Origin: Archaeoglobus profundus DSM 5631
Lineage (GTDB): Archaea; Halobacteriota; Archaeoglobi; Archaeoglobales; Archaeoglobaceae
Reading direction: 5' to 3'
DNA: 64,000 nucleotides
Assembly: GCF_000025285.1 (NCBI RefSeq)
Contig: NC_013741.1
Span: 620,001-684,000 of the forward strand
Shown here: piece by piece, positions 1 to 64,000 of the stretch
How positions within the stretch are numbered: position 1 is the first letter of the stretch
Layout: the number at the start of each line of letters is the position of its first letter
The notes under the pieces: generated by a model
What the model was told of the DNA's origin: nothing
The model's input: only the letters and a program-made list of their open reading frames with translations
Database searches by the model: none
Made by a program: the position numbers and the translations under genes

Positions 1-495
1 ACTCCCTTAAACGTAAAAAGCTCTGCCGGATGTCATCTTAGAAGAATTGAGTTCATGAGAGATAGAGGTATATACGATATTCCTCACGGCAAAACGTACT
101 ACGAGCTTGCGAAAAGCCTAGAAGGATTTAAAGGAAATAGCAAGGAAATCGTAGCTGGAGCCTACGGTAGGAGTATGGCTTTAAGAAGAATTCCGGGAAT
201 AACAGACGGGAGAGGTATGCTTTTCATTAGCCATGTCGGTGATGTCTATCCAAGTGGTTTCCTGCCCTTGAAGGCTGGAAACATTAGAGAGCAGAGCCTA
301 AGAGAGATTTACAATGAAAGCAAGATATTTCAGGATTTGAAGGATCCAGAGAGGTTGAAGGGTAAGTGTGGAAGATGCCAGTTCAAGCACATCTGCGGTG
401 GAAGTAGAGCAAGAGCTTACGCAGTTTTCGGAGATTACCTAATGCAGGAGCCTAAGTGCATATATACACCAAGCTCTCACGACTTTAGCCCTTAA
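1..495 (+). CDS. Radical SAM/SPASM domain protein, C-terminal part (5' truncated)
   Basis: The reading frame is open from base 1, so the gene begins outside the window; the ATG at 55 is internal. The visible ~164 residues end in a SPASM-type cysteine cluster (GKCGRCQFKHICGG, then a further Cys in EPKC) that in this superfamily binds auxiliary Fe-S clusters. The segment DVYPSGFLPLKAGNIRE just before it is typical of SPASM proteins of the peptide- or heme-modifying kind (AhbD/PqqE-like). The N-terminal radical SAM CxxxCxxC motif is not in the window, so the substrate cannot be assigned. The stop lies 3 nt before the next gene, which suggests co-transcription. Confidence 0.8.
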   Translation, partial: TPLNVKSSAGCHLRRIEFMRDRGIYDIPHGKTYYELAKSLEGFKGNSKEIVAGAYGRSMALRRIPGITDGRGMLFISHVGDVYPSGFLPLKAGNIREQSLREIYNESKIFQDLKDPERLKGKCGRCQFKHICGGSRARAYAVFGDYLMQEPKCIYTPSSHDFSP

Positions 496-498
496 GCT

Positions 499-1104
499 AT
501 GAAAAAGTCTATCGAAATTGCACTTGAGAAACTGAAAGGTTTTGAAAATCCAAAGATCGAACTAGAGCAGTACGTCACACCACCAGCCTTGGCGAGCGAG
601 ATTGTTGTTAATGCCAAGCTCATAAGTGATTTGGATAACTTAGTTGTTGATTTGGGGTGTGGAACTGGTATTCTTTCCATAGCTTCATCGCTCCTAGGTG
701 CTGAGGCTGTAGGGTTTGATATAGATAGAGAAGCTTTGAGAATTGCGAGGGAAAATGCAAGAGCTATGGAAGTTGAAGCTGATTTTGTGCTTTGTAGTGT
801 TGAAAAGGTCTATCTAAAAGTTCCGCCTAGAAACGTAACTGTAATAATGAACCCGCCATTTGGAATTCAGAAAAGGCATGCAGACAGACCCTTCCTCTTC
901 AAAGCGATGGAGATTGCAAACGTCATTTGGACAATTCATTCCGCTGGAAGCGAGAAATTCATCAGAAAGATCTGCAAAGAAAAGGGTTTTGAAGTAACAC
1001 ACCTATTCAAATTAAAAATTCCGTTGAAAAGGACTTACTCATTCCACGAAAAGCCCTACAGGATGATAGCGGTGGAGGTTTACAGGATGGAACGCTACAT
1101 TTAA
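499..1104 (+). CDS. METTL5-like rRNA N6-adenine methyltransferase
   Basis: A 201-residue class I SAM-dependent methyltransferase. The SAM-binding motif DLGCGTGILS is near residue 52, followed by the acidic GFDID strand end. The catalytic NPPFG motif near residue 115 is the signature of N6-adenine methylases. Length, the N-terminal EQYVTPP segment and the compact fold match the archaeal METTL5/COG2263 family, which modifies a single adenine of small-subunit rRNA in eukaryotes. It starts 3 nt after the preceding stop and lies 23 nt before rpoL, so it probably shares a transcript with the genes around it. The target adenine in this organism is inferred from the family, not seen. Confidence 0.85.
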   Translation: MKKSIEIALEKLKGFENPKIELEQYVTPPALASEIVVNAKLISDLDNLVVDLGCGTGILSIASSLLGAEAVGFDIDREALRIARENARAMEVEADFVLCSVEKVYLKVPPRNVTVIMNPPFGIQKRHADRPFLFKAMEIANVIWTIHSAGSEKFIRKICKEKGFEVTHLFKLKIPLKRTYSFHEKPYRMIAVEVYRMERYI

Positions 1105-1127
1105 ATAGCTACGATCGATTTGCCTTT

Positions 1128-1388
1128 ATGGAAGTTAAGGTCGTTGAAATGGACGGGAATTACGTCAAGCTTGAAATTAGGGGTGAGGATCACACTTACC
1201 TGAATTTGCTCCAGCACTACCTCCTTGAGGATGAGGATGTAGAGATTGCGAGGTATTACATCCCCCACCCACTTCAAGACAGGGCGGAGCTTGTGGTCAA
1301 GACAAAAAGTAAGAACCCGCTTGAAGCGATTAAAGAAGCTAACGAAAAGATAGTAAAAGCCTGCGATGAGCTTTTAGCCCAGATTTAG
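1128..1388 (+). CDS. rpoL: DNA-directed RNA polymerase subunit L
   Basis: An 86-residue protein with the classic Rpo11/RpoL pattern: a short N-terminal strand, then GEDHTYLNLLQHYLLED, then YYIPHPLQDRAELVVKT, and a C-terminal amphipathic helix. RpoL dimerises with RpoD to form the assembly platform of archaeal RNA polymerase, the counterpart of the eukaryotic RPB3-RPB11 pair. It follows the METTL5-like gene by 23 nt; the AT-rich TTTAAATA at about 1101 could act as a separate promoter. It ends convergently with aglB. Length and sequence are full for the family. Confidence 0.95.
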   Translation: MEVKVVEMDGNYVKLEIRGEDHTYLNLLQHYLLEDEDVEIARYYIPHPLQDRAELVVKTKSKNPLEAIKEANEKIVKACDELLAQI

Positions 1389-1411
1389 CTATATCAAAGG
1401 ATTTTAAAAGA

Positions 1412-3898
1412 TTAAATCAAATCGATTCTAATTTCTTTACCGGTCTTAACATCTTCATCGTTCAAGCTGAAAGTTTTTGTAACGTTTCCAGCCTTTATCG
1501 TGTAGGGCGTTATGGCTTTGACTGGATAGCTCGTATCTTGGGCGTATGGAACCACTATTTCATAAGTTCCGTTCACGACTTTTGCTGCATTTGAGTAAGT
1601 AAAAATCCTACCCTGATTTGTTTTAACCTTTACTTCAACCGTAACAGTGTCCGCATTTGCCTTTCCGTATATCTTGGCACCCTTAACTCTCTCAAAGATT
1701 TTCACGTATCCGCTTGTAGTGACATTAACGGGTTTTAGGCCAAATTTATCAGCATACTTCTGGTTGAATATTTGCTTGTAGATTGTTTCCTGAAATCCCA
1801 TCCAGCTCAGCTGTGAAACTGGCTGGGATTCGTATATCAACCTATAATGCGACAGACCGGAGCAGTCCAAGAGGTGCAACTTAGCTTCGGTAGTTTCATA
1901 CCACTTTTCACTTGGAATATTTATTGGACCGACAACTTTGGCATTCGGAGGAACTTCGTAGATCGTCGGAGCCAATCCCATGCCGTACGGAGTAACGTAA
2001 ACAAGCCACGGCCCTTCATAGTAGATTTTACTTGCATTCTCTAAGCTACCTTCAGCCCAAACCGCCATTGCGTAATATTTACCGGTTAACATCTCAACAT
2101 CACTTATTACATACTTCACGTTCAACTTTTCGGCGATGTACTTGCTTTCGTTCTCAGTGAAGGCCGTAAAGAACCACGATGCTCCCGGAACTTCTTTGTA
2201 TTTGTTCCCGATACCCTGCTGGAATGGATTGGCGTTGGGCATCCTATGAGCTATGGCTTCAATCCAGTGACCGTAGTCCCACCAACTCATGATACCATAA
2301 GTTTCGAAAGGATAGGGGTATGGCTTTTTCAAGTCTGGAGAAGGCTCGTAAAGCTGATAATAGTATGCATCGTAGTTGCCATCTGGCGTATTGTTCTTAA
2401 GCCAAGTCAAAGCATCCCACCACTCTTTATTAGGACCTCCAACGTATCTACTCTGCTCGTTCGCTAATGCAAAAGTTGGATAGAACAGTAGCACTATCAG
2501 CAACACGGATAAGACAACTCTCGTAACGCTGACATCCTTAATTTTATTCTCTAAGGCTTGAACAATGTAATCGTAAAATCTCAATTTTTCGAGCAAAAAG
2601 TCCAAGATTAGACCCGATGTTACAGCACAAACAAGAGCAAAGTAGTATGCAAATCTGTTCTGCCCCCACAGAGCTATAAACATAACTATACACCAGAGGA
2701 GCGTCAGCAAATACTTGGGTTCCCTCTTTCTGTAAAGCAAGTAGCAAAGGTATAGAAAACCAAGAAATCCAAAGAAGAAAGACATTCCAAAATGAATCCA
2801 CGCTGGAGCCAAGCTGAAAGTTCCCCCCATGAAGAAAAATGGTTGTACTTCAGCAATCGTTAAAGCACCGCCCTTCGGCTGAATAACACCAGTGATACCG
2901 ATTATCATGTTTAAAACTTGAGGAGCTAAAATGCCCAGCAGAGCTATTGAAAGAATCGTCAAGCTTAAGAAGGTTATCGGGTAAGCCAGATGCTCTCTAA
3001 CTCCGATTCTTGTGTAGAACGGCTTAAGCCTCTCTACAAGCTTGAAAAGAATTAGCAAAGCTAAACAGCCCAAGAGAATTAATAGTTGGAATGGTGTATA
3101 ATAAGTTGTACTGAAGGTAGGAGTCTTGAAAGCGAATGGAAGGTAAAGTAGGGAAGATACGCCAATAGTTATTGCTGTGACTTCTATTAAGCCCTTAGTT
3201 TCGAAGAACCTTTCAAGAATTAAAGAAACTGCAACAAAGGTCGTTAGAAACATCGCAAAGACAAAGCTTGGTGCCCAAGTGTCTAGATACATTCCATAAG
3301 CTATTCCAGCTAAAATTGCTGAAACTATAGCCTTCCTATCCTTTAACGGGTATTCTGTACTTCTCCAAACATTTAAAGCGTAAGTGTAGAGAGCCAAGGT
3401 TGTTATCATCCAAAATGTTTCCCAACAGTGATGATCGTTGAAACCGAGTATCGATCTCTGGAGGTACTGGCCGGGAATCATTGCTATAAGAAGGGCTGAA
3501 ATTACTCCAACTCTTTTATTGAAAGTCTGGCTTGCAAAAAGATACATTGGCAAAACTGCTAAAGCTCCCGCTAGAACTGGTACAAACGCCAGAACACTTC
3601 TAAGTGCTTCCCCTTGAGTGTGACCGGTTGCGATTGCAATTATAGAGCCAAGATAAACTAAGAAGGGCCCAAAATGAGTATAGGTACCGTAAGGATAGTT
3701 TGTGAAGGGATCGAACCATATCCTGTTGGGAAAGTTATGGATGCAGTTTTCTATCAATCTGTAATAGTACCAAGGGTCGTTACCTCCCAATCTTACAGTC
3801 CAAGTAAAGATGCTGTTCCATGGGTTGACTATTCTTATATACAAGCTTATTATGATAGCGAGAGCCAAGAATGGTATGTACCAATAGTTCTTTTTCAT
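1412..3898 (-). CDS. aglB: Oligosaccharyltransferase (STT3/AglB family)
   Basis: An 828-residue membrane protein that transfers a lipid-linked glycan to Asn in N-x-S/T sequons on the outer face of the membrane. The N-terminal ~480 residues hold about a dozen hydrophobic segments. The first external loop carries the conserved GGNDPWYYYR catalytic acid motif near residue 41. The soluble C-terminal domain carries the acceptor-sequon motif WWDYGHW near residue 540, followed by beta-rich modules. It reads convergently with rpoL and divergently from rio2. The sequon-rich secreted proteins at 49-53 kb and the Agl23-like gene at 55-57 kb are plausible partners in the same N-glycosylation pathway, which is an inference. 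Confidence 0.95.
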   Translation of the reverse strand: MKKNYWYIPFLALAIIISLYIRIVNPWNSIFTWTVRLGGNDPWYYYRLIENCIHNFPNRIWFDPFTNYPYGTYTHFGPFLVYLGSIIAIATGHTQGEALRSVLAFVPVLAGALAVLPMYLFASQTFNKRVGVISALLIAMIPGQYLQRSILGFNDHHCWETFWMITTLALYTYALNVWRSTEYPLKDRKAIVSAILAGIAYGMYLDTWAPSFVFAMFLTTFVAVSLILERFFETKGLIEVTAITIGVSSLLYLPFAFKTPTFSTTYYTPFQLLILLGCLALLILFKLVERLKPFYTRIGVREHLAYPITFLSLTILSIALLGILAPQVLNMIIGITGVIQPKGGALTIAEVQPFFFMGGTFSLAPAWIHFGMSFFFGFLGFLYLCYLLYRKREPKYLLTLLWCIVMFIALWGQNRFAYYFALVCAVTSGLILDFLLEKLRFYDYIVQALENKIKDVSVTRVVLSVLLIVLLFYPTFALANEQSRYVGGPNKEWWDALTWLKNNTPDGNYDAYYYQLYEPSPDLKKPYPYPFETYGIMSWWDYGHWIEAIAHRMPNANPFQQGIGNKYKEVPGASWFFTAFTENESKYIAEKLNVKYVISDVEMLTGKYYAMAVWAEGSLENASKIYYEGPWLVYVTPYGMGLAPTIYEVPPNAKVVGPINIPSEKWYETTEAKLHLLDCSGLSHYRLIYESQPVSQLSWMGFQETIYKQIFNQKYADKFGLKPVNVTTSGYVKIFERVKGAKIYGKANADTVTVEVKVKTNQGRIFTYSNAAKVVNGTYEIVVPYAQDTSYPVKAITPYTIKAGNVTKTFSLNDEDVKTGKEIRIDLI

Positions 3899-3949
3899 GG
3901 CTCGAAGGTCTTTAAAAGATTTATAAGTCTTTTCAGTTTTTGATCACAG

Positions 3950-4816
3950 ATGCTCGCAGAGAGATTTAGAAAACTGAGGGGTCTGGCTTGGAGGGTTATG
4001 GACGGGATATTCGAGAACATGTGGGACTACAAATATGTTCCAATTGAGATAATTGCAAGAGATTCTGGAGTTGAAGAACACAAAGCGGAAAAGGTTCTTA
4101 AGACTCTTTCTAATGAAAAGTTGATTGAATTAAAGCAGACGGAATATTTAGGTGCCGCTTTTACCTTTCTGGGCTTGTCCTTGTACTCGCTTAACAGATT
4201 TGTCAGAAAGAATATTGTTACGATGCTGGGAGAGAAAATGGGTGAAGGAAAGGAGAGCATGGTGTACAACTGCATATCAAAGTGGGGTGAGGCCGTTTTA
4301 AAATTTCACAAAGTCGGCTATACGAGCTTCAAGAGAGTTAGAGAAAAGAGAGACTACGGTGATCTGCATTACACCGTTCTAATGATCAGAAGTGCTAAAA
4401 ATGAGTTTAATGCATTAAAGAAACTTCACAGCAAAGTTAGCGTTCCTAAGCCGTATGGCTGGGAAGGAAACGCTGTTTTAATGGAGCTTATCGATGCAAA
4501 AGAGCTTTACAAGGTCAGGCTTGAAAATCCTAAGGAGGTTTTGGATTACATAATCGAAGAAGTTAGAGAGATGTGGAAGTTGGGGATAGTTCACGGAGAT
4601 CTTAGTCAGTTTAACATTCTCGTAAATCCTGAGGGGATTTGGTTCATAGACTTTCCCCAAGCTATCGATCTTAATGAGATCGAAACGGATGAAGAACTTA
4701 GAATGGCTGAGGAAATATTGAGAAGGGACTTAACAAATCTAATAAGCTACTTTAGGAAGACGTACAGGGTAGAGGTGGATGCAGATAGAATAGTTGAGGA
4801 GATTTTAAAATCTTGA
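3950..4816 (+). CDS. rio2: RIO2-type atypical protein kinase/ATPase
   Basis: A 288-residue RIO2 protein acting in late maturation of the 30S ribosomal subunit. Residues 1-90 form the winged-helix domain specific to RIO2 (AWRVMDGIFENMWDYKYVP, then GLSLYSLNRFV). The kinase domain shows a glycine loop GEGKESMVYN, the lysine strand AVLKFHK, the catalytic loop HGDLSQFNILV and the metal-binding IDFPQ. The ATG at 3950 gives a complete N-terminal domain and is preceded by a GATCAC-like ribosome site. The intergenic TTTATAAG (about 3920) fits a TATA box. A RIO1 paralogue is encoded at 28.6 kb. Confidence 0.95.
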   Translation: MLAERFRKLRGLAWRVMDGIFENMWDYKYVPIEIIARDSGVEEHKAEKVLKTLSNEKLIELKQTEYLGAAFTFLGLSLYSLNRFVRKNIVTMLGEKMGEGKESMVYNCISKWGEAVLKFHKVGYTSFKRVREKRDYGDLHYTVLMIRSAKNEFNALKKLHSKVSVPKPYGWEGNAVLMELIDAKELYKVRLENPKEVLDYIIEEVREMWKLGIVHGDLSQFNILVNPEGIWFIDFPQAIDLNEIETDEELRMAEEILRRDLTNLISYFRKTYRVEVDADRIVEEILKS

Positions 4817-4885
4817 TAAACCTAATTTTAGGCTGGCCGAAAAATTTAAGTCAAGTTAGGTTATCCTAAAGATTGGTGATTGACT

Positions 4886-5089
4886 ATGCCTTGGGGCGAC
4901 GGTACTGGCCCTTGGGGATTGGGGCCGAGAACTGGTAGAGGGGCCGGATTCTGCTCAGGATACCCAATACCCGGATTCATGAATCGCTTTGTCTTCCCAC
5001 CCTTCGGAGGTAGGTGGTTTGGATTTTGGAGATTTGCATGGAGATATGGCTGGTGGAGAGGTAGAAGGCTTGGCAGGAGGTGGTGGTGA
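4886..5089 (+). CDS. Small Trp/Gly/Arg-rich DUF5320-like protein
   Basis: About 67 residues beginning [19 protein letters not shown] and ending in an Arg/Trp-rich tail ([12 protein letters not shown]). The opening GxGPxGxGPxTGRGxGxC is the hallmark of DUF5320 proteins, which in archaea and anaerobic bacteria often sit near Fe-S cluster or nitrogenase-cofactor-like genes; their role is unknown. I place the start at ATG 4886 because GGTGAT lies 6 nt upstream; a TTG two codons earlier is less likely. Its TGA overlaps the ATG of the next gene by one base (TGATG), so the two are translationally coupled. Confidence 0.7.
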
Positions 5090-5313
5090 TGCCTTGGGGT
5101 TGGGGTAGAGGATGGGGTTGGAGATGGTGGTTCTGGATGACAGGGCTACCAGGATGGCTCAGATGGGCTTATCCATTCTGGTGGTATCCTCCCTACATGA
5201 CACTTGAAGATGAACTCGAATACTTGGAAGCTCTGAAGAACGACTTAGAGAGGGAGCTCGAAGAGATTAAGAAGAGAATTGAAGAGCTTAAGAAGGAGTT
5301 AGGCAAGCAGTAA
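5089..5313 (+). CDS. DUF5320-like protein with C-terminal coiled coil
   Basis: A 74-residue protein with an aromatic, glycine-rich N-terminal half ([15 protein letters not shown], several Trp/Tyr/Pro) and a charged C-terminal half from about residue 42 with heptad-like spacing of Leu/Ile ([15 protein letters not shown], then [12 protein letters not shown]), a probable coiled coil. Such a tail is typical of the longer DUF5320 members. The ATG at 5089 is preceded by the strong Shine-Dalgarno AGGAGGTGG and overlaps the stop of the previous gene. Several in-frame GTGs just upstream lie inside the ribosome-binding site and are unlikely starts. Function unknown; perhaps the pair form a complex. Confidence 0.7.
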
Positions 5314-5314
5314 A

Positions 5315-5335
5315 TTTTTGTATTTTTTAATATTT
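5315..5335 (+). terminator. U-tract terminator after the DUF5320-like pair
   Basis: The stop at 5313 is followed at once by T-runs (ATTTTTGTATTTTTTAAT). Archaeal RNA polymerase terminates at such tracts without a hairpin. A new AT-rich promoter region for the next gene follows. Confidence 0.45.
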
Positions 5336-5381
5336 GTGCAGTTTGTCAAAAGCTTTTTTATCTTGAAGTAGATTTAATCAT

Positions 5382-5657
5382 ATGTCCAAAGCTCCCTACG
5401 TTAGGGAGTATAAGCAGAGTAAGGCGAGAGGAAAAGACTACATGGTTAGATGCGATGGTTGCGGTAGGAAGGTACCTCGTTTTAAGACTTTTGTAGCCTA
5501 TAGAGGCTTGAAGCTGGATTACGATATAGTTAGGATGGTTGGTAGAAAGAACATCTCAATCACGAGAGTTAAGGCTTACTACTGCCCCAAGTGCGCGAGA
5601 AACTTGGGAATAGTTCAGCCAGGAAAGTTGGGTAGGAGAAAGGATGTATGGATTTAA
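5382..5657 (+). CDS. S26e-like zinc-ribbon protein
   Basis: A 91-residue basic protein with two Cys pairs, CDGCGRKVP near residue 25 and YYCPKCARNLGIV near residue 68, that would bind one zinc ion. The order CxxCGRxVP, then YYCxxCAxxxGIV, then a basic RRK tail matches archaeal and eukaryotic ribosomal protein S26e, which sits at the mRNA exit of the small subunit. S26e is best known from crenarchaea and eukaryotes, so its presence here would be notable. It could instead be a divergent zinc-ribbon relative. It converges with the E1-like gene only 2 nt beyond its stop. Confidence 0.65.
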   Translation: MSKAPYVREYKQSKARGKDYMVRCDGCGRKVPRFKTFVAYRGLKLDYDIVRMVGRKNISITRVKAYYCPKCARNLGIVQPGKLGRRKDVWI

Positions 5658-5659
5658 TT

Positions 5660-6367
5660 TTATCCCTCCTTTCTATTTTTACATGCAAGACAGTTTGGAT
5701 TCCTTTCATACTCGATCGTAAAGAACTCCATACTTCTCAAATCGAACCTTAAAAGCTTCCCTCTCAGGACTTCCATACCGAGAAGAACCTTGATTGTCTC
5801 CGCACACTGAATGCTTCCAGCAACTCCGCATGTAAATCCAAATACTGGCGTAAACCTTTCTTCTTGCTTGGGAAAACTTGAGTAGAGACATCTGTAACAG
5901 GGTGAGCCAACAACTGTTGTAACCTCACCTTCGAAGCCGTAGATTGCTCCGTGAACCATCGGAATGTCGTTCCTTACACAAAAATCGTTCAGAATTAGAC
6001 GAGTTTCGAAGTTGTCTGGGCATGCAACTACGACATCGTAGTGCTTGGCAATAGCTATATTGCTCTCGTTTAGGTTAAACGGATAAGCCTCAACTTCAAC
6101 ATCTGGATTTAGCCTTTCAACAAATTCCATTGCAGATAGAGCCTTGTTCTTGCCAACATTTCCAGCATGGATGAACTGCCTCTGAAGGTTATGCTCTTCA
6201 ACAACATCGCCATCGACTATGCCGATTTTACCGATTCCAGCAGAAACCAAGTATGTTATGACTACACTTCCCAAACCTCCCGCCCCAACGACAAGCACAC
6301 GGCTTTTCATCAACTTTTCCTGCCCCTCCTCACCTATCAGGGGAATTTGCCTTGCATACCCGTCCAT
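5660..6367 (-). CDS. ThiF/MoeB/UbaA-family E1-like adenylyltransferase
   Basis: A 235-residue E1-like enzyme that adenylates the C-terminal glycine of a ubiquitin-like sulfur carrier (MoaD, ThiS or SAMP type). Visible are the nucleotide-binding GAGGLGS (about residue 29), the IVDGDVVEEHNLQRQ segment with the ATP-contacting Arg residues, the FETR loop, and two zinc Cys pairs, CYRC (about 157) and CLAC near the C-terminus. Length fits the short MoeB/ThiF type without a rhodanese domain. It is divergent from the GAPDH gene. Which carrier it serves cannot be told from the window. Confidence 0.9.
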   Translation of the reverse strand: MDGYARQIPLIGEEGQEKLMKSRVLVVGAGGLGSVVITYLVSAGIGKIGIVDGDVVEEHNLQRQFIHAGNVGKNKALSAMEFVERLNPDVEVEAYPFNLNESNIAIAKHYDVVVACPDNFETRLILNDFCVRNDIPMVHGAIYGFEGEVTTVVGSPCYRCLYSSFPKQEERFTPVFGFTCGVAGSIQCAETIKVLLGMEVLRGKLLRFDLRSMEFFTIEYERNPNCLACKNRKEG

Positions 6368-6416
6368 ATTCAGAATCTTTCGAAACTGTTTTTAATGTTT
6401 GGATATAATTCACGCT

Positions 6417-7439
6417 ATGAAAGTCAAGGTTGCAATAAACGGTTACGGAACGATTGGTAAGAGGGTTGCCGATGCTGTAAGCAAGCAGGACGATATGGAA
6501 GTTATAGGCGTCACAAAGACTAAACCCGACTTCGAGGCTAAGATGGCCATAAGAAAGGGATACAAGCTTTACTGTGCAATTCCTGAAAATTTAGAGCTTT
6601 TTGAATCTGCTGGTATTAGGGTTGAGGGAACAGTTGATGATCTTATCAATAAGGCAGATATTGTAGTCGATTGCTCACCCGGTAAAGTTGGAGCTCAAAA
6701 CAAACCAATGTATGAGAAGGCCGGTGTTAAGGCGATATTTCAGGGTGGAGAGAAGAAGGATGTTGCTGAATTATCTTTCAACGCCTTGGCAAATTATGAA
6801 AAGGCCGTGGGCAAGAACTACGTTAGGGTTGTAAGTTGCAACACTACGGGATTGGTTAGAGTCCTTTACCTCCTCGACACGAACTTTGGAATTGAGAAGG
6901 TAAGGGCTGTAATGATTAGGAGGGTTGTTGACCCTAAGGAAGATAAGAAGGGTTTGGTTAATGGGATAATGCCCGATCCCGTAAAGTTGCCATCGCATCA
7001 CGGTCCAGACGTGCAGACTGTTTTACCTCACATCGACATAACGACTGTCGCATTCAAAGTTCCAACAACACTCATGCACGTTCACTCGCTGAACGTTCAG
7101 CTGAAGGAGAAAGCGAGTGAGGATGATGTGATCGACGTTTTCGAGAAAGAGCCTAGAATTCTGCTGGTTTCAAAGGATGACGGCTTTACATCCACAGCCA
7201 AGATAATCGAGTGGGCGAGAGAACTTAGAATTAGATACGACCTTTTTGAAAATGTCGTTTGGAGGGATTCGATCGCAGTTGTTGGTAACGAGCTTTATCT
7301 TACTCAGGCGATTCATCAGGAGGCTATAGTAGTTCCAGAGAACATAGATGCGATCAGAGCGATGCTTGAGATGGCTGATAAGGAGGAAAGCATAAGGAAG
7401 ACAAACGAAAGCTTAGATATTGGCAAGTTCCAGATCTAA
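6417..7439 (+). CDS. gap: Glyceraldehyde-3-phosphate dehydrogenase, archaeal type II
   Basis: A 340-residue enzyme of the archaeal phosphorylating GAPDH family (NAD(P)-dependent oxidation of glyceraldehyde 3-phosphate, used mainly in gluconeogenesis). It has the Rossmann motif [10 protein letters not shown] at the N-terminus and the catalytic cysteine in SCNTTG at residue 141. The MHVHS segment and the long C-terminal part are typical of archaeal forms. The ATG at 6417 places the Rossmann strand at the correct distance; an upstream in-frame start at 6399 would add only six residues. The region upstream (TTTTTAATG) supplies an AT-rich promoter shared with the divergent E1-like gene. Confidence 0.95.
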
Positions 7440-7463
7440 TAAAAGCTCTCAGTACGTGGTACT

Positions 7464-8291
7464 ATGATCCTAGAAGCATCGCTCGGAGTTTCGTTGCTGC
7501 TCAGCTTCATAACAGCCTTTATAATAGCCTTCTTTACGTCTCCAGCCGGTGTTTCCGGCGCATTTTTATTAATGCCATTTCAAATCAGCGTTTTGAGTAT
7601 AATAACACCTTCTGCAAACGCTACCAACTTCCTTTACAACGTAATAGCAATACCGAGTGGTGTTTACAAGTATTGGAAAGAGGGAAGATTTCTATGGATA
7701 CTGGCAATCGCTATGATTGCTGGATACATTCCGGGAATCCTGCTCGGAACGGTTGTAAGAACTACGTTACTTTTCTATCCTGAATACTTCAAGAAGTTCG
7801 TAGGTATCGTCCTCCTGTATCTAGCATTTACACTTGTGAGATCTAAGAGAAAATACTCAAAGATCGAAAGAGTTAACGTTAAATTTGTAAGCTTGAGGAG
7901 GGTTGTATTCGGTTCGAATGGACACGATTACGAGTTCAATCCGCTTAGCATTTCTACTGTTTCCTTTGTAGTTGGTATAATTGGAGGATGTTATGGAGTT
8001 GGTGGGGGCGCTCTTATGTCGCCTATACTTGTAGGAATTTTCAAGTTGCCCGTGCACGCGATAGCGGGTGCAAACCTCTTCGGCACATTTGTGTCATCAG
8101 TCGTAGGAGTAGTCAGTTATACTGTAAGTGGTTGGCAACCTAGAATTGATTTAGGACTCGCGTTCGGTTTCGGTGGGATGTTGGGAATGTATCTGGGTGC
8201 GCACATTCAGAAGTTTATGCCAGAGAGATTGATAAGGTCGATTTTAGCTGTCTTAATAACCGTCCTTGCGTTGAAGTACATCGTAGGCTGA
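7464..8291 (+). CDS. TauE/SafE (DUF81) family membrane transporter
   Basis: A 275-residue permease with about eight hydrophobic segments in two halves. Each half contains the family's gly-rich turn: FFTSPAGVSGAFLLMP near residue 22 and GGCYGVGGGALMSPILVG near residue 174. TauE/SafE proteins export sulfite, sulfoacetate or other anionic sulfur and organic compounds. In a sulfate- or sulfite-reducing archaeon, sulfite or sulfur-compound transport is a reasonable guess but is not shown by the sequence. It follows gap by 24 nt in the same direction and may be co-transcribed with it. Confidence 0.85.
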   Translation: MILEASLGVSLLLSFITAFIIAFFTSPAGVSGAFLLMPFQISVLSIITPSANATNFLYNVIAIPSGVYKYWKEGRFLWILAIAMIAGYIPGILLGTVVRTTLLFYPEYFKKFVGIVLLYLAFTLVRSKRKYSKIERVNVKFVSLRRVVFGSNGHDYEFNPLSISTVSFVVGIIGGCYGVGGGALMSPILVGIFKLPVHAIAGANLFGTFVSSVVGVVSYTVSGWQPRIDLGLAFGFGGMLGMYLGAHIQKFMPERLIRSILAVLITVLALKYIVG

Positions 8292-8332
8292 AAAACAGCA
8301 AAATTTTTACTACTCAATTTTTATCAATATGT

Positions 8333-8941
8333 ATGAGAATCGTAGCGCTGGGAGACATTCACAACGAAGATGTTACAGTTCCAGATGGTGATTTAATTGT
8401 GATAGCTGGCGATTTTACAGTTGAAGGGCCAGTCGAGTTTGCCAAAAAGTTCTTGGATAAAATAGAAGGTAGAGTTTTGGCAATTCCGGGAAACATGGAT
8501 CCAAAAGGGGTTTTAGATATCCTAGAATCTAGAGGAGTCTCAATACACAGAAAGACTGTTGAAATTAATGGGATAACATTCTTCGGATTTGGAGGTTCTT
8601 CTACCACACCATTTAACACACCGTTTGAATTCGATGATGAAGAGATTGAGAAACACATTTCGGGATTCAAAGCAGATGTAGCTATCTTTCACGACACACC
8701 TTATGGCATCTTTGACTGGGTTGGTGGCAAGAGTGTAGGCAGTATGGCTGTAAGGAGATGGATAGAAAGCGTTAAGCCGAAGCTGGTATTCTGTGCACAT
8801 ATTCATGAGCATGAAGGAGTTGCAAAACTCAACGATACTCTGATAGTCAAAATCCCCCCAGCAAATAAGGGTAGGGGAGTTATAGTCGAATTTGAAGATT
8901 TCAGCAACGTGATAGTTAGATTCATTAGTTTAAAGCCCTAA
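8333..8941 (+). CDS. Calcineurin-like metallophosphoesterase
   Basis: A 202-residue phosphoesterase with the ordered metal motifs of the family: GDIH (residues 7-10), GDFT (about 27), GNMD (about 54, replacing GNHD/E), FHDTP (about 119) and AHIHEHEG (about 155). These residues would coordinate a two-metal site. The compact size and the GGKSVGS insertion resemble archaeal ICC/Rv0805-like or YfcE-like phosphodiesterases; the substrate is unknown. The ATG at 8333 directly precedes the first strand (MRIVALGDIH). An AT-rich tract upstream (AAATTTTTACTACTCAATTTTT) probably contains its promoter. It converges with the next small gene, overlapping by 12 nt. Confidence 0.9.
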   Translation: MRIVALGDIHNEDVTVPDGDLIVIAGDFTVEGPVEFAKKFLDKIEGRVLAIPGNMDPKGVLDILESRGVSIHRKTVEINGITFFGFGGSSTTPFNTPFEFDDEEIEKHISGFKADVAIFHDTPYGIFDWVGGKSVGSMAVRRWIESVKPKLVFCAHIHEHEGVAKLNDTLIVKIPPANKGRGVIVEFEDFSNVIVRFISLKP

Positions 8942-9214
8942 GAACCTCTTGCCATCTTTCATTACGTGAAACGTATGCTCTGGAGTCCATATAACCCCAA
9001 TTAGCTCATATTCTTTGTTTCCTCTAACCTTTCCCTTCTGGGGATAGAACAAGCCTATCTGCTTCCATCCATCATCGTCCTCAACCAAAACTATGAACTT
9101 CTCACCAGCTTTCTTGATTATGCATGCTCTACTTTCCAAGCCGAAGTAGTTTGCATAGCCGGTGTAATGAACGCTCCCCTCCTTTTGGAAGAGTACAAAC
9201 TCGGAAATTCTCAT
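8930..9214 (-). CDS. Small conserved-looking hypothetical protein
   Basis: A 94-residue protein I do not recognise. It is mixed alpha/beta with aromatic residues and short strands (FIVLVEDDDGW, YELIGVIWTPEHTFHVM), no transmembrane segment and no cysteine pair. An ATG start and the same orientation as the next two small genes suggest a three-gene unit (9793 down to 8930) of unknown function. The 3' end overlaps the convergent phosphoesterase gene by 12 nt. Confidence 0.6.
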   Translation of the reverse strand: MRISEFVLFQKEGSVHYTGYANYFGLESRACIIKKAGEKFIVLVEDDDGWKQIGLFYPQKGKVRGNKEYELIGVIWTPEHTFHVMKDGKRFLGL

Positions 9215-9249
9215 TGAATGTGCTCTGGCAGGATGTATTTAACTCTTGC

Positions 9250-9555
9250 TCAAACTATATCTCTCGATGTGTCTATCTCTAAAACGCTCCTTTCAGTCTT
9301 GAATCTGACGTAATTTGGTATCGCGTAACCTCCGATCATTTTAGGTATTGCAAACTTGAAAATGAACCTTTCTCCGACTTTTTCGGACTCTATCACCATA
9401 ACACCGTCACTTATGTACATTAGCTTTGAAAGCTCTTTGCTTTCATAATAATCCTTTAGAACAATTGCGTTGATTATCAAATCGTTGCTGTATGCGATTG
9501 TTCTCAGCTCAAGCGCCTCCTTGTAATCTCCCTTAAACTCTACACACTCTGACAC
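9250..9555 (-). CDS. Hypothetical protein
   Basis: A 101-residue protein of unrecognised family. It is predominantly beta in appearance (VMVIESEKVGERFIFKFAIPKMIGG, then SVLEIDTSRDIV), cytosolic, without motifs I can name. The start is GTG at 9555, inside the 3' end of the upstream gene (23 nt overlap), so translation is probably coupled. Together with its neighbours it may form a small operon. Confidence 0.6.
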   Translation of the reverse strand: MSECVEFKGDYKEALELRTIAYSNDLIINAIVLKDYYESKELSKLMYISDGVMVIESEKVGERFIFKFAIPKMIGGYAIPNYVRFKTERSVLEIDTSRDIV

Positions 9556-9793
9556 TTCTCAAATTCCTTAGACTATCAAAATCTACGACTTCAAAGCTGT
9601 AGCCCAGTGCTTTAGCTTCGTTCATTACGATATCATTGGTCTTGAAACTCGGAACGTAGTAATCGCACATGCCGTAGATGAGAAGTTCGGGAGTTGCAAG
9701 GGGATCGATAAGGACTGTTATGAAGGATGGAACGGGAAAACCACCCGTAATCCTACCAACTATCTTGATACCGCTCTCGATTTTTCTCTTCAT
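9533..9793 (-). CDS. Hypothetical protein
   Basis: About 86 residues starting at ATG 9793 (MKRKIESGIKIVGRITGG); an upstream start at 9811 would add six residues. It carries a Gly/Pro-rich stretch (GRITGGFPVPSFITVLIDPLATPELLIYG is read across residues ~13-41) and ends with paired Arg/Cys. I recognise no family. It is the first gene of a three-gene minus-strand unit and is divergent from the tiny zinc-finger ORF on the plus strand. Confidence 0.6.
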   Translation of the reverse strand: MKRKIESGIKIVGRITGGFPVPSFITVLIDPLATPELLIYGMCDYYVPSFKTNDIVMNEAKALGYSFEVVDFDSLRNLRSVRVCRV

Positions 9794-9844
9794 GCAAAGA
9801 GATTTGAGCAATGCATATAAAAAGCGTTTGGAAAAATTGTCTTC

Positions 9845-9958
9845 ATGGAAGAAGTCTACTTTCAGTGCGACACGTATGGTTACGTTTTCCTAGAGAATCC
9901 GTACAAATTTCCAATTAAATGCCCACAGTGCGGAAGTGAAGATGTTGTAAGAATTTAG
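9845..9958 (+). CDS. Tiny 37-residue putative zinc-binding protein
   Basis: An ATG at 9845 opens a 37-codon frame ending TAG at 9958. It encodes MEEVYFQCDTYGYVFLE and continues through KCPQCGSEDVVRI. The Cys at residue 8 and the CPQCG at 26-30 resemble a rubrerythrin/FmdB-like or rubredoxin-like knuckle with one half reduced to a single Cys. Such mini zinc ribbons are common and conserved in archaea but usually missed. The frame overlaps the 3' end of htpX by 4 nt and sits just downstream of TATAAAA (9812-9818). Coding status rests on its protein-like composition only. Confidence 0.55.
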   Translation: MEEVYFQCDTYGYVFLENPYKFPIKCPQCGSEDVVRI

Positions 9959-10953
9959 ATTTCAATGCTTTCTATGAATCTCAACCTCTTCGGAATTGGC
10001 GGATGAGTTGACAGGAACTCCTGAAGTGGAGAAACCTCCATTCTCTTCAATCTCTCTATTTCGCTCGTTATTGGATTGGCCACGGCGTTGACAAGTGCGT
10101 AAATGAACAAAGTCTTCAGCTTACTCTCAGCTATCCTATCCATGAAAGACGGATACCTTTCGTAGAACAGATGAATCTTAGCCAAGCTTCTCTGCATAGC
10201 CGATTTGCTCGTGGCGAGTACTCCCTCAAAGTCTGCATAGTACTCTCTGAGTCTGCTGAAGGCCAGAACTAGTATCTGAACTATGAACGATATCAGCACT
10301 GCAGCAATCCCAACGATAGCTAGTTGTGCCCCCCTTCTATCGTCTCTCATACTTGCATGTATGAGTGCGTAGCCCAAGTAGAAGATTACCGACGGTAATA
10401 AACCGAAGAACAACATTACTAGGTTATCTCTGTGCTTGTGATGACCTATTTCGTGGCCTATAACGGCTTCAAGCTCATCTCTTGAAAGCATTTGAAGCAG
10501 TGTATCCGATACTGCTACGTATTTACCCGTTATGAAGTTACCGTAAGCGAACGCATTGGGTGGACTTCTTACTACAACCGCCTTAGGTGGCTTTACACCG
10601 AGCCTGTATGCAACGTCGTTCACAATTTCTTGCAGTCTGGCATCCCATCTAGCACTGTAACTTAAGTTAATCATGAACGGAGATACGAGGTACATCAGGA
10701 GATTTATTACGAGGATAAACACAGCTAGACCTAATACACTGACGTAGAAGCCAGCCAGACTTAGTATCGCGTAGATAGTTACGGAAGATATGAACACGAT
10801 AAGCGCAGCCAGTATAACCATCGAAGTGTATAGGGAAAACTTACCCGCAAATTTACTCGCGACTTTCGGTGCTACTGTGCTCGCTAAGATTAGCATCAAG
10901 AAGTATCCTAACACCGCCAGCATCATGTATATTGGATCAAATATCAGGAACAT
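9955..10953 (-). CDS. htpX: HtpX-like M48 membrane zinc metalloprotease
   Basis: A 332-residue integral membrane protease for quality control of membrane proteins. Two or more N-terminal hydrophobic segments (residues 1-95) are followed by the conserved NAFAYGN region and the zinc motif HEIGHHKHRD at residues 167-176. Another membrane pair lies at about 178-240, and the distal zinc ligand is in REYYADFEG. The domain ends STHPPIPKRL, typical of M48B. Length is normal for archaeal HtpX. The active site faces the cytoplasm in characterised homologues. Confidence 0.93.
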   Translation of the reverse strand: MFLIFDPIYMMLAVLGYFLMLILASTVAPKVASKFAGKFSLYTSMVILAALIVFISSVTIYAILSLAGFYVSVLGLAVFILVINLLMYLVSPFMINLSYSARWDARLQEIVNDVAYRLGVKPPKAVVVRSPPNAFAYGNFITGKYVAVSDTLLQMLSRDELEAVIGHEIGHHKHRDNLVMLFFGLLPSVIFYLGYALIHASMRDDRRGAQLAIVGIAAVLISFIVQILVLAFSRLREYYADFEGVLATSKSAMQRSLAKIHLFYERYPSFMDRIAESKLKTLFIYALVNAVANPITSEIERLKRMEVSPLQEFLSTHPPIPKRLRFIESIEI

Positions 10954-10989
10954 GTGATGAGAATATCATCGGGTGATAAATTCCTTTCG

Positions 10990-11673
10990 CTAAACTTGGA
11001 CGAGTCTTCCGTTTTCTACTTTTAATTTCCCCGTTTTGTAGCACACGTCACTCAACTGACATTCAGCTTCGAATACGTATGTTGAGTAATCGAAGGAACT
11101 TTCATCCCTCTTAATCGTTATCAGAACATCATACAAATCGCTGATGTAGTAATCGATCCTCGTTTGAGTTTTCAGATGTTTAAATCCAAAAAGTGTTATA
11201 TCTCTTGGAAGGATTCCGTAGGATTCGAGTAGGAGTCTCAAAGCCTCCTTTTCATCCAGCATGCTCATGATGTAGGCTATACTGCTGTAAAGTATCAAAA
11301 CAGACTTTCTATCCAAACATCTTAGAGTTTCCATCAGAGCTACGAATTCTTCTCTTGGTGTGCTGTGTTCTATAAATGCGTAGAGCTTCCCAAAGTTAAT
11401 TTCATTCGAATGACCTATCTTGATTATATTGATGTTGTCCAAAAGTTTTGCCATGTTGGAATCCGAAAACATGAGATACTCAGCTCTTCTACAAAATCTG
11501 TAATAGATGGTATCGGAATAAATGACTATATATACATCTCTGCCTGAAAACGTTGGAATTATATACTGAAAAATGAATAGGTCTTTGACTACGGAAGAAT
11601 CGTAAAGTACTCTCGTTCTCATTCCCTTTAACTCTTTCAGAAGCTCTGTCAGATTAACGTATATATCCTCCAT
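10990..11673 (-). CDS. Hypothetical protein, possibly a P-loop-less RecA-like fold
   Basis: A 227-residue soluble protein I cannot assign with certainty. Alternating strands and helices (RVLYDSSVVKDL, DVYIVIYSDT, SVLILYSSIAYIMSM, DVLITIKRD) recall the DUF257/DUF835 group of archaeal proteins related to KaiC/RAD55 ATPases that have lost the Walker A loop; no GxxxxGK[ST] is present. The C-terminal hairpin (CYKTGKLKVENGRLVQV) resembles the last strands of RAD55-like proteins. It is preceded by a C/D sRNA gene on the opposite strand. A RAD55-like pseudogene occurs at 20.2 kb. Confidence 0.55.
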   Translation of the reverse strand: MEDIYVNLTELLKELKGMRTRVLYDSSVVKDLFIFQYIIPTFSGRDVYIVIYSDTIYYRFCRRAEYLMFSDSNMAKLLDNINIIKIGHSNEINFGKLYAFIEHSTPREEFVALMETLRCLDRKSVLILYSSIAYIMSMLDEKEALRLLLESYGILPRDITLFGFKHLKTQTRIDYYISDLYDVLITIKRDESSFDYSTYVFEAECQLSDVCYKTGKLKVENGRLVQV

Positions 11674-11697
11674 TGTTAATGCTCATCAGGTAAAAGG

Positions 11698-11708
11698 TTA
11701 TATAAAAG
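11698..11708 (+). promoter_or_regulatory. TATA box of the C/D sRNA gene
   Basis: TTATATAAAAG preceded by a purine-rich AAAGG (BRE-like), about 25 nt upstream of the inferred 5' end of the C/D box sRNA, the normal archaeal spacing. Confidence 0.6.
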
Positions 11709-11725
11709 CTTAGTGCTTGTTAGCA

Positions 11726-11782
11726 CAGAGATGATGAATTCAGCCTTGACTGAACAATGATGAAACCTGGCTGTCTGATCAC
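11726..11782 (+). ncRNA. C/D box guide sRNA with probable 16S and 23S rRNA targets
   Basis: All four boxes are present in order: C ATGATGA (11731-11737), D' CTGA (11750-11753), C' ATGATGA (11757-11763) and D CTGA (11775-11778), with guides of 12 and 11 nt between them. The D' guide ATTCAGCCTTGA is complementary to CAAGGCUGAA, which occurs in the conserved archaeal 16S stretch before AACUUAAAGG. The D guide AACCTGGCTGT is complementary to ACAGCCAGG, found in the conserved 23S segment upstream of the GTPase-centre region. By the D+5 rule the modified bases would be a G in 16S and a C in 23S. The rRNA matches come from memory of conserved sequences. The RNA's 3' end overlaps the antisense end of the elp3 gene. 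Confidence 0.88.
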
Positions 11783-13359
11783 AGCTTTTTAACCATATAC
11801 TCAAACCTTTTTCTGTATCCGAACTTCCTGTAGTATTCTCTAACTCCAACACCACTTATAACTGCAATCTCATCAAACTTTTCTTTTGCAATCTCTTCAG
11901 CAGTCTTAAGAAGTTTCTCACCAAAACCTCGATGCTGGAATGCTCCTTTCTCCTTTACACCTATCGGAACAGCCCTACCGTAAACGTGCAACTCCCTTAT
12001 TAGTGCACAGTCCTCTATAGCCTTTATGAAAGGCTTATGCGGGAATCTCAGCCTGATGAATCCAATGAGAGCATCGTAGCTTGGAATCTCATAGGATATA
12101 AAGTATTCAATCCCCTTTGATGCCCTATATCTTCTAATCACAAGCTCTGCATCTTTCAACAATTCTTCAACATCCTTACCTCTCAGCTTGTGTCCAACTT
12201 CCCTACATCTTATGCATCTACAGCTGTAACCCAACTCCTTAAGCTTGGCATGAACTAACTGCCTTATGTTTCCCTTATCCAATCCGATAGCTTTATCGAC
12301 TGGAATGTCTCTCTGAATTCTCTGAACTCTCACCCAAACTGGGAAACGCCTTTTAGCTAAAGCTATAAGCTCTACAACCTCCTCCGTGCTGTAAGGCTTG
12401 TATAAGCCCTTCTTATACCACTTGTAAAGCTCCGTTCCCTCAACAACCAGCGTTGGGTAAATCTTAAGGTAATCTGGCTTGAATCTCTCATCTTCAAATA
12501 TGATCCTGAACATCTTTAGGTCCCTTTCAAAATTTGAATTTGGTAAACCGGGCATTACGTGATAACCAACTTTGAAGGCGGAATCCTTCAAGAGTTGAGT
12601 AGCCCTAACTATGTCCTCAACCGTGTGTCCTCTCCTTATTGTCTCAAGCACATCATCGTAAACGCTTTGCACACCAATTTCAACTTTAGTTCCGCCAAAT
12701 CTCAACATCTCGATTATATGTTCCTCTCCGGCATAATCTGGGCGTGTTTCGAACGTTATACCGATACATCTGGCTTTAGCCCTCTCATTCTTTCTCTTAG
12801 CCTTCTCTAAATCTTTCTCGAACTTAAATCTCTTCTTTCCAAAAGCGTTCAAGGCGTTAAAGATTCCGAGCATGAACCATTCCTTGTATTCTCTAGGTCT
12901 CGCTGGAAATGTTCCACCCATCACGATTATCTCAACCTTGTCGACATCGTGCCCCAACTCGTGGAGCTCGTTCAACCTTGCATAAACCTGCCTGAACGGA
13001 TGATAGTGATGCTGTCTCCCTCTCTGTGCCGCAGGCTCCAAACCAATATAGCTTTGTGGCGTACCTCTCTCAACTCCACCGGGACACATCAAGCACTTTC
13101 CATGAGGACATGGAGCTGGAGAAGACATCACACTCACAACAGCCACACCGGAAATCGTTCTTACTGGTTTAACCCTCAATAGATCTCTCAACTCCTCGTA
13201 ACCCGCTCTACCCTTCCAAGCCTTGAGAATTTCGGCATCGCTAGGAATTTTAGGTAGCTTGAACCTTCGGCTGACTACTTTCTTTATCTTCGCAACTTCC
13301 TCCTTGCTCTTAGGCTTAATCCTCAGTATCTCCTTCCCTATCTCTATTAGTGCGTTCAT
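11779..13359 (-). CDS. elp3: Elp3-type tRNA U34 carboxymethyl(acetyl)transferase
   Basis: A 526-residue enzyme that makes carboxymethyl-type modifications at wobble uridine of tRNA. The radical SAM cluster motif is CPHGKCLMC (Cx4Cx2C) near residue 83, unusual in spacing and characteristic of Elp3. The radical SAM core continues (VIVMGGTFPARP, KVEIGVQSVYDDV). The C-terminal GNAT acetyltransferase domain shows GFGEKLLKTAEEIA and ends YYRKFGYRKR. In archaea Elp3 works alone, without other Elongator subunits. Length is normal. The gene is divergent from the RqcH gene. Confidence 0.95.
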   Translation of the reverse strand: MNALIEIGKEILRIKPKSKEEVAKIKKVVSRRFKLPKIPSDAEILKAWKGRAGYEELRDLLRVKPVRTISGVAVVSVMSSPAPCPHGKCLMCPGGVERGTPQSYIGLEPAAQRGRQHHYHPFRQVYARLNELHELGHDVDKVEIIVMGGTFPARPREYKEWFMLGIFNALNAFGKKRFKFEKDLEKAKRKNERAKARCIGITFETRPDYAGEEHIIEMLRFGGTKVEIGVQSVYDDVLETIRRGHTVEDIVRATQLLKDSAFKVGYHVMPGLPNSNFERDLKMFRIIFEDERFKPDYLKIYPTLVVEGTELYKWYKKGLYKPYSTEEVVELIALAKRRFPVWVRVQRIQRDIPVDKAIGLDKGNIRQLVHAKLKELGYSCRCIRCREVGHKLRGKDVEELLKDAELVIRRYRASKGIEYFISYEIPSYDALIGFIRLRFPHKPFIKAIEDCALIRELHVYGRAVPIGVKEKGAFQHRGFGEKLLKTAEEIAKEKFDEIAVISGVGVREYYRKFGYRKRFEYMVKKL

Positions 13360-13439
13360 GCTCCAAGACTTCTGGTAGGTACACTCTGTTTAAAAGGTTT
13401 GGTCGAGATTTATAAAGCGTAACTCAAAGGCTTGAAATC

Positions 13440-15329
13440 ATGAAATCGATGTCATCATTGGACATCTACGTCTGCGTTAGGGAACTTCAAGAGTTAATAG
13501 GGGGAAAGGTTGAGAAGATTTATCACTATCCTCCCAACGAAATCAGAATAAAGATTTACGCTAAAGGAAGGAAGGATTTGATTATTGAAGCTGGTAGGAG
13601 AATTCATCTGACTATTTTCCCAAAAGAAAGTCCAAAATTTCCATCTCCCTTCGCCATGCTCCTGAGAAAGCACTTAGAAGGTAAGAGAATTGAGAAAATC
13701 TGGCAACACGACTTCGACAGGGTCGTAGTCATTGATTTTGGGGACAGGAAGATCGTTGCGGAGCTTTTTGCTAAGGGAAACGTTGCTCTAACTGATGAAA
13801 ATTTTGACGTGATCATGGACATTCATGGGAAGAGGGGCAGATACGAGTTCCCCGAGAAAAAACCTCCTTTCGAGCTTACGCTTGATGAACTAAAGAAGCT
13901 CTGCAGTGAGGAGAAAGAAATAGTCAAGCTTTTGGCTGTGAAATGTGGGTTGGGAGGTTTGTTTGCAGAGGAGACATGCTTGAGAGCTGGGATCGACAAG
14001 AACAAGCTCGGCAAAGACTTGAGCGATGAAGAGTTTGAGAGAATATACAGAGCGATGATGTCCATATTTGAGCCAGTCTTCAAGGGAGATATAAAACCGC
14101 ACATCGTGATAAAAGACGGTGAATATATAGACGTTTTGCCGATAGAGCTTGAATACTACAGAGATTACGAGAAGAAATATTTTGAGAGCTTTAACAAAGC
14201 TTTGGATGAATTCTATTCAAAGACAATTGCTGAAACTGAAGAAGAGGAGAGCGAGGAACTTAAAAAGCTTAGAAAAAGACTTGAGATCCAGCTTGAGAGC
14301 AAGAGGAAGCTTGAGGAGGAGGCTGAGAAGTTCAAGTCTCTGGGAGATTTTATATACGAGAACTACGCAACGATTGAGAAAGCCCTCAACGCATTTAGGC
14401 AGGCTAAAGAAAAGATGAGTTTTGAAGAGTTTAAGGCTAAGGCTAAGAGCCTTAAGTTTGTAAAAGATGTAGGAAAGGATTACGTTGTCATTGTCCTTAA
14501 TGGAAAGGAGATAAGGCTTGATCTGGATAAAGACATACACGGAATTGCCGAATCTTACTACGAGAAGGCCAAGAAAGCTAGAGAGAAACTTGAAGGACTG
14601 CTTATCGCTATTGAGAAGACTAAAAAGGAGATTGAAGAAGCTGAAAGAAAGGAGAAGTTGAAATACACTGCACCCATAAGGATCGTTAGAAAGAGGGAGT
14701 GGTTTGAGAGGTTTAGGTGGTTTATAACTTCAGATGGATTTCTGGCAATAGGTGGTAGGAATGCTCAGATGAACGAGGAAATCGTTTCGAAGTATTTGGA
14801 GCCTAAAGATTTGTTCTTTCATACTCAAACACCCGGAGCACCAGCTGTTGTGCTTAAAAAGGGGTTGGAGGCTCCAGAAATTAGTATAGTTGAAACGGCT
14901 CAGTTTGCAGCGATTTACTCCTCGCTGTGGAAGCAGGGACTTCACAGTGGTGAAGTCTATTACGTCACAGCCGATCAAGTTAAAAAATCTGCAAAAGCTG
15001 GAGAATACTTGCCGAAAGGATCATTTTACATCGTCGGTAAGAGAAACTACATTACGGTCGAGCTTAAGTGTGCTGTAGGGGTTGATCTGAGCAACTTGAG
15101 AGTCATGGGCGGGCCTGTTTCTGCAATTTCGAAGCACTGCGATTACTACGTGGTTTTGGAGATTGGAGATAAAGATATTAACGAGATTTCTGTTGAGATT
15201 GCTAAAACTTTAGTTGAAAGAGCTAAAGAGGATGAAAGGCATGTGGTCAAGGCCATAGCAACGCCCGATGAGATTTCCAAGTTCCTACCACCGGGTAAAT
15301 CGAGAATAGTTGGAGTATTTCCAAAGTGA
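13440..15329 (+). CDS. rqcH: RqcH/NEMF-family ribosome quality-control factor
   Basis: A 629-residue NFACT protein (Rqc2/NEMF/RqcH). It recognises peptidyl-tRNA on split large subunits and, in studied homologues, adds C-terminal tails to stalled chains. The N-terminal NFACT-N domain begins SLDIYVCVRELQELIGGKVEKIYHY. A long charged coiled coil lies at about residues 255-330 and again 375-410. The NFACT-R domain near residue 430 onward has WFERFRWFITSDG, DLFFHTQTPGAPAVVLK and ISKHCDYYVV. Length matches the archaeal form, which lacks the eukaryotic C-terminal domain. The start at ATG 13440 gives a full N-terminal domain. Confidence 0.93.
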   Translation: MKSMSSLDIYVCVRELQELIGGKVEKIYHYPPNEIRIKIYAKGRKDLIIEAGRRIHLTIFPKESPKFPSPFAMLLRKHLEGKRIEKIWQHDFDRVVVIDFGDRKIVAELFAKGNVALTDENFDVIMDIHGKRGRYEFPEKKPPFELTLDELKKLCSEEKEIVKLLAVKCGLGGLFAEETCLRAGIDKNKLGKDLSDEEFERIYRAMMSIFEPVFKGDIKPHIVIKDGEYIDVLPIELEYYRDYEKKYFESFNKALDEFYSKTIAETEEEESEELKKLRKRLEIQLESKRKLEEEAEKFKSLGDFIYENYATIEKALNAFRQAKEKMSFEEFKAKAKSLKFVKDVGKDYVVIVLNGKEIRLDLDKDIHGIAESYYEKAKKAREKLEGLLIAIEKTKKEIEEAERKEKLKYTAPIRIVRKREWFERFRWFITSDGFLAIGGRNAQMNEEIVSKYLEPKDLFFHTQTPGAPAVVLKKGLEAPEISIVETAQFAAIYSSLWKQGLHSGEVYYVTADQVKKSAKAGEYLPKGSFYIVGKRNYITVELKCAVGVDLSNLRVMGGPVSAISKHCDYYVVLEIGDKDINEISVEIAKTLVERAKEDERHVVKAIATPDEISKFLPPGKSRIVGVFPK

Positions 15330-15340
15330 ACAAGAGAAAC

Positions 15341-15347
15341 TTTAATT
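15341..15347 (+). promoter_or_regulatory. TATA-like box of a C/D sRNA gene
   Basis: TTTAATT preceded by GAGAAAC, about 27 nt before the inferred 5' end of the downstream C/D sRNA. Confidence 0.4.
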
Positions 15348-15367
15348 TGTAGCAATACCATAGGAGA

Positions 15368-15428
15368 TCGAAGTGATGAGGCTGGGGATTCTGAGATTGC
15401 GATGATGAATTCTGGGGTATCTGAAAAT
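15368..15428 (+). ncRNA. C/D box guide sRNA
   Basis: C box GTGATGA (15373-15379), D' CTGA (15391-15394), C' ATGATGA (15402-15408) and D CTGA (15421-15424). The two guides are GGCTGGGGATT and ATTCTGGGGTAT. The predicted targets would contain AAUCCCCAGCC and AUACCCCAGAAU, with methylation at the fifth base from each box, a C in both. I cannot place these targets on rRNA or tRNA by eye. The two guides share a CTGGGG core, so they may bind near one another or arose by duplication. The gene lies alone between rqcH and leuA on the same strand. Confidence 0.85.
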
Positions 15429-15459
15429 TTTTAAAACACTTGACAAAGTCTGGCATTCA

Positions 15460-16956
15460 ATGAGGACGATCAAGGTTTTCGATACGACACTTAGAGATGG
15501 AGAACAGATGCCCGGTGTATCATTACCTGTCAATTACAAGATTCAGATTGCCAAACAGCTGGATAAGCTAGGTGTAGATGTTATAGAGGCCGGTTTTCCT
15601 TCCGCATCGAAGGGGGAGTTTGAAGCTGTTAAGGAGATCGCAAACTTGGGTTTAAATGCAAAGATATGCGGTTTGGCCAGAGTTGTCAAGAAAGATATTG
15701 ATCAGGCTATCAAGGCTGATGTAGATATCGTTCACGTCTTCATTCCAACTTCAAAAATTCAGGTTGAGCACACAATTAAAAAGACTCCAGACGAAATCGT
15801 TCAACTGTCGGTCGATGCTGTAGAATACGTCAAATCTCACGGCGTTGAATGCATGTTCTCCGCGATGGATGCTACGAGAACTGAAATGGACTTTCTGAAG
15901 AGGATTTACAAGGCTGTCGAAGAAGCTGGCGTAGATATAATAAATGTGCCAGATACTGTGGGAATAGCAACTCCATTCAGGTTCTACGACATGATCAAAA
16001 AGCTTAAAGAACATCTCAACGTTCCTATAGATGTTCACTGTCACAACGACTTTGGATTGGCCACAGCAAACACGTATGCAGCAGTTCTAGCTGGAGCGGA
16101 TGAAGTCCAAGTTACAGTGAATGGATTGGGTGAGAGGGCCGGAAACGCTCCTCTTGAGGAGGTTGTGGCATTATTGTATGCCGAGGGTTTCAAGACAAAC
16201 ATAAGGATGGAATACCTAGTTGAGACATCTCGCTTAGTTGAGAGGCTTACAGGAGTCAAGATGCCACCGAACAAGCCGATTGTCGGCGAAAACGCCTTCA
16301 GTCATGAGAGTGGTATTCATGCTCACGGAGTGCTTAAGGATGCAAGAACTTTCGAGCCAGGAATTATAACGCCTGAGATGGTCGGGCATAAACGTAGGAT
16401 AGTCGTTGGAAAACATGCGGGTAGGCATCAGATCAAGAAGATTTTAGAGGATGCTGGCTATGTTGTGGATGACGAAAAACTTAGCATAATCGTTCAAAAG
16501 GTTAAGGAGCTTGGGGACAAGGGTAAGAAGGTTACAGACTTGGACTTGTTTGCGATAGCAGAATCGGTATTGGGTGAAGTGAGTGAAAAGGATAGGATCA
16601 TAAATGTTGACGAGGTTACGGTTCTAACTGGAAACAAGATTACTCCTACAGCTGTAATAAATGCTGAAGTTGAAGGTGAAAGGAAGGTTACATCTGCGAT
16701 TGGTGTCGGACCTGTGGATGCAACGTTTAAAGCTGTAACAGAGCTTCTGGGAAGGAAGATTAAGATTACCGAGTTCAGGTTGGATGCTATAACTGGAGGT
16801 AGCGATGCTCTGGCAAATGTCTACGTCACTGTTGAGGACGAGGATGGCGAGACCTTTACTGCGAGGAGTGCTGGTGCGGACATAGTCATGGCATCTTTCG
16901 ATGCTGTTATAAAGGCTGTAAACTACCTTATGCTTAAGAAGAAGAGGAAGAAGTAA
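15460..16956 (+). CDS. leuA: 2-isopropylmalate synthase
   Basis: A 498-residue DRE-TIM metallolyase-type synthase. FDTTLRDGEQMPGVSL opens the barrel. The divalent-metal HCHNDFG motif (about residue 192) and the FSHESGIHAHG lid follow. The C-terminal regulatory LeuA domain (about 380-490) contains GGSDALANVYV. Against the paralogue at 32.3 kb, this copy has the isopropylmalate-synthase-like EAGFPSASKGEFE, FSAMDATRTEMDFL and NVPDTVGIATP segments. I therefore assign it to leucine synthesis (acetyl-CoA + 2-oxoisovalerate) and the other to citramalate. The assignment is by sequence resemblance; the archaeal enzymes are easily confused. It is followed closely by the NYN and pyrF genes. Confidence 0.85.
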   Translation: MRTIKVFDTTLRDGEQMPGVSLPVNYKIQIAKQLDKLGVDVIEAGFPSASKGEFEAVKEIANLGLNAKICGLARVVKKDIDQAIKADVDIVHVFIPTSKIQVEHTIKKTPDEIVQLSVDAVEYVKSHGVECMFSAMDATRTEMDFLKRIYKAVEEAGVDIINVPDTVGIATPFRFYDMIKKLKEHLNVPIDVHCHNDFGLATANTYAAVLAGADEVQVTVNGLGERAGNAPLEEVVALLYAEGFKTNIRMEYLVETSRLVERLTGVKMPPNKPIVGENAFSHESGIHAHGVLKDARTFEPGIITPEMVGHKRRIVVGKHAGRHQIKKILEDAGYVVDDEKLSIIVQKVKELGDKGKKVTDLDLFAIAESVLGEVSEKDRIINVDEVTVLTGNKITPTAVINAEVEGERKVTSAIGVGPVDATFKAVTELLGRKIKITEFRLDAITGGSDALANVYVTVEDEDGETFTARSAGADIVMASFDAVIKAVNYLMLKKKRKK

Positions 16957-16967
16957 GGTGACTTCAA

Positions 16968-17483
16968 ATGTCAATCAAGAAGAAACTGAGAATATCTAAA
17001 GTTCAGAAGATAAAGGAGATTTTATCAAAGAGAAAGCAAGAAAGCAGAAAGAGGATTGCCGTGCTTGTAGATGGCCCGAACATGCTTAGGAAAGAGTTCA
17101 ATTTAAATCTGAGTGAGATAAGAGATATCCTAAAGGAGTACGGAGATATAAAAGTTGCAAAAGTCTTTCTGAATCAGTATGCAACGGATAAGCTCGTTGA
17201 GGCTGTTGAAAATCAGGGGTTTGAGCCTGTGATAACCTCAGGAGATGTAGATGTCAGGATGGCCGTTGAGGCTATGGATTTGATTTACAACGATCTTATA
17301 GATGTTTTAGCACTGGTTACGAGAGATGCAGACTTCAAAGCCGTCTTGAAGAAGGCTATGGAAATGGGGAAAGAGACAATTATCATTGGAGCGGAACCGG
17401 GATTTTCGACCGCTTTGAAAAACTCCGCAGACATTGCAATAATTTTAAACGAGGACGACTACGAGGATTATGAGGAAGATTGA
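16968..17483 (+). CDS. NYN-domain (PIN-like) putative RNase
   Basis: A 171-residue protein whose core from residue 24 reads [17 protein letters not shown], the NYN/LabA signature with the first catalytic Asp. Later acidic residues appear in [15 protein letters not shown] and [18 protein letters not shown]. These form a PIN-like metal site expected to cleave RNA. The family is widespread in euryarchaea (TIGR00288-like). A short basic N-terminal tail ([15 protein letters not shown]) could bind RNA. It starts 12 nt after leuA and overlaps pyrF by 14 nt, so the three probably form an operon; a functional link to leucine or pyrimidine synthesis is not evident. Confidence 0.85.
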
Positions 17484-18105
17484 ACTCGTTTTGGCTTTAG
17501 ACGTTCTTGAGAGGGAAAAAGCTCTAGATATTGCAAATGATGTTAAGGATTACATCTCGCATATAAAGGTAAACTACCCACTCGTTCTTTCGTGCGGTGT
17601 TGGAATAATAGGAGAACTTTCAAAGATAAAGCCTGTAATTGCGGATTTTAAAATTGCCGACATACCTTACACTAGTGAAATCATCGCGAGGATCGCTTTC
17701 GAGAATGGAGCTAAAGCTGTGATAGTTCACGGATTTGCTGGGAGGGAGACTGTTAAAGCTGTATTAAATGTTGCTAAGGAATTTGATGGTGAAGTTTATG
17801 TCGTCACTGAGCTTACAAGCTCCGAGGAATTTTTTAAGGGGATTTCAGACAAAATTGCTAAAATGGCTGTGGAATTGGGTTGTCACGGCATAATAGCTCC
17901 TTCAACAAGACCAGAGAGAGTTAAAGCTTTAAAAGAGATCGTAGGAGATATCAAAATTCTGTGTCCGGGAATCGGTGCACAGGGTGGAAGTTTGGAAGTC
18001 GTGAAGTATGCTACTCACATAATAGTTGGAAGGGCGATATACAACTCGAAGAATCCTAAAAAATCTGCTGAAGAAATTTATAAAAAGTTAAGCCAACTCG
18101 ATTGA
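17470..18105 (+). CDS. pyrF: Orotidine 5'-phosphate decarboxylase
   Basis: A 211-residue TIM-barrel enzyme that converts OMP to UMP, the last step of pyrimidine synthesis. It begins [14 protein letters not shown] and has the catalytic tetrad loop [13 protein letters not shown] (Lys-x-x-Asp within DFKIAD). The phosphate-binding end is [10 protein letters not shown] followed by [13 protein letters not shown]. Length is normal for archaeal OMPDC. The start overlaps the end of the NYN gene by 14 nt. It ends 1 nt from the convergent TRAM gene. Other pyrimidine genes here are pyrG (39 kb) and pyrK (40.6 kb). Confidence 0.95.
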
Positions 18106-18312
18106 TTACTCAACTACTTCCGCAAACGCGAACTTCTTCAAGACCTTCGTTACCTTTACCTTCACGTCGTCTCCAACCTTCGTTCCCGGAACGAACACAA
18201 CAAAGCCGTTCACTTTCGCTATTCCGTCTCCACCACTACCCATTGCAACGATTTTTACTTCCCTTACTTCTCCCACACTTACAGGCGGTCTGCTAAATCC
18301 CAAATTTCTCAA
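18106..18312 (-). CDS. Small TRAM-domain protein
   Basis: A 68-residue protein that is essentially one TRAM domain: PPVSVGEVREVKIVAMGSGGDG, then GFVVFVPGTKVGDDVKVKVTKVLKK. Stand-alone TRAM proteins in archaea bind RNA and act as cold-shock-like RNA chaperones or transcript-level regulators. I place the start at TTG 18312 because GGAGGTG lies 6 nt upstream; the GTG at 18321 is part of that ribosome-binding site. It is tail-to-tail with pyrF. Confidence 0.85.
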   Translation of the reverse strand: MRNLGFSRPPVSVGEVREVKIVAMGSGGDGIAKVNGFVVFVPGTKVGDDVKVKVTKVLKKFAFAEVVE

Positions 18313-18437
18313 ATTCGGCACCTCCTAATTCGATTAGGCACGTTACTCACAAACTATATAAACCTTTTGCTTAAAAAATTTAAAAGACTTGATAAAAATA
18401 AGGAAAGTCTTATCAACTATCGTACTAAAATTTGCGC

Positions 18438-19139
18438 ATGAGATACTTCAGCAACACACTCATATTCGTCGTAGGTTTGGGTTTAATTGTTTTGGGGCTT
18501 GTGTTCATCGTTTACTTCCAGCTTCACTACGGTTCTGAGCCAACTTTGGTAAAGACTACCTTTAGCTTGGTTGGATTAGGAGTCCCTTTGGCAGTTCAAG
18601 GGATTGCCGGAATGCTTGGATACGTTAAATACTCCAGAGCCACTGGATTATCGGGCTTTCTACTGTGCGTATTAGGCTTACTTGCATTTCTTTATCTCTA
18701 TCCCAAGGGCTGGATATATCCTACAATCTCAATCGTCGCAACCATCTACGCTCTGGGATTGATCTTGGTATTGGGAGGTTTATTCGCTGAAGTCGTTCAA
18801 AGAATAATAGAGTCCAAACCGGTTACAGTATCTAGAGAAATTTCAAAAAAAGCGAGTGGTGAAACTCCCGAGTTTGATGAGAGTGTATTTTTAGAGCCTG
18901 TCAAGTTTCCTGAGCCTGAAATTACATTCAAAGATATTGAGACAGGTGATATAAAGTTTGGAAAGGCTTTGAATGGGAGAATAGGGAAAGTCGTGAAAGT
19001 TAAGGACAATGTTGATTACGATGCCACTCTCTTGAACAGGGTAAAGGATGGAAAGCTTGAAATTAAGGTTAAGGATGATGAAATTTCGAAGATTTCAAAA
19101 ATTTTAAAGGATATGGAGAGTAGAATGAAAAAGGATTAA
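18438..19139 (+). CDS. Four-TM membrane protein with cytoplasmic tail, beside an actin-like gene
   Basis: A 233-residue protein with four hydrophobic segments (about residues 6-28, 43-64, 72-94, 96-122) and a charged C-terminal tail of about 110 residues without known domains. The arrangement recalls the haloarchaeal DUF7139 group, but I am not certain of the family. The start is ATG 18438; a TTG two codons earlier is less likely. It lies 29 nt before an actin-like ATPase gene on the same strand, so the two may form a module anchoring a filament or complex to the membrane (inference). An inverted repeat TTGATAA/TTATCAA (18389-18416) lies upstream. Confidence 0.6.
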   Translation: MRYFSNTLIFVVGLGLIVLGLVFIVYFQLHYGSEPTLVKTTFSLVGLGVPLAVQGIAGMLGYVKYSRATGLSGFLLCVLGLLAFLYLYPKGWIYPTISIVATIYALGLILVLGGLFAEVVQRIIESKPVTVSREISKKASGETPEFDESVFLEPVKFPEPEITFKDIETGDIKFGKALNGRIGKVVKVKDNVDYDATLLNRVKDGKLEIKVKDDEISKISKILKDMESRMKKD

Positions 19140-19168
19140 TCTTTTAAACTTCTGAAATCACTTACGGC

Positions 19169-20146
19169 ATGGCTAAGGGTTTAGATGTAGGAACTATGAA
19201 CATAGTCTGTTCTGAGATGGAGGGTGACAACATCGTTTTTGTTCAGCAGAGGAATGCTTTCCTAGAATTGGATTATAGCGATTTAACGAAGATGATGTTG
19301 GACAACGCAAACGTTCAGTACGTTATAAGGGGTGACAAGATATACATACTTGGTGATGATGCCCTTAAATTCGCAACAGTCTTTAAGAAGTCGGTAAGAA
19401 GACCAATGAAATCAGGAATTTTGAGCCCCGAGGAAAAGGAAGCTGTTCCAATAATAAAACTCATACTTGAGAAAGTTTTGGAAAGTCCATCTTCAAATGG
19501 AGAGGCAGTATGTATATCCTCTCCAGCAAATCCCATAGATTCCGACATAGAAACCACTTATCACAGAAAGACATTGGAGGCCTTAGTTAAGAAGATGGGA
19601 TACACACCCTTTACCATTGACGAAGGCTTGGCAGTTATATACTCAGAGTTAGCCGACAACAGCTTTACAGGAATAGGCATCAGCTTTGGAGCGGGATTGA
19701 CAAATGTAACTGCGGCATACTTTGCAGCACCAATAGTTTCGTTCAGCATTGCGAGAGGAGGTGATTGGATAGACGAGAATGCAGCAAAAGCAACTGGAAT
19801 GCCTAAAGAGGAGGTTTGTGCCATAAAGGAGAGCAGATTCGAGTTGAAGTATGAAGTTGAATTGGGTAGCATTGAAGGAGCTCTGGCAATATACTATGAT
19901 TACCTGCTTACTTACGTGATCGAAAACTTGAGGAGAAAGTTGGCTGAAGTCTCGCCACCACGGGTCGAGTTTCCGGTGGTGTTGGCAGGAGGTACTGCGA
20001 AGCCAAAAGGGTTCAAGGAGGCTTTTGAAGAGAAAATTTCGAAAGTTGGACTACCTGTCGAGATATCTACAATAAGGCTTGCGAGAGATCCCCTCCTCAG
20101 CGTTGCAAGGGGTTGTCTGATTGCCGCAAAGACCAAAGAGAGTTAG
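19169..20146 (+). CDS. Actin/MreB/DnaK-superfamily ATPase
   Basis: A 325-residue protein with actin-fold ATP-binding landmarks: phosphate 1 loop GLDVGTMNIV at the N-terminus, phosphate 2 ISFGAGLTNVTAAYF (about 165-180) and adenosine motif VVLAGGTAKPKGF (about 270). The interior matches no canonical MreB, ParM, crenactin or DnaK, so it belongs to a separate archaeal branch such as the actin homologues linked to cell shape in haloarchaea (salactin/volactin-type). That comparison is from general resemblance. Gene order with the four-TM protein supports a cytoskeletal or envelope role. Confidence 0.75.
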   Translation: MAKGLDVGTMNIVCSEMEGDNIVFVQQRNAFLELDYSDLTKMMLDNANVQYVIRGDKIYILGDDALKFATVFKKSVRRPMKSGILSPEEKEAVPIIKLILEKVLESPSSNGEAVCISSPANPIDSDIETTYHRKTLEALVKKMGYTPFTIDEGLAVIYSELADNSFTGIGISFGAGLTNVTAAYFAAPIVSFSIARGGDWIDENAAKATGMPKEEVCAIKESRFELKYEVELGSIEGALAIYYDYLLTYVIENLRRKLAEVSPPRVEFPVVLAGGTAKPKGFKEAFEEKISKVGLPVEISTIRLARDPLLSVARGCLIAAKTKES

Positions 20147-20151
20147 AGCTA

Positions 20152-20166
20152 CAATTTCTTTTTTTG
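20152..20166 (+). terminator. T-rich tract after the actin-like gene
   Basis: TTTCTTTTTTTGAC immediately after the stop codon region, a plausible archaeal termination site. Confidence 0.35.
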
Positions 20167-20186
20167 ACAAATTTAGTTAGTTTTCT

Positions 20187-20825
20187 ATGATAGAGCATCT
20201 CTAGGACTCGAAAAGCTTGACCTAATCTTCAACGGCGGTATTCACGTACCATCCACCATTTTTGATATTGGGAGGGGTTGGAACTGGAAAAGTGTACTTT
20301 GCCAACAGTTTACGTACTGTCAAGCTAAATCTGGTTGTAAAGTAGTCTACTTCTGCATAGATAACCCACCAGAGGAGGTAATGGAAAATATGAAGACATT
20401 TGGCTGGGATACAGAAGGAATAACGTTTGTAAATATTCATGACGACGAACCTACAGAACACTGGGTAGATCCTTACGATTACGATGAGTTGGTTTGCGGT
20501 ATTAAGAGGTACTTCAAGGGCGATAGATTCGTGTTCGATTCTATATCGACTTTAACTATGTTGCATGGTGAAAAGAAAAATATACTACTTGGTAAGGAAA
20601 ATTCACACTTGGACTCTGAAATCAAATGCTGTAAGTGTTCCGAGTGCCGTTAGGGGTATGCATACTCAGAGATTAGCAATTAAACAAGTCCTGAACAATG
20701 TGATACTGCTTGAAAAGGAGGGAGAGGAAGTTTTTGTAAGTATTGAGAAAACTACGAAGTCCTCCAAGGTCAAGGGAAGATACGGGCTTGAAATAGATGA
20801 GAGAGGGATAAGGGTCATATTCTAA
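20187..20825 (+). pseudogene. RAD55/KaiC-like RecA-superfamily ATPase, broken by several frameshifts
   Basis: Pieces of one RecA-like gene are spread over the three frames. ATG 20187 starts MIEHL then meets a stop; GLEKLDLIFNGG continues in another frame. The Walker A loop GGVGTGK is readable only after dropping one T from a T5 run (near 20251) and returns to the main frame by adding an A in an A4 run after it. The main frame continues CQQFTYCQAKSGCKVVYF to the Walker B-like RFVFDSISTLTML, then shifts again near 20570 to RKIHTWTLKSNAVSV, RGMHTQRL and NVILLEKEGE, ending at 20825. Three or four indels, two in homopolymers, make this a decaying gene or an error-prone assembly spot. Length and order match intact RAD55-like proteins. 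Confidence 0.8.
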
Positions 20826-20863
20826 GCAAGGGTTTTTATATCTGTTCATTCAGAGTCTATAAC

Positions 20864-21913
20864 GTGAAGGAGGTTCAGGAGGTCAAGTATCTCATACTGA
20901 GACCTTTGGGGTATCCTTTAAAGGCGAGTTATCACGAGTACCCAGTAGTAGACAATCCAAGAGTCTTTGAAAGGTATGCAAGAGATCAATGGAAGGGTGA
21001 ATACGTTTCTAAAGGTAAAATGCTCTTTGACTATCGCATGTTCCCCGATTTTGCATTTGAGGTAGTTAGCGCTGAACCTGAAGGAATTATTACGGATTCA
21101 ACCCGCATTCTGGTTGAAAGTCCTAAAAGTGTTGTTGAGACTGAGATAGTTAAGGATGTTAAAATTGAAGATGTAGTTGGGCAAGAGGAGGCTAAAAAGA
21201 AGGTGAGGGTTATTCTGAAGTATTTGCAGAATCCTGAAAAGTTTGGAAAGTGGGCACCTAAGAACGTTCTATTCTATGGCCCTCCAGGAACAGGTAAGAC
21301 GATGACAGCCAAGGCTCTAGCTAACGAGGCGAACGTTCCATTCATATCGGTGAAATCGACCAAACTCATCGGTGAGCATGTCGGCGATGGAGCGAGGAGA
21401 ATCCATGAGCTTTACGAGAGAGCAAGGCAGGTTGCTCCGTGCATAGTCTTCTTGGACGAATTTGATTCAATAGCTTTGGACAGGAGCTATCAGGACTTGA
21501 GAGGTGATGTAAGCGAAGTAGTCAACGCCCTACTTACAGAGTTGGACGGAATTGAAAAGAATGAGGGAATTTGCACAATAGCAGCGACGAATAGGATCGA
21601 GCTAATCGATCCGTCAATAAGGAGCAGATTTGAAGAAGAGATTGAATTTACCCTGCCGAGCTTGGAGGAAAGACTTAAGATACTCGAAAACAACTTCAGG
21701 GACTTCCCGCTCAAGGTTAGAGCAAATCTAAAGGTGATAGCTGAAATAACAGAGGGCTTCAGTGGAAGAGATCTTGTTGAGAAGGTAATTAAATCGGCTT
21801 TGCATAAAGCCATAGCTGAAGAGAGAGAATACATCGGAACCGAAGATTTGGTTAAGGCTGTTGAGAGAGTTAAAAAGCCTGTAAAGCAGCCACCCAAACA
21901 GATGTTCATATAA
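20864..21913 (+). CDS. AMA-type AAA ATPase (proteasome-associated unfoldase candidate)
   Basis: A 349-residue single-domain AAA protein. A beta-rich N-domain of about 95 residues precedes the AAA module: Walker A GPPGTGKT at 139-146, Walker B CIVFLDEFD near 196-204, sensor AATNR and arginine-rich RSRFEEEIEF, then a helical C-domain. Size and N-domain match the AMA family of methanogens and Archaeoglobus. The last residues are QMFI, close to the hydrophobic-Tyr-X (HbYX) tail used by PAN and CDC48 to dock on 20S proteasomes, but with Phe for Tyr. The start is GTG 20864. It lies head-to-tail behind the RAD55-like pseudogene. Confidence 0.88.
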   Translation: MKEVQEVKYLILRPLGYPLKASYHEYPVVDNPRVFERYARDQWKGEYVSKGKMLFDYRMFPDFAFEVVSAEPEGIITDSTRILVESPKSVVETEIVKDVKIEDVVGQEEAKKKVRVILKYLQNPEKFGKWAPKNVLFYGPPGTGKTMTAKALANEANVPFISVKSTKLIGEHVGDGARRIHELYERARQVAPCIVFLDEFDSIALDRSYQDLRGDVSEVVNALLTELDGIEKNEGICTIAATNRIELIDPSIRSRFEEEIEFTLPSLEERLKILENNFRDFPLKVRANLKVIAEITEGFSGRDLVEKVIKSALHKAIAEEREYIGTEDLVKAVERVKKPVKQPPKQMFI

Positions 21914-21915
21914 CA

Positions 21916-22941
21916 TTAATCTTTTCTTGATAGTGCTATACCGAAAATTGAAGTGGCCAATACTACAGCAGAAATTATACCCGAAAACTGCGGTGCAAAT
22001 AGAGTGGTCAATATAACGGAGAATTCTCCTCTCGGAACAGTATACTTGAAGATACGTACACCGTCTTTCTTGGATTTGTGAACGTTCAAACCTATAAAAT
22101 ACCCGCTCAGCAGCTTTCCGACAATCGCAATAAAGATTAGAGGTAATACGACACCTATATCGAGCATTTCCAAATTTATACTTGCACCAAACATGACAAA
22201 GAAGATAGCCAGAAAAACCTCTTTGAATGGAATGACCAAGTTGTCCAGTTTATATCTCGAAAAAGCAATTCCCAGAGATATTGAAGCCAGAGCTTCCGAT
22301 ATTCCCAGATTTTTAACCAAAACGGCTAAAGATGGAATAGAAAAGGTGGCCAACATTGGAATCTCGTCACTTCTATCAAACAATGATCTGAACATGCGAG
22401 AATATTTGTATATAATGTATACGATCGCTAGAAACAGAATTGTCTTTACCAACGGTGATATTCCGCTTAATGACATGAACATTAGAAATCCAATCATTAC
22501 CAAATCTTCGAAAACCATTAACCAGACAACAGTTTCAGCGAAGGGAAAAATCAATTTTCTAGTGTCAACCAACAATTTTAAGCAGATTGCAGAACTGCTG
22601 ACATAGATTGCCGAAGATACAACGATACTCACAAAGATGTCGAATCCAGAAGCGAGCAAAATCATTAGAGGAGGGAAGAAGTTAAAGACGAAATCTATTA
22701 GGCCAGCATAAGTTATACCCTTCAAATTTCTCGAAACCTGATGAGGATTTATTTTCAGACCAATGTAAAAGAGAAGAAACACAATTCCCAGTTCGCTCAG
22801 TACAGAATGATCTCCTCTTATTATTCCAAGATTTTTCAATACCAAACCCAGCAGTATGTACATTGGAATTGGGCTGAATCTTAAGCTCCTGCACAAGTAG
22901 GCAATTGCCGTACAAAGGATTATTACTTCAAACTCTTCCAT
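21916..22941 (-). CDS. Kef/KhtU-type cation:proton antiporter (CPA2 family)
   Basis: A 341-residue membrane protein of the Na+/H+ exchanger fold with 11-12 hydrophobic segments. It begins CTAIAYLCRSLRFSPIPMYILLGLVL. The conserved ELGIVFLLFYIGLKI is near residue 46, SSSAICLKLL near 115 and the paired-acid MVFEDLVMIGF near 140. It is followed (2 nt upstream in gene order) by a TrkA-C domain protein, the same pairing as bacterial KhtT-KhtU and AmhM-AmhT K+/NH4+ antiporters. I infer a K+ (or NH4+) efflux system for ion or pH homeostasis. Confidence 0.85.
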   Translation of the reverse strand: MEEFEVIILCTAIAYLCRSLRFSPIPMYILLGLVLKNLGIIRGDHSVLSELGIVFLLFYIGLKINPHQVSRNLKGITYAGLIDFVFNFFPPLMILLASGFDIFVSIVVSSAIYVSSSAICLKLLVDTRKLIFPFAETVVWLMVFEDLVMIGFLMFMSLSGISPLVKTILFLAIVYIIYKYSRMFRSLFDRSDEIPMLATFSIPSLAVLVKNLGISEALASISLGIAFSRYKLDNLVIPFKEVFLAIFFVMFGASINLEMLDIGVVLPLIFIAIVGKLLSGYFIGLNVHKSKKDGVRIFKYTVPRGEFSVILTTLFAPQFSGIISAVVLATSIFGIALSRKD

Positions 22942-22942
22942 T

Positions 22943-23419
22943 TCATCTCCCCAGTATAAGCTTCTCGAATCTTTCGATTTGATCGTGCTCTCCTATAACA
23001 ACTATTACATCTCCCTCTCTGAGTTCTGTTGAAGGTGGTGGGTTTACTATATTCTTGCCCTCCCTAGAGATGGCTATTATCGTTACTCCCGTTTTTCTCC
23101 TCAGATCTAATTCCTCTATAGTCTTGCCAGCAAGACTCTTAGGAACAATGTAAGTGTGTACACCAATCCTTAAGTCCGCCAAAGCTGAGAAGACAACTTC
23201 GACAGACTCCTCTTTACTCTCAAAAATAGCTCCAGTCAATATGCTTCCCAACCTTACAGCATCTTTAGGAGTTAAAGTTACGACGCAGGGTTTGTCACAA
23301 TCTCTTTCCAGAACGTAAACTTGAACGTTATTATTCTCCAAAAATACAATTGCAATTTTACCATCCAGCCCATCTATTTCGTACTTGGAACCTACACCCG
23401 GTAGCTCGACTGACCTCAT
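22943..23419 (-). CDS. KhtT-like TrkA-C (RCK_C) antiporter regulator
   Basis: A 158-residue soluble protein. The C-terminal RCK_C/TrkA-C domain from about residue 75 shows IVPKSLAGKTIEELDLRRKTGVTIIA and ELREGDVIVVIGEHDQIERFEKLI. The N-terminal ~70 residues (MRSVELPGVGSKYEIDGLDGK) correspond to the KhtT N-domain. In homologues it binds a nucleotide, such as c-di-AMP in bacteria, and gates the partner antiporter. The start is ATG 23419; the longer open frame to 23578 would read through the end of the DUF599 gene with no similarity. It lies 1 nt upstream of the antiporter gene, so co-translated. Confidence 0.88.
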   Translation of the reverse strand: MRSVELPGVGSKYEIDGLDGKIAIVFLENNNVQVYVLERDCDKPCVVTLTPKDAVRLGSILTGAIFESKEESVEVVFSALADLRIGVHTYIVPKSLAGKTIEELDLRRKTGVTIIAISREGKNIVNPPPSTELREGDVIVVIGEHDQIERFEKLILGR

Positions 23420-23481
23420 TAGTTTAAAGCTTGCATGTATATTGAAAAATCTTGTGAATTTCTGTACAACTTGAGATTGTT

Positions 23482-24129
23482 TTAAACTTCCTGAAATCTC
23501 GTGAAATCCCTGTATTTTGCCAGCAGAAGCGTTACGACTATGACCAGAGTTAGAAATGCTAAAGGACTTAAAAACCACGTGAAGGAAAGCATGCTGTAGA
23601 GGAGACCTCTACTACCCAAAGTATAATACGTGCAACCCTTATCCAAAAGCTGAGCGTAGAATTTCTCAGCTGTTATTCCGAGAAGTCTTAAAATTTCCTC
23701 TGGAGGCGTAGCTATTAGCAGGCTTAACATTCTGTAGTATCTTATTGATGAGATGAAGAATATGAAGGATAGAGCTTGAATGGCAATCACGAACAGTACC
23801 TTGTACTCGAAGGCGGTGACATCGGTTATCTTGAGGTTACGGGCTATTTCATCAATGTTTATTAGCAAATTAAACATAAGACCCATAAATATCAACGATG
23901 ATGATGCGAAAACGTAGCAGACTTGTATAGCATCCCTCAACTGCTGAACAAGTGTTTCGTACTCCTCCCTCTCAAGCAAATTGGCTATACTCTTTTCTCT
24001 TAAGATTCTAACGTAAGCTTTTACGGCTTTTTTAGGATACTTCTCAACGATTAGGAGGTAAAGAGCATGATAACCTCCGAAACAAGCGATAAAGATTAGG
24101 AAAGCAAGTATATCGAGTTGTGAAACCAT
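23482..24129 (-). CDS. DUF599 family membrane protein
   Basis: A 215-residue membrane protein with four hydrophobic segments: residues 5-25, about 70-92, 108-130 and 178-205. The diagnostic YTLGSRGLLYSMLSFTWFLSPLAFL near residue 170 and SIRYYRMLSLLI near 127 match DUF599. The function of the family is unknown. It is 62 nt upstream of the KhtT-like gene on the same strand, so a three-gene ion-homeostasis operon (DUF599, regulator, antiporter) is possible. Confidence 0.75.
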   Translation of the reverse strand: MVSQLDILAFLIFIACFGGYHALYLLIVEKYPKKAVKAYVRILREKSIANLLEREEYETLVQQLRDAIQVCYVFASSSLIFMGLMFNLLINIDEIARNLKITDVTAFEYKVLFVIAIQALSFIFFISSIRYYRMLSLLIATPPEEILRLLGITAEKFYAQLLDKGCTYYTLGSRGLLYSMLSFTWFLSPLAFLTLVIVVTLLLAKYRDFTRFQEV

Positions 24130-24266
24130 GCGAGTATATTGACCATCTCAGATTTATATTTTCTCGCTTCCCAAAATCCAGGATCGAAGAACACTACAAT
24201 CTGAACATCGAACAGTTCAGCGAAGGTTGATAAACACTTTTAAATTTTTAACAGCAATTTGATCTT

Positions 24267-25097
24267 ATGAAAGTTGTACCCGGTAAAGCCTCTCCTCTCC
24301 TAGCCAAAAGAATTGCCGACAGACTTGGCTGTGACCTCGCAAAAACGACTTACAAGGTCTTTCCCGATGGAGAACTTTACGTTAGAGTTGAAAAGGTCGA
24401 TGAGGCTGTGGTTGTTCAAAGTATAAACTCGAACGAAGACTTAGTTCAGCTTATGCTGATCTTCGATGCCTTGAAGGATGCAGAAATAAAAGCGGTGATT
24501 CCCTATATGGGGTATGCTAGGCAGGATAGAGAGTTCAACGAGGGTGAAGCTGTAAGCATAAGAGCAATTGCAAAACTTATCGAGGGCTACGCAGACAAAG
24601 TAATTACTGTAAACATCCACAGTGAAAAAGCCAAGAGCTACTTCAAGAACCTCGTTGAAGTAGATGCGATGCCTCTAATTGGTGAGTACTACAAGGGAAA
24701 GAATGTCGTAATGATTTCACCAGATTTAGGCTCGTTCAACAGAGTTAAAGTTGCATCGAGCTACGCTGGTTGCGAATTCGATTATTTGGAGAAGAGAAGA
24801 ATTAGTGCTGAAGAGGTAGAGATAAAGCCAAAGAGTTTGAATGTTGAGGGTAAAGATGTTGTGATAGTCGATGACATAATCTCGACAGGTGGGACTATAG
24901 TTGAGGCAACGAAGGTTCTCAAGGCTTTGGGAGCCAAATCGGTTGAATGTGCGTGTGTTCATGCTGTCTTGGCAGGAGATGCTTTGAACAAGTTATTCAA
25001 CGCCGGAGTAAAAAGAGTGATTGCAACGGATACAATTGAGAAATCCGTTAGTGTGATAAGCGTTGCGGATGAGATAGCAAAGGTTTTAAGATCTTAA
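24267..25097 (+). CDS. prs: Ribose-phosphate pyrophosphokinase (PRPP synthase), archaeal short form
   Basis: A 276-residue enzyme making PRPP from ribose 5-phosphate and ATP, feeding nucleotide, histidine and tryptophan synthesis. It shows FPDGELYVRVEK, the ATP-site YARQDREFNEGEAVS near residue 90, and the PRPP signature VVIVDDIISTGGT near 197. The length (about 280 versus about 315 in bacteria) is typical of archaeal class I-like forms. The promoter is probably TTTTAAATTTTTAA (24238-24251). It supports the pyrF, pyrG and pyrK genes elsewhere in the window. Confidence 0.95.
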   Translation: MKVVPGKASPLLAKRIADRLGCDLAKTTYKVFPDGELYVRVEKVDEAVVVQSINSNEDLVQLMLIFDALKDAEIKAVIPYMGYARQDREFNEGEAVSIRAIAKLIEGYADKVITVNIHSEKAKSYFKNLVEVDAMPLIGEYYKGKNVVMISPDLGSFNRVKVASSYAGCEFDYLEKRRISAEEVEIKPKSLNVEGKDVVIVDDIISTGGTIVEATKVLKALGAKSVECACVHAVLAGDALNKLFNAGVKRVIATDTIEKSVSVISVADEIAKVLRS

Positions 25098-25102
25098 AAA
25101 AT

Positions 25103-25158
25103 TGTGTCAGAGTCCCGATTTTCATCACTTTTCAGTGCTCAGCCTCCTCATCACTCAA
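25103..25158 (-). ncRNA. C/D box sRNA overlapping the 3' end of a coding gene
   Basis: On the minus strand the boxes occur in order: C GTGATGA (25154-25148), D' CTGA (25135-25132), C' GTGATGA (25128-25122) and D CTGA (25110-25107). The guides are GGAGGCTGAGCA and AAATCGGGACT. Predicted targets contain UGCUCAGCCUCC and AGUCCCGAUUU; I cannot place them securely. The C box and first guide lie inside the last codons of the 83-residue gene, and the D' box supplies that gene's TGA stop. The sRNA could be processed from the proS-hypothetical mRNA, since no separate TATA box is obvious within the coding region. Confidence 0.8.
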
Positions 25159-25383
25159 GTAGTAGAATGTGTAGTTGTTTATTTCAACTTTAACGTTTCC
25201 CCTTGTCTCACCATAAACCATCCATCCCGGCTTGTCATCGATTGAACAGCAGACCACGTCCGGATAACTTCTTTTTCCATCAGACCAAGCTATCAAAGTT
25301 CCTCCGACGAGTATATCCGCTATAGCCTTAGCTTTTTCGAAGTCAAGCTCTAGCCCCTCAATCTTTACCTTCACTTCTTTCAT
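25132..25383 (-). CDS. Small hypothetical protein whose 3' end doubles as a C/D sRNA
   Basis: An 83-residue soluble protein of unrecognised family: [25 protein letters not shown], then GGTLIAWSDGKRSYPDVVCCSIDDKPGW and a beta-hairpin ending YYLSDEEAEH. It looks like a compact alpha/beta domain. The ATG overlaps the stop of proS by one base (TAATG), so it is translated as the second gene of the proS transcript. Its final codons and stop coincide with the C and D' boxes of an sRNA, which constrains both protein and RNA. Confidence 0.7.
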   Translation of the reverse strand: MKEVKVKIEGLELDFEKAKAIADILVGGTLIAWSDGKRSYPDVVCCSIDDKPGWMVYGETRGNVKVEINNYTFYYLSDEEAEH

Positions 25384-26813
25384 TAGTAAGTTTTAGCAAC
25401 TCCAACGAGATAACCCTTTCCCCCGCAGACGACACAACTTCCCTCCAAGCTCACATCGAGCCACTCAGGCTTCTCCTCCATTCTTCCGAGCACACTACCA
25501 TAGTTCTCAAGTTCTCTCTCACAATCCTCGCAAGCGTAAACCAAAGCTACCTTCCTACCCTCTACAGCCTCAGCAACTTCCTCGATACTGTTACAAACAA
25601 CGATCTTACTTTTCGCATTATCAACAGCCCTAGATCTCAATCTCTCCTTAAGATCCTTAGCCCATTTGAAGATAGTATCTGCAGTGATCTCATCAAATGT
25701 CACACTGAACTTTTTCCTTTCATCTCTAAACGATACGACTACCTCTCCATTCTCAGCTTCTCTAGGACCAATCTCAAACCTTATCGGAACACCCTTGAGC
25801 TCCCACTTGTAATACTTGGCTCCCGGTCTTTCATCGCTGTCGTCCAAAACAACTCTGAAACACTTAAGCCTCTCATAGAGCTTCCTTGAAAGCTCCATAA
25901 CTTTCTCTTCCTTTCCTTTGTAGAGTATTGGGATTATTACGATCTGAACTGGTGCTACCTCGAAAGGCAAAACTAAGCCTAAATCGTCGCCGTGGATAGA
26001 GATTAGAGATGCGATGCACCTTTCAGATATGCCGTAGCAAGTTTGATGTGCATAAGCGTGATCTCCTTCTGGCGTTTCGTATTTAATCTCAAATGTCCTT
26101 GCGAAGTTGTCTGCTAGGTTGTGAACAGTTCCTATTTGCAGAGTTCTTCCGTCTGGCATTATCGTGTCAAGTGCAATCGTGTAATCGGCACCGGGGAACT
26201 TATCCCACTCAGGACGTCTAAATACCAAATAAGGGATTGCAAGGAAGTCGTAGAATTCCTTGTAAAGTTTAACTGCTTGTCTAACCTGCTCTTCCGCCTC
26301 CTCATAAGTTCTGTGAACTGTGTGAGCTTCCTTAAATGACGTTACCTCTCTAAGCCTGATTAAAGGACGGGTGTGCTTGGTTTCATACCTGAACACGTTA
26401 ACTATCTGATAAACCTTCAGAGGCAAATCAGCATGACTCCTTATCCAGAGCTTGAACATGGGATACATTGCTGTCTCACTCGTAGGTCTCAAGGCCAATT
26501 TGACATCCAGAGGCTCCAAACCGCCGTGAGTTACCCAGTAAACCTCATCTTCAAACCCCTTTATGTGCTTGCTCTCCTTCATCAGCATGTCCTCTGGAAT
26601 TAACGTCGGGAAATACACTTCTTGATGATCCCTGTCCAAAAGTTCTCTCAGCTTTGCATAAACCAGCTGCCTGATCTTGAAACCGAATGGAAGCCAGACG
26701 TACAGTCCCTTGACAGGGTAACGAATGTCCATTATCTCTGCCTGCTGGATTACTTCGTGATACCACTCCGAGAAATTCTCCTTAGGTGGTAACACGAATT
26801 CGGCAAGGCTCAC
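25383..26813 (-). CDS. proS: Prolyl-tRNA synthetase, archaeal/eukaryotic type
   Basis: A 476-residue class II synthetase. Motif 1 surrounds [23 protein letters not shown], motif 2 is [25 protein letters not shown], and motif 3 lies near [20 protein letters not shown]. The anticodon-binding domain follows ([16 protein letters not shown]), then the C-terminal zinc domain of archaeal-type ProRS with Cys in CEDCERE and CVVCGGKGY. The start is GTG at 26813 ([20 protein letters not shown]). Length is normal. It is co-transcribed with the 83-residue gene. Confidence 0.96.
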
Positions 26814-26963
26814 TTCTATTAAGTTTTATGCTTTAAACCCATCAAAGAAGATTAGATATGCCTGACTTTGATAATTTGAAAGGTAAGTCCCAAAATATAA
26901 GGTAAGGAATTTGGAATGATTTGAGCTCAGACTTTTTAAATACACAGCAAGACAGCATTTAAG

Positions 26964-27836
26964 ATGAAGTGCAGATGTGGAAGGAAAGCCGTGTTTCACT
27001 CAAGGGTTTATCGAATAACTCTCTGCGATGAATGCTTTCCAAAATTTTACGTTAACCTCGTAAAAAGGAGCATAAAGCGTTATGGAATCCTTAAGAGCTC
27101 TGAAAAAATTTTGGTCTGCGTATCTGGCGGAAAAGATAGTACTGCAATGGCTTACGCATTGAACGAACTTGACTACAACATCGAGCTCTTTCACATAGAT
27201 TTGGGAATTGGAAATTATTCGAAGGAGTCCCTAAAGGCTGTGGAGGAGCTCGCTCAAACTCTGAACTTAAACTTAAACGTTGTTAAGCTGGAAGACTATG
27301 GATTCACAATAGATGATGTTGAAAGTAAGAAGGTTTGTTCAGCATGCGGCATAGTAAAACGCTACATCATGAACAGATTTGCAAGGGAAAGGGGTTTCGA
27401 TGTGATTGCTACTGCTCATACATGCGAGGACATCATACTGTTCTTCATAAAGAACGTGCTCAGTGGAAATGTTGAATATATATCCAAGCTGAGTCCCAGA
27501 ATTGACGGATTCGACAAGCTAGTAGCTAAGGCTAAACCCCTCTTCGAGAGGACTGAAAAAGAGAATGCAACGCTCGTTCTAACGTTGAATTTGCCATTTA
27601 CGCCAATGGAGTGTCCTCACGCTCCAAACGATATCTGGAAGGAAATAATTTATGAGATAGAAGCTAAGAGAAGAGGATTTAAGCAGAACTTCGTGAGAGG
27701 AATTGTAAAGCTTGCGAAAAGTGTTAAGGCTGAGGAATGGGAAGTTAAGCACTGCAAAATCTGTGGAGAAGTTTCAAATTTCGAGATCTGCTCATTCTGT
27801 AAAATTGTCGAGAGGTATTCGAGGAAAAATCGCTGA
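26964..27836 (+). CDS. TtuA/Ncs6/CTU1-family tRNA 2-thiolation enzyme
   Basis: A 290-residue PP-loop ATPase that thiolates uridine in tRNA. An N-terminal zinc knuckle (MKCRCGRKAVFHS...CDECF) precedes the PP-loop VSGGKDST near residue 53. Cys residues of a catalytic Fe-S site are expected at CSACGIVKR (about 128) and CPHAPND (about 213). A C-terminal zinc ribbon CKICGE...CSFC closes it. The usual GHNLDD motif after the PP-loop domain is replaced by AHTCEDIILFF, which is unusual. It may therefore be a paralogue with a shifted substrate. The product is either 2-thiouridine at position 34 or 54; the sequence does not settle which. Confidence 0.85.
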   Translation: MKCRCGRKAVFHSRVYRITLCDECFPKFYVNLVKRSIKRYGILKSSEKILVCVSGGKDSTAMAYALNELDYNIELFHIDLGIGNYSKESLKAVEELAQTLNLNLNVVKLEDYGFTIDDVESKKVCSACGIVKRYIMNRFARERGFDVIATAHTCEDIILFFIKNVLSGNVEYISKLSPRIDGFDKLVAKAKPLFERTEKENATLVLTLNLPFTPMECPHAPNDIWKEIIYEIEAKRRGFKQNFVRGIVKLAKSVKAEEWEVKHCKICGEVSNFEICSFCKIVERYSRKNR

Positions 27837-27853
27837 GGAGAAAGATTGAGTGA

Positions 27854-28387
27854 TTAGTACCATTCCATTCCTCTCATCTTAAGCTCTCTTCTCTTTCTTT
27901 CCAAGAACCTTATAACTGTTGAGTGCTGTGCTCCGTTGATGAGCATCTCTATAGCTTCTCTCGCTATTGCAACACTCTCAACATCACCTAATATCGCCAC
28001 GGTTTTACCGTAAACTGAAACATGGACGTTTAGGAGATCCTCGAGTGTCTTTCTCATACTACCCTCCTTTCCAATTATCCTGCCCTTGATTCTCTGTAAG
28101 TGCCTGTCCGAGACGTAGGATGTCAAGTCTATTACATCCAAGGTAATCATATCATCCTCCAAAAGCTTGATAGCTATATCCGGGTTGAATCCATGAGCTA
28201 TTGCCTTAACGACATCCTGTACTCTCATGAACTTGTACGGATCCTCACATTGAATTTTTACCACTCCTGTCTTACTGCTAATCTTTATCTTGCAACCGCT
28301 CAGTTCCTCAATTCTCTTTTTGATTTCGCCCTCCTTCCCTATTAGCACACCTATCCTGTCTTCGGGGATTGTAAGCTCAATCTCCAT
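27854..28387 (-). CDS. KH-domain ribosome-biogenesis protein (Dim2/Pno1/Krr1-like)
   Basis: A 177-residue protein with two KH domains: the first near the N-terminus with [18 protein letters not shown], the second with RIIGKEGSMRKTLEDLLN near residue 110. The archaeal Dim2/Pno1-like family helps pre-40S/30S rRNA maturation and acts with RIO kinases and Nob1. I choose the second ATG (28387) because GGTGA lies at a better distance. It is on the same strand and downstream of rio1, an order common in archaea, though about 200 nt apart here. Confidence 0.9.
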   Translation of the reverse strand: MEIELTIPEDRIGVLIGKEGEIKKRIEELSGCKIKISSKTGVVKIQCEDPYKFMRVQDVVKAIAHGFNPDIAIKLLEDDMITLDVIDLTSYVSDRHLQRIKGRIIGKEGSMRKTLEDLLNVHVSVYGKTVAILGDVESVAIAREAIEMLINGAQHSTVIRFLERKRRELKMRGMEWY

Positions 28388-28585
28388 CATTTCACCTCAC
28401 AAACATTCTTCACCGAATCGATGGCTGACAACATTAAAAGTGTAACCCCTTTGACAACTGCGGTAACGATTTACTGATTGACTAAAGGTAAGACAATAAC
28501 ATCTGAAATTTTTCTTCATATACCGTAATGCATAAACTACAGTAGCAAACGCCCAAGATCTCTATTGGAGTTCCATTGCTCACTC
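28388..28585. other. Intergenic stretch between rio1 and the KH gene
   Basis: About 200 nt without a convincing gene. No C/D boxes or tRNA-like fold were seen. It may hold the promoter of the KH gene on the minus strand. In many archaea aIF1A is adjacent to this pair, but no aIF1A frame is present here. Confidence 0.4.
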
Positions 28586-29443
<858 letters not shown>

Positions 29444-29455
29444 TTATCGGGAGAA

Positions 29456-29998
29456 ATGCTAAAGGAAGGTATAATACTCTGCTTCGGCGGACAAGGCGGT
29501 GTTACTGCTGGAAGAATTCTTGCACTAGCATGTGTTAAAGATGGTCTTTACGCTCAGGCCATACCGCATTTCGGTGCTGAGAGGAGAGGAGCTTTGGTTA
29601 AAAACTACTTGAGAATATCCGATAAACCAATAAGGAGACACTCCTCAGTAAAAAAAGGAGATTTCGTAGTCGTTTTCGCCGAAAGAATATTTGAAATTGT
29701 TGATATTCACGAGCTTTTGAAGGATGATGGTATATTGATTTTGAACTCGAAGAAGGGTTTTGATGGCTTAAGATGCTACTACGTTGATGCTAGCGAGATA
29801 GCTCTGAGCTTAAACTTAGTTTCAGCAGGATGGCCAATTGTAAATACGGCTATGGCAGGGGCTACGGCTAAAGCTTTAGGACTGACGCTCGATTCTGTGA
29901 TTGAATCGATTAAGGAGCTTTTCAAAGGTAAGCTTGCTGAGGTCAATGCAAAAGCTGTTGAGATCGCTTATAGGGAGGTGAAAGAGTGGAATATATAG
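29456..29998 (+). CDS. porG: Pyruvate:ferredoxin oxidoreductase gamma subunit
   Basis: A 180-residue subunit of the four-subunit 2-oxoacid:ferredoxin oxidoreductase, which links acetyl-CoA and pyruvate. Signature GFGGQGG-like segment CFGGQGGVTAGRILA near residue 9, then FGAERRGALVKNYLRIS and the C-terminal NTAMAGATAKALG. The start at ATG 29456 aligns with family N-termini; the long frame upstream runs antisense to rio1. Gene order gamma-delta-alpha-beta matches porGDAB of archaea. The complete enzyme would work in autotrophic pyruvate synthesis or pyruvate/lactate oxidation. Confidence 0.93.
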   Translation: MLKEGIILCFGGQGGVTAGRILALACVKDGLYAQAIPHFGAERRGALVKNYLRISDKPIRRHSSVKKGDFVVVFAERIFEIVDIHELLKDDGILILNSKKGFDGLRCYYVDASEIALSLNLVSAGWPIVNTAMAGATAKALGLTLDSVIESIKELFKGKLAEVNAKAVEIAYREVKEWNI

Positions 29999-30240
29999 AT
30001 GTTCTGATTTCCAAGCCTTCTAAGGGATCATCTGGAAAAACTGGGCTTTGGAGAACTTTTAAGCCAGTATATAAAGAAGATAAATGTGTTTCTTGCTTCG
30101 AATGCTACGTATACTGTCCAGAGAACTGCATAAGCCTAAAGGATCTGAAAATAGAAATCGATTACGAATATTGCAAGGGCTGCGGTGTCTGTTCCAACGT
30201 TTGTCCAGCAGAAGCTATAGAGATGATTAAGGAGGTGTAG
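29986..30240 (+). CDS. porD: Pyruvate:ferredoxin oxidoreductase delta subunit (2x[4Fe-4S] ferredoxin)
   Basis: An 84-residue ferredoxin-like subunit with two motifs, CVSCFECYVYCPENC (about residue 35) and CKGCGVCSNVCPAEA (about 65). These ligate two [4Fe-4S] clusters that pass electrons from the thiamine site to ferredoxin. The start is GTG 29986 with GGAGGTGAAAGA directly upstream, overlapping porG by 13 nt. It is followed 2 nt later by porA. Confidence 0.95.
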   Translation: MEYIDVLISKPSKGSSGKTGLWRTFKPVYKEDKCVSCFECYVYCPENCISLKDLKIEIDYEYCKGCGVCSNVCPAEAIEMIKEV

Positions 30241-30242
30241 AG

Positions 30243-31358
30243 ATGAGAACGATTTTAACAGGAAATTATGCTGTTGCTGAAGCCGTGAAACTTTCAAGGG
30301 TCAAAGTTATTGCCGCCTATCCAATAACACCTCAGACGACTATTGTTGAAAGGTTGGCAGAGATGGTAGAGAGAGGGGAGATCGATGCAGAGTTTGTAAG
30401 AGTTGAATCAGAGCATTCCGCTTTAGCTGTAGTCTATGGAAGTTCTTCCGCTGGTCTCAGGTCATTCACGGCTACTTCAAGTCACGGTCTGCTTTACATG
30501 TACGAGATGTGCTGGTGGGTATCCAATGCGAGGATCCCTCTCGTTATGGCAGTAGTGACGAGAACAATAGGGCCTCCGTGGAATATACATACGGAACATA
30601 CGGACATATTGACGCTCAGAGATTCGGGATGGATCGTGGCTATGGCTGAGAATGCTCAAGAGGCTTTGGATTTAACCATACAGGGTTTTAAGGTGAGTGA
30701 AAGCGTTAATTTACCTTTCGCAGTTGGTTTGGACGGTTTCGTAATCAGTCACACAGCTGAAGTTGTTGATGTTCCAGATCAATCTTCTGTGGATTCGTTC
30801 CTGCCAGATAGAAAACAAGCTTACGTCATCACTCCTGATGAGCCGATTGCAATCGGTAACATAGCTCAGGACGAGGTAGCAATGAGATTGAGGTACGACA
30901 TGGCTAGGGATATGGAGAGATCGAAAGAAGTGATAGAGAGAGTAGGTAGGGAGTTTGGAGAGAAATTTGGAAGGAAATACGGTTTGGTGGAGCATTACAT
31001 GACCGAAGATGCAGATTACGTCGTTATAATGAGTGGAGCTTGGTGCGGAGATGCTAAAGAGGCAGTAGATATTTTAAGGAGTAAGGGGATCCCGATAGGA
31101 CTTCTCAAGCTAACATACGTGAGACCTTTCCCAATAGAGGAACTCCAAAAGATTGAGGATAGAGAAGTGCTAGTAATAGACAGATCGTTTTCAATGGGGC
31201 ATAAAGGTATTCTTGGCTTGGAAGTTGGAAACGTTTTGGATTGCAAGAACGTTATAGCCGGGCTCTGCGGTGTGGATATGGGTGTAGAAGATTTTGTAGA
31301 GATCTTTAACAGATTCGTGAGGGGAGAGATCAAAGAAGTTGAGTGGTGGTTGAAATGA
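30243..31358 (+). CDS. porA: Pyruvate:ferredoxin oxidoreductase alpha subunit
   Basis: A 371-residue alpha subunit. AAYPITPQTTIVE near the start, the EHSALAVVYGSSSAG glutamate-containing motif, and the THTEHTD-like IHTEHTDILTLRD belong to the substrate- and TPP-binding region. The C-terminal part holds the domain with YVVIMSGAWCGDAKEAVDIL and KLTYVRPFPIEEL. It starts 2 nt after porD, with GGAGGTG upstream, and overlaps porB by four bases (ATGA). Substrate specificity for pyruvate is inferred from the operon type; a branched-chain 2-oxoacid enzyme would look similar. Confidence 0.93.
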   Translation: MRTILTGNYAVAEAVKLSRVKVIAAYPITPQTTIVERLAEMVERGEIDAEFVRVESEHSALAVVYGSSSAGLRSFTATSSHGLLYMYEMCWWVSNARIPLVMAVVTRTIGPPWNIHTEHTDILTLRDSGWIVAMAENAQEALDLTIQGFKVSESVNLPFAVGLDGFVISHTAEVVDVPDQSSVDSFLPDRKQAYVITPDEPIAIGNIAQDEVAMRLRYDMARDMERSKEVIERVGREFGEKFGRKYGLVEHYMTEDADYVVIMSGAWCGDAKEAVDILRSKGIPIGLLKLTYVRPFPIEELQKIEDREVLVIDRSFSMGHKGILGLEVGNVLDCKNVIAGLCGVDMGVEDFVEIFNRFVRGEIKEVEWWLK

Positions 31359-32212
31359 AGTTGGCGGATGAAATAGGTTGTCCTCTGCTGCCCGGGAATC
31401 CGTCGTGCCAAGGATGTCCGCATGCAATAGGTCTGAAGGCTTTGAGCGTCTTGAAAAATCCAATTGTAGTAGTTCCAGCTGGGTGCACGACGATAATAGC
31501 AGGGATACATCCAAAATCATCCATTGATTTTCCTCTAATTCATGTTCCCTTTGCATCCGCTCCAGCAGTTGCATGCGGTTTGTCCAAAGCTTACGATAAC
31601 GTCGTAGTTTGGATGGGTGATGGAGCTGCGGATATAGGGTTTGCAACACTGAGCGGGTCTGCAATAAGGAATGACAACATTATCGTAATCGTGAGCGACA
31701 ACGAGGCTTACATGAATACTGGAATTCAGGCGAGTGGAACTACATTCTGGAAAGCTAAGACTACAACATCGCCTACTGGTAAAAGAGAGGAGAAGAAAGA
31801 TTTGGCTCTTATAATGCTAATGCACAGAGTTCCTTACGTAGCTACCGCAAGTATCGGTTACATGCGCGACTTCGTTCAGAAAGTTAAAAAGGCTGGTAGT
31901 ACCAAGGGCTTCAGGTTCATTCATTTACACAGTCCCTGTCCTCCGGGATGGAGGTTCGATTCATCAAAAACTGTTGAGATCGCAAGGATGGCAGTTAAAA
32001 GCGGGGCTTGGATTCTGTGGGAGTACGATGGAAAATTTAGATTAACTGGAGCGAGCAGAAAGTACAGAGAAAAGGATAAGAGATTTCCTCTCGCCGATTA
32101 TATAAAAGCTCAAGGTAGGTTCAGGGGTTTAAGCGATGACGATGTTAGAGAGATAGAGATAAAAATTGATAATGTTTGGAAAGTAGTCGAAGTTCTTGAA
32201 AGAACTTTTTGA
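31355..32212 (+). CDS. porB: Pyruvate:ferredoxin oxidoreductase beta subunit
   Basis: A 285-residue TPP-binding subunit. CQGCPHAIGLKAL and the later CPPGW provide the [4Fe-4S] cysteines close to the thiamine cofactor. WMGDGAADIGFATLSGSAIRNDNIIVIVSDNEAYMNTG is the GDG...N metal/TPP motif (residues ~90-128), and ASGTTFWKAKTTTSP follows. The start is ATG 31355 in a 4-nt overlap with porA. This completes a por operon transcribed as one unit and ending before cimA on the other strand. Confidence 0.93.
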   Translation: MKLADEIGCPLLPGNPSCQGCPHAIGLKALSVLKNPIVVVPAGCTTIIAGIHPKSSIDFPLIHVPFASAPAVACGLSKAYDNVVVWMGDGAADIGFATLSGSAIRNDNIIVIVSDNEAYMNTGIQASGTTFWKAKTTTSPTGKREEKKDLALIMLMHRVPYVATASIGYMRDFVQKVKKAGSTKGFRFIHLHSPCPPGWRFDSSKTVEIARMAVKSGAWILWEYDGKFRLTGASRKYREKDKRFPLADYIKAQGRFRGLSDDDVREIEIKIDNVWKVVEVLERTF

Positions 32213-32265
32213 TAGTTTTACAAATATTTTCGACAAGCTTCCCCATTACTAAACACTAAATAAGT

Positions 32266-33855
32266 TTAGATAAGTTTGTTCAAGCATTCTATGTATGCCT
32301 CGACGGATGCATGAATTATGTCTGTGCTTCTACCTATTGCCGTAACTACTCTGTCATCCTTTTCGAGCTGTATTATGACATCAACGGGAGCATCAGTTCC
32401 AGTCATAATCCTGATTTTTTCAACCAATCCCGAAAGCTTTGGATTTTTCTCGACAAGCTTTTCTATGTATTCTATGACCTTATCGTCTATTATAGCGTTG
32501 GCCTTGTAGTTGACGAGCTTAACGTTCACCAGCTCACCAACGGCCTTATCACCGCTCTTATTCGCGTACTCTTTTAAAGCGTTCTTTAAAGCTCTTATCG
32601 ACGCATCGAACGGACCTTTACCCAGAGCTGTAGCCTCGATGTCCTCTCCGTTTAAGCATATCTTTATGCTTGCATGAGGCGATGTCCCGCTTTTACCGCA
32701 TACAACGTTCAGACCCTTCAAAACGATCTTCTTGCCCTTTTTAACCTTCAAAACTTCCTCAATTATCTTTATGAGATCTGATCCCATGACTTTCTGTCCC
32801 CTTCCTTCCATCTCCTTTATTCTCTTCATTATTTCCTTCACTTGTTCACCACTCGCTTCGTATCCCAACTCCTCTATCAACCTCATTATGCTAGCTTTAC
32901 CGCTGTGCTTTCCATGAACTATCGCCCTTTTCCTTCCAATCATCTCTGGTGATATTGGTTCGTAAGCTTTGGCATTTCTAAGCAAAGCAGAGGTATGAAT
33001 TCCACTTTCGTGCATGAAGGCGTTGTATCCTACAATTGGCTTGTTTAGAGCTATCGGGAATCTTGTCAAAGCTTCGACAAGCTTCGATGTATCGTAAATC
33101 TTCTCCTTCCTAATTTTCGTCTTAATGCCGTAAAATGTTTCCAAAGCCAGAACTACTTCTTCAAGAGGAGCGTTTCCAGCTCTCTCACCCAATCCATTGA
33201 TGGTTACGTGAATCTCCCTTGCTCCACCCTTAACTGCAAATATCGTGTTTGCAGTAGCCAACCCGAAGTCGTTGTGTCCGTGAAAAGCTATCGGAACGTT
33301 AAACTCTGAAGTTAGCTCTCTCATTATGCATTCAGCCTTTTCGGGGGTAAGAACTCCGACAGTATCTGTGAATGTCAACCTATCGGCGCCAGCATCCAGA
33401 ACCGCTCTAAAGAGAGCCTTCACAAAATTTAAGTTCGCTCTTGAAGAATCTTCAGCACCAAACTCGACTATCAAACCTCTCTCCTTAGCGTATTCAACTG
33501 CTTTAACTGACATCTCGATTATATCATCACCACTCTTATTCGGAAACTTCGTTTTAATGTGTATGTCCGATGAAGGTGCAACCATGAAAACCGAATCGGC
33601 ATCGGCATTTGCAACCGCATCTATATCTATCTCCTTAATTCTCGCAAAGCTACATATCTCCGCCTTTAATCCAGCGTTTGCAATTTCCTTTACAGCTCTA
33701 AACTCCTCCTCACCAGCTATAGCCGTTCCGGCCTCTATCACATCAACTCCGAGATCATCCAAAGCTTGAGCTATTATCAGCTTCTGCTCGACTGTCAGAG
33801 AGACTCCCGGAGTTTGTTCTCCATCTCTGAGCGTAGTATCAAGAATCCTTAGCAT
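32266..33855 (-). CDS. cimA: (R)-citramalate synthase
   Basis: A 529-residue paralogue of the LeuA at 15.5 kb. It condenses acetyl-CoA and pyruvate for the pyruvate route to isoleucine in the assigned family. ILDTTLRDGEQTPGVSLT, DVIEAGTAIAGEEEF, GLIVEFGAEDSSR and FTDTVGVLTPEKA resemble archaeal CimA. The metal motif reads HGHNDFG instead of HCHNDFG. The C-terminal LeuA-type regulatory domain is present from about residue 395. The nearby por operon makes pyruvate, its second substrate. The distinction from isopropylmalate synthase is by resemblance only. Confidence 0.8.
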   Translation of the reverse strand: MLRILDTTLRDGEQTPGVSLTVEQKLIIAQALDDLGVDVIEAGTAIAGEEEFRAVKEIANAGLKAEICSFARIKEIDIDAVANADADSVFMVAPSSDIHIKTKFPNKSGDDIIEMSVKAVEYAKERGLIVEFGAEDSSRANLNFVKALFRAVLDAGADRLTFTDTVGVLTPEKAECIMRELTSEFNVPIAFHGHNDFGLATANTIFAVKGGAREIHVTINGLGERAGNAPLEEVVLALETFYGIKTKIRKEKIYDTSKLVEALTRFPIALNKPIVGYNAFMHESGIHTSALLRNAKAYEPISPEMIGRKRAIVHGKHSGKASIMRLIEELGYEASGEQVKEIMKRIKEMEGRGQKVMGSDLIKIIEEVLKVKKGKKIVLKGLNVVCGKSGTSPHASIKICLNGEDIEATALGKGPFDASIRALKNALKEYANKSGDKAVGELVNVKLVNYKANAIIDDKVIEYIEKLVEKNPKLSGLVEKIRIMTGTDAPVDVIIQLEKDDRVVTAIGRSTDIIHASVEAYIECLNKLI

Positions 33856-33931
33856 CGCTCAGGCTTGGCACAGCTTAAGATATACCTTTCGATTGGTCAA
33901 GATTTATAAATCGAGATGGTAAAATTGGAAT

Positions 33932-35206
33932 GTGAAGGCAGTAGTCCTCTGTGCAGGCTTCGGAACGAGGATGGGCAGAACTGTTAAGCCCCTCTTAAAG
34001 GTCGCAGGAAGGGAGATAATGTTTAGAAATCTCAAGCTACTTCAAGATAACGGTATAGACGAGTTTGTTGTGGTTGTTAACAACGAGAACAGAAAAGCGA
34101 TCGAAGATTTCCTCAAAAGAAACAACTTCAAGTATCGAATCGTTGTAAATCCTCACCCTGAGAGGGGAAACGGTTACTCGTTCTACTTGGCTAAGGACTT
34201 TGTCGATGACAGGTTTGTGTTGGTCATGGGTGATCACGTTTACGATGAGGAGTTTGTTAGAGTAGCTTTAAGAGGAGATGGACTTATATGCGACAGAAAT
34301 CCGCTTTACGTCGATATAGATGAGGCAACGAAGGTGCTCGTCGAGAATGGAAGGATTAAGAGGATTGGAAAGGATTTGAAGGAATGGTGTTGCGTTGATA
34401 CGGGATTTTTCATCTTAACCAGGGATGTTTTTAAATATGCTGAGGAAATAATTGACAGAGAGGAGATCAAGCTTTCCGATATAATAGAAAGAAGTAGGAT
34501 TAAGGTTACCGAAATCTCTGGTCTATTTTGGATGGATGTTGATACCCCTGAGGAGTTGAAGAAGGCGAATAAACTTTTAGTTAGGAAGAGTTACAAGGGG
34601 AGGGGGGACGGTTTCGTATCGAGGCGTATAAACAGAAAGATAAGCTTAAGGCTCTCCGAGCTTCTTGTTAATCGCATCACACCAAACCAAGCTACTCTAA
34701 TTAGCTTTCTAGTTGGAATATTTTCAGCAATTCTAAACTTGTTTTCGATACCTCTTGCAGGTCTAGTTTATCAAATCAGCTCTATACTTGACGGAATAGA
34801 CGGTGAAATTGCTAGGGCTAGCTTAAGGACTTCAAAATTCGGAGGATGGCTTGATTCGGTATTGGATAGATACGTAGACTTCCTGTTCCTCCTAACCCTA
34901 TCTTTTGTTTCGAATTTGAATAATTTGGAGTGGATTATAGCATGTTTTGCAATGTTCGGCTCTTTCATGGTTAGCTATACTACCGAAAGATACAAAGGTG
35001 CCTTCTTCAGCGACTTTTACAACGATTTTGACTTCAAATTCCCAGGTAAGAGGGATGAGAGGATATTCCTGATATTCCTCTTTTGTCTGTTCTCATTCCT
35101 TGGAAAGTTTGTAATCGTTACACTGTTAGCGTTGATAGCGGTGATAACTAATCTGAGAGTCGTTACAACGATTTACATAGTGTATAAGAATAAAAGATTC
35201 GTCTAA
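33932..35206 (+). CDS. Bifunctional CTP:inositol-1-phosphate cytidylyltransferase / di-myo-inositol-phosphate-phosphate synthase
   Basis: A 424-residue fusion of two enzymes for the thermoprotective solute di-myo-inositol phosphate. Residues 1-215 are a nucleotidyltransferase (VVLCAGFGTRMGRTVKPLLKVAG, VMGDHVYDE) that makes CDP-inositol. Residues 225-424 are a membrane CDP-alcohol phosphotransferase with the motif DGIDGEIARASLRTSKFGG followed by DSVLDRYVD, and several TM helices. This exact fusion is characterised in Archaeoglobus fulgidus (IPCT-DIPPS). Presence implies a hyperthermophile that accumulates DIP under heat or salt stress. The start is GTG 33932. Inositol-1-phosphate synthase is not in the window. 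Confidence 0.92.
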   Translation: MKAVVLCAGFGTRMGRTVKPLLKVAGREIMFRNLKLLQDNGIDEFVVVVNNENRKAIEDFLKRNNFKYRIVVNPHPERGNGYSFYLAKDFVDDRFVLVMGDHVYDEEFVRVALRGDGLICDRNPLYVDIDEATKVLVENGRIKRIGKDLKEWCCVDTGFFILTRDVFKYAEEIIDREEIKLSDIIERSRIKVTEISGLFWMDVDTPEELKKANKLLVRKSYKGRGDGFVSRRINRKISLRLSELLVNRITPNQATLISFLVGIFSAILNLFSIPLAGLVYQISSILDGIDGEIARASLRTSKFGGWLDSVLDRYVDFLFLLTLSFVSNLNNLEWIIACFAMFGSFMVSYTTERYKGAFFSDFYNDFDFKFPGKRDERIFLIFLFCLFSFLGKFVIVTLLALIAVITNLRVVTTIYIVYKNKRFV

Positions 35207-35427
35207 GCCTTTTCGATCTTCATCTTAATCTTTATCATGTCCTCGTAGAGCGGGATAGCCATGTAAACGTTCAGAGCCAATGCCAAAGCTTTTGCATCCC
35301 TTGTCACACTCAAGAGTCTTTCTACAAAATCCTCCAACTCCCTAAGCTTTTTCAAAGCCTCTTCAAGGTTTCCAGACCTGTAAACATCCAAGAACTCTCT
35401 AACCCTCCCTATAACTATCGCATCCAT
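35203..35427 (-). CDS. Small helical hypothetical protein
   Basis: A 74-residue, almost all-helical protein (MDAIVIGRVREFLDVYRSG, then NLEEALKKLRELEDFVERLL) with a TPR-like or four-helix-bundle appearance. I do not recognise the family. Its ATG at 35427 lies just inside the end of the IS element; the upstream neighbour on the same strand across the element is yjjX, so the insertion probably separated this gene from its original promoter or operon. Confidence 0.6.
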   Translation of the reverse strand: MDAIVIGRVREFLDVYRSGNLEEALKKLRELEDFVERLLSVTRDAKALALALNVYMAIPLYEDMIKIKMKIEKA

Positions 35428-36740
35428 AGTATCACAACCATTGCGGACTGGAAGCTTCGCTTTTCAAAGCGGAGAGGAAAGCCCGCTTTTTATATTCTTC
35501 TCTGCCTTTTCTAGCAATATTAATTGAAGCGTTTAAATCTCTGTCGATTATGATGCCACACTTAGGACAGTGAAACAATCTTTGATCCTTAAAACGCTTA
35601 TAAACGAAACCGCAGTTAGAACAAGTCTTCGAAGTATTTCTTGGAGAGATTTCGATAACGGGCACGCCTTCAAGTTTTGCTTTATACTTTATCTTCTGGA
35701 TTAAATCGTGGTAGCTCCAGCGATGTAGTAGTTTCCTTACTCGTTTAGGTTTTCTAGCACCTCTCCTTTTAACACCCCTAAGCTTTTCGAGAACTATACA
35801 AGCTTTATACTCCTTTGCCTTTCTAACGATTTCTTTAGATACCACGTGGTTAACGTAGCGGGAGAAACTCCTATGTTTACACCCATATTTATGTTCCTTA
35901 TTATTAAATTCCTTCATCTGTCTCTTCTGTCTTCTAGCTCTTTCCTTCTCAAGTAATTCCTTATAACGGTTAACGATCTCTCCGTCAAATCTTAGAATTT
36001 TCCTACCCCTCTCGTCCGCAACTACTGCGAGGTTGTGGACTCCTAAATCCACACCGAACCACGACTTCGGTTCGTAGACAGGTTTATCCTCTACTTTAAC
36101 CGTTAAATAAGCGTAAATTTCTCCGTCTTCTTCCTTGAAGTATAAGCGACCAAATTTTCCGTTGACTAACCACTTATAATACTTTTTGGGAACGTAGACT
36201 GGAACGTAAACTCTTTTACCGTTTAACGGGATAACGAAACCGTTGTTTTCAAATTTAAAATCAACATTCTTGAAAGAGATCATTAACGTCTTGAATTCTG
36301 GTTTTTTGTTAGGATTTAGCTTTAACTCGGTTTTGACTATCTGAATCGCCCAATTCATCGCATCTTGTAAAGAGTTTGAGTACAAATTACGATACTTTTG
36401 CCTTAATTCTTTATAAGCTATTTCGTGTAGAGTGCGGTCCGCAATCTTGTGCTTCCACGCTACATCTATCCAGTCGTTAACCGCATCCCTAAAAGTTTCC
36501 ATCGCTCTCCTCAGAGCTTGAATTTTCCACTTCGTCTTTTCTCTAACTTTCATCTTTAGCGTGAGTTTCATATTACGCTTAATTAACGAAAAGTTTATAA
36601 GTCTTATCGTGCAACTACAATTGGAGGGTCGCTCTGACCCGGCCCAATGACACAAACCGAAGGCGATGACTCCGTCGTGAGACGGGGTAAGAGCCGGTTC
36701 CCCTATGGGGAACCCTCGCCCCTTCAGGGCGGGGAGGAGG
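35428..36740 (-). mobile_element. IS200/IS605-like (IS1341-type) element carrying tnpB only
   Basis: The element fills the whole gap between two minus-strand genes. It contains tnpB but no tnpA (Y1 transposase), so it would need help in trans to move. The tnpB 3' side has a small hairpin (CGCTT/AAGCG on the minus strand, 35455-35468). The opposite side, 36647-36743, is GC-rich and strongly structured and abuts the last codon of yjjX. Exact ends are not certain; no target duplication is expected for this family. The two-ended structure suggests either one unusual element or two overlapping remnants. Confidence 0.75.
35432..36571 (-). CDS. tnpB: TnpB RNA-guided nuclease (transposon-encoded)
   Basis: A 379-residue TnpB. 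Starting at ATG 36571 (MKLTLKMKVREKTKW), it has the RuvC I Asp in FGVDLGVHNLAVV (D175), RuvC II Glu in VLEKLRG (E262), a C4 zinc finger CSNC...CPKC (317-338) and the RuvC III DRDLNASINIARKG (D343/D345). All catalytic residues are present, so it could be active. TnpB nucleases use an omega RNA from the element's end to cut DNA and promote retention of the transposon. The open frame extends upstream to 36655, but that part is antisense to the structured end and not TnpB-like. Confidence 0.92.
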   Translation of the reverse strand: MKLTLKMKVREKTKWKIQALRRAMETFRDAVNDWIDVAWKHKIADRTLHEIAYKELRQKYRNLYSNSLQDAMNWAIQIVKTELKLNPNKKPEFKTLMISFKNVDFKFENNGFVIPLNGKRVYVPVYVPKKYYKWLVNGKFGRLYFKEEDGEIYAYLTVKVEDKPVYEPKSWFGVDLGVHNLAVVADERGRKILRFDGEIVNRYKELLEKERARRQKRQMKEFNNKEHKYGCKHRSFSRYVNHVVSKEIVRKAKEYKACIVLEKLRGVKRRGARKPKRVRKLLHRWSYHDLIQKIKYKAKLEGVPVIEISPRNTSKTCSNCGFVYKRFKDQRLFHCPKCGIIIDRDLNASINIARKGREEYKKRAFLSALKSEASSPQWL

Positions 36741-36743
36741 TCA
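36647..36743 (+). ncRNA. Omega-RNA-like right-end structure facing outward
   Basis: Three GC-rich hairpins follow each other: CCGTC/GACGG (36672-36685), GGTTCCCC/GGGGAACC (36696-36714, loop TAT) and CGCCC/GGGCG (36717-36731), ending GGGGAGGAGGTCA. Such hairpins ending GGGGAGGA(x)GTCA are typical of the 3' end of IS605-type elements and of their omega RNA scaffold. The plus-strand frame reads GDDSVVRRGKSRFPYGEPSP, like the poorly conserved tail of some TnpB proteins. It points away from the tnpB at 35432-36571, so it is either a relic of a second element or a divergently encoded guide RNA. The sequence just past it is the end of yjjX. Confidence 0.55.
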
Positions 36744-37259
36744 GCAATACAACTCCTCGTTCAGCCAAGGAATTAAAGCCATAGTCACAGCTATCCTCGT
36801 CAAATCTATTCTCGAAACCTTTCCCCTCGTTAAATAGTGTATTGCCCCGATCTTTCTGCCGATTTCTTTGATACCCGTAAACTCGCTCATGATCTTACCA
36901 ACCTCTTCACCCCTCAAAGCTCTCTCAACTACAAACGGTGGAAATTCAAATCCCGGACCAAATCCTATCGAGTACTTTCTTCCGTTGTAGATCACCGCAA
37001 CTTGAAAGTCCACGTAACCCGTTATCGTCCTCTCAAACTTAAAAAGCCCCGCTTCAACACCGACACTAAAATCGCAATCCCCATAAGCGTTCAAAGCCCT
37101 GTTCATAGCGCCCTTTATCACATCATCTCCGATCGGCTGAGCACTTACACCAGAGTCAACATCTTTTGGTACTACCTCTACATCTTCAAAGAACTCCTCA
37201 AATGCCCTCCTAACTCCCTCCACCTTTGTGGGATTTGTTGATCCAACTGCAACTTTCAT
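36741..37259 (-). CDS. yjjX: Inosine/xanthosine triphosphatase (YjjX family)
   Basis: A 172-residue house-cleaning NTPase that removes non-canonical purine triphosphates. MKVAVGSTNPTKVEGVRRAF is the family's N-terminal motif, with QPIGDDVIKGAMNRA, FSVGVEAGL and GFGPGFEFPP later. It ends ALIPWLNEELYC, a typical C-terminus. The stop TGA is formed by the TCA at the very end of the IS structure, so the insertion sits precisely at the gene's end. It overlaps rfcL by four bases (ATGA), hence an rfcL-yjjX operon. Confidence 0.9.
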   Translation of the reverse strand: MKVAVGSTNPTKVEGVRRAFEEFFEDVEVVPKDVDSGVSAQPIGDDVIKGAMNRALNAYGDCDFSVGVEAGLFKFERTITGYVDFQVAVIYNGRKYSIGFGPGFEFPPFVVERALRGEEVGKIMSEFTGIKEIGRKIGAIHYLTRGKVSRIDLTRIAVTMALIPWLNEELYC

Positions 37260-38755
37260 GAAAAGAACTTGTCCAGCGTAACTTCAGCCTTTTCCTTCTT
37301 CTTTTTTCTCCTTCTTCTCTTAGCCTTACCCTTAACCACTTCTTCAGCCTTCTCAGGTTTTTCAACCTCTTCAACCTTTACTTCTTTAACTTTTTCAGCT
37401 TCTTCTTTGGTCTCCTCAACCTTCTTTTCAAATGCTTTGAATATTTCCTCTTCAACTTCCTCCTCTACAACTCTCTTTATGCCATGCTTCCTTATGAACT
37501 CCTTTATCTCTCTTGCCCTCTTATCACCAACAAGTAGAGAAAGCTCCTCCTCGCTAAAATCGTAGAATGCTGAAATCTTTGAAGCTGTTGCTATATCCGC
37601 ATGTCTCAGCATGTAAACTATGAAAAAGAACATCTCGTTCAGGGCTTTCTTTGAGGACATGTGGGAGTACTTCGCAATCTTCTTAAGGATGTTTCTTACC
37701 TTTTCCCTTCTCTCCTTTATTAAGGTAAGCATCTGCCATATATTCGGTCTTTGATACTTCGTAAAACCTCCCTTTGCCCTTTGCTTGGCAAAAGCGACTC
37801 CTACAGTCATCAGATAAGTTGCGTATCTCCAGAGCCTGTAAAATCCTCTCCTTCTAACCCTCCCTAAAAACATATCAGCCCTCGAAAGAACGAGGTAAGC
37901 TCTCAATAGTTCATCCCCTTCATATTCCAGGGGAAGGTTTTCGTCGATCCACACTATTAAATCTTCTGGCGATTCATCCAAACTCATTGCATCAGTATAG
38001 ACCGTTCTGTCGAAACGCTTGAATATCTTCTGCATAACTTTAAAAACATCAGTTTCCTGCATTCTTTTAGATACAACAACATCCTCAGCCCTTATCTCTC
38101 TTCTGCCTTCAGCAATGGCTTGCAAATCGTTTATTGCCGCTCTCAAATCCCCTCCAGCATTTTGAGCGATCAGTCTTAAGGCGTTCCTATCGGCTTTAAT
38201 ACCCTCACTCGCACATATCCTCTCCAAAACCTTAACGATTTGATCTGTCCTAAGCCTCTTGAACTGTACAAACTCGCACAAATCTCTAAGCTCTTTTGAG
38301 AGCTTGTACGGATCGTTTGCAGTCAAAATTATGGGTTGTCTCGGTTTTCGTTTCAGCAACTTTATCAATGCGGATTCCCCTCCAAAATCCTCCTTCTTGC
38401 TTATGTTGTCCACTTCATCCAAAAGAATCAGCTTTAACCTACCGCTCTCGCTAGATAGAAATTCTCCCTCACTACTTATCGTCTCGCTGAAGGCAGCTTC
38501 ACCGACTATCCTCCTTATTATCTGCCAACTCCTCTGATCGCTCGCATTCAACTCCACAACTTCCCAGCCAAAAGTGTTGGCCAAGGCTAAAGCTAAAGAC
38601 GTCTTACCCACACCGGGAGGACCGCCCAAGAGCAGAGGTTTTTGAGGAATACCCTCCTGCCACCTCTTAGCCCAAGCTATGACCCTTTCAAGTATATCTT
38701 TATCAGCAACAACATCTTTGAGCGTTTTAGGTCTGTACTTCTCAACCCACAGCAT
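37256..38755 (-). CDS. rfcL: Replication factor C large subunit
   Basis: A 499-residue clamp-loader subunit that loads PCNA with RfcS. The AAA core includes WVEKYRPKTLKDVV, Walker A GGPPGVGKT near residue 44, and LILLDEVDNISKKEDFGG as Walker B. A collar domain follows, then a Lys/Glu-rich linker (about 440-490) and a C-terminal VTLDKFFS that fits a PCNA-interacting (PIP) motif. RfcS is not in the window. The gene is first in a unit with yjjX. Confidence 0.95.
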   Translation of the reverse strand: MLWVEKYRPKTLKDVVADKDILERVIAWAKRWQEGIPQKPLLLGGPPGVGKTSLALALANTFGWEVVELNASDQRSWQIIRRIVGEAAFSETISSEGEFLSSESGRLKLILLDEVDNISKKEDFGGESALIKLLKRKPRQPIILTANDPYKLSKELRDLCEFVQFKRLRTDQIVKVLERICASEGIKADRNALRLIAQNAGGDLRAAINDLQAIAEGRREIRAEDVVVSKRMQETDVFKVMQKIFKRFDRTVYTDAMSLDESPEDLIVWIDENLPLEYEGDELLRAYLVLSRADMFLGRVRRRGFYRLWRYATYLMTVGVAFAKQRAKGGFTKYQRPNIWQMLTLIKERREKVRNILKKIAKYSHMSSKKALNEMFFFIVYMLRHADIATASKISAFYDFSEEELSLLVGDKRAREIKEFIRKHGIKRVVEEEVEEEIFKAFEKKVEETKEEAEKVKEVKVEEVEKPEKAEEVVKGKAKRRRRKKKKEKAEVTLDKFFS

Positions 38756-38837
38756 TAACTCAATTTAAGCTTAAACTTTTAAAGAACTTTGGTTTATAGC
38801 GTCATGCTTTTAAATTGTCGCCTTCAACTCTTTGGCT

Positions 38838-39017
38838 ATGAGGAAGAAACTGCTTGATATACTTGCTTGTCCAATATGTAAAGGTGATTTGAAGCTTGAA
38901 GTGTTTGATGAGAACGAAGAGGAGGTCATTTCTGGTAAACTCATTTGCACGAAGTGTGGTACGGAATATCCGATAGAGGAAGGAATTCCAAACATGCTTC
39001 CTCCAGATTTAAGGTGA
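38838..39017 (+). CDS. Trm112-family methyltransferase activator
   Basis: A 59-residue zinc-ribbon protein: [12 protein letters not shown] near residue 11 and [19 protein letters not shown] at the C-terminus. Trm112 proteins bind and stabilise several rRNA, tRNA and release-factor methyltransferases, including METTL5 in eukaryotes, and a METTL5-like enzyme is encoded at 0.5 kb. The start is ATG 38838; a TTG two codons upstream is possible. It lies 4 nt before pyrG. Confidence 0.85.
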
Positions 39018-39021
39018 GATT

Positions 39022-40611
39022 ATGAAGTACATATTCGTGACTGGAGGAGTGATGAGCGGTTTGGGTAAGGGGATTACATGTGCTTCGATTGGAAGGCTCT
39101 TGGTGGACATGGGTTACAGGGTCGTGCCGATAAAGATCGATCCCTACATAAACATCGATGCAGGAACTATGAACCCCTTTCAGCACGGTGAAGTTTACGT
39201 TTTGAAGGACGGAACTGAGGTAGATTTGGATTTGGGACACTACGAGCGTTTTATAGGTGTTGAGCTTACCAGTGATCACAACATAACGACAGGTAAAATT
39301 TACAGAAACGTCATCGAAAAGGAGAGAAAAGGAGAATATTTGGGTCAGACTGTTCAGATTATTCCTCACGTTACCGACGAGATAAAGTCATGGATAAGAA
39401 GAGTTGCAGAAGAAAGTGGAGCAGATGTTTGCTTAGTTGAGATTGGAGGAACTGTAGGTGATATAGAGGGGATGCCGTTTCTTGAGGCCGTAAGGCAGAT
39501 GAAAAACGAATTGAAGTACGAGGATTTCATGCTTATCCACGTTACCTTAGTTCCACTCGATACCGGAGGAGAGCAAAAGACAAAACCGACACAGCACAGC
39601 GTTAAGGAGTTGAGGAGCTTAGGATTGCAACCAGATGCAATTGTAGGGAGATGCGTTGAGAAGCTCAAGCCAGAAACGAAGAGGAAGATCTCTCTGTTCT
39701 GCGATGTGCCAGTTGAAGCTGTTATAAGCAATGAGAACGTTGAAGACATTTACGAAGTCCCGCTTAAGTTCAGAGAAGAAAAATTTGATGAATATATAAT
39801 AAAGAGGCTTAAGCTTGAGAAGAAACCATACAAGAGTGAGTGGGAAGAGATCGTAAAGCGCTTGAAGAGCCTGAAGGAAGAGATTACAATAGCGATCGTT
39901 GGTAAGTACACTCACGTCAGGGACTCTTACATAAGCATAGTAGAAGCTTTGAAGCACGGAGGTATCGTTGCTGGATGCAAAGTTAAGATAAACTGGATAG
40001 AGAGCGAAGATCTTGAAGGTAAAGAGAACGTTGAAATTGAGGGAGACGGAATATTGGTGCCAGGAGGATTTGGAAGGAGAGGGGCTGAAGGTAAAATAAG
40101 AGCCATTCAATATGCGAGAGAGAACAACATACCATTCTTGGGAATCTGCTTCGGATTTCAACTTGCAGTGATTGAGTTTGCTAGAAATGTGATAGGATGG
40201 GAAGATGCTAACAGCGGTGAGTTTGCGAAAGAGGGGCACTTGGTTATAGATCTGCTACCAGAACAGAAAAAGGTGAAAGGGCTCGGAGGAACGATGAGAT
40301 TGGGTGAGATTGAGGTAACAATTGTAAAGGGGACTTTAGCCTACAAGCTTTACGGAAGGGAGAAGGTTTACGAGAGGCACAGACACAGGTACGAGGTCAA
40401 TCCCGAATACATCGAAGATTTGAAAAGACATGGATTGGTTATATCAGGTTACTCAGATGGAGGTAGAAGGGTTGAAATAATAGAATATCCAAAGAACGAC
40501 TTCTTCATAGGAACACAGTTCCATCCAGAGTTCAAATCTCGACCCTACAACCCCGCACCAATCTTTGTGGGTTTCGTTAAAGCAGCTCTTGAGAATAAAC
40601 TAAAAAGTTAA
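39022..40611 (+). CDS. pyrG: CTP synthase
   Basis: A 529-residue enzyme that aminates UTP to CTP using glutamine. The N-terminal synthetase domain starts [17 protein letters not shown] and includes [24 protein letters not shown]. The C-terminal class I glutamine amidotransferase shows the nucleophile elbow GICFGFQ near residue 375 and the His/Glu pair in [12 protein letters not shown]. Length is normal. It overlaps the convergent pyrK gene by 12 nt. It may be co-transcribed with the Trm112-like gene. Confidence 0.97.
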
Positions 40612-41304
40612 CTCATCTCCTCTGAAAACAGGACCCTCTCTACAAACTCTTAAACCGTTTTCCAGAACGCAGGAACCGCACAACCCTATTCCACACCTCA
40701 TGTACCTTTCAACGGAAAATTCAGCTCTTTTTAGAATCTTTTTCTTATTCAGCAACTCGTAGAGACTTTTAAGCATTATTGGAGGACCACAGCAGTATAC
40801 CCTTTCAAAGTCATTAAAGTCTACATTTTCCTTAATCAGGAGCTGGATTACGTTACCTCTATATCCATAAGAGCCGTCATCAGTTGAAACGTGAACTTCT
40901 TCAAATTCATCGAGAAAAACCAATTCTTCTTTACTCCTTGCACCATAGAAAACTGTAACTTCCGCATTCCTTTCTCTAAGCCAGTGGTAAAGGTATCTGA
41001 GGGGAGCAATTCCTATACCACCAGCCACTATGAGCGCTCTCTTGGAATATGAAAAGGGTCTTCCAAATGGACCCCTTATTCCTACAATCTCTCCACCTTT
41101 AAAGTTTACAAGAGCTCTCGTTGTTTCTCCAACAGCCTTGACCGTTACAGAGTTAGGTGAAGATAAACTCAAAGGAATCTCCTCATAATCGAAGACGTTG
41201 AGCATTACAAACTGACCTGGGTACGATCTGATACTCTTCTCAAACACCAGTGTTGCTATGCTATCGCAATGCCTTACCACCTTCCTCACCCTTAGACAGA
41301 ACAC
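40600..41304 (-). CDS. pyrK: Dihydroorotate dehydrogenase electron-transfer subunit (PyrK-like)
   Basis: A 234-residue FAD/2Fe-2S flavoprotein. The FAD domain has [12 protein letters not shown] and [10 protein letters not shown]. The NAD domain shows [15 protein letters not shown] and [11 protein letters not shown]. The C-terminal [2Fe-2S] site is CGIGLCGSC followed by a distal Cys (VCREG), the PyrK pattern. It would pass electrons from PyrD to NAD; pyrD itself is not here. The start is GTG 41304. A palindrome at 41334-41351 lies in the shared promoter region with the HdrA-like gene. Confidence 0.88.
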
Positions 41305-41333
41305 ATTTCCACTATGTTTTGCGCATTTGTAAC

Positions 41334-41351
41334 TTTCGCAAAATTGCGAAA
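41334..41351. promoter_or_regulatory. Palindromic operator candidate between divergent genes
   Basis: TTTCGCAA-AA-TTGCGAAA is an inverted repeat with perfect 8-bp arms, 30 nt from the pyrK start and 33 nt from the HdrA-like start. It sits directly upstream of the AT-rich GGTTAAATT (about 41355-41363) that may be the TATA box of the HdrA-like gene. A dimeric regulator bound here could control both genes. Confidence 0.5.
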
Positions 41352-41383
41352 AAGGTTAAATTGGTAGATCCAATTGACACAGT

Positions 41384-43588
41384 ATGAAAATCGGTGTTGT
41401 TCTTTGCACTTGTGGTGGTACACTCAACATAGACTTCAACGATGTCAAGAGCTACGTTGAAAAGTTTGTCGACAGGGTTGAAATCGTCGATTTCCTCTGT
41501 AAAAATTCAAATCTTGATGGTTTTAAGGGATTTGATGGAATAGTCTTCGCTTGCTGTAGTGATAGATCTTCGCTGACTTTTAACGAGGATAGAATGCATG
41601 AAACTGCTAGAAAGCTGGGAATAAAGTTCTGGGAGAATGCAAACATAAGAGAGCAGTGCGCTTGGATTCACGATAGTGTAGAAGCTACGAACAAAGCCAA
41701 AGATTTAATTGCTATGGCTGTTGAAAAGCTGAAGCTAAGCGGGGAGTATTTGCAATTCAAACCACTCAAGAAGGTTCTGGTTATAGGTGGGGGAGTCGCG
41801 GGAATAAGTTGTGCGAAGAGCCTCTCGGATTTGGGTGTTGATGTAACTCTAGTTGAGGAGAAACCTTATTTAGGCGGTATGGCTTGTCAGATACCTCTTC
41901 TCTGGCAAAGCGAGGGATTTGCATCCGTCTGTACATCGGAATGCGTTATACCCGTTTTGAATAGGGAGATTTTGAGAAGCAATGTCAGTATTTTCACAAG
42001 TTCGAGAGTGTTAGATGTCGAGAAGGTTGATGGAAACTTCAGAGTTAAGATAGAGAAGGCTCCACAGTACATCGATCCAGATAAGTGTGTCTCTTGTGGT
42101 AAATGTAGTGAGGTTTGTCCGATAGAGGTTCCAAATCCCTTCGATTTTGGAATGACAAAGAGGAAGGCGATTGACAAGGATTTCAGATTGGCAATGCCAG
42201 ATACATACAACATAGTTGAGGGTTGCAATAGATGTGGGGAATGTGTGAAAGTATGTCCGACGAATGCAATAAATCTCGATGCAAAAGCGGAAATAGTTGA
42301 AGATGAGTTCGGTGCAATAGTTATTGCAACGGGACTCGATGCGAACAAGGATGTGCTCAAAAAGTTCAGGTACGATCATCCAAAGGTAATAACGTTGATG
42401 GAATTTGAGAGGATAATGGCAAACAACTTCTTTGGAGACATTCCTATGAGCGTAGTTTTCGTGCTTTGCCAGAAAGATGAAGTCGGTTACTGCTCAAGGC
42501 TCTGTTGTCCAATAACGGTAAAGCTTGCGAGTAGATTGGCTATGACTAGACCCGAAACGGAGATTACAGTTATCTACAAGAGTTTAAGAACTTACGGCAG
42601 AGCTTTTGAGGCTTTCAGAAGGTTGGCCGAAAGTAGAGGCGTTGAATTTGTTAGGGCTGATATTGAGGGTATCGACGTTGGAGAAGATTGCTTAATTGTA
42701 AAGACCTCCGAGGGTGAGTTTGAAGCAGATTACGTTGTCTTGGCTGAACCTTTGATACCTTCAAGCGTAATGCTAATGAAAAAACTCGGCTTAAAGCTTG
42801 ATGACTTCGGCTTCCCCTTAGAGTTCCAGCCACGTGTCATAAATCCTTCCGAGAGTTACGTTGATAGGATTTTCGTTGTAGGTTGCGCCAAGGGATTTAG
42901 GGATGTACAGGAGAGCATTGAATCTGGAAGAGCTGTAGCTGTTAAAGTCTTCGAAGCTTTAAAGGGGAAGGAGATGAAGTATTACTCAATAACGGACATA
43001 GAAAAATGTTCAAAGTGCGGTTTGTGTTATGCTGTATGCCCACACAACGCCATAGAGTTTGATGAAGTTTTCAAGATTGATCCAGCGTTCTGTAAGGGCT
43101 GCGGTCTTTGCTATGCCACGTGTCCGAGTAGAGCAATTAAGCTTGTGAATTTGGAGGATGAGCAGATTCTAAGAATGGCTGATGTTGCGTTCAAAAATCA
43201 TGAGGGTGCAAGGGTTTTGGCATTTCTGTGCTATTGGTGCAGTTATGCAGCTGGAGACTTAATGGGCTACTACGGTTTAAAGCTTCCACCTTACAGAAGT
43301 GTCAGAGTTAGATGTTCTGCCTCAATCAATCCAGATGCCATAGCTAGGATACTTCTCGAGGATAAGGCAGATCACATCATAATTGCAGGCTGTCCTCCCA
43401 AGAACTGCCACCACATCTGGGGTAACTATATCGAAGACAGAAGGATAAAGCTGCTTAAGAAGTTTCTAAAGGAACATGGACTCGAAGATAGAGTAAGATT
43501 CGAGTACATAGGAGTTGCAATGTGGAATAAATTGGCAAAAATCATAAAAAGTGTTTATTCAGAAGTGGAGGAATCTAAATCCAAATAA
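41384..43588 (+). CDS. hdrA: HdrA-like flavin electron-bifurcating subunit fused to MvhD
   Basis: A 734-residue protein. The N-terminus (LCTCGGTLN) and ANIREQCAWIHD, with the FAD-binding VIGGGVAGISCAKSL near residue 132, are those of heterodisulfide reductase subunit A. Four [4Fe-4S] motifs follow in pairs: CVSCGKCSEVCP and CNRCGECVKVCP (about 235-290), CSKCGLCYAVCP and CKGCGLCYATCP (about 545-585). The last ~130 residues are an MvhD-like domain (FLCYWCSYAAGD, RCSASINP, AGCPPKNCHH), which links HdrA to hydrogenase or formate or F420 partners. HdrB/C are not adjacent. A fusion of this kind is typical of Archaeoglobales; the redox partner is unknown. Confidence 0.9.
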   Translation: MKIGVVLCTCGGTLNIDFNDVKSYVEKFVDRVEIVDFLCKNSNLDGFKGFDGIVFACCSDRSSLTFNEDRMHETARKLGIKFWENANIREQCAWIHDSVEATNKAKDLIAMAVEKLKLSGEYLQFKPLKKVLVIGGGVAGISCAKSLSDLGVDVTLVEEKPYLGGMACQIPLLWQSEGFASVCTSECVIPVLNREILRSNVSIFTSSRVLDVEKVDGNFRVKIEKAPQYIDPDKCVSCGKCSEVCPIEVPNPFDFGMTKRKAIDKDFRLAMPDTYNIVEGCNRCGECVKVCPTNAINLDAKAEIVEDEFGAIVIATGLDANKDVLKKFRYDHPKVITLMEFERIMANNFFGDIPMSVVFVLCQKDEVGYCSRLCCPITVKLASRLAMTRPETEITVIYKSLRTYGRAFEAFRRLAESRGVEFVRADIEGIDVGEDCLIVKTSEGEFEADYVVLAEPLIPSSVMLMKKLGLKLDDFGFPLEFQPRVINPSESYVDRIFVVGCAKGFRDVQESIESGRAVAVKVFEALKGKEMKYYSITDIEKCSKCGLCYAVCPHNAIEFDEVFKIDPAFCKGCGLCYATCPSRAIKLVNLEDEQILRMADVAFKNHEGARVLAFLCYWCSYAAGDLMGYYGLKLPPYRSVRVRCSASINPDAIARILLEDKADHIIIAGCPPKNCHHIWGNYIEDRRIKLLKKFLKEHGLEDRVRFEYIGVAMWNKLAKIIKSVYSEVEESKSK

Positions 43589-44182
43589 ACCGTAGCAAAG
43601 GAAGTCCAAGCCAAAAGCTAAGAGTAGCAGTCCCAGAACAAAGACCACTGTCCTATAAACTTTTTCTGCTCTTCCGCTGAATGAAGTGGCGTGAGCTAAA
43701 GCTGTAAGCCAGACGAAATCCAGCCAGACATGGGCTGCGTAAAAGGGAATTAGGCTGATAAACCCCCAATTGGCTATAGCTTCGAGTATTAGAGGACTTC
43801 CTATCCCGACCCACCAAAGGATGAAGAAGGGGTTTAAGGCTGTTAGCGTTACGCCTACGAGGAAGGGATAGCCCTCGAACTTCGACGATCTCTGAACATC
43901 GGCAAAGGCATCTTTCATGGTCATGTAACCGAAGTATATCATGAAAATTCCACCTACCAAGCTTGAAATCCTTATGAAGATAGGATCCTTAAACAGAATG
44001 TAAAGTCCAAGAGCTATGACTATTACAAGGGGAAACTCCACAGCTAAATGGCCTAAAGCTATTTTAAAGCCACCTCTCCATCCATGCTTCGCGCCAACTG
44101 CAAGAGTTGCCGTTGTTAGAGGGCCAGGTGCCAAGGCTCCGGATGAGCTTATCAGCGTTACTTTGATTAGGAAGGGAAGCAT
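43559..44182 (-). CDS. LysE/RhtB-type amino acid exporter
   Basis: About 207 residues with six hydrophobic segments. The family signature SSGALAPGPLTTATLAVGAKHGWRGG is read near residues 12-37, then GGIFMIYFGYMTMKDA and TLTALNPFFILWW. LysE-family proteins export amino acids or related metabolites. The start is taken at ATG 44182. Its 3' end overlaps the end of the HdrA-like gene by 30 nt on the opposite strand. Confidence 0.85.
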   Translation of the reverse strand: MLPFLIKVTLISSSGALAPGPLTTATLAVGAKHGWRGGFKIALGHLAVEFPLVIVIALGLYILFKDPIFIRISSLVGGIFMIYFGYMTMKDAFADVQRSSKFEGYPFLVGVTLTALNPFFILWWVGIGSPLILEAIANWGFISLIPFYAAHVWLDFVWLTALAHATSFSGRAEKVYRTVVFVLGLLLLAFGLDFLCYGLFGFRFLHF

Positions 44183-44228
44183 GACCAAAGGCGGAAAACA
44201 TATTTAAAAAACTTGCAGTTCGATTTTC

Positions 44229-45053
44229 GTGAAGGCAATCTGGGATTTGCTAAGGCTTGAGCACGGAATAATGTACGGAATTGCGGTCATAATAGGAATA
44301 ATAGTTTCTTCTGGAACTTTAGAGTTTGATAAAGCGATTTTGGGATTCTTGACTGCGGTATTCTGCCAAGCATCTTCATTCGCTTTGAACGACTATTTGG
44401 ATTACGAAGTGGATTTGAAAAACAAGAGAATAGATAGGCCTTTGGTAAGGGGCGATTTGAAGAGAGAGCACGCTCTTATCTTGGCTGTAGCTTTGGCGCC
44501 GTTTGGATTCATTTCAGCTTATCTGATATCTTTTCAAGCGTTTCTCTTTGCCTTGGCAATTACCATTCTAGGCTACATCTACGATTTAAAGCTTAAAGAG
44601 TTGGGAGTTGTCGGAAATGTTTACATAGCCTTCACAATGAGCGCCCCTTTCCTCTTTGGAGGTATAATAGCTGGAGGTGTGAACGTTCAAGTTGTAGTTC
44701 TTTCTCTTTTAGCTTTTCTGTCTGGACTTGGAAGAGAGATAATGAAGGGGATTGAGGATGTGGAAGGTGACGCTTTGAGAGACGTTAAGAGTGTTGCAAG
44801 GGTTAAAGGCGTTAATTTTGCTTACAAGCTCTCAGCTATTCTAATAACCTTGGCTGTCCTTCTAAGCCCCTTACCTCTAATCCACTACGGGTTTAATCTC
44901 CTTTACATAGTACCTGTTGCAGTTGCAGACGTAATATTCCTAAGGACTGTAAAGAGTCTCATAAGAAAGGACAAAGACATAAGAAGGTTGAGAAAAGAGA
45001 CACTTTTGGCAATGCTCTTTGGACTGCTGGGATTTCTGTTAGGGGCTATTTAA
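44229..45053 (+). CDS. Digeranylgeranylglyceryl phosphate synthase (UbiA family)
   Basis: A 274-residue prenyltransferase with about nine TM helices that adds the second geranylgeranyl chain in archaeal membrane lipid synthesis. The two Asp-rich motifs are NDYLDYEVDLKNKRIDRPL (about 57) and GREIMKGIEDVEGD (about 165); these bind Mg-diphosphate. Length, motif spacing and the N-terminal LLRLEHGIMYG fit DGGGP synthase rather than quinone-type UbiA. The start is GTG 44229. It overlaps the convergent nitrilase gene by 15 nt. Confidence 0.88.
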   Translation: MKAIWDLLRLEHGIMYGIAVIIGIIVSSGTLEFDKAILGFLTAVFCQASSFALNDYLDYEVDLKNKRIDRPLVRGDLKREHALILAVALAPFGFISAYLISFQAFLFALAITILGYIYDLKLKELGVVGNVYIAFTMSAPFLFGGIIAGGVNVQVVVLSLLAFLSGLGREIMKGIEDVEGDALRDVKSVARVKGVNFAYKLSAILITLAVLLSPLPLIHYGFNLLYIVPVAVADVIFLRTVKSLIRKDKDIRRLRKETLLAMLFGLLGFLLGAI

Positions 45054-45734
45054 GAAGGGGTATTTCTTTCTAACTTCGTCGACGTATTTGATGTTAATAT
45101 CCACTTCATCGTAGGCTTCACAATCTCCCAACTCCTTTAAAACATTGCCAAGAGGATCCACAACCATTGAATACCCACCGCAGTGATCGTTAACGCAGTT
45201 CACACCTACTACAAATACCTGATTCTCTATTGCTCTCGCTCTCAGCAATACCTTCCAATGCTCTATTCTCTCAGATGGAAACTGAGCTATGACGAATAGG
45301 ATTTTTGCTCCCTTATTAACGAGTTTCCTTGCAATCTCTGGAAATCTCAACTCATAGCAGATCATTATACCAAACAAGCCAAAAGGTGTTTCTATCGGCT
45401 TAACAACTTTCCCAGCCTTGAATATTTTATGTTCATTCAGCAACGGAAACAGCTTCGTTTTTCTGTGTCTTCCCAAAATCTTACCTCTGTGAATAACCAA
45501 GGCTGTGTTGTAACCTTTTTCAGGGATTCCAGCAATTATTACTGCTTTAGTTTCCTTTGAAGCTTCAATGAGAAACTTCGGGTCACTCTTACTTATGTTC
45601 TCCAAGTTGTATCCCGTATTAAAAAGCTCGGGAAAGACAACTACATCCGCCTTACTCTTCCTCAGCAGATCCAAAGCCTTTCTAACGTTCTTGTCCATAT
45701 TCTCAAGCCTTAACTGAGCCAATCCTATACGCAT
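45039..45734 (-). CDS. Carbon-nitrogen hydrolase (nitrilase superfamily)
   Basis: A 231-residue amidase-like hydrolase with the Glu-Lys-Cys triad: VVFPELFNTG (E), RKTKLFP (K) and IMICYELRFPEIAR (C). The substrate is not evident; omega-amidase-like or N-carbamoyl-type activities are common for this length. The start at ATG 45734 (MRIGLAQLRLENMDKN) is within the 3' end of the MFS gene, so the two overlap by 32 nt and are probably co-translated. Confidence 0.88.
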   Translation of the reverse strand: MRIGLAQLRLENMDKNVRKALDLLRKSKADVVVFPELFNTGYNLENISKSDPKFLIEASKETKAVIIAGIPEKGYNTALVIHRGKILGRHRKTKLFPLLNEHKIFKAGKVVKPIETPFGLFGIMICYELRFPEIARKLVNKGAKILFVIAQFPSERIEHWKVLLRARAIENQVFVVGVNCVNDHCGGYSMVVDPLGNVLKELGDCEAYDEVDINIKYVDEVRKKYPFLNSP

Positions 45735-46791
45735 ACAGACCACCCAGAACTTCAAAAGTAGCGACGTATAAGATTATGGCCAGCAAATTCGGATAAAGGT
45801 AACCAACAACCGAACTGCTTAAGAAGAGCGCTAGGCCATAGAAGGCGTTAAAGATGCCGTAAGCAGTACTTCTTTTTGAAACTCCAACGTAATCTGCAAC
45901 AACTGCTCTCATTACTGCTTCATGCATAGCCATAGCCATACCAAAGAAGATTAGAGCTAAGGGATTAAAGAAACTGAATGCAGAAAGGATTGTCAAAGCT
46001 GGGATTAATATCAGAGATTTCAGCTTTACGACATCGTAAACCTTACCGATTATGGGAGCAAAGACAGCATCAACGACCATTGCAAAGGCGTAAAGTACTG
46101 GAATTGTTGAAGGGCTAATGAATTTCGAATAGTGATAAGCCAAAAGGGGAAAGTTCACAAATCCCAGTCCAGATAGCAAGACGAATACGAGATATTTTTT
46201 GAATAGTGTTGGATTGTGTCTGCTTTCAGACTCAACACTCTCAGGGTTGGGCAATTTAATTCTCAAAAATATTAGGAGAGAGATCAGAGCTATGAAGGGA
46301 ATAAACATCGATTTGAAAGCTGTTTCGTACCCGTATATCAGCAGTAACGAAAATGTCAGCGGCCCCAAAACAGCTCCGAACTGATCCAAGGCCTCGTGGA
46401 TTCCAAATCCCAAACCCCTCCCCACCTTTTTCGTAACGAAAGATAGGATTGTATCCCTAGCTGGAGTTCTCAAACCTTTTCCAATCCTTTCGATTAGAAT
46501 GAGAATAGATGCAAGCATCCAGCTCTTTGCAAACCCCAATAAAGGGATTGCTATTATGAGGAAGTATCCTGCTATCGTTAGAGTCCAGTAATCTCTTATC
46601 CTATCGCTCACATACCCAGATAATATTCTCAAGCTGTAAGCTAGGAATTCTCCTAAACCTATTATAACACCGAATACAAAGGGATCAACGCCAAGATGAT
46701 TGAAGAAGGGGCCGTATACGCTTCTAGCCCCCTCATATATAAAATCCCCTAAGAGGCTGATTAAACCGAAGAGAATGATTACACGAAGCAT
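45703..46791 (-). CDS. Major facilitator superfamily transporter
   Basis: A 362-residue transporter with about eleven or twelve hydrophobic segments. The loop 2-3 signature is GYVSDRIRDYW, and RIGKGLRTPARDTILSF and a second-half equivalent (PIIGKVYDVVKLKS) are present. Drug or metabolite efflux is possible; no specific substrate can be read. The start is ATG 46791; a TTG two codons upstream is less likely. Operon with the nitrilase gene suggests handling of a shared small amide or nitrogen compound, an inference. Confidence 0.85.
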   Translation of the reverse strand: MLRVIILFGLISLLGDFIYEGARSVYGPFFNHLGVDPFVFGVIIGLGEFLAYSLRILSGYVSDRIRDYWTLTIAGYFLIIAIPLLGFAKSWMLASILILIERIGKGLRTPARDTILSFVTKKVGRGLGFGIHEALDQFGAVLGPLTFSLLLIYGYETAFKSMFIPFIALISLLIFLRIKLPNPESVESESRHNPTLFKKYLVFVLLSGLGFVNFPLLAYHYSKFISPSTIPVLYAFAMVVDAVFAPIIGKVYDVVKLKSLILIPALTILSAFSFFNPLALIFFGMAMAMHEAVMRAVVADYVGVSKRSTAYGIFNAFYGLALFLSSSVVGYLYPNLLAIILYVATFEVLGGLYAYRIGSVKA

Positions 46792-46826
46792 TTGCAAGAG
46801 CTATCTAACGGTTTAATAAAGCTTTT

Positions 46827-47210
46827 TCAAGCATACAGCTTCTGTTTATCTTCAAAGACCTTTCTCAGGAACCACACTTCGAGCTTAATACACCTCACAG
46901 CTTCACAATCTCTCTCAAGACAACCAAAACAGGGCGGTAGAGCAGAAACCTCTTCAATTCTTTCCAAAATCTCTCTTAAGCTCAACTCCTCCTCCTTTTC
47001 CTCCTCAACCTCAGCTTCGGCTGGAACTATTTTAAACGTCTTTACACCGTTTACTACTACCTCAACCCTTTTTATCAATCCCTCCTTTTCAAGCTTTCTT
47101 AGAATTCTTGAACACTTACTGCTATCTATGTTCAACTCTTTCCAAAGGTCTTTCTGGAGGATCTCTCCCCTTTCCCGCAATATTTTGAGAATCTCCTCTC
47201 TCGTATCCAT
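46827..47210 (-). CDS. Winged-helix regulator with C-terminal Cys cluster
   Basis: A 127-residue MarR/ArsR-like protein. Residues 1-60 form a winged helix (TREEILKILRERGEILQKDLWKEL, DSSKCSRILRKLEKEGLIKR). A Glu-rich linker follows. The C-terminus has four Cys in PPCFGCLERDCEAVRCIKLE (about 100-117) that may bind an Fe-S cluster or zinc and make it a redox or metal sensor. The start is ATG 47210, or GTG 47219 three codons upstream. The Lsm gene lies just upstream on the same strand (31-41 nt), so co-transcription is likely. Confidence 0.78.
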   Translation of the reverse strand: MDTREEILKILRERGEILQKDLWKELNIDSSKCSRILRKLEKEGLIKRVEVVVNGVKTFKIVPAEAEVEEEKEEELSLREILERIEEVSALPPCFGCLERDCEAVRCIKLEVWFLRKVFEDKQKLYA

Positions 47211-47250
47211 GTCGATCACTTCAAAGTTTTTTCCAGAAGGAAATTAACAA

Positions 47251-47478
47251 TCAAACTCTATCAAGGGGCTGGATTATAACTATATTGTTCCCCCTTAAAA
47301 CTATCGTTCCCAAATTCCTTATCTTTTCACCGTTCTTGCACTCCATTGCATTCGTTAGACAGAGGTTCATGTAGTCATCTACTCCTTCAAGTACTCCGAC
47401 CAGCTCGTTCTCCTCGCCCTTCATCTCTACTCTGATCATCTTACCTACCAGCGATCTGACCATCTGGTTCGGAAGCAT
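47251..47478 (-). CDS. Sm-like archaeal protein (Lsm/SmAP)
   Basis: A 75-residue Sm-fold protein: Sm1 motif MIRVEMKGEENELVGVLEGVDDYMNLCLTNA (residues ~14-44) and Sm2 GTIVLRGNNIVIIQP. Archaeal Lsm proteins form heptameric rings that bind U-rich RNA. GGTGAT upstream favours ATG 47478 over the adjacent GTG 47481. It precedes the winged-helix gene and is divergent from the epimerase gene. Confidence 0.92.
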   Translation of the reverse strand: MLPNQMVRSLVGKMIRVEMKGEENELVGVLEGVDDYMNLCLTNAMECKNGEKIRNLGTIVLRGNNIVIIQPLDRV

Positions 47479-47576
47479 CACTTATCACCTTCTTTCTGTC
47501 TATACTTTATAAAATACTTTAAGGTTGCGGTGTTACGGCAATCCGTATATATACCTTACTCTCCCTAACTTTTGAC

Positions 47577-48497
47577 ATGATACTCGTAACTGGAGGTGCC
47601 GGATTCATAGGGAGTCACGTTGTAGACAGGTTGATAGATAACGGTTACGACGTCGTTGTTGTAGACAACTTATCCTCTGGAAACCCCAATTACGTTAACG
47701 AAAATGCTACATTTTACAAACTCGATTTGAACGACTTCGACAAGCTTATGGAGGTCTTCAGGAAGCATAAGATAGAGGAAGTTTGGCACATTGCAGCGAA
47801 TCCAGATGTTAGAGTTGGAAGTGAGAATCCAGATGAGATTTACAGGAATAACGTCTCCGCAACTTACGTACTCCTTGAAGTTATGCGCAAAAACAACGTT
47901 AAAAGATTGGTGTTTACTTCAACATCTACAGTTTACGGCGAAGCAAAGGTAATTCCGACACCAGAGGATTATCCAACGATTCCAATATCAATCTACGGTG
48001 CCTCAAAAGTAGCTTGTGAGGCTATGATTGCCTCTTACTGTCATACGTTTGACATGAAGGCTTGGATTTACAGGTTCGCAAATGTTATCGGTAAGAGAAG
48101 CAACCACGGTGTAATTTATGATTTTATAATGAAGCTAAAGAAAAATCCAAACGAGCTTGAGATTTTGGGTAACGGAGAGCAGAACAAGTCTTACATCTAC
48201 ATATCCGACTGTGTAGATGCAATGTTCTTCGGCTTAAAGGCTGACGATTGGGTGAATATATTCAACATCGGTAGTGAGGATCAGATCAAGGTTAAGAGGA
48301 TTGCCGAGATAGTTTGCGAGGAGATGGGATTAAATCCCAAGTTCAGGTTTACTGGCGGAGATAGGGGTTGGAAAGGTGACGTGCCTGTGATGCTACTTTC
48401 CATCGAGAAGTTAAAGTCGATGGGTTGGAAACCAAGATACAACTCGGAGCAGGCTGTTAGGATGGCGGTTAAAGATTTACTTGAGGATTTACTTTGA
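47577..48497 (+). CDS. NAD-dependent nucleotide-sugar epimerase/dehydratase (GalE-like)
   Basis: A 306-residue extended short-chain dehydrogenase. VTGGAGFIGSHVVDRL is the NAD motif, VDNLSSG the ribose-binding strand, and SIYGASKVACEAM the YxxxK catalytic pair near residue 140, with STSTVYGEA before it. It would epimerise or dehydrate a UDP- or dTDP-sugar for surface glycan synthesis, in line with AglB and Agl23. The promoter is clear: ATATATACC (about 47546-47554) lies just upstream. Confidence 0.9.
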   Translation: MILVTGGAGFIGSHVVDRLIDNGYDVVVVDNLSSGNPNYVNENATFYKLDLNDFDKLMEVFRKHKIEEVWHIAANPDVRVGSENPDEIYRNNVSATYVLLEVMRKNNVKRLVFTSTSTVYGEAKVIPTPEDYPTIPISIYGASKVACEAMIASYCHTFDMKAWIYRFANVIGKRSNHGVIYDFIMKLKKNPNELEILGNGEQNKSYIYISDCVDAMFFGLKADDWVNIFNIGSEDQIKVKRIAEIVCEEMGLNPKFRFTGGDRGWKGDVPVMLLSIEKLKSMGWKPRYNSEQAVRMAVKDLLEDLL

Positions 48498-48560
48498 TGT
48501 CGTGATAATAATAACAATTAAGATTATATTTTGAGCTTGAAAACATTATTTAAACTAAAA

Positions 48561-48585
48561 CAACAATTTTAAATACTTTGTTGTG
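48561..48585. promoter_or_regulatory. Inverted repeat around the TATA box of a winged-helix gene
   Basis: ACAACA (48561-48566) and TGTTGT (48580-48585) flank TTTTAAATA (48568-48576), the apparent TATA box of the gene at 48608. Binding there would block TBP/TFB, so it is a good candidate for autorepression by the encoded winged-helix protein. Confidence 0.45.
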
Positions 48586-48607
48586 CTACTTTCTTAAGGT
48601 ATCTGCC

Positions 48608-48859
48608 ATGAGGGATAAACGTTCGCGCCATGAGATTATCGTAGAAATCTTGGAAGTTGCAGTTGGTGGAGCAAATGTGACGAAAATTGTCTATAGCGCA
48701 AATATAAACTTTAAGATGGCGCAAGATTACCTATCCTACTTGATAAAGTACGGGTTTATCGAAATTTTGGCGAAAAATGGTAAAAAAGTTTACAGAACAA
48801 CTGATAAGGGTAAAACTTTCATAAGAAAATACAAGGAACTCGAAGATCTGCACTATTAA
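48608..48859 (+). CDS. Winged-helix DNA-binding protein (HTH_45-like)
   Basis: An 83-residue archaeal regulator: MRDKRSRHEIIVEILEVAV, then NVTKIVYSANINFKMAQDYLSYLIKYGFIE (residues ~20-50) and the wing KVYRTTDKGKTFIRKYKEL. This order is that of the PF14947/HTH_45 group. I choose ATG 48608 because the residues encoded upstream are not like the family. It may regulate its own promoter and the adjacent surface-protein cluster. Confidence 0.85.
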   Translation: MRDKRSRHEIIVEILEVAVGGANVTKIVYSANINFKMAQDYLSYLIKYGFIEILAKNGKKVYRTTDKGKTFIRKYKELEDLHY

Positions 48860-48938
48860 ATGTAAGGTTGTTCGAGTAGTTCGACTAATTAATTAAGATT
48901 CACACATTTTAAATATTTCTTAGCTTAAGAACTGACTC

Positions 48939-49133
48939 ATGAAAAAGCTAACTCCTGACGATATTTTACTTGAATGTTTAAACGGATTCAAAGTGTGTAA
49001 AGAACGGAGAGACCGCAAGATCGTAATAAAAATCATAAATTTTCTAATTGAATTTGGCTTTGTAAAAGAGAATGCAGGCGAGTTTATAACTACCGTAAGT
49101 GGTCGTGAGCTACTGAACCTACCTACTGATTAA
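48939..49133 (+). CDS. Small winged-helix-like protein
   Basis: A 64-residue protein: MKKLTPDDILLECLNGFKVCKERRD, then IVIKIINFLIEFGFVKENAG and TTVSGRELLNLPTD. The second helix pair and the G-F-V wing resemble a truncated winged helix of the same type as the preceding gene. It has its own TATA (TTTTAAATA, 48908-48916) close to the start codon, suggesting a leaderless mRNA. It lies directly before the secreted-protein cluster and may help control it. Confidence 0.6.
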   Translation: MKKLTPDDILLECLNGFKVCKERRDRKIVIKIINFLIEFGFVKENAGEFITTVSGRELLNLPTD

Positions 49134-49195
49134 AGCTAATGACCGTGAAACCTTAGGGAATTTACTGATTGATATTTCTAATTTTATATTCATAA

Positions 49196-49209
49196 TTTAT
49201 TAATATTTA
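49196..49209 (+). promoter_or_regulatory. TATA region of the secreted-protein operon
   Basis: TTTATTAATATTTA, about 25 nt upstream of the hairpin that I take as the 5' end of the operon mRNA. Confidence 0.45.
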
Positions 49210-49227
49210 GTGCAAATAGATACAATT

Positions 49228-49243
49228 GTCGGCAAGAGCCGAC
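49228..49243 (+). promoter_or_regulatory. 5'-leader hairpin ahead of the operon's ribosome-binding site
   Basis: GTCGGC-AAGA-GCCGAC is a perfect 6-bp stem with a four-base loop, 3 nt before the Shine-Dalgarno GAGGTGGT (49247-49254). By promoter spacing it would lie at or near the very 5' end of the transcript. It could protect the mRNA or influence translation of the first secreted protein. Confidence 0.5.
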
Positions 49244-49258
49244 TATGAGGTGGTAGAA

Positions 49259-49849
49259 TTGAAAAAGTTGCCGTTAGGCATATTAGGGGCGATGGTAGCC
49301 TTGAGCCTAATAATAGGCGCAAGTGCTACCTTTAGTGACTACAACGCAAGCAGAAGCGTGCACTGGAACATAACAACAGACGACACCGAACTGATAGACC
49401 TATGCCCAATACAACCCTACGCATACATAGACACAGCTACGGGAGAACTCGTTCTCGACTTCTCACCGAACAACCCTAACTACCCAGGTTACGGTGATGG
49501 AATAAGCCCGGCATCTGAGTATAACTTCGACGAGGTATTCAATGTAAGTAACCATCTTTGGGAAGACACGGCGATAGTAGTCAGAATAACATCAAGTGAT
49601 ACACATGTCGAGTTCTACAGTGCAGACGGTGGAGTATACGCTGTAGCAGATGGAACTTTAGCAACCGCTTCAGACAGTGCAAGAGATGACGTCTGCTTTG
49701 TTCTCCAGCCGGGACAGAGTAAAAAGATTGGAGTTGACTTGAGTGCAGACGGTGACAGCCCCAGAGACGTTTGGAATGAGAAGATGACGATAAAGGCGTA
49801 CAGGCTTGGAACCGAGCCTGCGGAGCTTGTTGGAAAATGCGGTCAGTAA
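49259..49849 (+). CDS. Secreted DUF1102-like surface protein 1 (TasA/camelysin-like N-terminus)
   Basis: About 196 residues starting at TTG 49259, chosen for the GAGGTGGT ribosome site 4 nt upstream and the resulting signal peptide MKKLPLGILGAMVALSLIIG. A signal-peptidase site at ASA precedes TFSDYNASRSVHWNIT, the FSD-type mature N-terminus of SipW substrates. The conserved NPNYPGYGDG is at about residue 80, then FDEVFNVSNHLW. Sequons are numerous. The fold is expected to be a beta sandwich. It heads a run of co-directional genes with two paralogues and a dedicated signal peptidase; I infer a subunit of a surface fibre or matrix. Confidence 0.8.
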   Translation: MKKLPLGILGAMVALSLIIGASATFSDYNASRSVHWNITTDDTELIDLCPIQPYAYIDTATGELVLDFSPNNPNYPGYGDGISPASEYNFDEVFNVSNHLWEDTAIVVRITSSDTHVEFYSADGGVYAVADGTLATASDSARDDVCFVLQPGQSKKIGVDLSADGDSPRDVWNEKMTIKAYRLGTEPAELVGKCGQ

Positions 49850-49862
49850 GGTGGTGATGTAA

Positions 49863-50408
49863 ATGAAAAAGTTGGCGGGTATATTGCTTCTGATAGTCGG
49901 TCTGTCTCTGGCAGTTGGTGTCGGAGCAAATTTCAGGTACTATCAGGCAGATAGAACAATAACAGTGAATATAACGTCAGACGATAACGAGCTAATCGAT
50001 CTAGATCCCGTACAGCCCTACGCTTATCTAAATAACGGTAAGCTTACGATTGAAATCAGTCCGAATAATCCGAACTATCCAGGATATGGAGACGGTATGA
50101 GCCACAATACGACGTATGTCTTTGAAGAGATGTTTAACGTAAGTAACGACCTTTGGGAGAACGAGAATCAGAACTTCCCGATATGTGTACAGATATCTGT
50201 TCCACAGAACAGCAGTGTTAAAGTATTTGCAGGAAACTACAATGATGACGGAACAGCTACAATTGCAAATCCGGGAACCCAGATTCAGTTTACCGTTGAA
50301 CATGGACAGCCAGTTTCAGTTGGATTCATATTCGACAACACCTGCGAAGAATTAGGCACACATTCGGTAAACATGGACATTCAGGCTTGGGCGGGTGCCT
50401 GTGAGTAA
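49863..50408 (+). CDS. Secreted DUF1102-like surface protein 2
   Basis: A 181-residue paralogue of the previous gene, starting ATG 49863 behind GGTGGTGATG. Signal peptide MKKLAGILLLIVGLSLAVGVGA is followed by NFRYYQADRTITVNITSDDNELIDLDP, nearly the same layout as protein 1 (ELIDL, QPYAY). The NPNYPGYGDG motif and FNVSNDLWEN recur. The C-terminus is CEELGTHSVNMDIQAWAGACE. It has several sequons and two late Cys. Close similarity in adjacent genes indicates tandem duplication. Role as in protein 1; major versus minor subunit cannot be told. Confidence 0.8.
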   Translation: MKKLAGILLLIVGLSLAVGVGANFRYYQADRTITVNITSDDNELIDLDPVQPYAYLNNGKLTIEISPNNPNYPGYGDGMSHNTTYVFEEMFNVSNDLWENENQNFPICVQISVPQNSSVKVFAGNYNDDGTATIANPGTQIQFTVEHGQPVSVGFIFDNTCEELGTHSVNMDIQAWAGACE

Positions 50409-50454
50409 GCAGGCATCCAACCTTAATTTTTACTAGTTTTTCTGGTGATTGGCA

Positions 50455-50934
50455 GTGGAGAGAGCTACGACATTAGTACTTGTGGTTCTTTCGATCTTTG
50501 CAATAGGTTTCAACGCACCAGCTTTTTCGACTCTTGTTGAGGACATCGTAAACGGTGTTACCCTGACATCCGACTCTGTCTATGCAACTACTTCAAATGG
50601 AAACCTTACAATAGATATAAGTGTTAACAACCCTAACTATCCCGGCTACGGCGACGGATTAAGTTCTGGATCGGTTTATCGCTTTGATGATGTGATAGTA
50701 TTGGAGAACAATGTTTCAAGAACGGGAGAAAGTGTGGTGTGTGTTAATATACAGTCCAACGATGACAGCCTGAAGTTCTACACGGATAGCATTGCTCCAT
50801 CGGAGTCTATCAATTTGACATTAGGAGAAAACGAAAGTAAATCCGTCGGAATTGAAATCAATTCTTCTACTTCCGGCTTGGGATTGGTGAAAGGTAGCTA
50901 CACTATTTACGTTTACAGCGGTGAGTGTCAATGA
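50455..50934 (+). CDS. Secreted DUF1102-like surface protein 3 (divergent)
   Basis: About 159 residues from GTG 50455, which has GGTGAT 5 nt upstream. The signal peptide (ATTLVLVVLSIFAIGFNAPAFS) is followed by a shorter N-terminal segment lacking the FSDY/FRYY part. The shared motif NNPNYPGYGDG is fully kept, then YRFDDVIVLENN and several sequons. It ends IYVYSGECQ, like the Cys-containing ends of its neighbours. It overlaps the signal peptidase gene by four bases (ATGA). The different N-terminus suggests a distinct position in the assembly, for example a cap or base. Confidence 0.75.
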   Translation: MERATTLVLVVLSIFAIGFNAPAFSTLVEDIVNGVTLTSDSVYATTSNGNLTIDISVNNPNYPGYGDGLSSGSVYRFDDVIVLENNVSRTGESVVCVNIQSNDDSLKFYTDSIAPSESINLTLGENESKSVGIEINSSTSGLGLVKGSYTIYVYSGECQ

Positions 50935-51959
50935 AGATTGGAGATGTGCTAACTCTGTTTGCAGTGGTATTTCTGCTTACATCCGTAGTGGGTTTCATCC
51001 TCGACAGACCCATTCTACTGTCGTATGTCACTTCCGACAGTATGACTCCTACGCTCAATAAAGGAGATATCTTTCTGATAAATCCACTTTCGAAAGGAAA
51101 GCCCGGAGATATAGCAGTATTCAAGATGAACGGTCACTGGACAGTTCATAGGATATATGCGGAAACATCAGATGGATTCATAACTAAAGGTGACAACAAT
51201 GTTGCTACTGATCAGCAGGGTGGTAGAAACGGCGTAGTTAAAAAGGAAGATGTAGTTGGAACAGTCATTACCGTCTTTGGTACACCTTTGAAGGTGCCCT
51301 ACGTCGGCAGTTACTTGCAGGACTTCTCAAAATCTACGAAGAATCTGTACATTGCCATACTGGTGATTGTACTTGGTTCGATACTCTTAACGAGTGGCAG
51401 GGAAGGTGCACGAAAGAGAAAGAAAAGAGTTCTCAAGCTCAAGTATAAGACTCTGTACACGATAATTTCGACAATAACAATGGCCGTATTTCTAATCTCG
51501 ATTGTTGCAACTTGGGGAACTATCGGTTTCAACTACGCATCGACACTCGCTGGTGGTCAAAAGGAGGGCTGGTATCTACCAAATACTGAGTTTGACAGAC
51601 CTCTTACCTTGAAAAGCAAGACTATCTATCCAATGCTGTATATTCTTTCTCCTAGGGGTGAGAGAATAACGATAGATAAATCCCAATGTATCCTAATGGG
51701 AAAGGAAAAAGAAAGTTTGATAGTTCACGTTAAAGTCCCATCAGACACAAAGATATACTATGAGCAGATTGACGTTTACTCCTATCCACTAATGCTTCCA
51801 CCTGCCACGATTAAGAGCATGTGGAATTTCAGCCCGTATCTACCACTGATGGCGTTTACATCCGAGATGGCTTTGCTACTGACTGTAGTGTACTTTGTTA
51901 CGGGATCGGGAGATGAGGATGTAATTAGGTTAAGGTTGAGAAAGAGGAGGTATCTATGA
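50931..51959 (+). CDS. SipW/Sec11-like signal peptidase I with extra C-terminal membrane region
   Basis: A 342-residue serine protease of family S26B. After a first TM segment (about 6-24), the catalytic Ser37 is in TSDSMTPTL, His73 in VHRIY (His instead of the bacterial Lys) and Asp88 in TKGDNN, the ER/archaeal/SipW triad. A second TM follows near 135-153. The last ~190 residues carry two further TM segments (about 172-195 and 305-327) around a beta-rich extracellular part, unusual for SPase I but known in archaeal SipW-like forms. Overlaps of 4 nt on both sides place it in the middle of the surface-protein operon. Confidence 0.9.
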   Translation: MKIGDVLTLFAVVFLLTSVVGFILDRPILLSYVTSDSMTPTLNKGDIFLINPLSKGKPGDIAVFKMNGHWTVHRIYAETSDGFITKGDNNVATDQQGGRNGVVKKEDVVGTVITVFGTPLKVPYVGSYLQDFSKSTKNLYIAILVIVLGSILLTSGREGARKRKKRVLKLKYKTLYTIISTITMAVFLISIVATWGTIGFNYASTLAGGQKEGWYLPNTEFDRPLTLKSKTIYPMLYILSPRGERITIDKSQCILMGKEKESLIVHVKVPSDTKIYYEQIDVYSYPLMLPPATIKSMWNFSPYLPLMAFTSEMALLLTVVYFVTGSGDEDVIRLRLRKRRYL

Positions 51960-52783
51960 GAAGGTTAATTTGCGGTTTGATCATCATCGTCAGCCTGACA
52001 ATGCTGTTAGGCTCAAGCGGGAATTTGAGGGAATTTTATGGAGGTAGAAATGTGATCGTAAACATATCTTGTAACAACAGCTCGTACGTTGCTTTCACTT
52101 GTCCAGAAATAACATTCCACTTACAAAACGGTGACAATACTGATGTTATTATGCTAACGAACAATATAGGGAAAGACGCCGACTTCTATCTATACTCCAC
52201 CAACAACATGCTAGTATTTTCAAATCCTATACACCTCGTAAATAGAGAGACGAAATGGATAAGTGCCACGTACAACGGTGGATACGGTGATCACATAATA
52301 CCGCTGAGAATACATGCAGAGTGGGACGGTGGTTCGGCAGATATCGATGCCTGTAACGTGCATGTAGTAAGCTATCCAGTTGAAATTAAGAAGGTGCTTT
52401 TGAGCGGAAGTTTGAATGTAAAAACACACACCTTGGAGTATTGGACATTCAGAATAACACTGAAGAATTACGGATGTGGAGATTACTTTACAGTTAAAGA
52501 CACAATTCCAGCGGAATTCAACGTTTCGAGTGTGAATCCTTCTAATGGTACGTATACAATATGTGAGCACAACTGTGGTAAGATGAGTTCGACAAAGTTG
52601 AATTGGTACGTTTACGTTGGAAGTGGAGAAGAGGAATACATGGATGTAACAGTCTACACTAGACTAAATCCGGCAGGAAAACAGGAATTTACGAGTCCCG
52701 GAGATTACAACTTAAACGATGGCGCTGAGATAGTTGGTTTGGGCATTAAGAGTGATAGCCTCGTTGTGCACGCCTACGACTGA
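51956..52783 (+). CDS. Secreted protein with DUF1102-like N-terminus and DUF11-like domain
   Basis: A 275-residue secreted protein. The signal peptide MRRLICGLIIIVSLTMLLGSS is followed by GNLREFYGGRNVIVNIS, which parallels NFRYYQADRTITVNIT of protein 2. This suggests the same processing and assembly type. The C-terminal half resembles a DUF11-type beta repeat (YFTVKDTIPAEFNVSSVNP, then MDVTVYTRLNP). There are many sequons and paired Cys. It overlaps the peptidase gene by ATGA. The larger size and added domain would suit an accessory, tip or adhesive component. Confidence 0.7.
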   Translation: MRRLICGLIIIVSLTMLLGSSGNLREFYGGRNVIVNISCNNSSYVAFTCPEITFHLQNGDNTDVIMLTNNIGKDADFYLYSTNNMLVFSNPIHLVNRETKWISATYNGGYGDHIIPLRIHAEWDGGSADIDACNVHVVSYPVEIKKVLLSGSLNVKTHTLEYWTFRITLKNYGCGDYFTVKDTIPAEFNVSSVNPSNGTYTICEHNCGKMSSTKLNWYVYVGSGEEEYMDVTVYTRLNPAGKQEFTSPGDYNLNDGAEIVGLGIKSDSLVVHAYD

Positions 52784-52791
52784 GGGAAAGA

Positions 52792-52799
52792 TATAAATA
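52792..52799 (+). promoter_or_regulatory. TATA box of the DUF5305-like gene
   Basis: TATAAATA preceded by GGGAAAGA (BRE-like) lies 46 nt before the ATG at 52845. The gene can thus be expressed apart from the upstream operon. Confidence 0.55.
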
Positions 52800-52844
52800 A
52801 GAAATGGGATAAGGGTATGAGGAACTACCTATCGTGGTGTTTAA

Positions 52845-53804
52845 ATGAAAAAACATGATTTGATTAAAAATGTCTTGGTTAAAAACAATGTCTTTATCCT
52901 ACTGCTTACATTTGTAGCGGTCTTCGGAATACTGACGGTGCTTGCATGGTCTACGCCTACAGAGGCAAAGTTCAGAGAAATCGTAAAAGTTTATGAGAGC
53001 AGGGGATCTCTTAAGCACGAAGCCCATCTTGTTAACAACACGCTTTACGGTGAAAGATTATCAAGTCGGTATTATCCCGAAAATCTTGTTGGAGACATAC
53101 ACTTAATTTACACCTTCTCATCCGATTATCAGGATGGAGAATACGAGTTTTCAGGAGATATCGTATACAAAACCAAGGTTGGAAATGACGAGTACGTCAT
53201 GTGGACTGACAGACTGTTCGACGAAAACGGAAAGTTGAACGGAGGAAGCTTCGAGGTTAAGAAGGTTTTGAATATATCGGAACTAAATGCGAGGATATCA
53301 TCTGTTTCTAGAGAATTAAGTATTAGGAGGCTCGATACGGACATTACGTTTACGTGTTTTGTAAAGCTTGGCAACAAGACGTTTAAACATGAAATTACCA
53401 TGATCAGAGATCCTACTGGTCTCATATACTTCAAGAATGTTGATAAAGATGAGAAGTCCCCTATATATGCTGACAGAACGGTTAAAAGCTCTTTGAACAT
53501 CCTTGGGCTTAAAATCGATACTGGACTTGCAAGAATGGCCTTTTCATTACCGTTGATAGTTCTAATCCCTCCCTTTGCTTATTCCTCCTACCTGAGGATA
53601 GTAAACAGACCTAAAAAGGTTAAAGGTCTAGATAAGTTTGTCGTAGATGGAGAAATAGCCAATATCAATGGATCGATCATACTTAAGAGCGAAGATGACC
53701 TAAAGAAAGTCTTTGAATTCGTTGATAAGCCAATAATAAAACATGGTAACGAATACATCATAGTCGATAACGGTATTGCGTACAGGTATCGTAAAGATCA
53801 GTAG
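52845..53804 (+). CDS. DUF5305-like membrane protein of the surface-protein cluster
   Basis: A 319-residue protein with an N-terminal TM (about residues 15-35), an extracellular beta-rich region of ~190 residues (DIHLIYTFSSDYQDGEYEFSG, YVMWTDRLFDENG) and a second TM near 232-250, ending in a short cytoplasmic domain. This topology and the FKVKVG-type strand pattern match DUF5305, which in archaea is regularly beside SipW-like signal peptidases and DUF1102 proteins. I infer an assembly or anchoring factor. It has its own TATA box. Confidence 0.72.
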   Translation: MKKHDLIKNVLVKNNVFILLLTFVAVFGILTVLAWSTPTEAKFREIVKVYESRGSLKHEAHLVNNTLYGERLSSRYYPENLVGDIHLIYTFSSDYQDGEYEFSGDIVYKTKVGNDEYVMWTDRLFDENGKLNGGSFEVKKVLNISELNARISSVSRELSIRRLDTDITFTCFVKLGNKTFKHEITMIRDPTGLIYFKNVDKDEKSPIYADRTVKSSLNILGLKIDTGLARMAFSLPLIVLIPPFAYSSYLRIVNRPKKVKGLDKFVVDGEIANINGSIILKSEDDLKKVFEFVDKPIIKHGNEYIIVDNGIAYRYRKDQ

Positions 53805-53815
53805 TCAAAATTGGC

Positions 53816-54068
53816 GGGGAGTGGCGGTAGTAAGCCCCCTTCTGTTTCTCGGCGGCATTGGTCTAAGCGGGCTAAGCCCTTGCACCGGCGGGGACGGCCG
53901 TTTCATCCCGCTTGGGTGACCTCAGCCTTTCGGCCTCCTTGCATTTCCCCAAGCGGGTATCGTTTCTGTGCCGTTGCCGTGCCTCTCGGCACACCCCCTT
54001 GCGGGGGTCCGCCTTTTAGCGGTGGGGGGACTTTCCTCCTTTCGGACAGCCGCCCACCGCCACTCCCC
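53816..54068 (-). ncRNA. rnpB: RNase P RNA (archaeal, probably type M)
   Basis: On the minus strand the RNA starts GGGGAGTGGCGG and ends with its complement CCGCCACTCCCC, the P1 helix. Conserved region I appears as GAGGAAAGTCC shortly after the start. ACAGAAACGATACC corresponds to conserved region IV, and GAAACAGAAGGGGGC to the 3' conserved part. The GC content far exceeds the surroundings. At about 253 nt it is short, in line with the reduced type M RNA known from Archaeoglobus and Methanococcus. It processes the 5' ends of tRNAs. Open frames across it on both strands are accidental. Confidence 0.93.
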
Positions 54069-54090
54069 AATATATGGTGTATCAAAGGTA

Positions 54091-54098
54091 GTATATTT
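54091..54098 (-). promoter_or_regulatory. TATA box of the RNase P RNA gene
   Basis: On the minus strand AAATATAC preceded by GGGAAAGG (BRE), centred about 26 nt upstream of the RNA's 5' end. Confidence 0.6.
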
Positions 54099-54107
54099 AC
54101 CTTTCCC

Positions 54108-55295
54108 TTACACGAACTTTACACCCTCAAACTCTATTGAAGGGGTGATTGTATTCTCTATTTGCCTGATATCCTTTCCAAAAGCCGTTATATTCTTCAG
54201 TAAGTCGTAAACGTTGCCGTAAATCATGGCCCTAACTGGCCTACCGTCTAGGAAAGCATTCATAGTTTCCAAGCTGAATTCTCCACTTACAGGATTTGAA
54301 GTGTGAGCCCCTATTAACGAGTGAACGTACACACCCTCCAACTCCTTTTCAACTTCATCGAACTCCAGTATCACGTTGGTGGGTGACGTTGTTGGATATA
54401 GATCATCACCCCTAAATCCGTTACCAGTAGGCTCAACTTTTGCAATTAAGGAATGTCTGAAGTCGGTTATGTACGATTTAAGCACACCCCCATCGAATAT
54501 TACCTTCTCTCTAACACCAACACCTTCATCGTCAAAAGGAGCTGTGCATAGACCGTATGATAGCGTACCATCGTCAATGACGCTCAGCCTACCCAAGTAG
54601 TTCTTACCAATCTCAGTCAAGGGGCTTCTGCCTTTAAGAACATTTTCGAGCGATATGGCAGGGTATAGCGTAAATTCCAAGAGCTGGTGGACAGCAATCG
54701 GAGAAAGCACGAGATTGTAAACACCCTCTATTTTCTCAGGATTTTTGGATTCAACTGCAAGCTCTGCTGACTTCCTACCGACAAATTCGAAATCTACTAG
54801 ACCTCTGCTTTCATCAATTTCAAAACCACTTGAGCCATCACAAACGCATTCGAGGTATGCCTGACAGTATGTCGATTTGTACTCTAAGTCGGCGCCAAAA
54901 GAGTTTTTAAGCTTAACAGTTTCGATCGAAAGCTCTATCATGCCGTTAGAAGGATTAACATCGTAGTTCAGTGCAGAATTAACCATAGAATCTACGAACT
55001 CCTTTATTTCATCGGGAGTAGCTCTCTCAATTTCTTTATCATATATCCCCTCAACACTCACGTACTCTCCTTCTGGAAACATCTCCAATTTCTCCTCCGA
55101 AATTTTAGCGATCTTTCTAGCTTTCTCAATGAGATCTTCCGTGAAGTAATTCGCAGTAACAAATCCTACTCTTCCGTTCTCTATTACCCTCACTCCAACT
55201 TTCCTATCTCTCCATTCCTCTAAGACCTTGAGCTTCCCCTTCTCAACCTTCGCACACCTTGAAATTCCTTCAATTTCGAAAATCTCCCACTCCAT
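54108..55295 (-). CDS. TldE/PmbA-family metalloprotease subunit
   Basis: A 395-residue protein of the TldD/TldE (PmbA) family. Motifs include RKVGVRVIENGRVGFVTAN, IELSIETVKLKNSFG, VYNLVLSPIAVHQLLEF and the C-terminal GAHTSNPVSGEFS. It lacks an HExxxH motif, so it is the non-catalytic TldE/PmbA partner. The TldD subunit with the zinc site is not seen in the window and would be expected elsewhere. The pair degrades unfolded peptides or matures modified peptides. It lies 4 nt downstream of the Agl23-like gene on the same strand. Confidence 0.9.
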   Translation of the reverse strand: MEWEIFEIEGISRCAKVEKGKLKVLEEWRDRKVGVRVIENGRVGFVTANYFTEDLIEKARKIAKISEEKLEMFPEGEYVSVEGIYDKEIERATPDEIKEFVDSMVNSALNYDVNPSNGMIELSIETVKLKNSFGADLEYKSTYCQAYLECVCDGSSGFEIDESRGLVDFEFVGRKSAELAVESKNPEKIEGVYNLVLSPIAVHQLLEFTLYPAISLENVLKGRSPLTEIGKNYLGRLSVIDDGTLSYGLCTAPFDDEGVGVREKVIFDGGVLKSYITDFRHSLIAKVEPTGNGFRGDDLYPTTSPTNVILEFDEVEKELEGVYVHSLIGAHTSNPVSGEFSLETMNAFLDGRPVRAMIYGNVYDLLKNITAFGKDIRQIENTITPSIEFEGVKFV

Positions 55296-55299
55296 ACGC

Positions 55300-56757
55300 T
55301 CACCTCACGTAATAAACCGTATGATTGAAGTAACAGACAGTTCCCATCGGTTTTCTAAATATTAAGAATTCCAAAACTTTTGCAGGGTTCAGGCTTTCGT
55401 AGCTGTACGATGTCCAACTTCTTAAGCAGAGTTCTCTCTTCTCCAAATACTTTATTTTGCTTTCAGCCTTCATTGCGTTGGTTTGATTCATTATTACCAC
55501 TTCGCAACCGTAAGATTCTATCATTCTCTCGAAGTTGTCGATGTTTGGGAAGTAGTACGTTTTAAAGTCTTTCAAGTAGCAAGGGAGAGGCCAATAGTCG
55601 CCGGGAGACATGAACACACAAACTTTTGAGACATTCATAGCCTTTAACTCCTCTCTAAACTCCTTAACCTCCATGCTCGTTGGTAGGTAGAGTGCGGGCT
55701 CCGCTGGATTTGTAGGATTTACTATGTTAAGGTGAATGCAGGAGTACAGTAGGAGTACAGTTGCTAGCACAATTAATACTATTCTCTCCCTCCTTTTCTT
55801 CATTTCAGCAAGACAAATTCCTGCAATAATGTATAGAGGCAGTTCCATGTGAACGACAAGCCAAGGAACCTTCTCCTGAACATACGAGTAGAATACCATG
55901 CTAGTAACGAACCAGTATATTAAGAATGCCCTAAAATCGTTCTTTTTCCTGTAAATCCAATTTGCAATAGCATAAACTCCGAGAACGAACACAGGAAGGT
56001 CGTAAAGCAATAATAGTGGAATGTAATACCACCAAGGCCCACCTATCCTTGCTATTTCATGCTGATACTTCCAGTACTCCAAAGCCCTAACAACTGGAAA
56101 CTCGCTGAAGTTTGTGAAAGGAGTTGTGTATGTGTAGAAGTTGGTATAGAGAGCGGAATACACCAGAAGAAAAACTCCGACAGCAACCACAACATCTCTA
56201 ATTTTAAACTTCTTTATGTCGAAAACAAAGTAAAGGAGTAGGAAAAGAGAAATTGGATAGAAATTTTCCTTAGAACATGCGAATAATGCTAAAGAAGCTG
56301 AAGCTAATGCAAGCTGGTACCACTTTCTCTCTCTAAGATAGCTAAAGATGAAGTAGACGAATGCAAGCGTAAAAAATAGAATTTGGCTCTCGTTTCTGAA
56401 AAATCTCGAGTAGTTAACAATTATCGGAGATATCGCAACCAGCAGAGCCGAATAATCCGCTCCTTTCCCTATGAACTTTTCAAATTTGAAGAGAAGCAGA
56501 ACCGTCAAAACTCCGAATATCGCCGGAATTAATCTATACGTAAACTCATTTTTACCTAAAACACTAACCACACCAGCCGTAAGGTAAAAGAGAAGGGGAC
56601 CGTGGAATGCGGGATCGTACTTGTACGTCCAGCTTAAGACATTGTCAACAAAGACGGTGTGAACACTCTCATCGAAGAAAAGGGGTGCTTTACCTAAATC
56701 GTAAAACCTCAGAAATACAGCCAAAATTACAATGGCAATCCTTATCCACTTTCGCAT
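55300..56757 (-). CDS. GT39-like membrane glycosyltransferase (Agl23/TIGR03663 type)
   Basis: A 485-residue membrane protein with about ten TM helices. The N-terminal loop has the acidic FDESVHTVFVDNVLSW motif typical of GT-C fold enzymes (Asp-Glu near residue 29), followed by DPAFHGPLLFYLTAG. FRNESQILFFTLAF and the C-terminal periplasmic-like segment complete it. The family is called flippase activity-associated Agl23 in haloarchaea and is linked with N-glycosylation. Here it may add a sugar to lipid-linked glycans that AglB transfers. The start is ATG 56757. Confidence 0.8.
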   Translation of the reverse strand: MRKWIRIAIVILAVFLRFYDLGKAPLFFDESVHTVFVDNVLSWTYKYDPAFHGPLLFYLTAGVVSVLGKNEFTYRLIPAIFGVLTVLLLFKFEKFIGKGADYSALLVAISPIIVNYSRFFRNESQILFFTLAFVYFIFSYLRERKWYQLALASASLALFACSKENFYPISLFLLLYFVFDIKKFKIRDVVVAVGVFLLVYSALYTNFYTYTTPFTNFSEFPVVRALEYWKYQHEIARIGGPWWYYIPLLLLYDLPVFVLGVYAIANWIYRKKNDFRAFLIYWFVTSMVFYSYVQEKVPWLVVHMELPLYIIAGICLAEMKKRRERIVLIVLATVLLLYSCIHLNIVNPTNPAEPALYLPTSMEVKEFREELKAMNVSKVCVFMSPGDYWPLPCYLKDFKTYYFPNIDNFERMIESYGCEVVIMNQTNAMKAESKIKYLEKRELCLRSWTSYSYESLNPAKVLEFLIFRKPMGTVCYFNHTVYYVR

Positions 56758-56786
56758 GCCGTGAGTAGTTCATCTGAAGAAATACT

Positions 56787-59700
56787 TTACTCGTAACCAG
56801 CAATCTTGTAGTAACCGTAACGCGGGCAGTACAGTTCTCCCTTCTGTTTGAGTTTTTCGAGAACTTCTATAGCCTTATCCTTAGGAACCTTCGAGTTCTC
56901 CGCCCTTTCAAGTATCTCCTCCTCTGGAGCGCCCCAAGGTGTCGAGCTTTCGAGCTCCTTCACTATGTTCTTAATAATGGCAATCCTATCCCTCTGAACA
57001 GCGGAAACTCCGCTTATTGCGTAATCTATATCCAGCTTGCCCGTTTCTGGATCGATTGCAATCTGCTTTATGCTCTCCTCAAATATCCTTATCGCTCTCT
57101 CCGCATCCTCAACAGTTGCAACGTTACTCAGCCTTATCTTGGCCGAAGCTTCGGTTAACCTTCTCAAAGCTTCAAGTTGTCTTGCGGTAATTGCGATAGC
57201 TCCTTGCTCCTTGCTTCTCATTCTCAGATCGATGTAGTAGTCGATTATCTTCTGCTCCGCCTCTGGTGTGAGAACTATATCCTTTATCTCATTCCTCGCA
57301 AAGAGTATGTACTTCTTGAAGAGTTCGGGATCAATCTTCGGCTTTTTGGATTCCGTATCGCTTGTAAGTATCGTCTTGGCTATTTCCTTGTCCCTAACTT
57401 CATCAGGCTCATCTAAAACGACGAATATTAGGTCGAATCTTGAAAGGAGTGGAGGATCGAGGTCTATCTGATCTACTATAGGTTCGTGCTTGTCGAACCT
57501 TCCCCTCTTCGGATTTGCACAAGCCAGTATCGAACATCTCGTGTTTAGTGTTGCGTTTATTCCCGCCTTAGCTACCGTAATCGTGTTATGTAAAATTAAA
57601 CCGTGTGATACGAAGAGGTGGTATGGTTCAACCGTTATGTCGTAGACCCACTTTGAATCTCTGTTTTCAATAATTTCCACTTTCCTAACTTTAAGAAATC
57701 TTATGTTTCCTTCAATGTATCCTTTGACTATCTCGACTTTCCTTTTTAAATCTTCGAGTCTCTCTTTTGCGAACTCTAAAAGCGGTGTGGGGTCTTTCTT
57801 CAGTCTGTACCTCAGTGTTGAGTATTTTACACCAAGTTTTTTCGCCACTTCGGTTAATCTTACAACCCTCTTGGCGGATTCGATCTTTTTATTGATGTTT
57901 TCCGAATTCAGTCCATCCTCGACAGCCTTTATAACCTCTTCGACAATCTTTAACCTGTCTTTTAAGGTTTTTCTGTGTGCGTTGAAATTTCTCGAAATGT
58001 TGTTTGTAAGGTAACCGTCATTTAATCTCAAAGCGTTTAAAACATCCCTTAGAATTTCAGTAATTTCCTTAGGTAAGATGTCTCTATCGTTTCTGCGATT
58101 CTTAGAGCGTTCAAGTATCTGTAGTATTCTGCAATATCTCGGATCGTCCTTAACAATCTCAGAAAATTTCAAAATGCTGTCGTAACCTGAGATGACTACC
58201 TTGTAACATCCTTTCCATTCGTAGATATAAGAGTTTATACCTATCGAAAGTAGAAGATCGTGAAGGTCTTCAGCCATCGCCTTGGATGTCGTTGTCAATC
58301 CAACCCTGTATTTGTCAACGAAACCGTCACCCTTAAAGAAACCATTTATAAACGCTTCCTTGATGTCCTTACTTCCACCCATCACAACGTAAGGTATCCT
58401 TTTCTCTTTGGCTTTGGCAAATATCTCTGGACAGAGATTTCTAAGTCTGTTGTAGAAGTTCTTTGAGTTTATCCTAACTATTGACAAAGGTAACTTGCAG
58501 TTAGTGTAATTTTTCGTTTCTTTGAATTTCAAATTGAGTTTACCAGCAATTCTTTTGAATTCCTCTACATAATTCTTGCAAGTGTTTGTAAACCCAACTT
58601 CGTAAACTTTGTCATACGTGTAGCCGTCGGAAAGGATGTATCCTAAGAGCTTCGCCAAATCCTTGGATATTACGTTCTTAGTCAGAGTTTCATACCACCT
58701 TATTGCCGGGACTAAACAACCCTCCTTAACTTTTTCAGCGGGAACTTCAACTATATTCCCATCTTTCCAAACGAGCACGGGATGCTCGGGTGTTACGGTT
58801 ACGCTCCTACCGTTACTAAACGTTATCCTCACAAACTTCTTCGGTGCTATGTGTCTACTCACCCTGTCCGCTTTAGTTATTACGATTTTCTTAGTGTTCA
58901 AATCGTATCCTAAGACGAAAACGTCATCAACTGGCAAAATTTCGGTGTCCTTTCCTACAATAACTTTATCTCTGTTCGATTCTATTAGACTGTCCACAAA
59001 CTCTCCTATCCTTACCTTTCTTCCATCCGCAAGCAATATTTCGGTATCCTTGTGATAACTCTGTTGCTCGAGGCTTTCGAGCATATACCTCCTGTCCTTT
59101 TTGTCCATCTTCTCCACTTCATCGATTAAAGCTATACCCCTATCTGCCAAAACCAAAGCTCCAGCTTCGAGGGTCCATCTTCCATCATCTGCCTTAACTG
59201 CCGTGACCGTATTGTGAACGACTATACCGTTGGCTATGAAACTGTGCGTATTCTCAACAGTTAAATCGTAAACGAAGTCAAATGGAGAATTTATTATCTC
59301 TAAATTCTTTATCTTCTCCCATAAAACATCCGAATTTGCTAAGAATTCGAGTAACCTTATCCTTTCATCTCCGTTGCATGAATTTTTCAGTATTTCAACG
59401 ATCTCCCTCAACTTATATCTCGAAACGTTTTTTCTCTTCGAATTGAACCCTCTAATGTTGATTCCATACTTCTTTATGATCTCATCTATAACTTTTCCCA
59501 CTCCTGGAATTACATCCAAGTTCGGGTTTGATTTCTTGTATCTCCTCAGCTCTAAAAGTTTCTGCAACTTCCTATTTTTCTCAGGATTTTCGAATCCGAT
59601 GTATTTTGCAAACTTTTCAATATTTTCACCGTAAATTATCAAGGAATACCTATCGTGTCTACTAACGACATCTTTTCCGTTAATTACATTGGTTTTACCT

Positions 59701-61910
59701 TTTACGTCCCTTTTTCTAAGGTGTGCAACTATTCCGAATCTGAGAAGGGCTAACTGTAGCTTTTTGGCTAAATTCTTGCTTGTCGTGTCTAACTCTACTA
59801 TCGAAGAACCTTTTCTTCTTATAACTACACATCCATCGCAGTCAAACAATCCCCTTATGAATCCAGCTAAGATTTCATTAGGCAATGACAGTAGAATTGG
59901 TGTCATGTCGAGCTTTGATGACTTCGGTGAGGGCGGAATACCAAGTTTCCTTAGCAGATGAGCTACGATTTTTGAGCTGAATTCAACCGTTGGAACCTTA
60001 TTCTTACGAGCTACATCTTTAGCCTCTATGCCGAAAATATCTCGAAGAAGCTCCTTAAACCTTCTTCTAAGCTCGTCACAGCTATTAGTAAACCTTATAA
60101 CGAATCTGTCGAAGTTGCCAACGATACATCCATCTCCTGCAATCAATCCTGCAAGATATGCAAGTCTTTCATCCACATAAATTGGTATCTTTATTCTTCT
60201 TCCAGCCCTTAGAGACACTTCACTTACTTCTTTTGCAACATCCACCCAGCTAACTCCTGTAATTTCAACGAGTTTTCTGAGATGTTTCATTTTGATGTTT
60301 CCTCTTGCGTTGTCTTTAACCCAGTTGTGAATCAAGCTGTTTTCGTAAGTTCCGATCATCTTGGATAACTCTTTTTTGGATATTCCAAGCTTGGACGTTG
60401 CAACATCGACGAGCTTCTTAACGATTCCCTTTACACCATAAATTATCAAGTTGTCGAGGTCTGAAAGTAGTTCAAGCGTAGTAACAACTTTACCCCTATG
60501 CTTCAATCTCCTTACGGTAGCAACGTAATCTTGCTTAGTTAAGTCCTTTGCGGGTTTCCAAGATACCTTACCATCTTCTAAAACCATAACTTTCGTTTCT
60601 GGCGTTACTATCAGTTCTTTACCAGTTTGAGTTGTTATTCTAACCAACTTTACAGGTGATTTAAGTCTCCAAACCTTCTCAACAGCCTTCTCGGAAATTT
60701 TTGCATCGTTAAGAGTTAGCACACTAACTCCCTTAACTTCGGAATACTCCGCAATTTCGTTGTACTTCACTGATGATTTCATATTCTCTTCTACGAACTT
60801 TTCAATTTCCAATGCACAACTGTCAGTGAATACGATCGAGTCTGGTGCTACACACAATCCAGCACCAGTTGAAGCATAACCCGTTGCCAAAATAGCTCTT
60901 GGAGCCACCTGCTTTACAGCCCTCAGAATCTGAGATTTTGAAGTTGCAGGGTCACCGACGAGTAGTATGTGAATATCTCCCCTCTGCTTCGTTCCGTCAG
61001 GATTAATCCTCGTTATTCCACCGAAGAGCTGAAGAACTATAGCTTCCTTAATAACGTCGTAGCCTTTAATCGAAGGGGCTATCGACTGAACAAGGAGATC
61101 GTAAATGTCCTTTCTCTTTGCAAGTTTTCGAATCTCCTCCTTATCCTTTTCCGTGATCTGAATGTTCCTAACATCCTGATCTATGAATTCAATTGAGTTA
61201 GCTTCTAAATAGACGTCAAGCTCTGCTTTGAACTTCTTACCACCTTTTATCCTCAGTATTCCGTTGATTATGACCTTATCTCCCGGCAGAACCTTACCAG
61301 CCAGATCGTCGTATAGATAAACATCCAAGAGCTTCGGAGGTTCTGAGCTTTCCAAATTTTCTGGTAAATCCTGAATCTGAATCTTCTGAATGTCCGTAAG
61401 CTCACTTCTGTCCACGTTGAGAATTAGATTTCTTTCCCCACATCGCTCGCACTTGAAAGGTCTCTGTACAAATCCGCCATCAACTTCAACGTGATAATCC
61501 TTTCCACAACTCGGACATTCAAAAACGGCATACTTCAAAACTGGTTTTGGCTCGTAAACCTTTCTAACAATTCCCTCAACAGAAACGAACTTGTTTATGA
61601 ACATGTGGTTGAGATTTTTTATTAGCATTCTCTTTGGCAGATTTACGAATCTGACGTTAAAATCTCTGATATCCACATCGTACATTCTGCATATATCCCT
61701 TACAGCCGATTTTATCAGATTTATAACGGTATCTGGCTTCTTTTCAAGCTCATCTTCAAGGCTTCTCGAATAGAGAAAATTTCTTAGTCTATTTTTAACG
61801 TCTATCTCAATTGAAGGCTTAACGTGACCATTCTCCCCGTATTTAGCTACCAATTCTTTTATCTTATCCTCACAATAATTTTCGATGAACTCCCTCCAAA
61901 CATCGATCAT
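56787..61910 (-). CDS. mcm: MCM replicative helicase containing two inteins
   Basis: A 1707-codon frame encoding a 667-residue mature MCM after removal of two inteins. The N-domain has a zinc site CPSCG...CERCG (132-157). Walker A is GDPATSKSQ (319-327), before intein 1. Walker B GIALIDEVEKMD lies between the inteins. Sensor 1 CANPKRGRFD, the arginine finger LSRFDLIFVV and a C-terminal winged helix follow intein 2. MCM unwinds DNA at replication forks. Extein segments are 1-352, 901-950 and 1443-1707. The promoter is upstream of 61910, divergent from nothing close except a small membrane-protein gene on the same strand. Confidence 0.97.
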   Translation of the reverse strand: MIDVWREFIENYCEDKIKELVAKYGENGHVKPSIEIDVKNRLRNFLYSRSLEDELEKKPDTVINLIKSAVRDICRMYDVDIRDFNVRFVNLPKRMLIKNLNHMFINKFVSVEGIVRKVYEPKPVLKYAVFECPSCGKDYHVEVDGGFVQRPFKCERCGERNLILNVDRSELTDIQKIQIQDLPENLESSEPPKLLDVYLYDDLAGKVLPGDKVIINGILRIKGGKKFKAELDVYLEANSIEFIDQDVRNIQITEKDKEEIRKLAKRKDIYDLLVQSIAPSIKGYDVIKEAIVLQLFGGITRINPDGTKQRGDIHILLVGDPATSKSQILRAVKQVAPRAILATGYASTGAGLCVAPDSIVFTDSCALEIEKFVEENMKSSVKYNEIAEYSEVKGVSVLTLNDAKISEKAVEKVWRLKSPVKLVRITTQTGKELIVTPETKVMVLEDGKVSWKPAKDLTKQDYVATVRRLKHRGKVVTTLELLSDLDNLIIYGVKGIVKKLVDVATSKLGISKKELSKMIGTYENSLIHNWVKDNARGNIKMKHLRKLVEITGVSWVDVAKEVSEVSLRAGRRIKIPIYVDERLAYLAGLIAGDGCIVGNFDRFVIRFTNSCDELRRRFKELLRDIFGIEAKDVARKNKVPTVEFSSKIVAHLLRKLGIPPSPKSSKLDMTPILLSLPNEILAGFIRGLFDCDGCVVIRRKGSSIVELDTTSKNLAKKLQLALLRFGIVAHLRKRDVKGKTNVINGKDVVSRHDRYSLIIYGENIEKFAKYIGFENPEKNRKLQKLLELRRYKKSNPNLDVIPGVGKVIDEIIKKYGINIRGFNSKRKNVSRYKLREIVEILKNSCNGDERIRLLEFLANSDVLWEKIKNLEIINSPFDFVYDLTVENTHSFIANGIVVHNTVTAVKADDGRWTLEAGALVLADRGIALIDEVEKMDKKDRRYMLESLEQQSYHKDTEILLADGRKVRIGEFVDSLIESNRDKVIVGKDTEILPVDDVFVLGYDLNTKKIVITKADRVSRHIAPKKFVRITFSNGRSVTVTPEHPVLVWKDGNIVEVPAEKVKEGCLVPAIRWYETLTKNVISKDLAKLLGYILSDGYTYDKVYEVGFTNTCKNYVEEFKRIAGKLNLKFKETKNYTNCKLPLSIVRINSKNFYNRLRNLCPEIFAKAKEKRIPYVVMGGSKDIKEAFINGFFKGDGFVDKYRVGLTTTSKAMAEDLHDLLLSIGINSYIYEWKGCYKVVISGYDSILKFSEIVKDDPRYCRILQILERSKNRRNDRDILPKEITEILRDVLNALRLNDGYLTNNISRNFNAHRKTLKDRLKIVEEVIKAVEDGLNSENINKKIESAKRVVRLTEVAKKLGVKYSTLRYRLKKDPTPLLEFAKERLEDLKRKVEIVKGYIEGNIRFLKVRKVEIIENRDSKWVYDITVEPYHLFVSHGLILHNTITVAKAGINATLNTRCSILACANPKRGRFDKHEPIVDQIDLDPPLLSRFDLIFVVLDEPDEVRDKEIAKTILTSDTESKKPKIDPELFKKYILFARNEIKDIVLTPEAEQKIIDYYIDLRMRSKEQGAIAITARQLEALRRLTEASAKIRLSNVATVEDAERAIRIFEESIKQIAIDPETGKLDIDYAISGVSAVQRDRIAIIKNIVKELESSTPWGAPEEEILERAENSKVPKDKAIEVLEKLKQKGELYCPRYGYYKIAGYE
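57585..59060 (-). other. Intein 2 in MCM (492 aa, Ser1, LAGLIDADG endonuclease)
   Basis: The intein begins with Ser1 (SYHKDTEILL) after the extein EQQ and ends GLILHN before Thr (TITVAKAG), restoring the MCM sequence EQQTITVAKAG. Block B is canonical (TVTPEHPV, His93). Two LAGLIDADG-type motifs, LLGYILSDG and FINGFFKGDG, flank a homing-endonuclease domain, and further helix-turn-helix-like residues (TEVAKKLGVKYSTLRYRLKK) lie near the end. The splicing motifs are complete, so it should splice. Insertion is in the strongly conserved region between Walker B and sensor 1. Confidence 0.93.
59211..60854 (-). other. Intein 1 in MCM (548 aa, Cys1, atypical block B)
   Basis: It begins Cys1 (CVAPDSIVF) after extein GAGL and ends GIVVHN before Thr (TVTAVK), joining GAGL to TVTAVK. 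Two endonuclease motifs, LAGLIAGDG and FIRGLFDCDG, are present. An HTH-like segment (TSKLGISKKELSKMIG) precedes them. Block F (VYDLTVENTHSFIANG) is normal. Block B reads TPETK at intein residues 84-88, so the usual His is replaced by Thr87. This residue normally activates the first splicing step; the intein may splice slowly, by another route, or conditionally. Confidence 0.92.
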
Positions 61911-61973
61911 TGTAAAGTGAGATTAGCATCCCAAGATTTAAGCTTAATTGGAACGATAAAAATATCAAAATGC

Positions 61974-62111
61974 TCAAATCTTTCTAAAAATTGCGCTTGC
62001 TGTTAGAATAACTCCAACTAGAGCGACTGTAGAACCTAAGATCGTATTAGGTATCAAGAAAGATCCTAACACCAATAGAAGTCCTACGATGAAAGCTACG
62101 CCACCCTTCAT
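61974..62111 (-). CDS. Tiny two-TM membrane protein
   Basis: A 45-residue protein from ATG 62111: MKGGVAFIVGLLLVLGSFL, IPNTILGSTVALVGVILTASAIF, RKI. It is a hairpin of two TM helices with a basic C-terminus. The longer open frame upstream runs antisense into leuC and is unlikely. Function unknown. It is 43 nt from the divergent leuC and 63 nt before mcm on the same strand. Confidence 0.55.
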   Translation of the reverse strand: MKGGVAFIVGLLLVLGSFLIPNTILGSTVALVGVILTASAIFRKI

Positions 62112-62154
62112 AAGGTCAGTTTGCCAGAGAGTAAATATACGAAACGGTTTAATT

Positions 62155-63423
62155 ATGAGTGCGCTACGAGCGGGCATGGGTCAAACGATTGCAGAGAAGA
62201 TTTTGAGTGAGAAAAGTGGGAAAGAAGTTTACGCGGGAGACTTGGTCGTTGCGAAGATCGATCAAATAGCGTTGCAAGATGGAACAGCACCTTTAGCCAT
62301 AAGAAGGATTAGAGAGCTTGGGAGAGAAGTAAAGGCTGGCAAAATAACTCACTTCTTTATAGATCACGCTTCTCCACCCCCACGTAAAGAATTGGCCAAC
62401 GATCAGAAGCTGATAAGGAGCTTTGCAAAGGAGATAGGGGCTGATATGAACGACGTTGGTGATGGCGTGATTCATCAGGTGATGATCGAAAAGCACGTCT
62501 GCCCAGGAGATTTGGCTGTTGGTGCGGATTCACACACGTGCACCTATGGTGCTTTGGGAGCTTTCGCTACTGGTATGGGTTCCACCGACATTGCAATAGC
62601 GATGGTTTTGGGTAAGAACTGGTTCAGAGTTCCGGAGACATTTAGAATTCAAATCGACGGAAGCTTGCCGAAAGGCGTGTTTGCTAAAGACTTGATTCTG
62701 CACATAATAGGAGAGTTGGGGGTTGATGGTGCAACCTACAAGGCTTTGGAGTTTCATGGAGAAACTATCAAAGCTATAGACATGGACTCTCGTTTGACTA
62801 TGGCAAACATGGTTGTTGAATGTGGTGCGAAGGTCGGTTTGTTTGAAACTGACGATGTTACGAGGAGATTTCTCGCTGAAATGGGAAGAGAGAACTGTTT
62901 TAAAAAGATCAAAGCCGATGAAGATGCAAATTATGAGAAAGAGCTTTACTTCTCTGCCGAAATCGAGCCTATGATTGCAAAACCTCACAACGTCGATAAC
63001 GTGGTTCCAGTTAGCGATGTTGAAGGAGTCAAGGTCGATCAGGTTTACGTAGGAACTTGCACGAACGGTAGATTGAGCGACATTGAAATCGTTGCGAAGA
63101 TGCTAAAAGGTAGAAGGGTTCACAGAGACGTGAGGCTGTTGGTCTGTCCAGCGAGCAGGAGAGTTTATCTAAAGGCACTCGAACTCGGCTATCTCAAAAC
63201 GATAGTTGAAGCGGGAGGTGTAGTTCTACCACCGGGTTGCGGTCCTTGCGTAGGTATTCACATGGGAGTCTTGGCTGATGGAGAGGTTTGTTTATCAACT
63301 CAGAACAGGAATTTCAAGGGTAGGATGGGTAATCCTAACGCGGAAATATACTTAGCATCTCCAGCAACTGCAGTTGCAACTGCAATAAAGGGTGAAATAG
63401 CCGATCCGAGAGAGTTCTTATGA
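62155..63423 (+). CDS. leuC: 3-isopropylmalate dehydratase large subunit
   Basis: A 422-residue aconitase-family subunit. The [4Fe-4S] cysteines are in GTCTNGR (about residue 302) and PGCGPCVG (about 361). Substrate residues include DHASPPPRK and GADSHTCTYGALGAFATGMGSTD (residues ~122-144). It isomerises 2- to 3-isopropylmalate for leucine, and the archaeal form may also act on citraconate-derived methylmalates for isoleucine. It fits with leuA (15.5 kb) and cimA (32.3 kb). The small subunit LeuD is not in the window. I choose ATG 62155, since residues encoded upstream are not family-like. Confidence 0.93.
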   Translation: MSALRAGMGQTIAEKILSEKSGKEVYAGDLVVAKIDQIALQDGTAPLAIRRIRELGREVKAGKITHFFIDHASPPPRKELANDQKLIRSFAKEIGADMNDVGDGVIHQVMIEKHVCPGDLAVGADSHTCTYGALGAFATGMGSTDIAIAMVLGKNWFRVPETFRIQIDGSLPKGVFAKDLILHIIGELGVDGATYKALEFHGETIKAIDMDSRLTMANMVVECGAKVGLFETDDVTRRFLAEMGRENCFKKIKADEDANYEKELYFSAEIEPMIAKPHNVDNVVPVSDVEGVKVDQVYVGTCTNGRLSDIEIVAKMLKGRRVHRDVRLLVCPASRRVYLKALELGYLKTIVEAGGVVLPPGCGPCVGIHMGVLADGEVCLSTQNRNFKGRMGNPNAEIYLASPATAVATAIKGEIADPREFL

Positions 63424-63438
63424 ATTTTTAATTTTTTT
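63424..63438 (+). terminator. T-tract terminator after leuC
   Basis: ATTTTTAATTTTTTT directly follows the stop codon. Confidence 0.45.
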
Positions 63439-63755
63439 CATAAAAATCATTCTCAGGAATTTCCTTTGGTGAAAATCTCTTCTGGCGTTCTTCCTCAACT
63501 ATCTTGCCCTGACCCATAAAGATTATCTCTCCAGTTTCCTTAGCAAATCCCTGTTGTCTAAAGCTTGAGTTTGAATTTTCCAGCCAAGTCTGTATGAAGG
63601 GTATGTATCATCAACTCCAATCATCAATGTTGTGATTGTAGCCGGAGTCGTTGGCTTTTCTGGAGCTTTCTGTGCACGGCCCAAGGACAGTAATCCCACA
63701 ACCAGCACGGTCTTTTCGTGGACATAGTGATGGTAGGCGTTGTATATATACCAAA
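63429..63755 (-). pseudogene. Frameshifted remnant of an unidentified gene
   Basis: Two minus-strand frames appear to be parts of one protein. The first, from about 63755 to 63540, reads TVLVVGLLSLGRAQKAPEKP and TTLMIGVDDTYPSYRLGW and ends IQTQALDN. The second begins near 63545 in another frame with AKETGEIIFMGQGKIVEE and ends PENDFYEKN just before 63430. A single frame change near 63540 joins them (ALDNRDLL/AKETGEI). No ATG lies upstream in frame and the 5' part overlaps the serS promoter, so it also lacks a start. I do not recognise the family. Confidence 0.4.
63741..63750 (+). promoter_or_regulatory. TATA box of serS
   Basis: TGTATATATA, about 36-45 nt before the serS ATG at 63786, would give a short leader of roughly 10-15 nt. 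Confidence 0.5.
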
Positions 63756-63785
63756 CGTTTTATAGCCTTACGAGAACATGGGGCA

Positions 63786-64000
63786 ATGCTGAGCTATCAC
63801 TGGAGCATACTCAAGGCTTTGAGAGACAATCCCGAAATTCTCATCGAATCTCAAAAAAGGAGGGGAGAGAATGTTGAAATCGTTTACAAAGCTATAGAAC
63901 TTGACAAACTCTACAGAAAGCTGATGAAGGAACTTGACGAGCTGAGACACGATAGGAACAGGATTTCTCAGGAGATTAGGAAGGCTAAGAGTCAAGAGTT
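63786..64000 (+). CDS. serS: Seryl-tRNA synthetase, N-terminal part (3' truncated by window)
   Basis: The ATG at 63786 opens a frame to the window edge: MLSYHWSILKALRDNPEILIES, then RRGENVEIVYKAIELDKLYRKL and DELRHDRNRISQEIRKAK. This is the antiparallel coiled-coil tRNA-binding arm of class IIa SerRS, including the LRxDRNxISxEI stretch typical of archaeal and bacterial enzymes. About 71 residues are seen; the catalytic domain lies beyond. An earlier ATG at 63778 stops after three codons. Confidence 0.88.
   Translation, partial: MLSYHWSILKALRDNPEILIESQKRRGENVEIVYKAIELDKLYRKLMKELDELRHDRNRISQEIRKAKSQE

Follow-up and report, generated by a model that had tools for sequence, protein, structure and literature searches.

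Sequence comparisons and a predicted subunit fold indicate that an operon of Archaeoglobus profundus DSM 5631 probably makes a donor-strand surface fimbria. The best reading of the locus is a Sec-exported, hyperthermophile version of this kind of filament. We analyzed a window of 64,000 nucleotides, positions 620001-684000 of the chromosome NC_013741.1 (1,560,622 bases, in an assembly of 1,563,423 bases and two contigs). Features are listed in Table 1 by their positions within the window.

Archaeal donor-strand filaments are already known, as are the Tat-fimbriae (Taf) of haloarchaea. What appears new, as far as the literature shows, is the linking of DUF1102 and an extended signal peptidase to donor-strand fimbriae, a Sec-type version in hyperthermophiles that would be near-universal in Thermococcaceae, and a predicted pair of complementary end subunits. 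A literature search for DUF1102 returned no result. The proposed reading would suggest what DUF1102, which is listed as an unknown family, and the unusual signal peptidase are likely to do. It would also extend donor-strand fimbriae to Archaeoglobi and to nearly all Thermococcaceae genomes, join them with the haloarchaeal Tat-fimbriae, and point to the same machine being served by Sec instead of Tat. Genetically tractable species exist among Thermococcales, so the model is testable through gene deletions.

Table 1. Genes of the putative fimbria locus, with window coordinates, strand and main supporting match
Gene	Position	Strand	Description	Main evidence
wH1	48608-48859	+	HTH_45/Sso10a-type winged-helix protein, possible regulator	PF14947, E 9e-24
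wH2	48939-49133	+	Short winged-helix protein, weak match	PF14947, E 5e-4, below cut-off
D1	49259-49849	+	DUF1102 pilin-like subunit, TTG start	PF06510, E 3e-54
D2	49863-50408	+	DUF1102 pilin-like subunit	PF06510, E 1e-66
D3	50455-50934	+	DUF1102 subunit, GTG start, without N-terminal donor-type segment	PF06510, E 5e-46
S26	50931-51959	+	S26B SipW-like signal peptidase, C-terminal extension of ~190 residues	TIGR02228, E 5e-19
P5	51956-52783	+	Secreted protein, two Ig-like domains; N-terminus as in D1/D2	hhalign and AlphaFold
P6	52845-53804	+	DUF5305-type membrane protein, two TM helices	PF17231, E 0.008

Gene content and conservation of the locus

The start codons of D1 and D3 were revised, the TTG at 49259 being preferred for D1 and the GTG at 50455 for D3. 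ATGA overlaps join D3 (ending at 50934) to S26 at 50931 and S26 (ending at 51959) to P5 at 51956; both had been noted in the initial annotation, as had the sequence NPNYPGYGDG, which is present in D1, D2 and D3. The DUF1102-like family proposed there for the secreted proteins holds for these three proteins, all of which match PF06510, but not for the fourth, P5, which is not a DUF1102 protein. P6 had been called a DUF5305-like membrane protein, and the assignment is borne out for a distant member: its direct match is weak (Table 1), but the profile-profile comparison with haloarchaeal DUF5305 (hhalign) gives a probability of 98.2%, E 3e-14.

DUF1102 is encoded in 58 of the 393 genomes of the phylum. 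Strong matches occur in 24 Archaeoglobaceae genomes and in one other genome of the same order, and weak matches in further families of the phylum, which we take to be haloarchaea. Outside the phylum scan, DUF1102 was found in 87 of 94 Thermococcaceae genomes. All 26 Archaeoglobaceae-type clusters inspected contain S26, P5 and P6, and the prevailing gene order among them is D1-D2-(D3)-S26-P5-P6; P6 is inverted and directly upstream in five clusters, and P5 precedes S26 in two. The same order is found in nearly all of the Thermococcus loci that are long enough to show it. Because gene order is kept across two archaeal families, the locus is beyond a chance arrangement.

The peptidase tracks DUF1102. 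When 55 Archaeoglobaceae genomes were searched with the operon peptidase, strong matches appeared in exactly the 24 family genomes that encode DUF1102, so that the co-occurrence check proposed in the initial annotation gave a positive outcome; one extra weak match (E 2e-11) is probably a general signal peptidase. A separate general S26 peptidase is encoded elsewhere in the A. profundus genome (C1:351435), and the operon enzyme, of ER/SipW type, therefore looks dedicated to this locus, in line with its original description as a dedicated SipW-like signal peptidase. It matches the profile of the archaeal signal peptidase (Table 1). It also matches the Bacillus SipW equivalog NF046067 (E 1e-9) below the cut-off, scoring 37.9 bits against 190. 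The catalytic residues Ser37, His73 and Asp88, as named in the initial annotation, do not vary among the S26 sequences compared (41/41). Four TM helices and an extracellular domain are predicted within the C-terminal extension.

The shared N-terminus and predicted folds

Just past the hydrophobic segment, D1, D2 and P5 share a pattern consisting of (G/S)AxF or GNF/GNL, an aromatic residue and a conserved arginine. The sequences are ATFSDYNASR in D1, which follows the signal peptide (the A of ATFSDYN is at 49325), ANFRYYQADR in D2 (beginning at 49926) and GNLREFYGGR in P5. The likeness to SipW substrates that had been proposed for these N-termini is upheld, with an aromatic residue close behind the probable cleavage site. 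The motif AxFxxYxxxR, searched with a single regular expression, is present in 44/47 D1, 42/42 D2 and 32/38 P5 proteins, in 0/14 D3 proteins, and in 26/467 other ORFs as background.

The likeness between D and P5 is confined to this region. Over the 18-residue mature N-terminus, D and P5 match with a probability of 96.9% (hhalign, E 1.7e-10; control pairs, 0.1-16%), and comparison of the bodies gives 28.9%, which is not significant. The body of D3 is DUF1102 (hhalign probability, 99.9% with D), and D3 is missing the N-terminal extension.

We used AlphaFold2 to model mature D2 (starting at ANFRYYQADR, with 68 relatives in the input). The model is a beta-sandwich (pLDDT 86.6, pTM 0.82) with residues 1-8 disordered. 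A Foldseek comparison with the PDB ranks the bundling pilin AbpA (7ueg; E 5.6e-4, prob 1.00) first and FimA structures next. The TM-score to AbpA is 0.36-0.39; that to 9bab, a filament-type entry named 'Hyper2 tube', is higher (0.47-0.50). Given the low TM-scores, the AbpA match supports the predicted kind of fold and is not proof of it. The comparison with TasA and archaeal bundling pilins suggested in the initial annotation came out in part, with AbpA as best PDB match and a free N-terminal segment in the model; TasA is absent from the 50 PDB matches listed. No D profile has a direct sequence match to any solved structure, solved pilins included.

AlphaFold modeled P5 (pLDDT 87.6) as two Ig-like domains, with disorder at residues 1-16. 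Its Foldseek matches were confined to Ig-like proteins and adhesins of a generic sort and do not name a function for P5; a profile search gave a weak match to DUF11.

The DUF1102 proteins might instead be monomeric or sheet-like surface proteins (associated with an S-layer or part of a secreted matrix) that share only an export route and a recognition sequence. The common N-terminus could then be a mere recognition site for the special peptidase, and P5, being Ig-like, is generic enough to fit. We consider this unlikely: the conserved stretch AxFxxYxxxRxVxVxIV runs on beyond the point of probable cleavage, donor-strand pilins are the best matches of the D2 model, and the haloarchaeal relatives discussed below are reported as fimbriae in the excerpted text of PMC12687288. 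An N-terminal segment common to D, P5 and the haloarchaeal TafE on otherwise unlike bodies fits the preferred donor-strand reading, since donor-strand pili have just such an extension on subunits whose bodies differ. There is precedent for a donor-strand sequence common to several SipW substrates in TapA, which resembles the TasA donor strand (PMC9674648).

Relatives among known filaments

Judged by profile comparison, the nearest sequence relatives of the D proteins are the haloarchaeal Taf fimbriae and not TasA. The excerpted text of PMC12687288, citing Galeva et al. 2025 (iScience 28:111793), describes Tat-fimbriae (tafi) as thin filamentous appendages of haloarchaea that are exported by Tat. 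The components TafA, TafC, TafE and TafF are represented by the NCBIfam models NF052520-NF052523. The D proteins match the TafA, TafE and TafF models weakly (best among 29 D proteins, 6.5e-6 for TafA), and the D subunits do not reach the equivalog cut-offs (D2, 18 bits against a 190-bit cut-off). Across the phylum, the TafA cut-off is passed in four genomes only, all outside Archaeoglobaceae.

Comparisons with hhalign place the likeness more precisely. The D N-terminus matches that of TafE with a probability of 95.6% for signal peptide plus donor segment and of 88.6% for the donor segment alone (controls, 1.6-2.7%); the D body has no match to the TafE body (1.4%). The D body instead matches TafF (probability 96.2%), and D3 matches TafF-like proteins (probability 96.5%, E 9e-10). 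At the level of sequence, the link to Taf thus draws on TafF for the body and on TafE for the N-terminal segment only. TafE-like proteins are themselves homologous to a solved chain named 'Pilin' (9p0a, E 4e-31).

The gene neighborhoods are also alike. Taf clusters hold TafA, TafC, TafE and TafF together with DUF5305 (E 2e-60) and DUF7344 (E 3e-28), and their S26 peptidase, which carries this long extension too, can be aligned from end to end at 23-26% identity. The two systems therefore have in common the N-terminal segment (TafE, TafA), the relation of the D body and D3 to TafF, and neighboring genes for an extended S26, DUF5305 and DUF7344, the last of these missing from the A. profundus window itself. 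The differences lie in the signal sequences, the domains of one component and a membrane anchor. The S/TRRxF twin-arginine motif is absent from all 127 proteins scanned (D1 0/47, D2 0/42, P5 0/38), which argues for export by Sec rather than Tat; haloarchaeal signals are of the Tat twin-arginine type, whereas those of D1, D2 and P5 are Sec-type. P5 carries Ig domains in contrast to the lectin-like domain of TafC, and D3 lacks the C-terminal TM helix seen in most TafF-like proteins.

The homology to TasA itself that had been suggested for the D proteins did not hold: hhalign gives a probability of 12%, no better than control pairs (4-16%), and the relatives are the Taf fimbriae, which the initial annotation had not named. 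The TasA/camelysin family PF12389 is matched by D1 alone and below the cut-off (E 0.084; 13.1 bits against a cut-off of 22.5). The tapA-sipW-tasA locus of Bacillus nevertheless resembles the A. profundus operon in that a dedicated ER-type peptidase adjoins its substrates, an aromatic residue follows soon past the cleavage site, and a donor-strand sequence is common to several substrates (TapA and TasA). It differs in that D has no detectable sequence homology to TasA and in that the A. profundus S26 carries a long additional stretch with membrane and extracellular portions.

Two archaeal filaments bear comparison as well. AbpA, the bundling pilin of Pyrobaculum calidifontis, is described as using a donor-strand mechanism and as similar to TasA in excerpts of PMC9674648 and PMC9715654; it heads the PDB matches to the D2 model, but comes from another phylum, has 10% identity to D2 and gives a TM-score < 0.4. 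The threads of Sulfolobus (Saci_0406) are, according to the excerpted text of PMC9715654, an archaeal donor-strand filament processed by signal peptidase I, with a proposed cap protein. They share this general plan with the proposed A. profundus fimbria, but have no sequence match to D, and the same excerpt describes no dedicated peptidase.

Proposed assembly and upstream genes

D1 and D2 fall into two sets of paralogues that are strongly separated, and a cluster nearly always has one member of each. In a tree of 104 D proteins, sequences are sorted by operon position (6 changes, compared with 45.9 in shuffles), and D1 and D2 therefore appear to be old, separate subunits. The separation and the near-constant single copies would also suit a short fibril or adhesin complex that is anchored and has a set composition, with single copies of D1, D2, D3 and P5, like a tip fibrillum of different subunits, but this alternative to a long polymer is very unlikely, as the number of DUF1102 genes varies from 2 to 4 per cluster in relatives and the excerpts of PMC12687288 present the Taf fimbriae as thin filaments.

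For a polymeric donor-strand fimbria, we infer the following sequence of events. D1, D2 and P5 would cross the membrane through Sec, and the SipW-like S26B peptidase would cleave them directly on one side or the other of the A in AxFxxY. The N-terminal strand released in this way (AxFxxYxxxRxVxVxIV) would then complete the beta-sandwich of the next subunit, with D1 and D2 as the polymerizing subunits. D3, having no donor strand, would end the chain as an acceptor only, a role that TafF, with its membrane anchor, may likewise play in haloarchaea. P5, with a donor strand on Ig-like domains, would act as a donor only at the other end, serving as adhesin or initiator and taking the place that TapA or TafC has in those systems. 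Assembly may be anchored or organized by P6 and the peptidase extension. A more specific form of this scheme, a chaperone-free pilus with complementary ends (acceptor-only D3/TafF and donor-only P5/TafC) in which the extended S26 is a platform coupling signal cleavage to strand insertion, we regard as doubtful.

Scans for sigma-70 promoters and terminators, which are unsuited to archaea, found nothing above shuffles. Of the two winged-helix genes reported ahead of the operon, wH1 is clear and wH2 is a weak match (Table 1). Homologues of wH1 adjoin many, not all, clusters. The suggestion that this pair may regulate the operon is not supported in that these genes are not the conserved regulators: they occupy the position at which most relatives carry a DUF7344-type gene, which lies upstream in Thermococcus and in many Archaeoglobus clusters.

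Phylogeny of the DUF1102 proteins

In the tree of 104 DUF1102 (D) proteins from the related clusters, some Archaeoglobus D sequences fall within Thermococcus groups (loci L107 and L109 versus L092–L100, respectively). This nesting suggests that the operon moved between the two orders.

Variation among clusters and the operon's neighbour

At L041 and L044, three normal DUF1102 genes are followed by one encoding a 522-residue DUF1102 protein, perhaps a tip adhesin fusion. The second cluster of genome G034 carries an intact gene for the SipW-like signal peptidase S26, unlike the split copy in L043. Upstream of D1 in Thermococcus loci, a second short winged-helix-like gene precedes the DUF7344-type (regulator-type) gene. 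The archaeal RNase P RNA immediately 3' of the A. profundus operon, on the opposite strand, is an ordinary neighbour.

Features of the related clusters and of the window
Feature	Location	Strand	Details
S26 gene in two overlapping frames	G034:C1:1813714-1814698 (in L043)		matches to residues 5-185 and 155-339
522-residue protein	L041:5959-7527; L044:8695-10263		DUF1102 domain at N-terminus
Second short winged-helix-like gene	e.g. L077:881-1102, L095:1134-1349		conserved; VAFLTRFLNERG...RHYRL
Archaeal RNase P RNA	window 53819-54065	-	RF00373, 194.8 bits, E 3e-57
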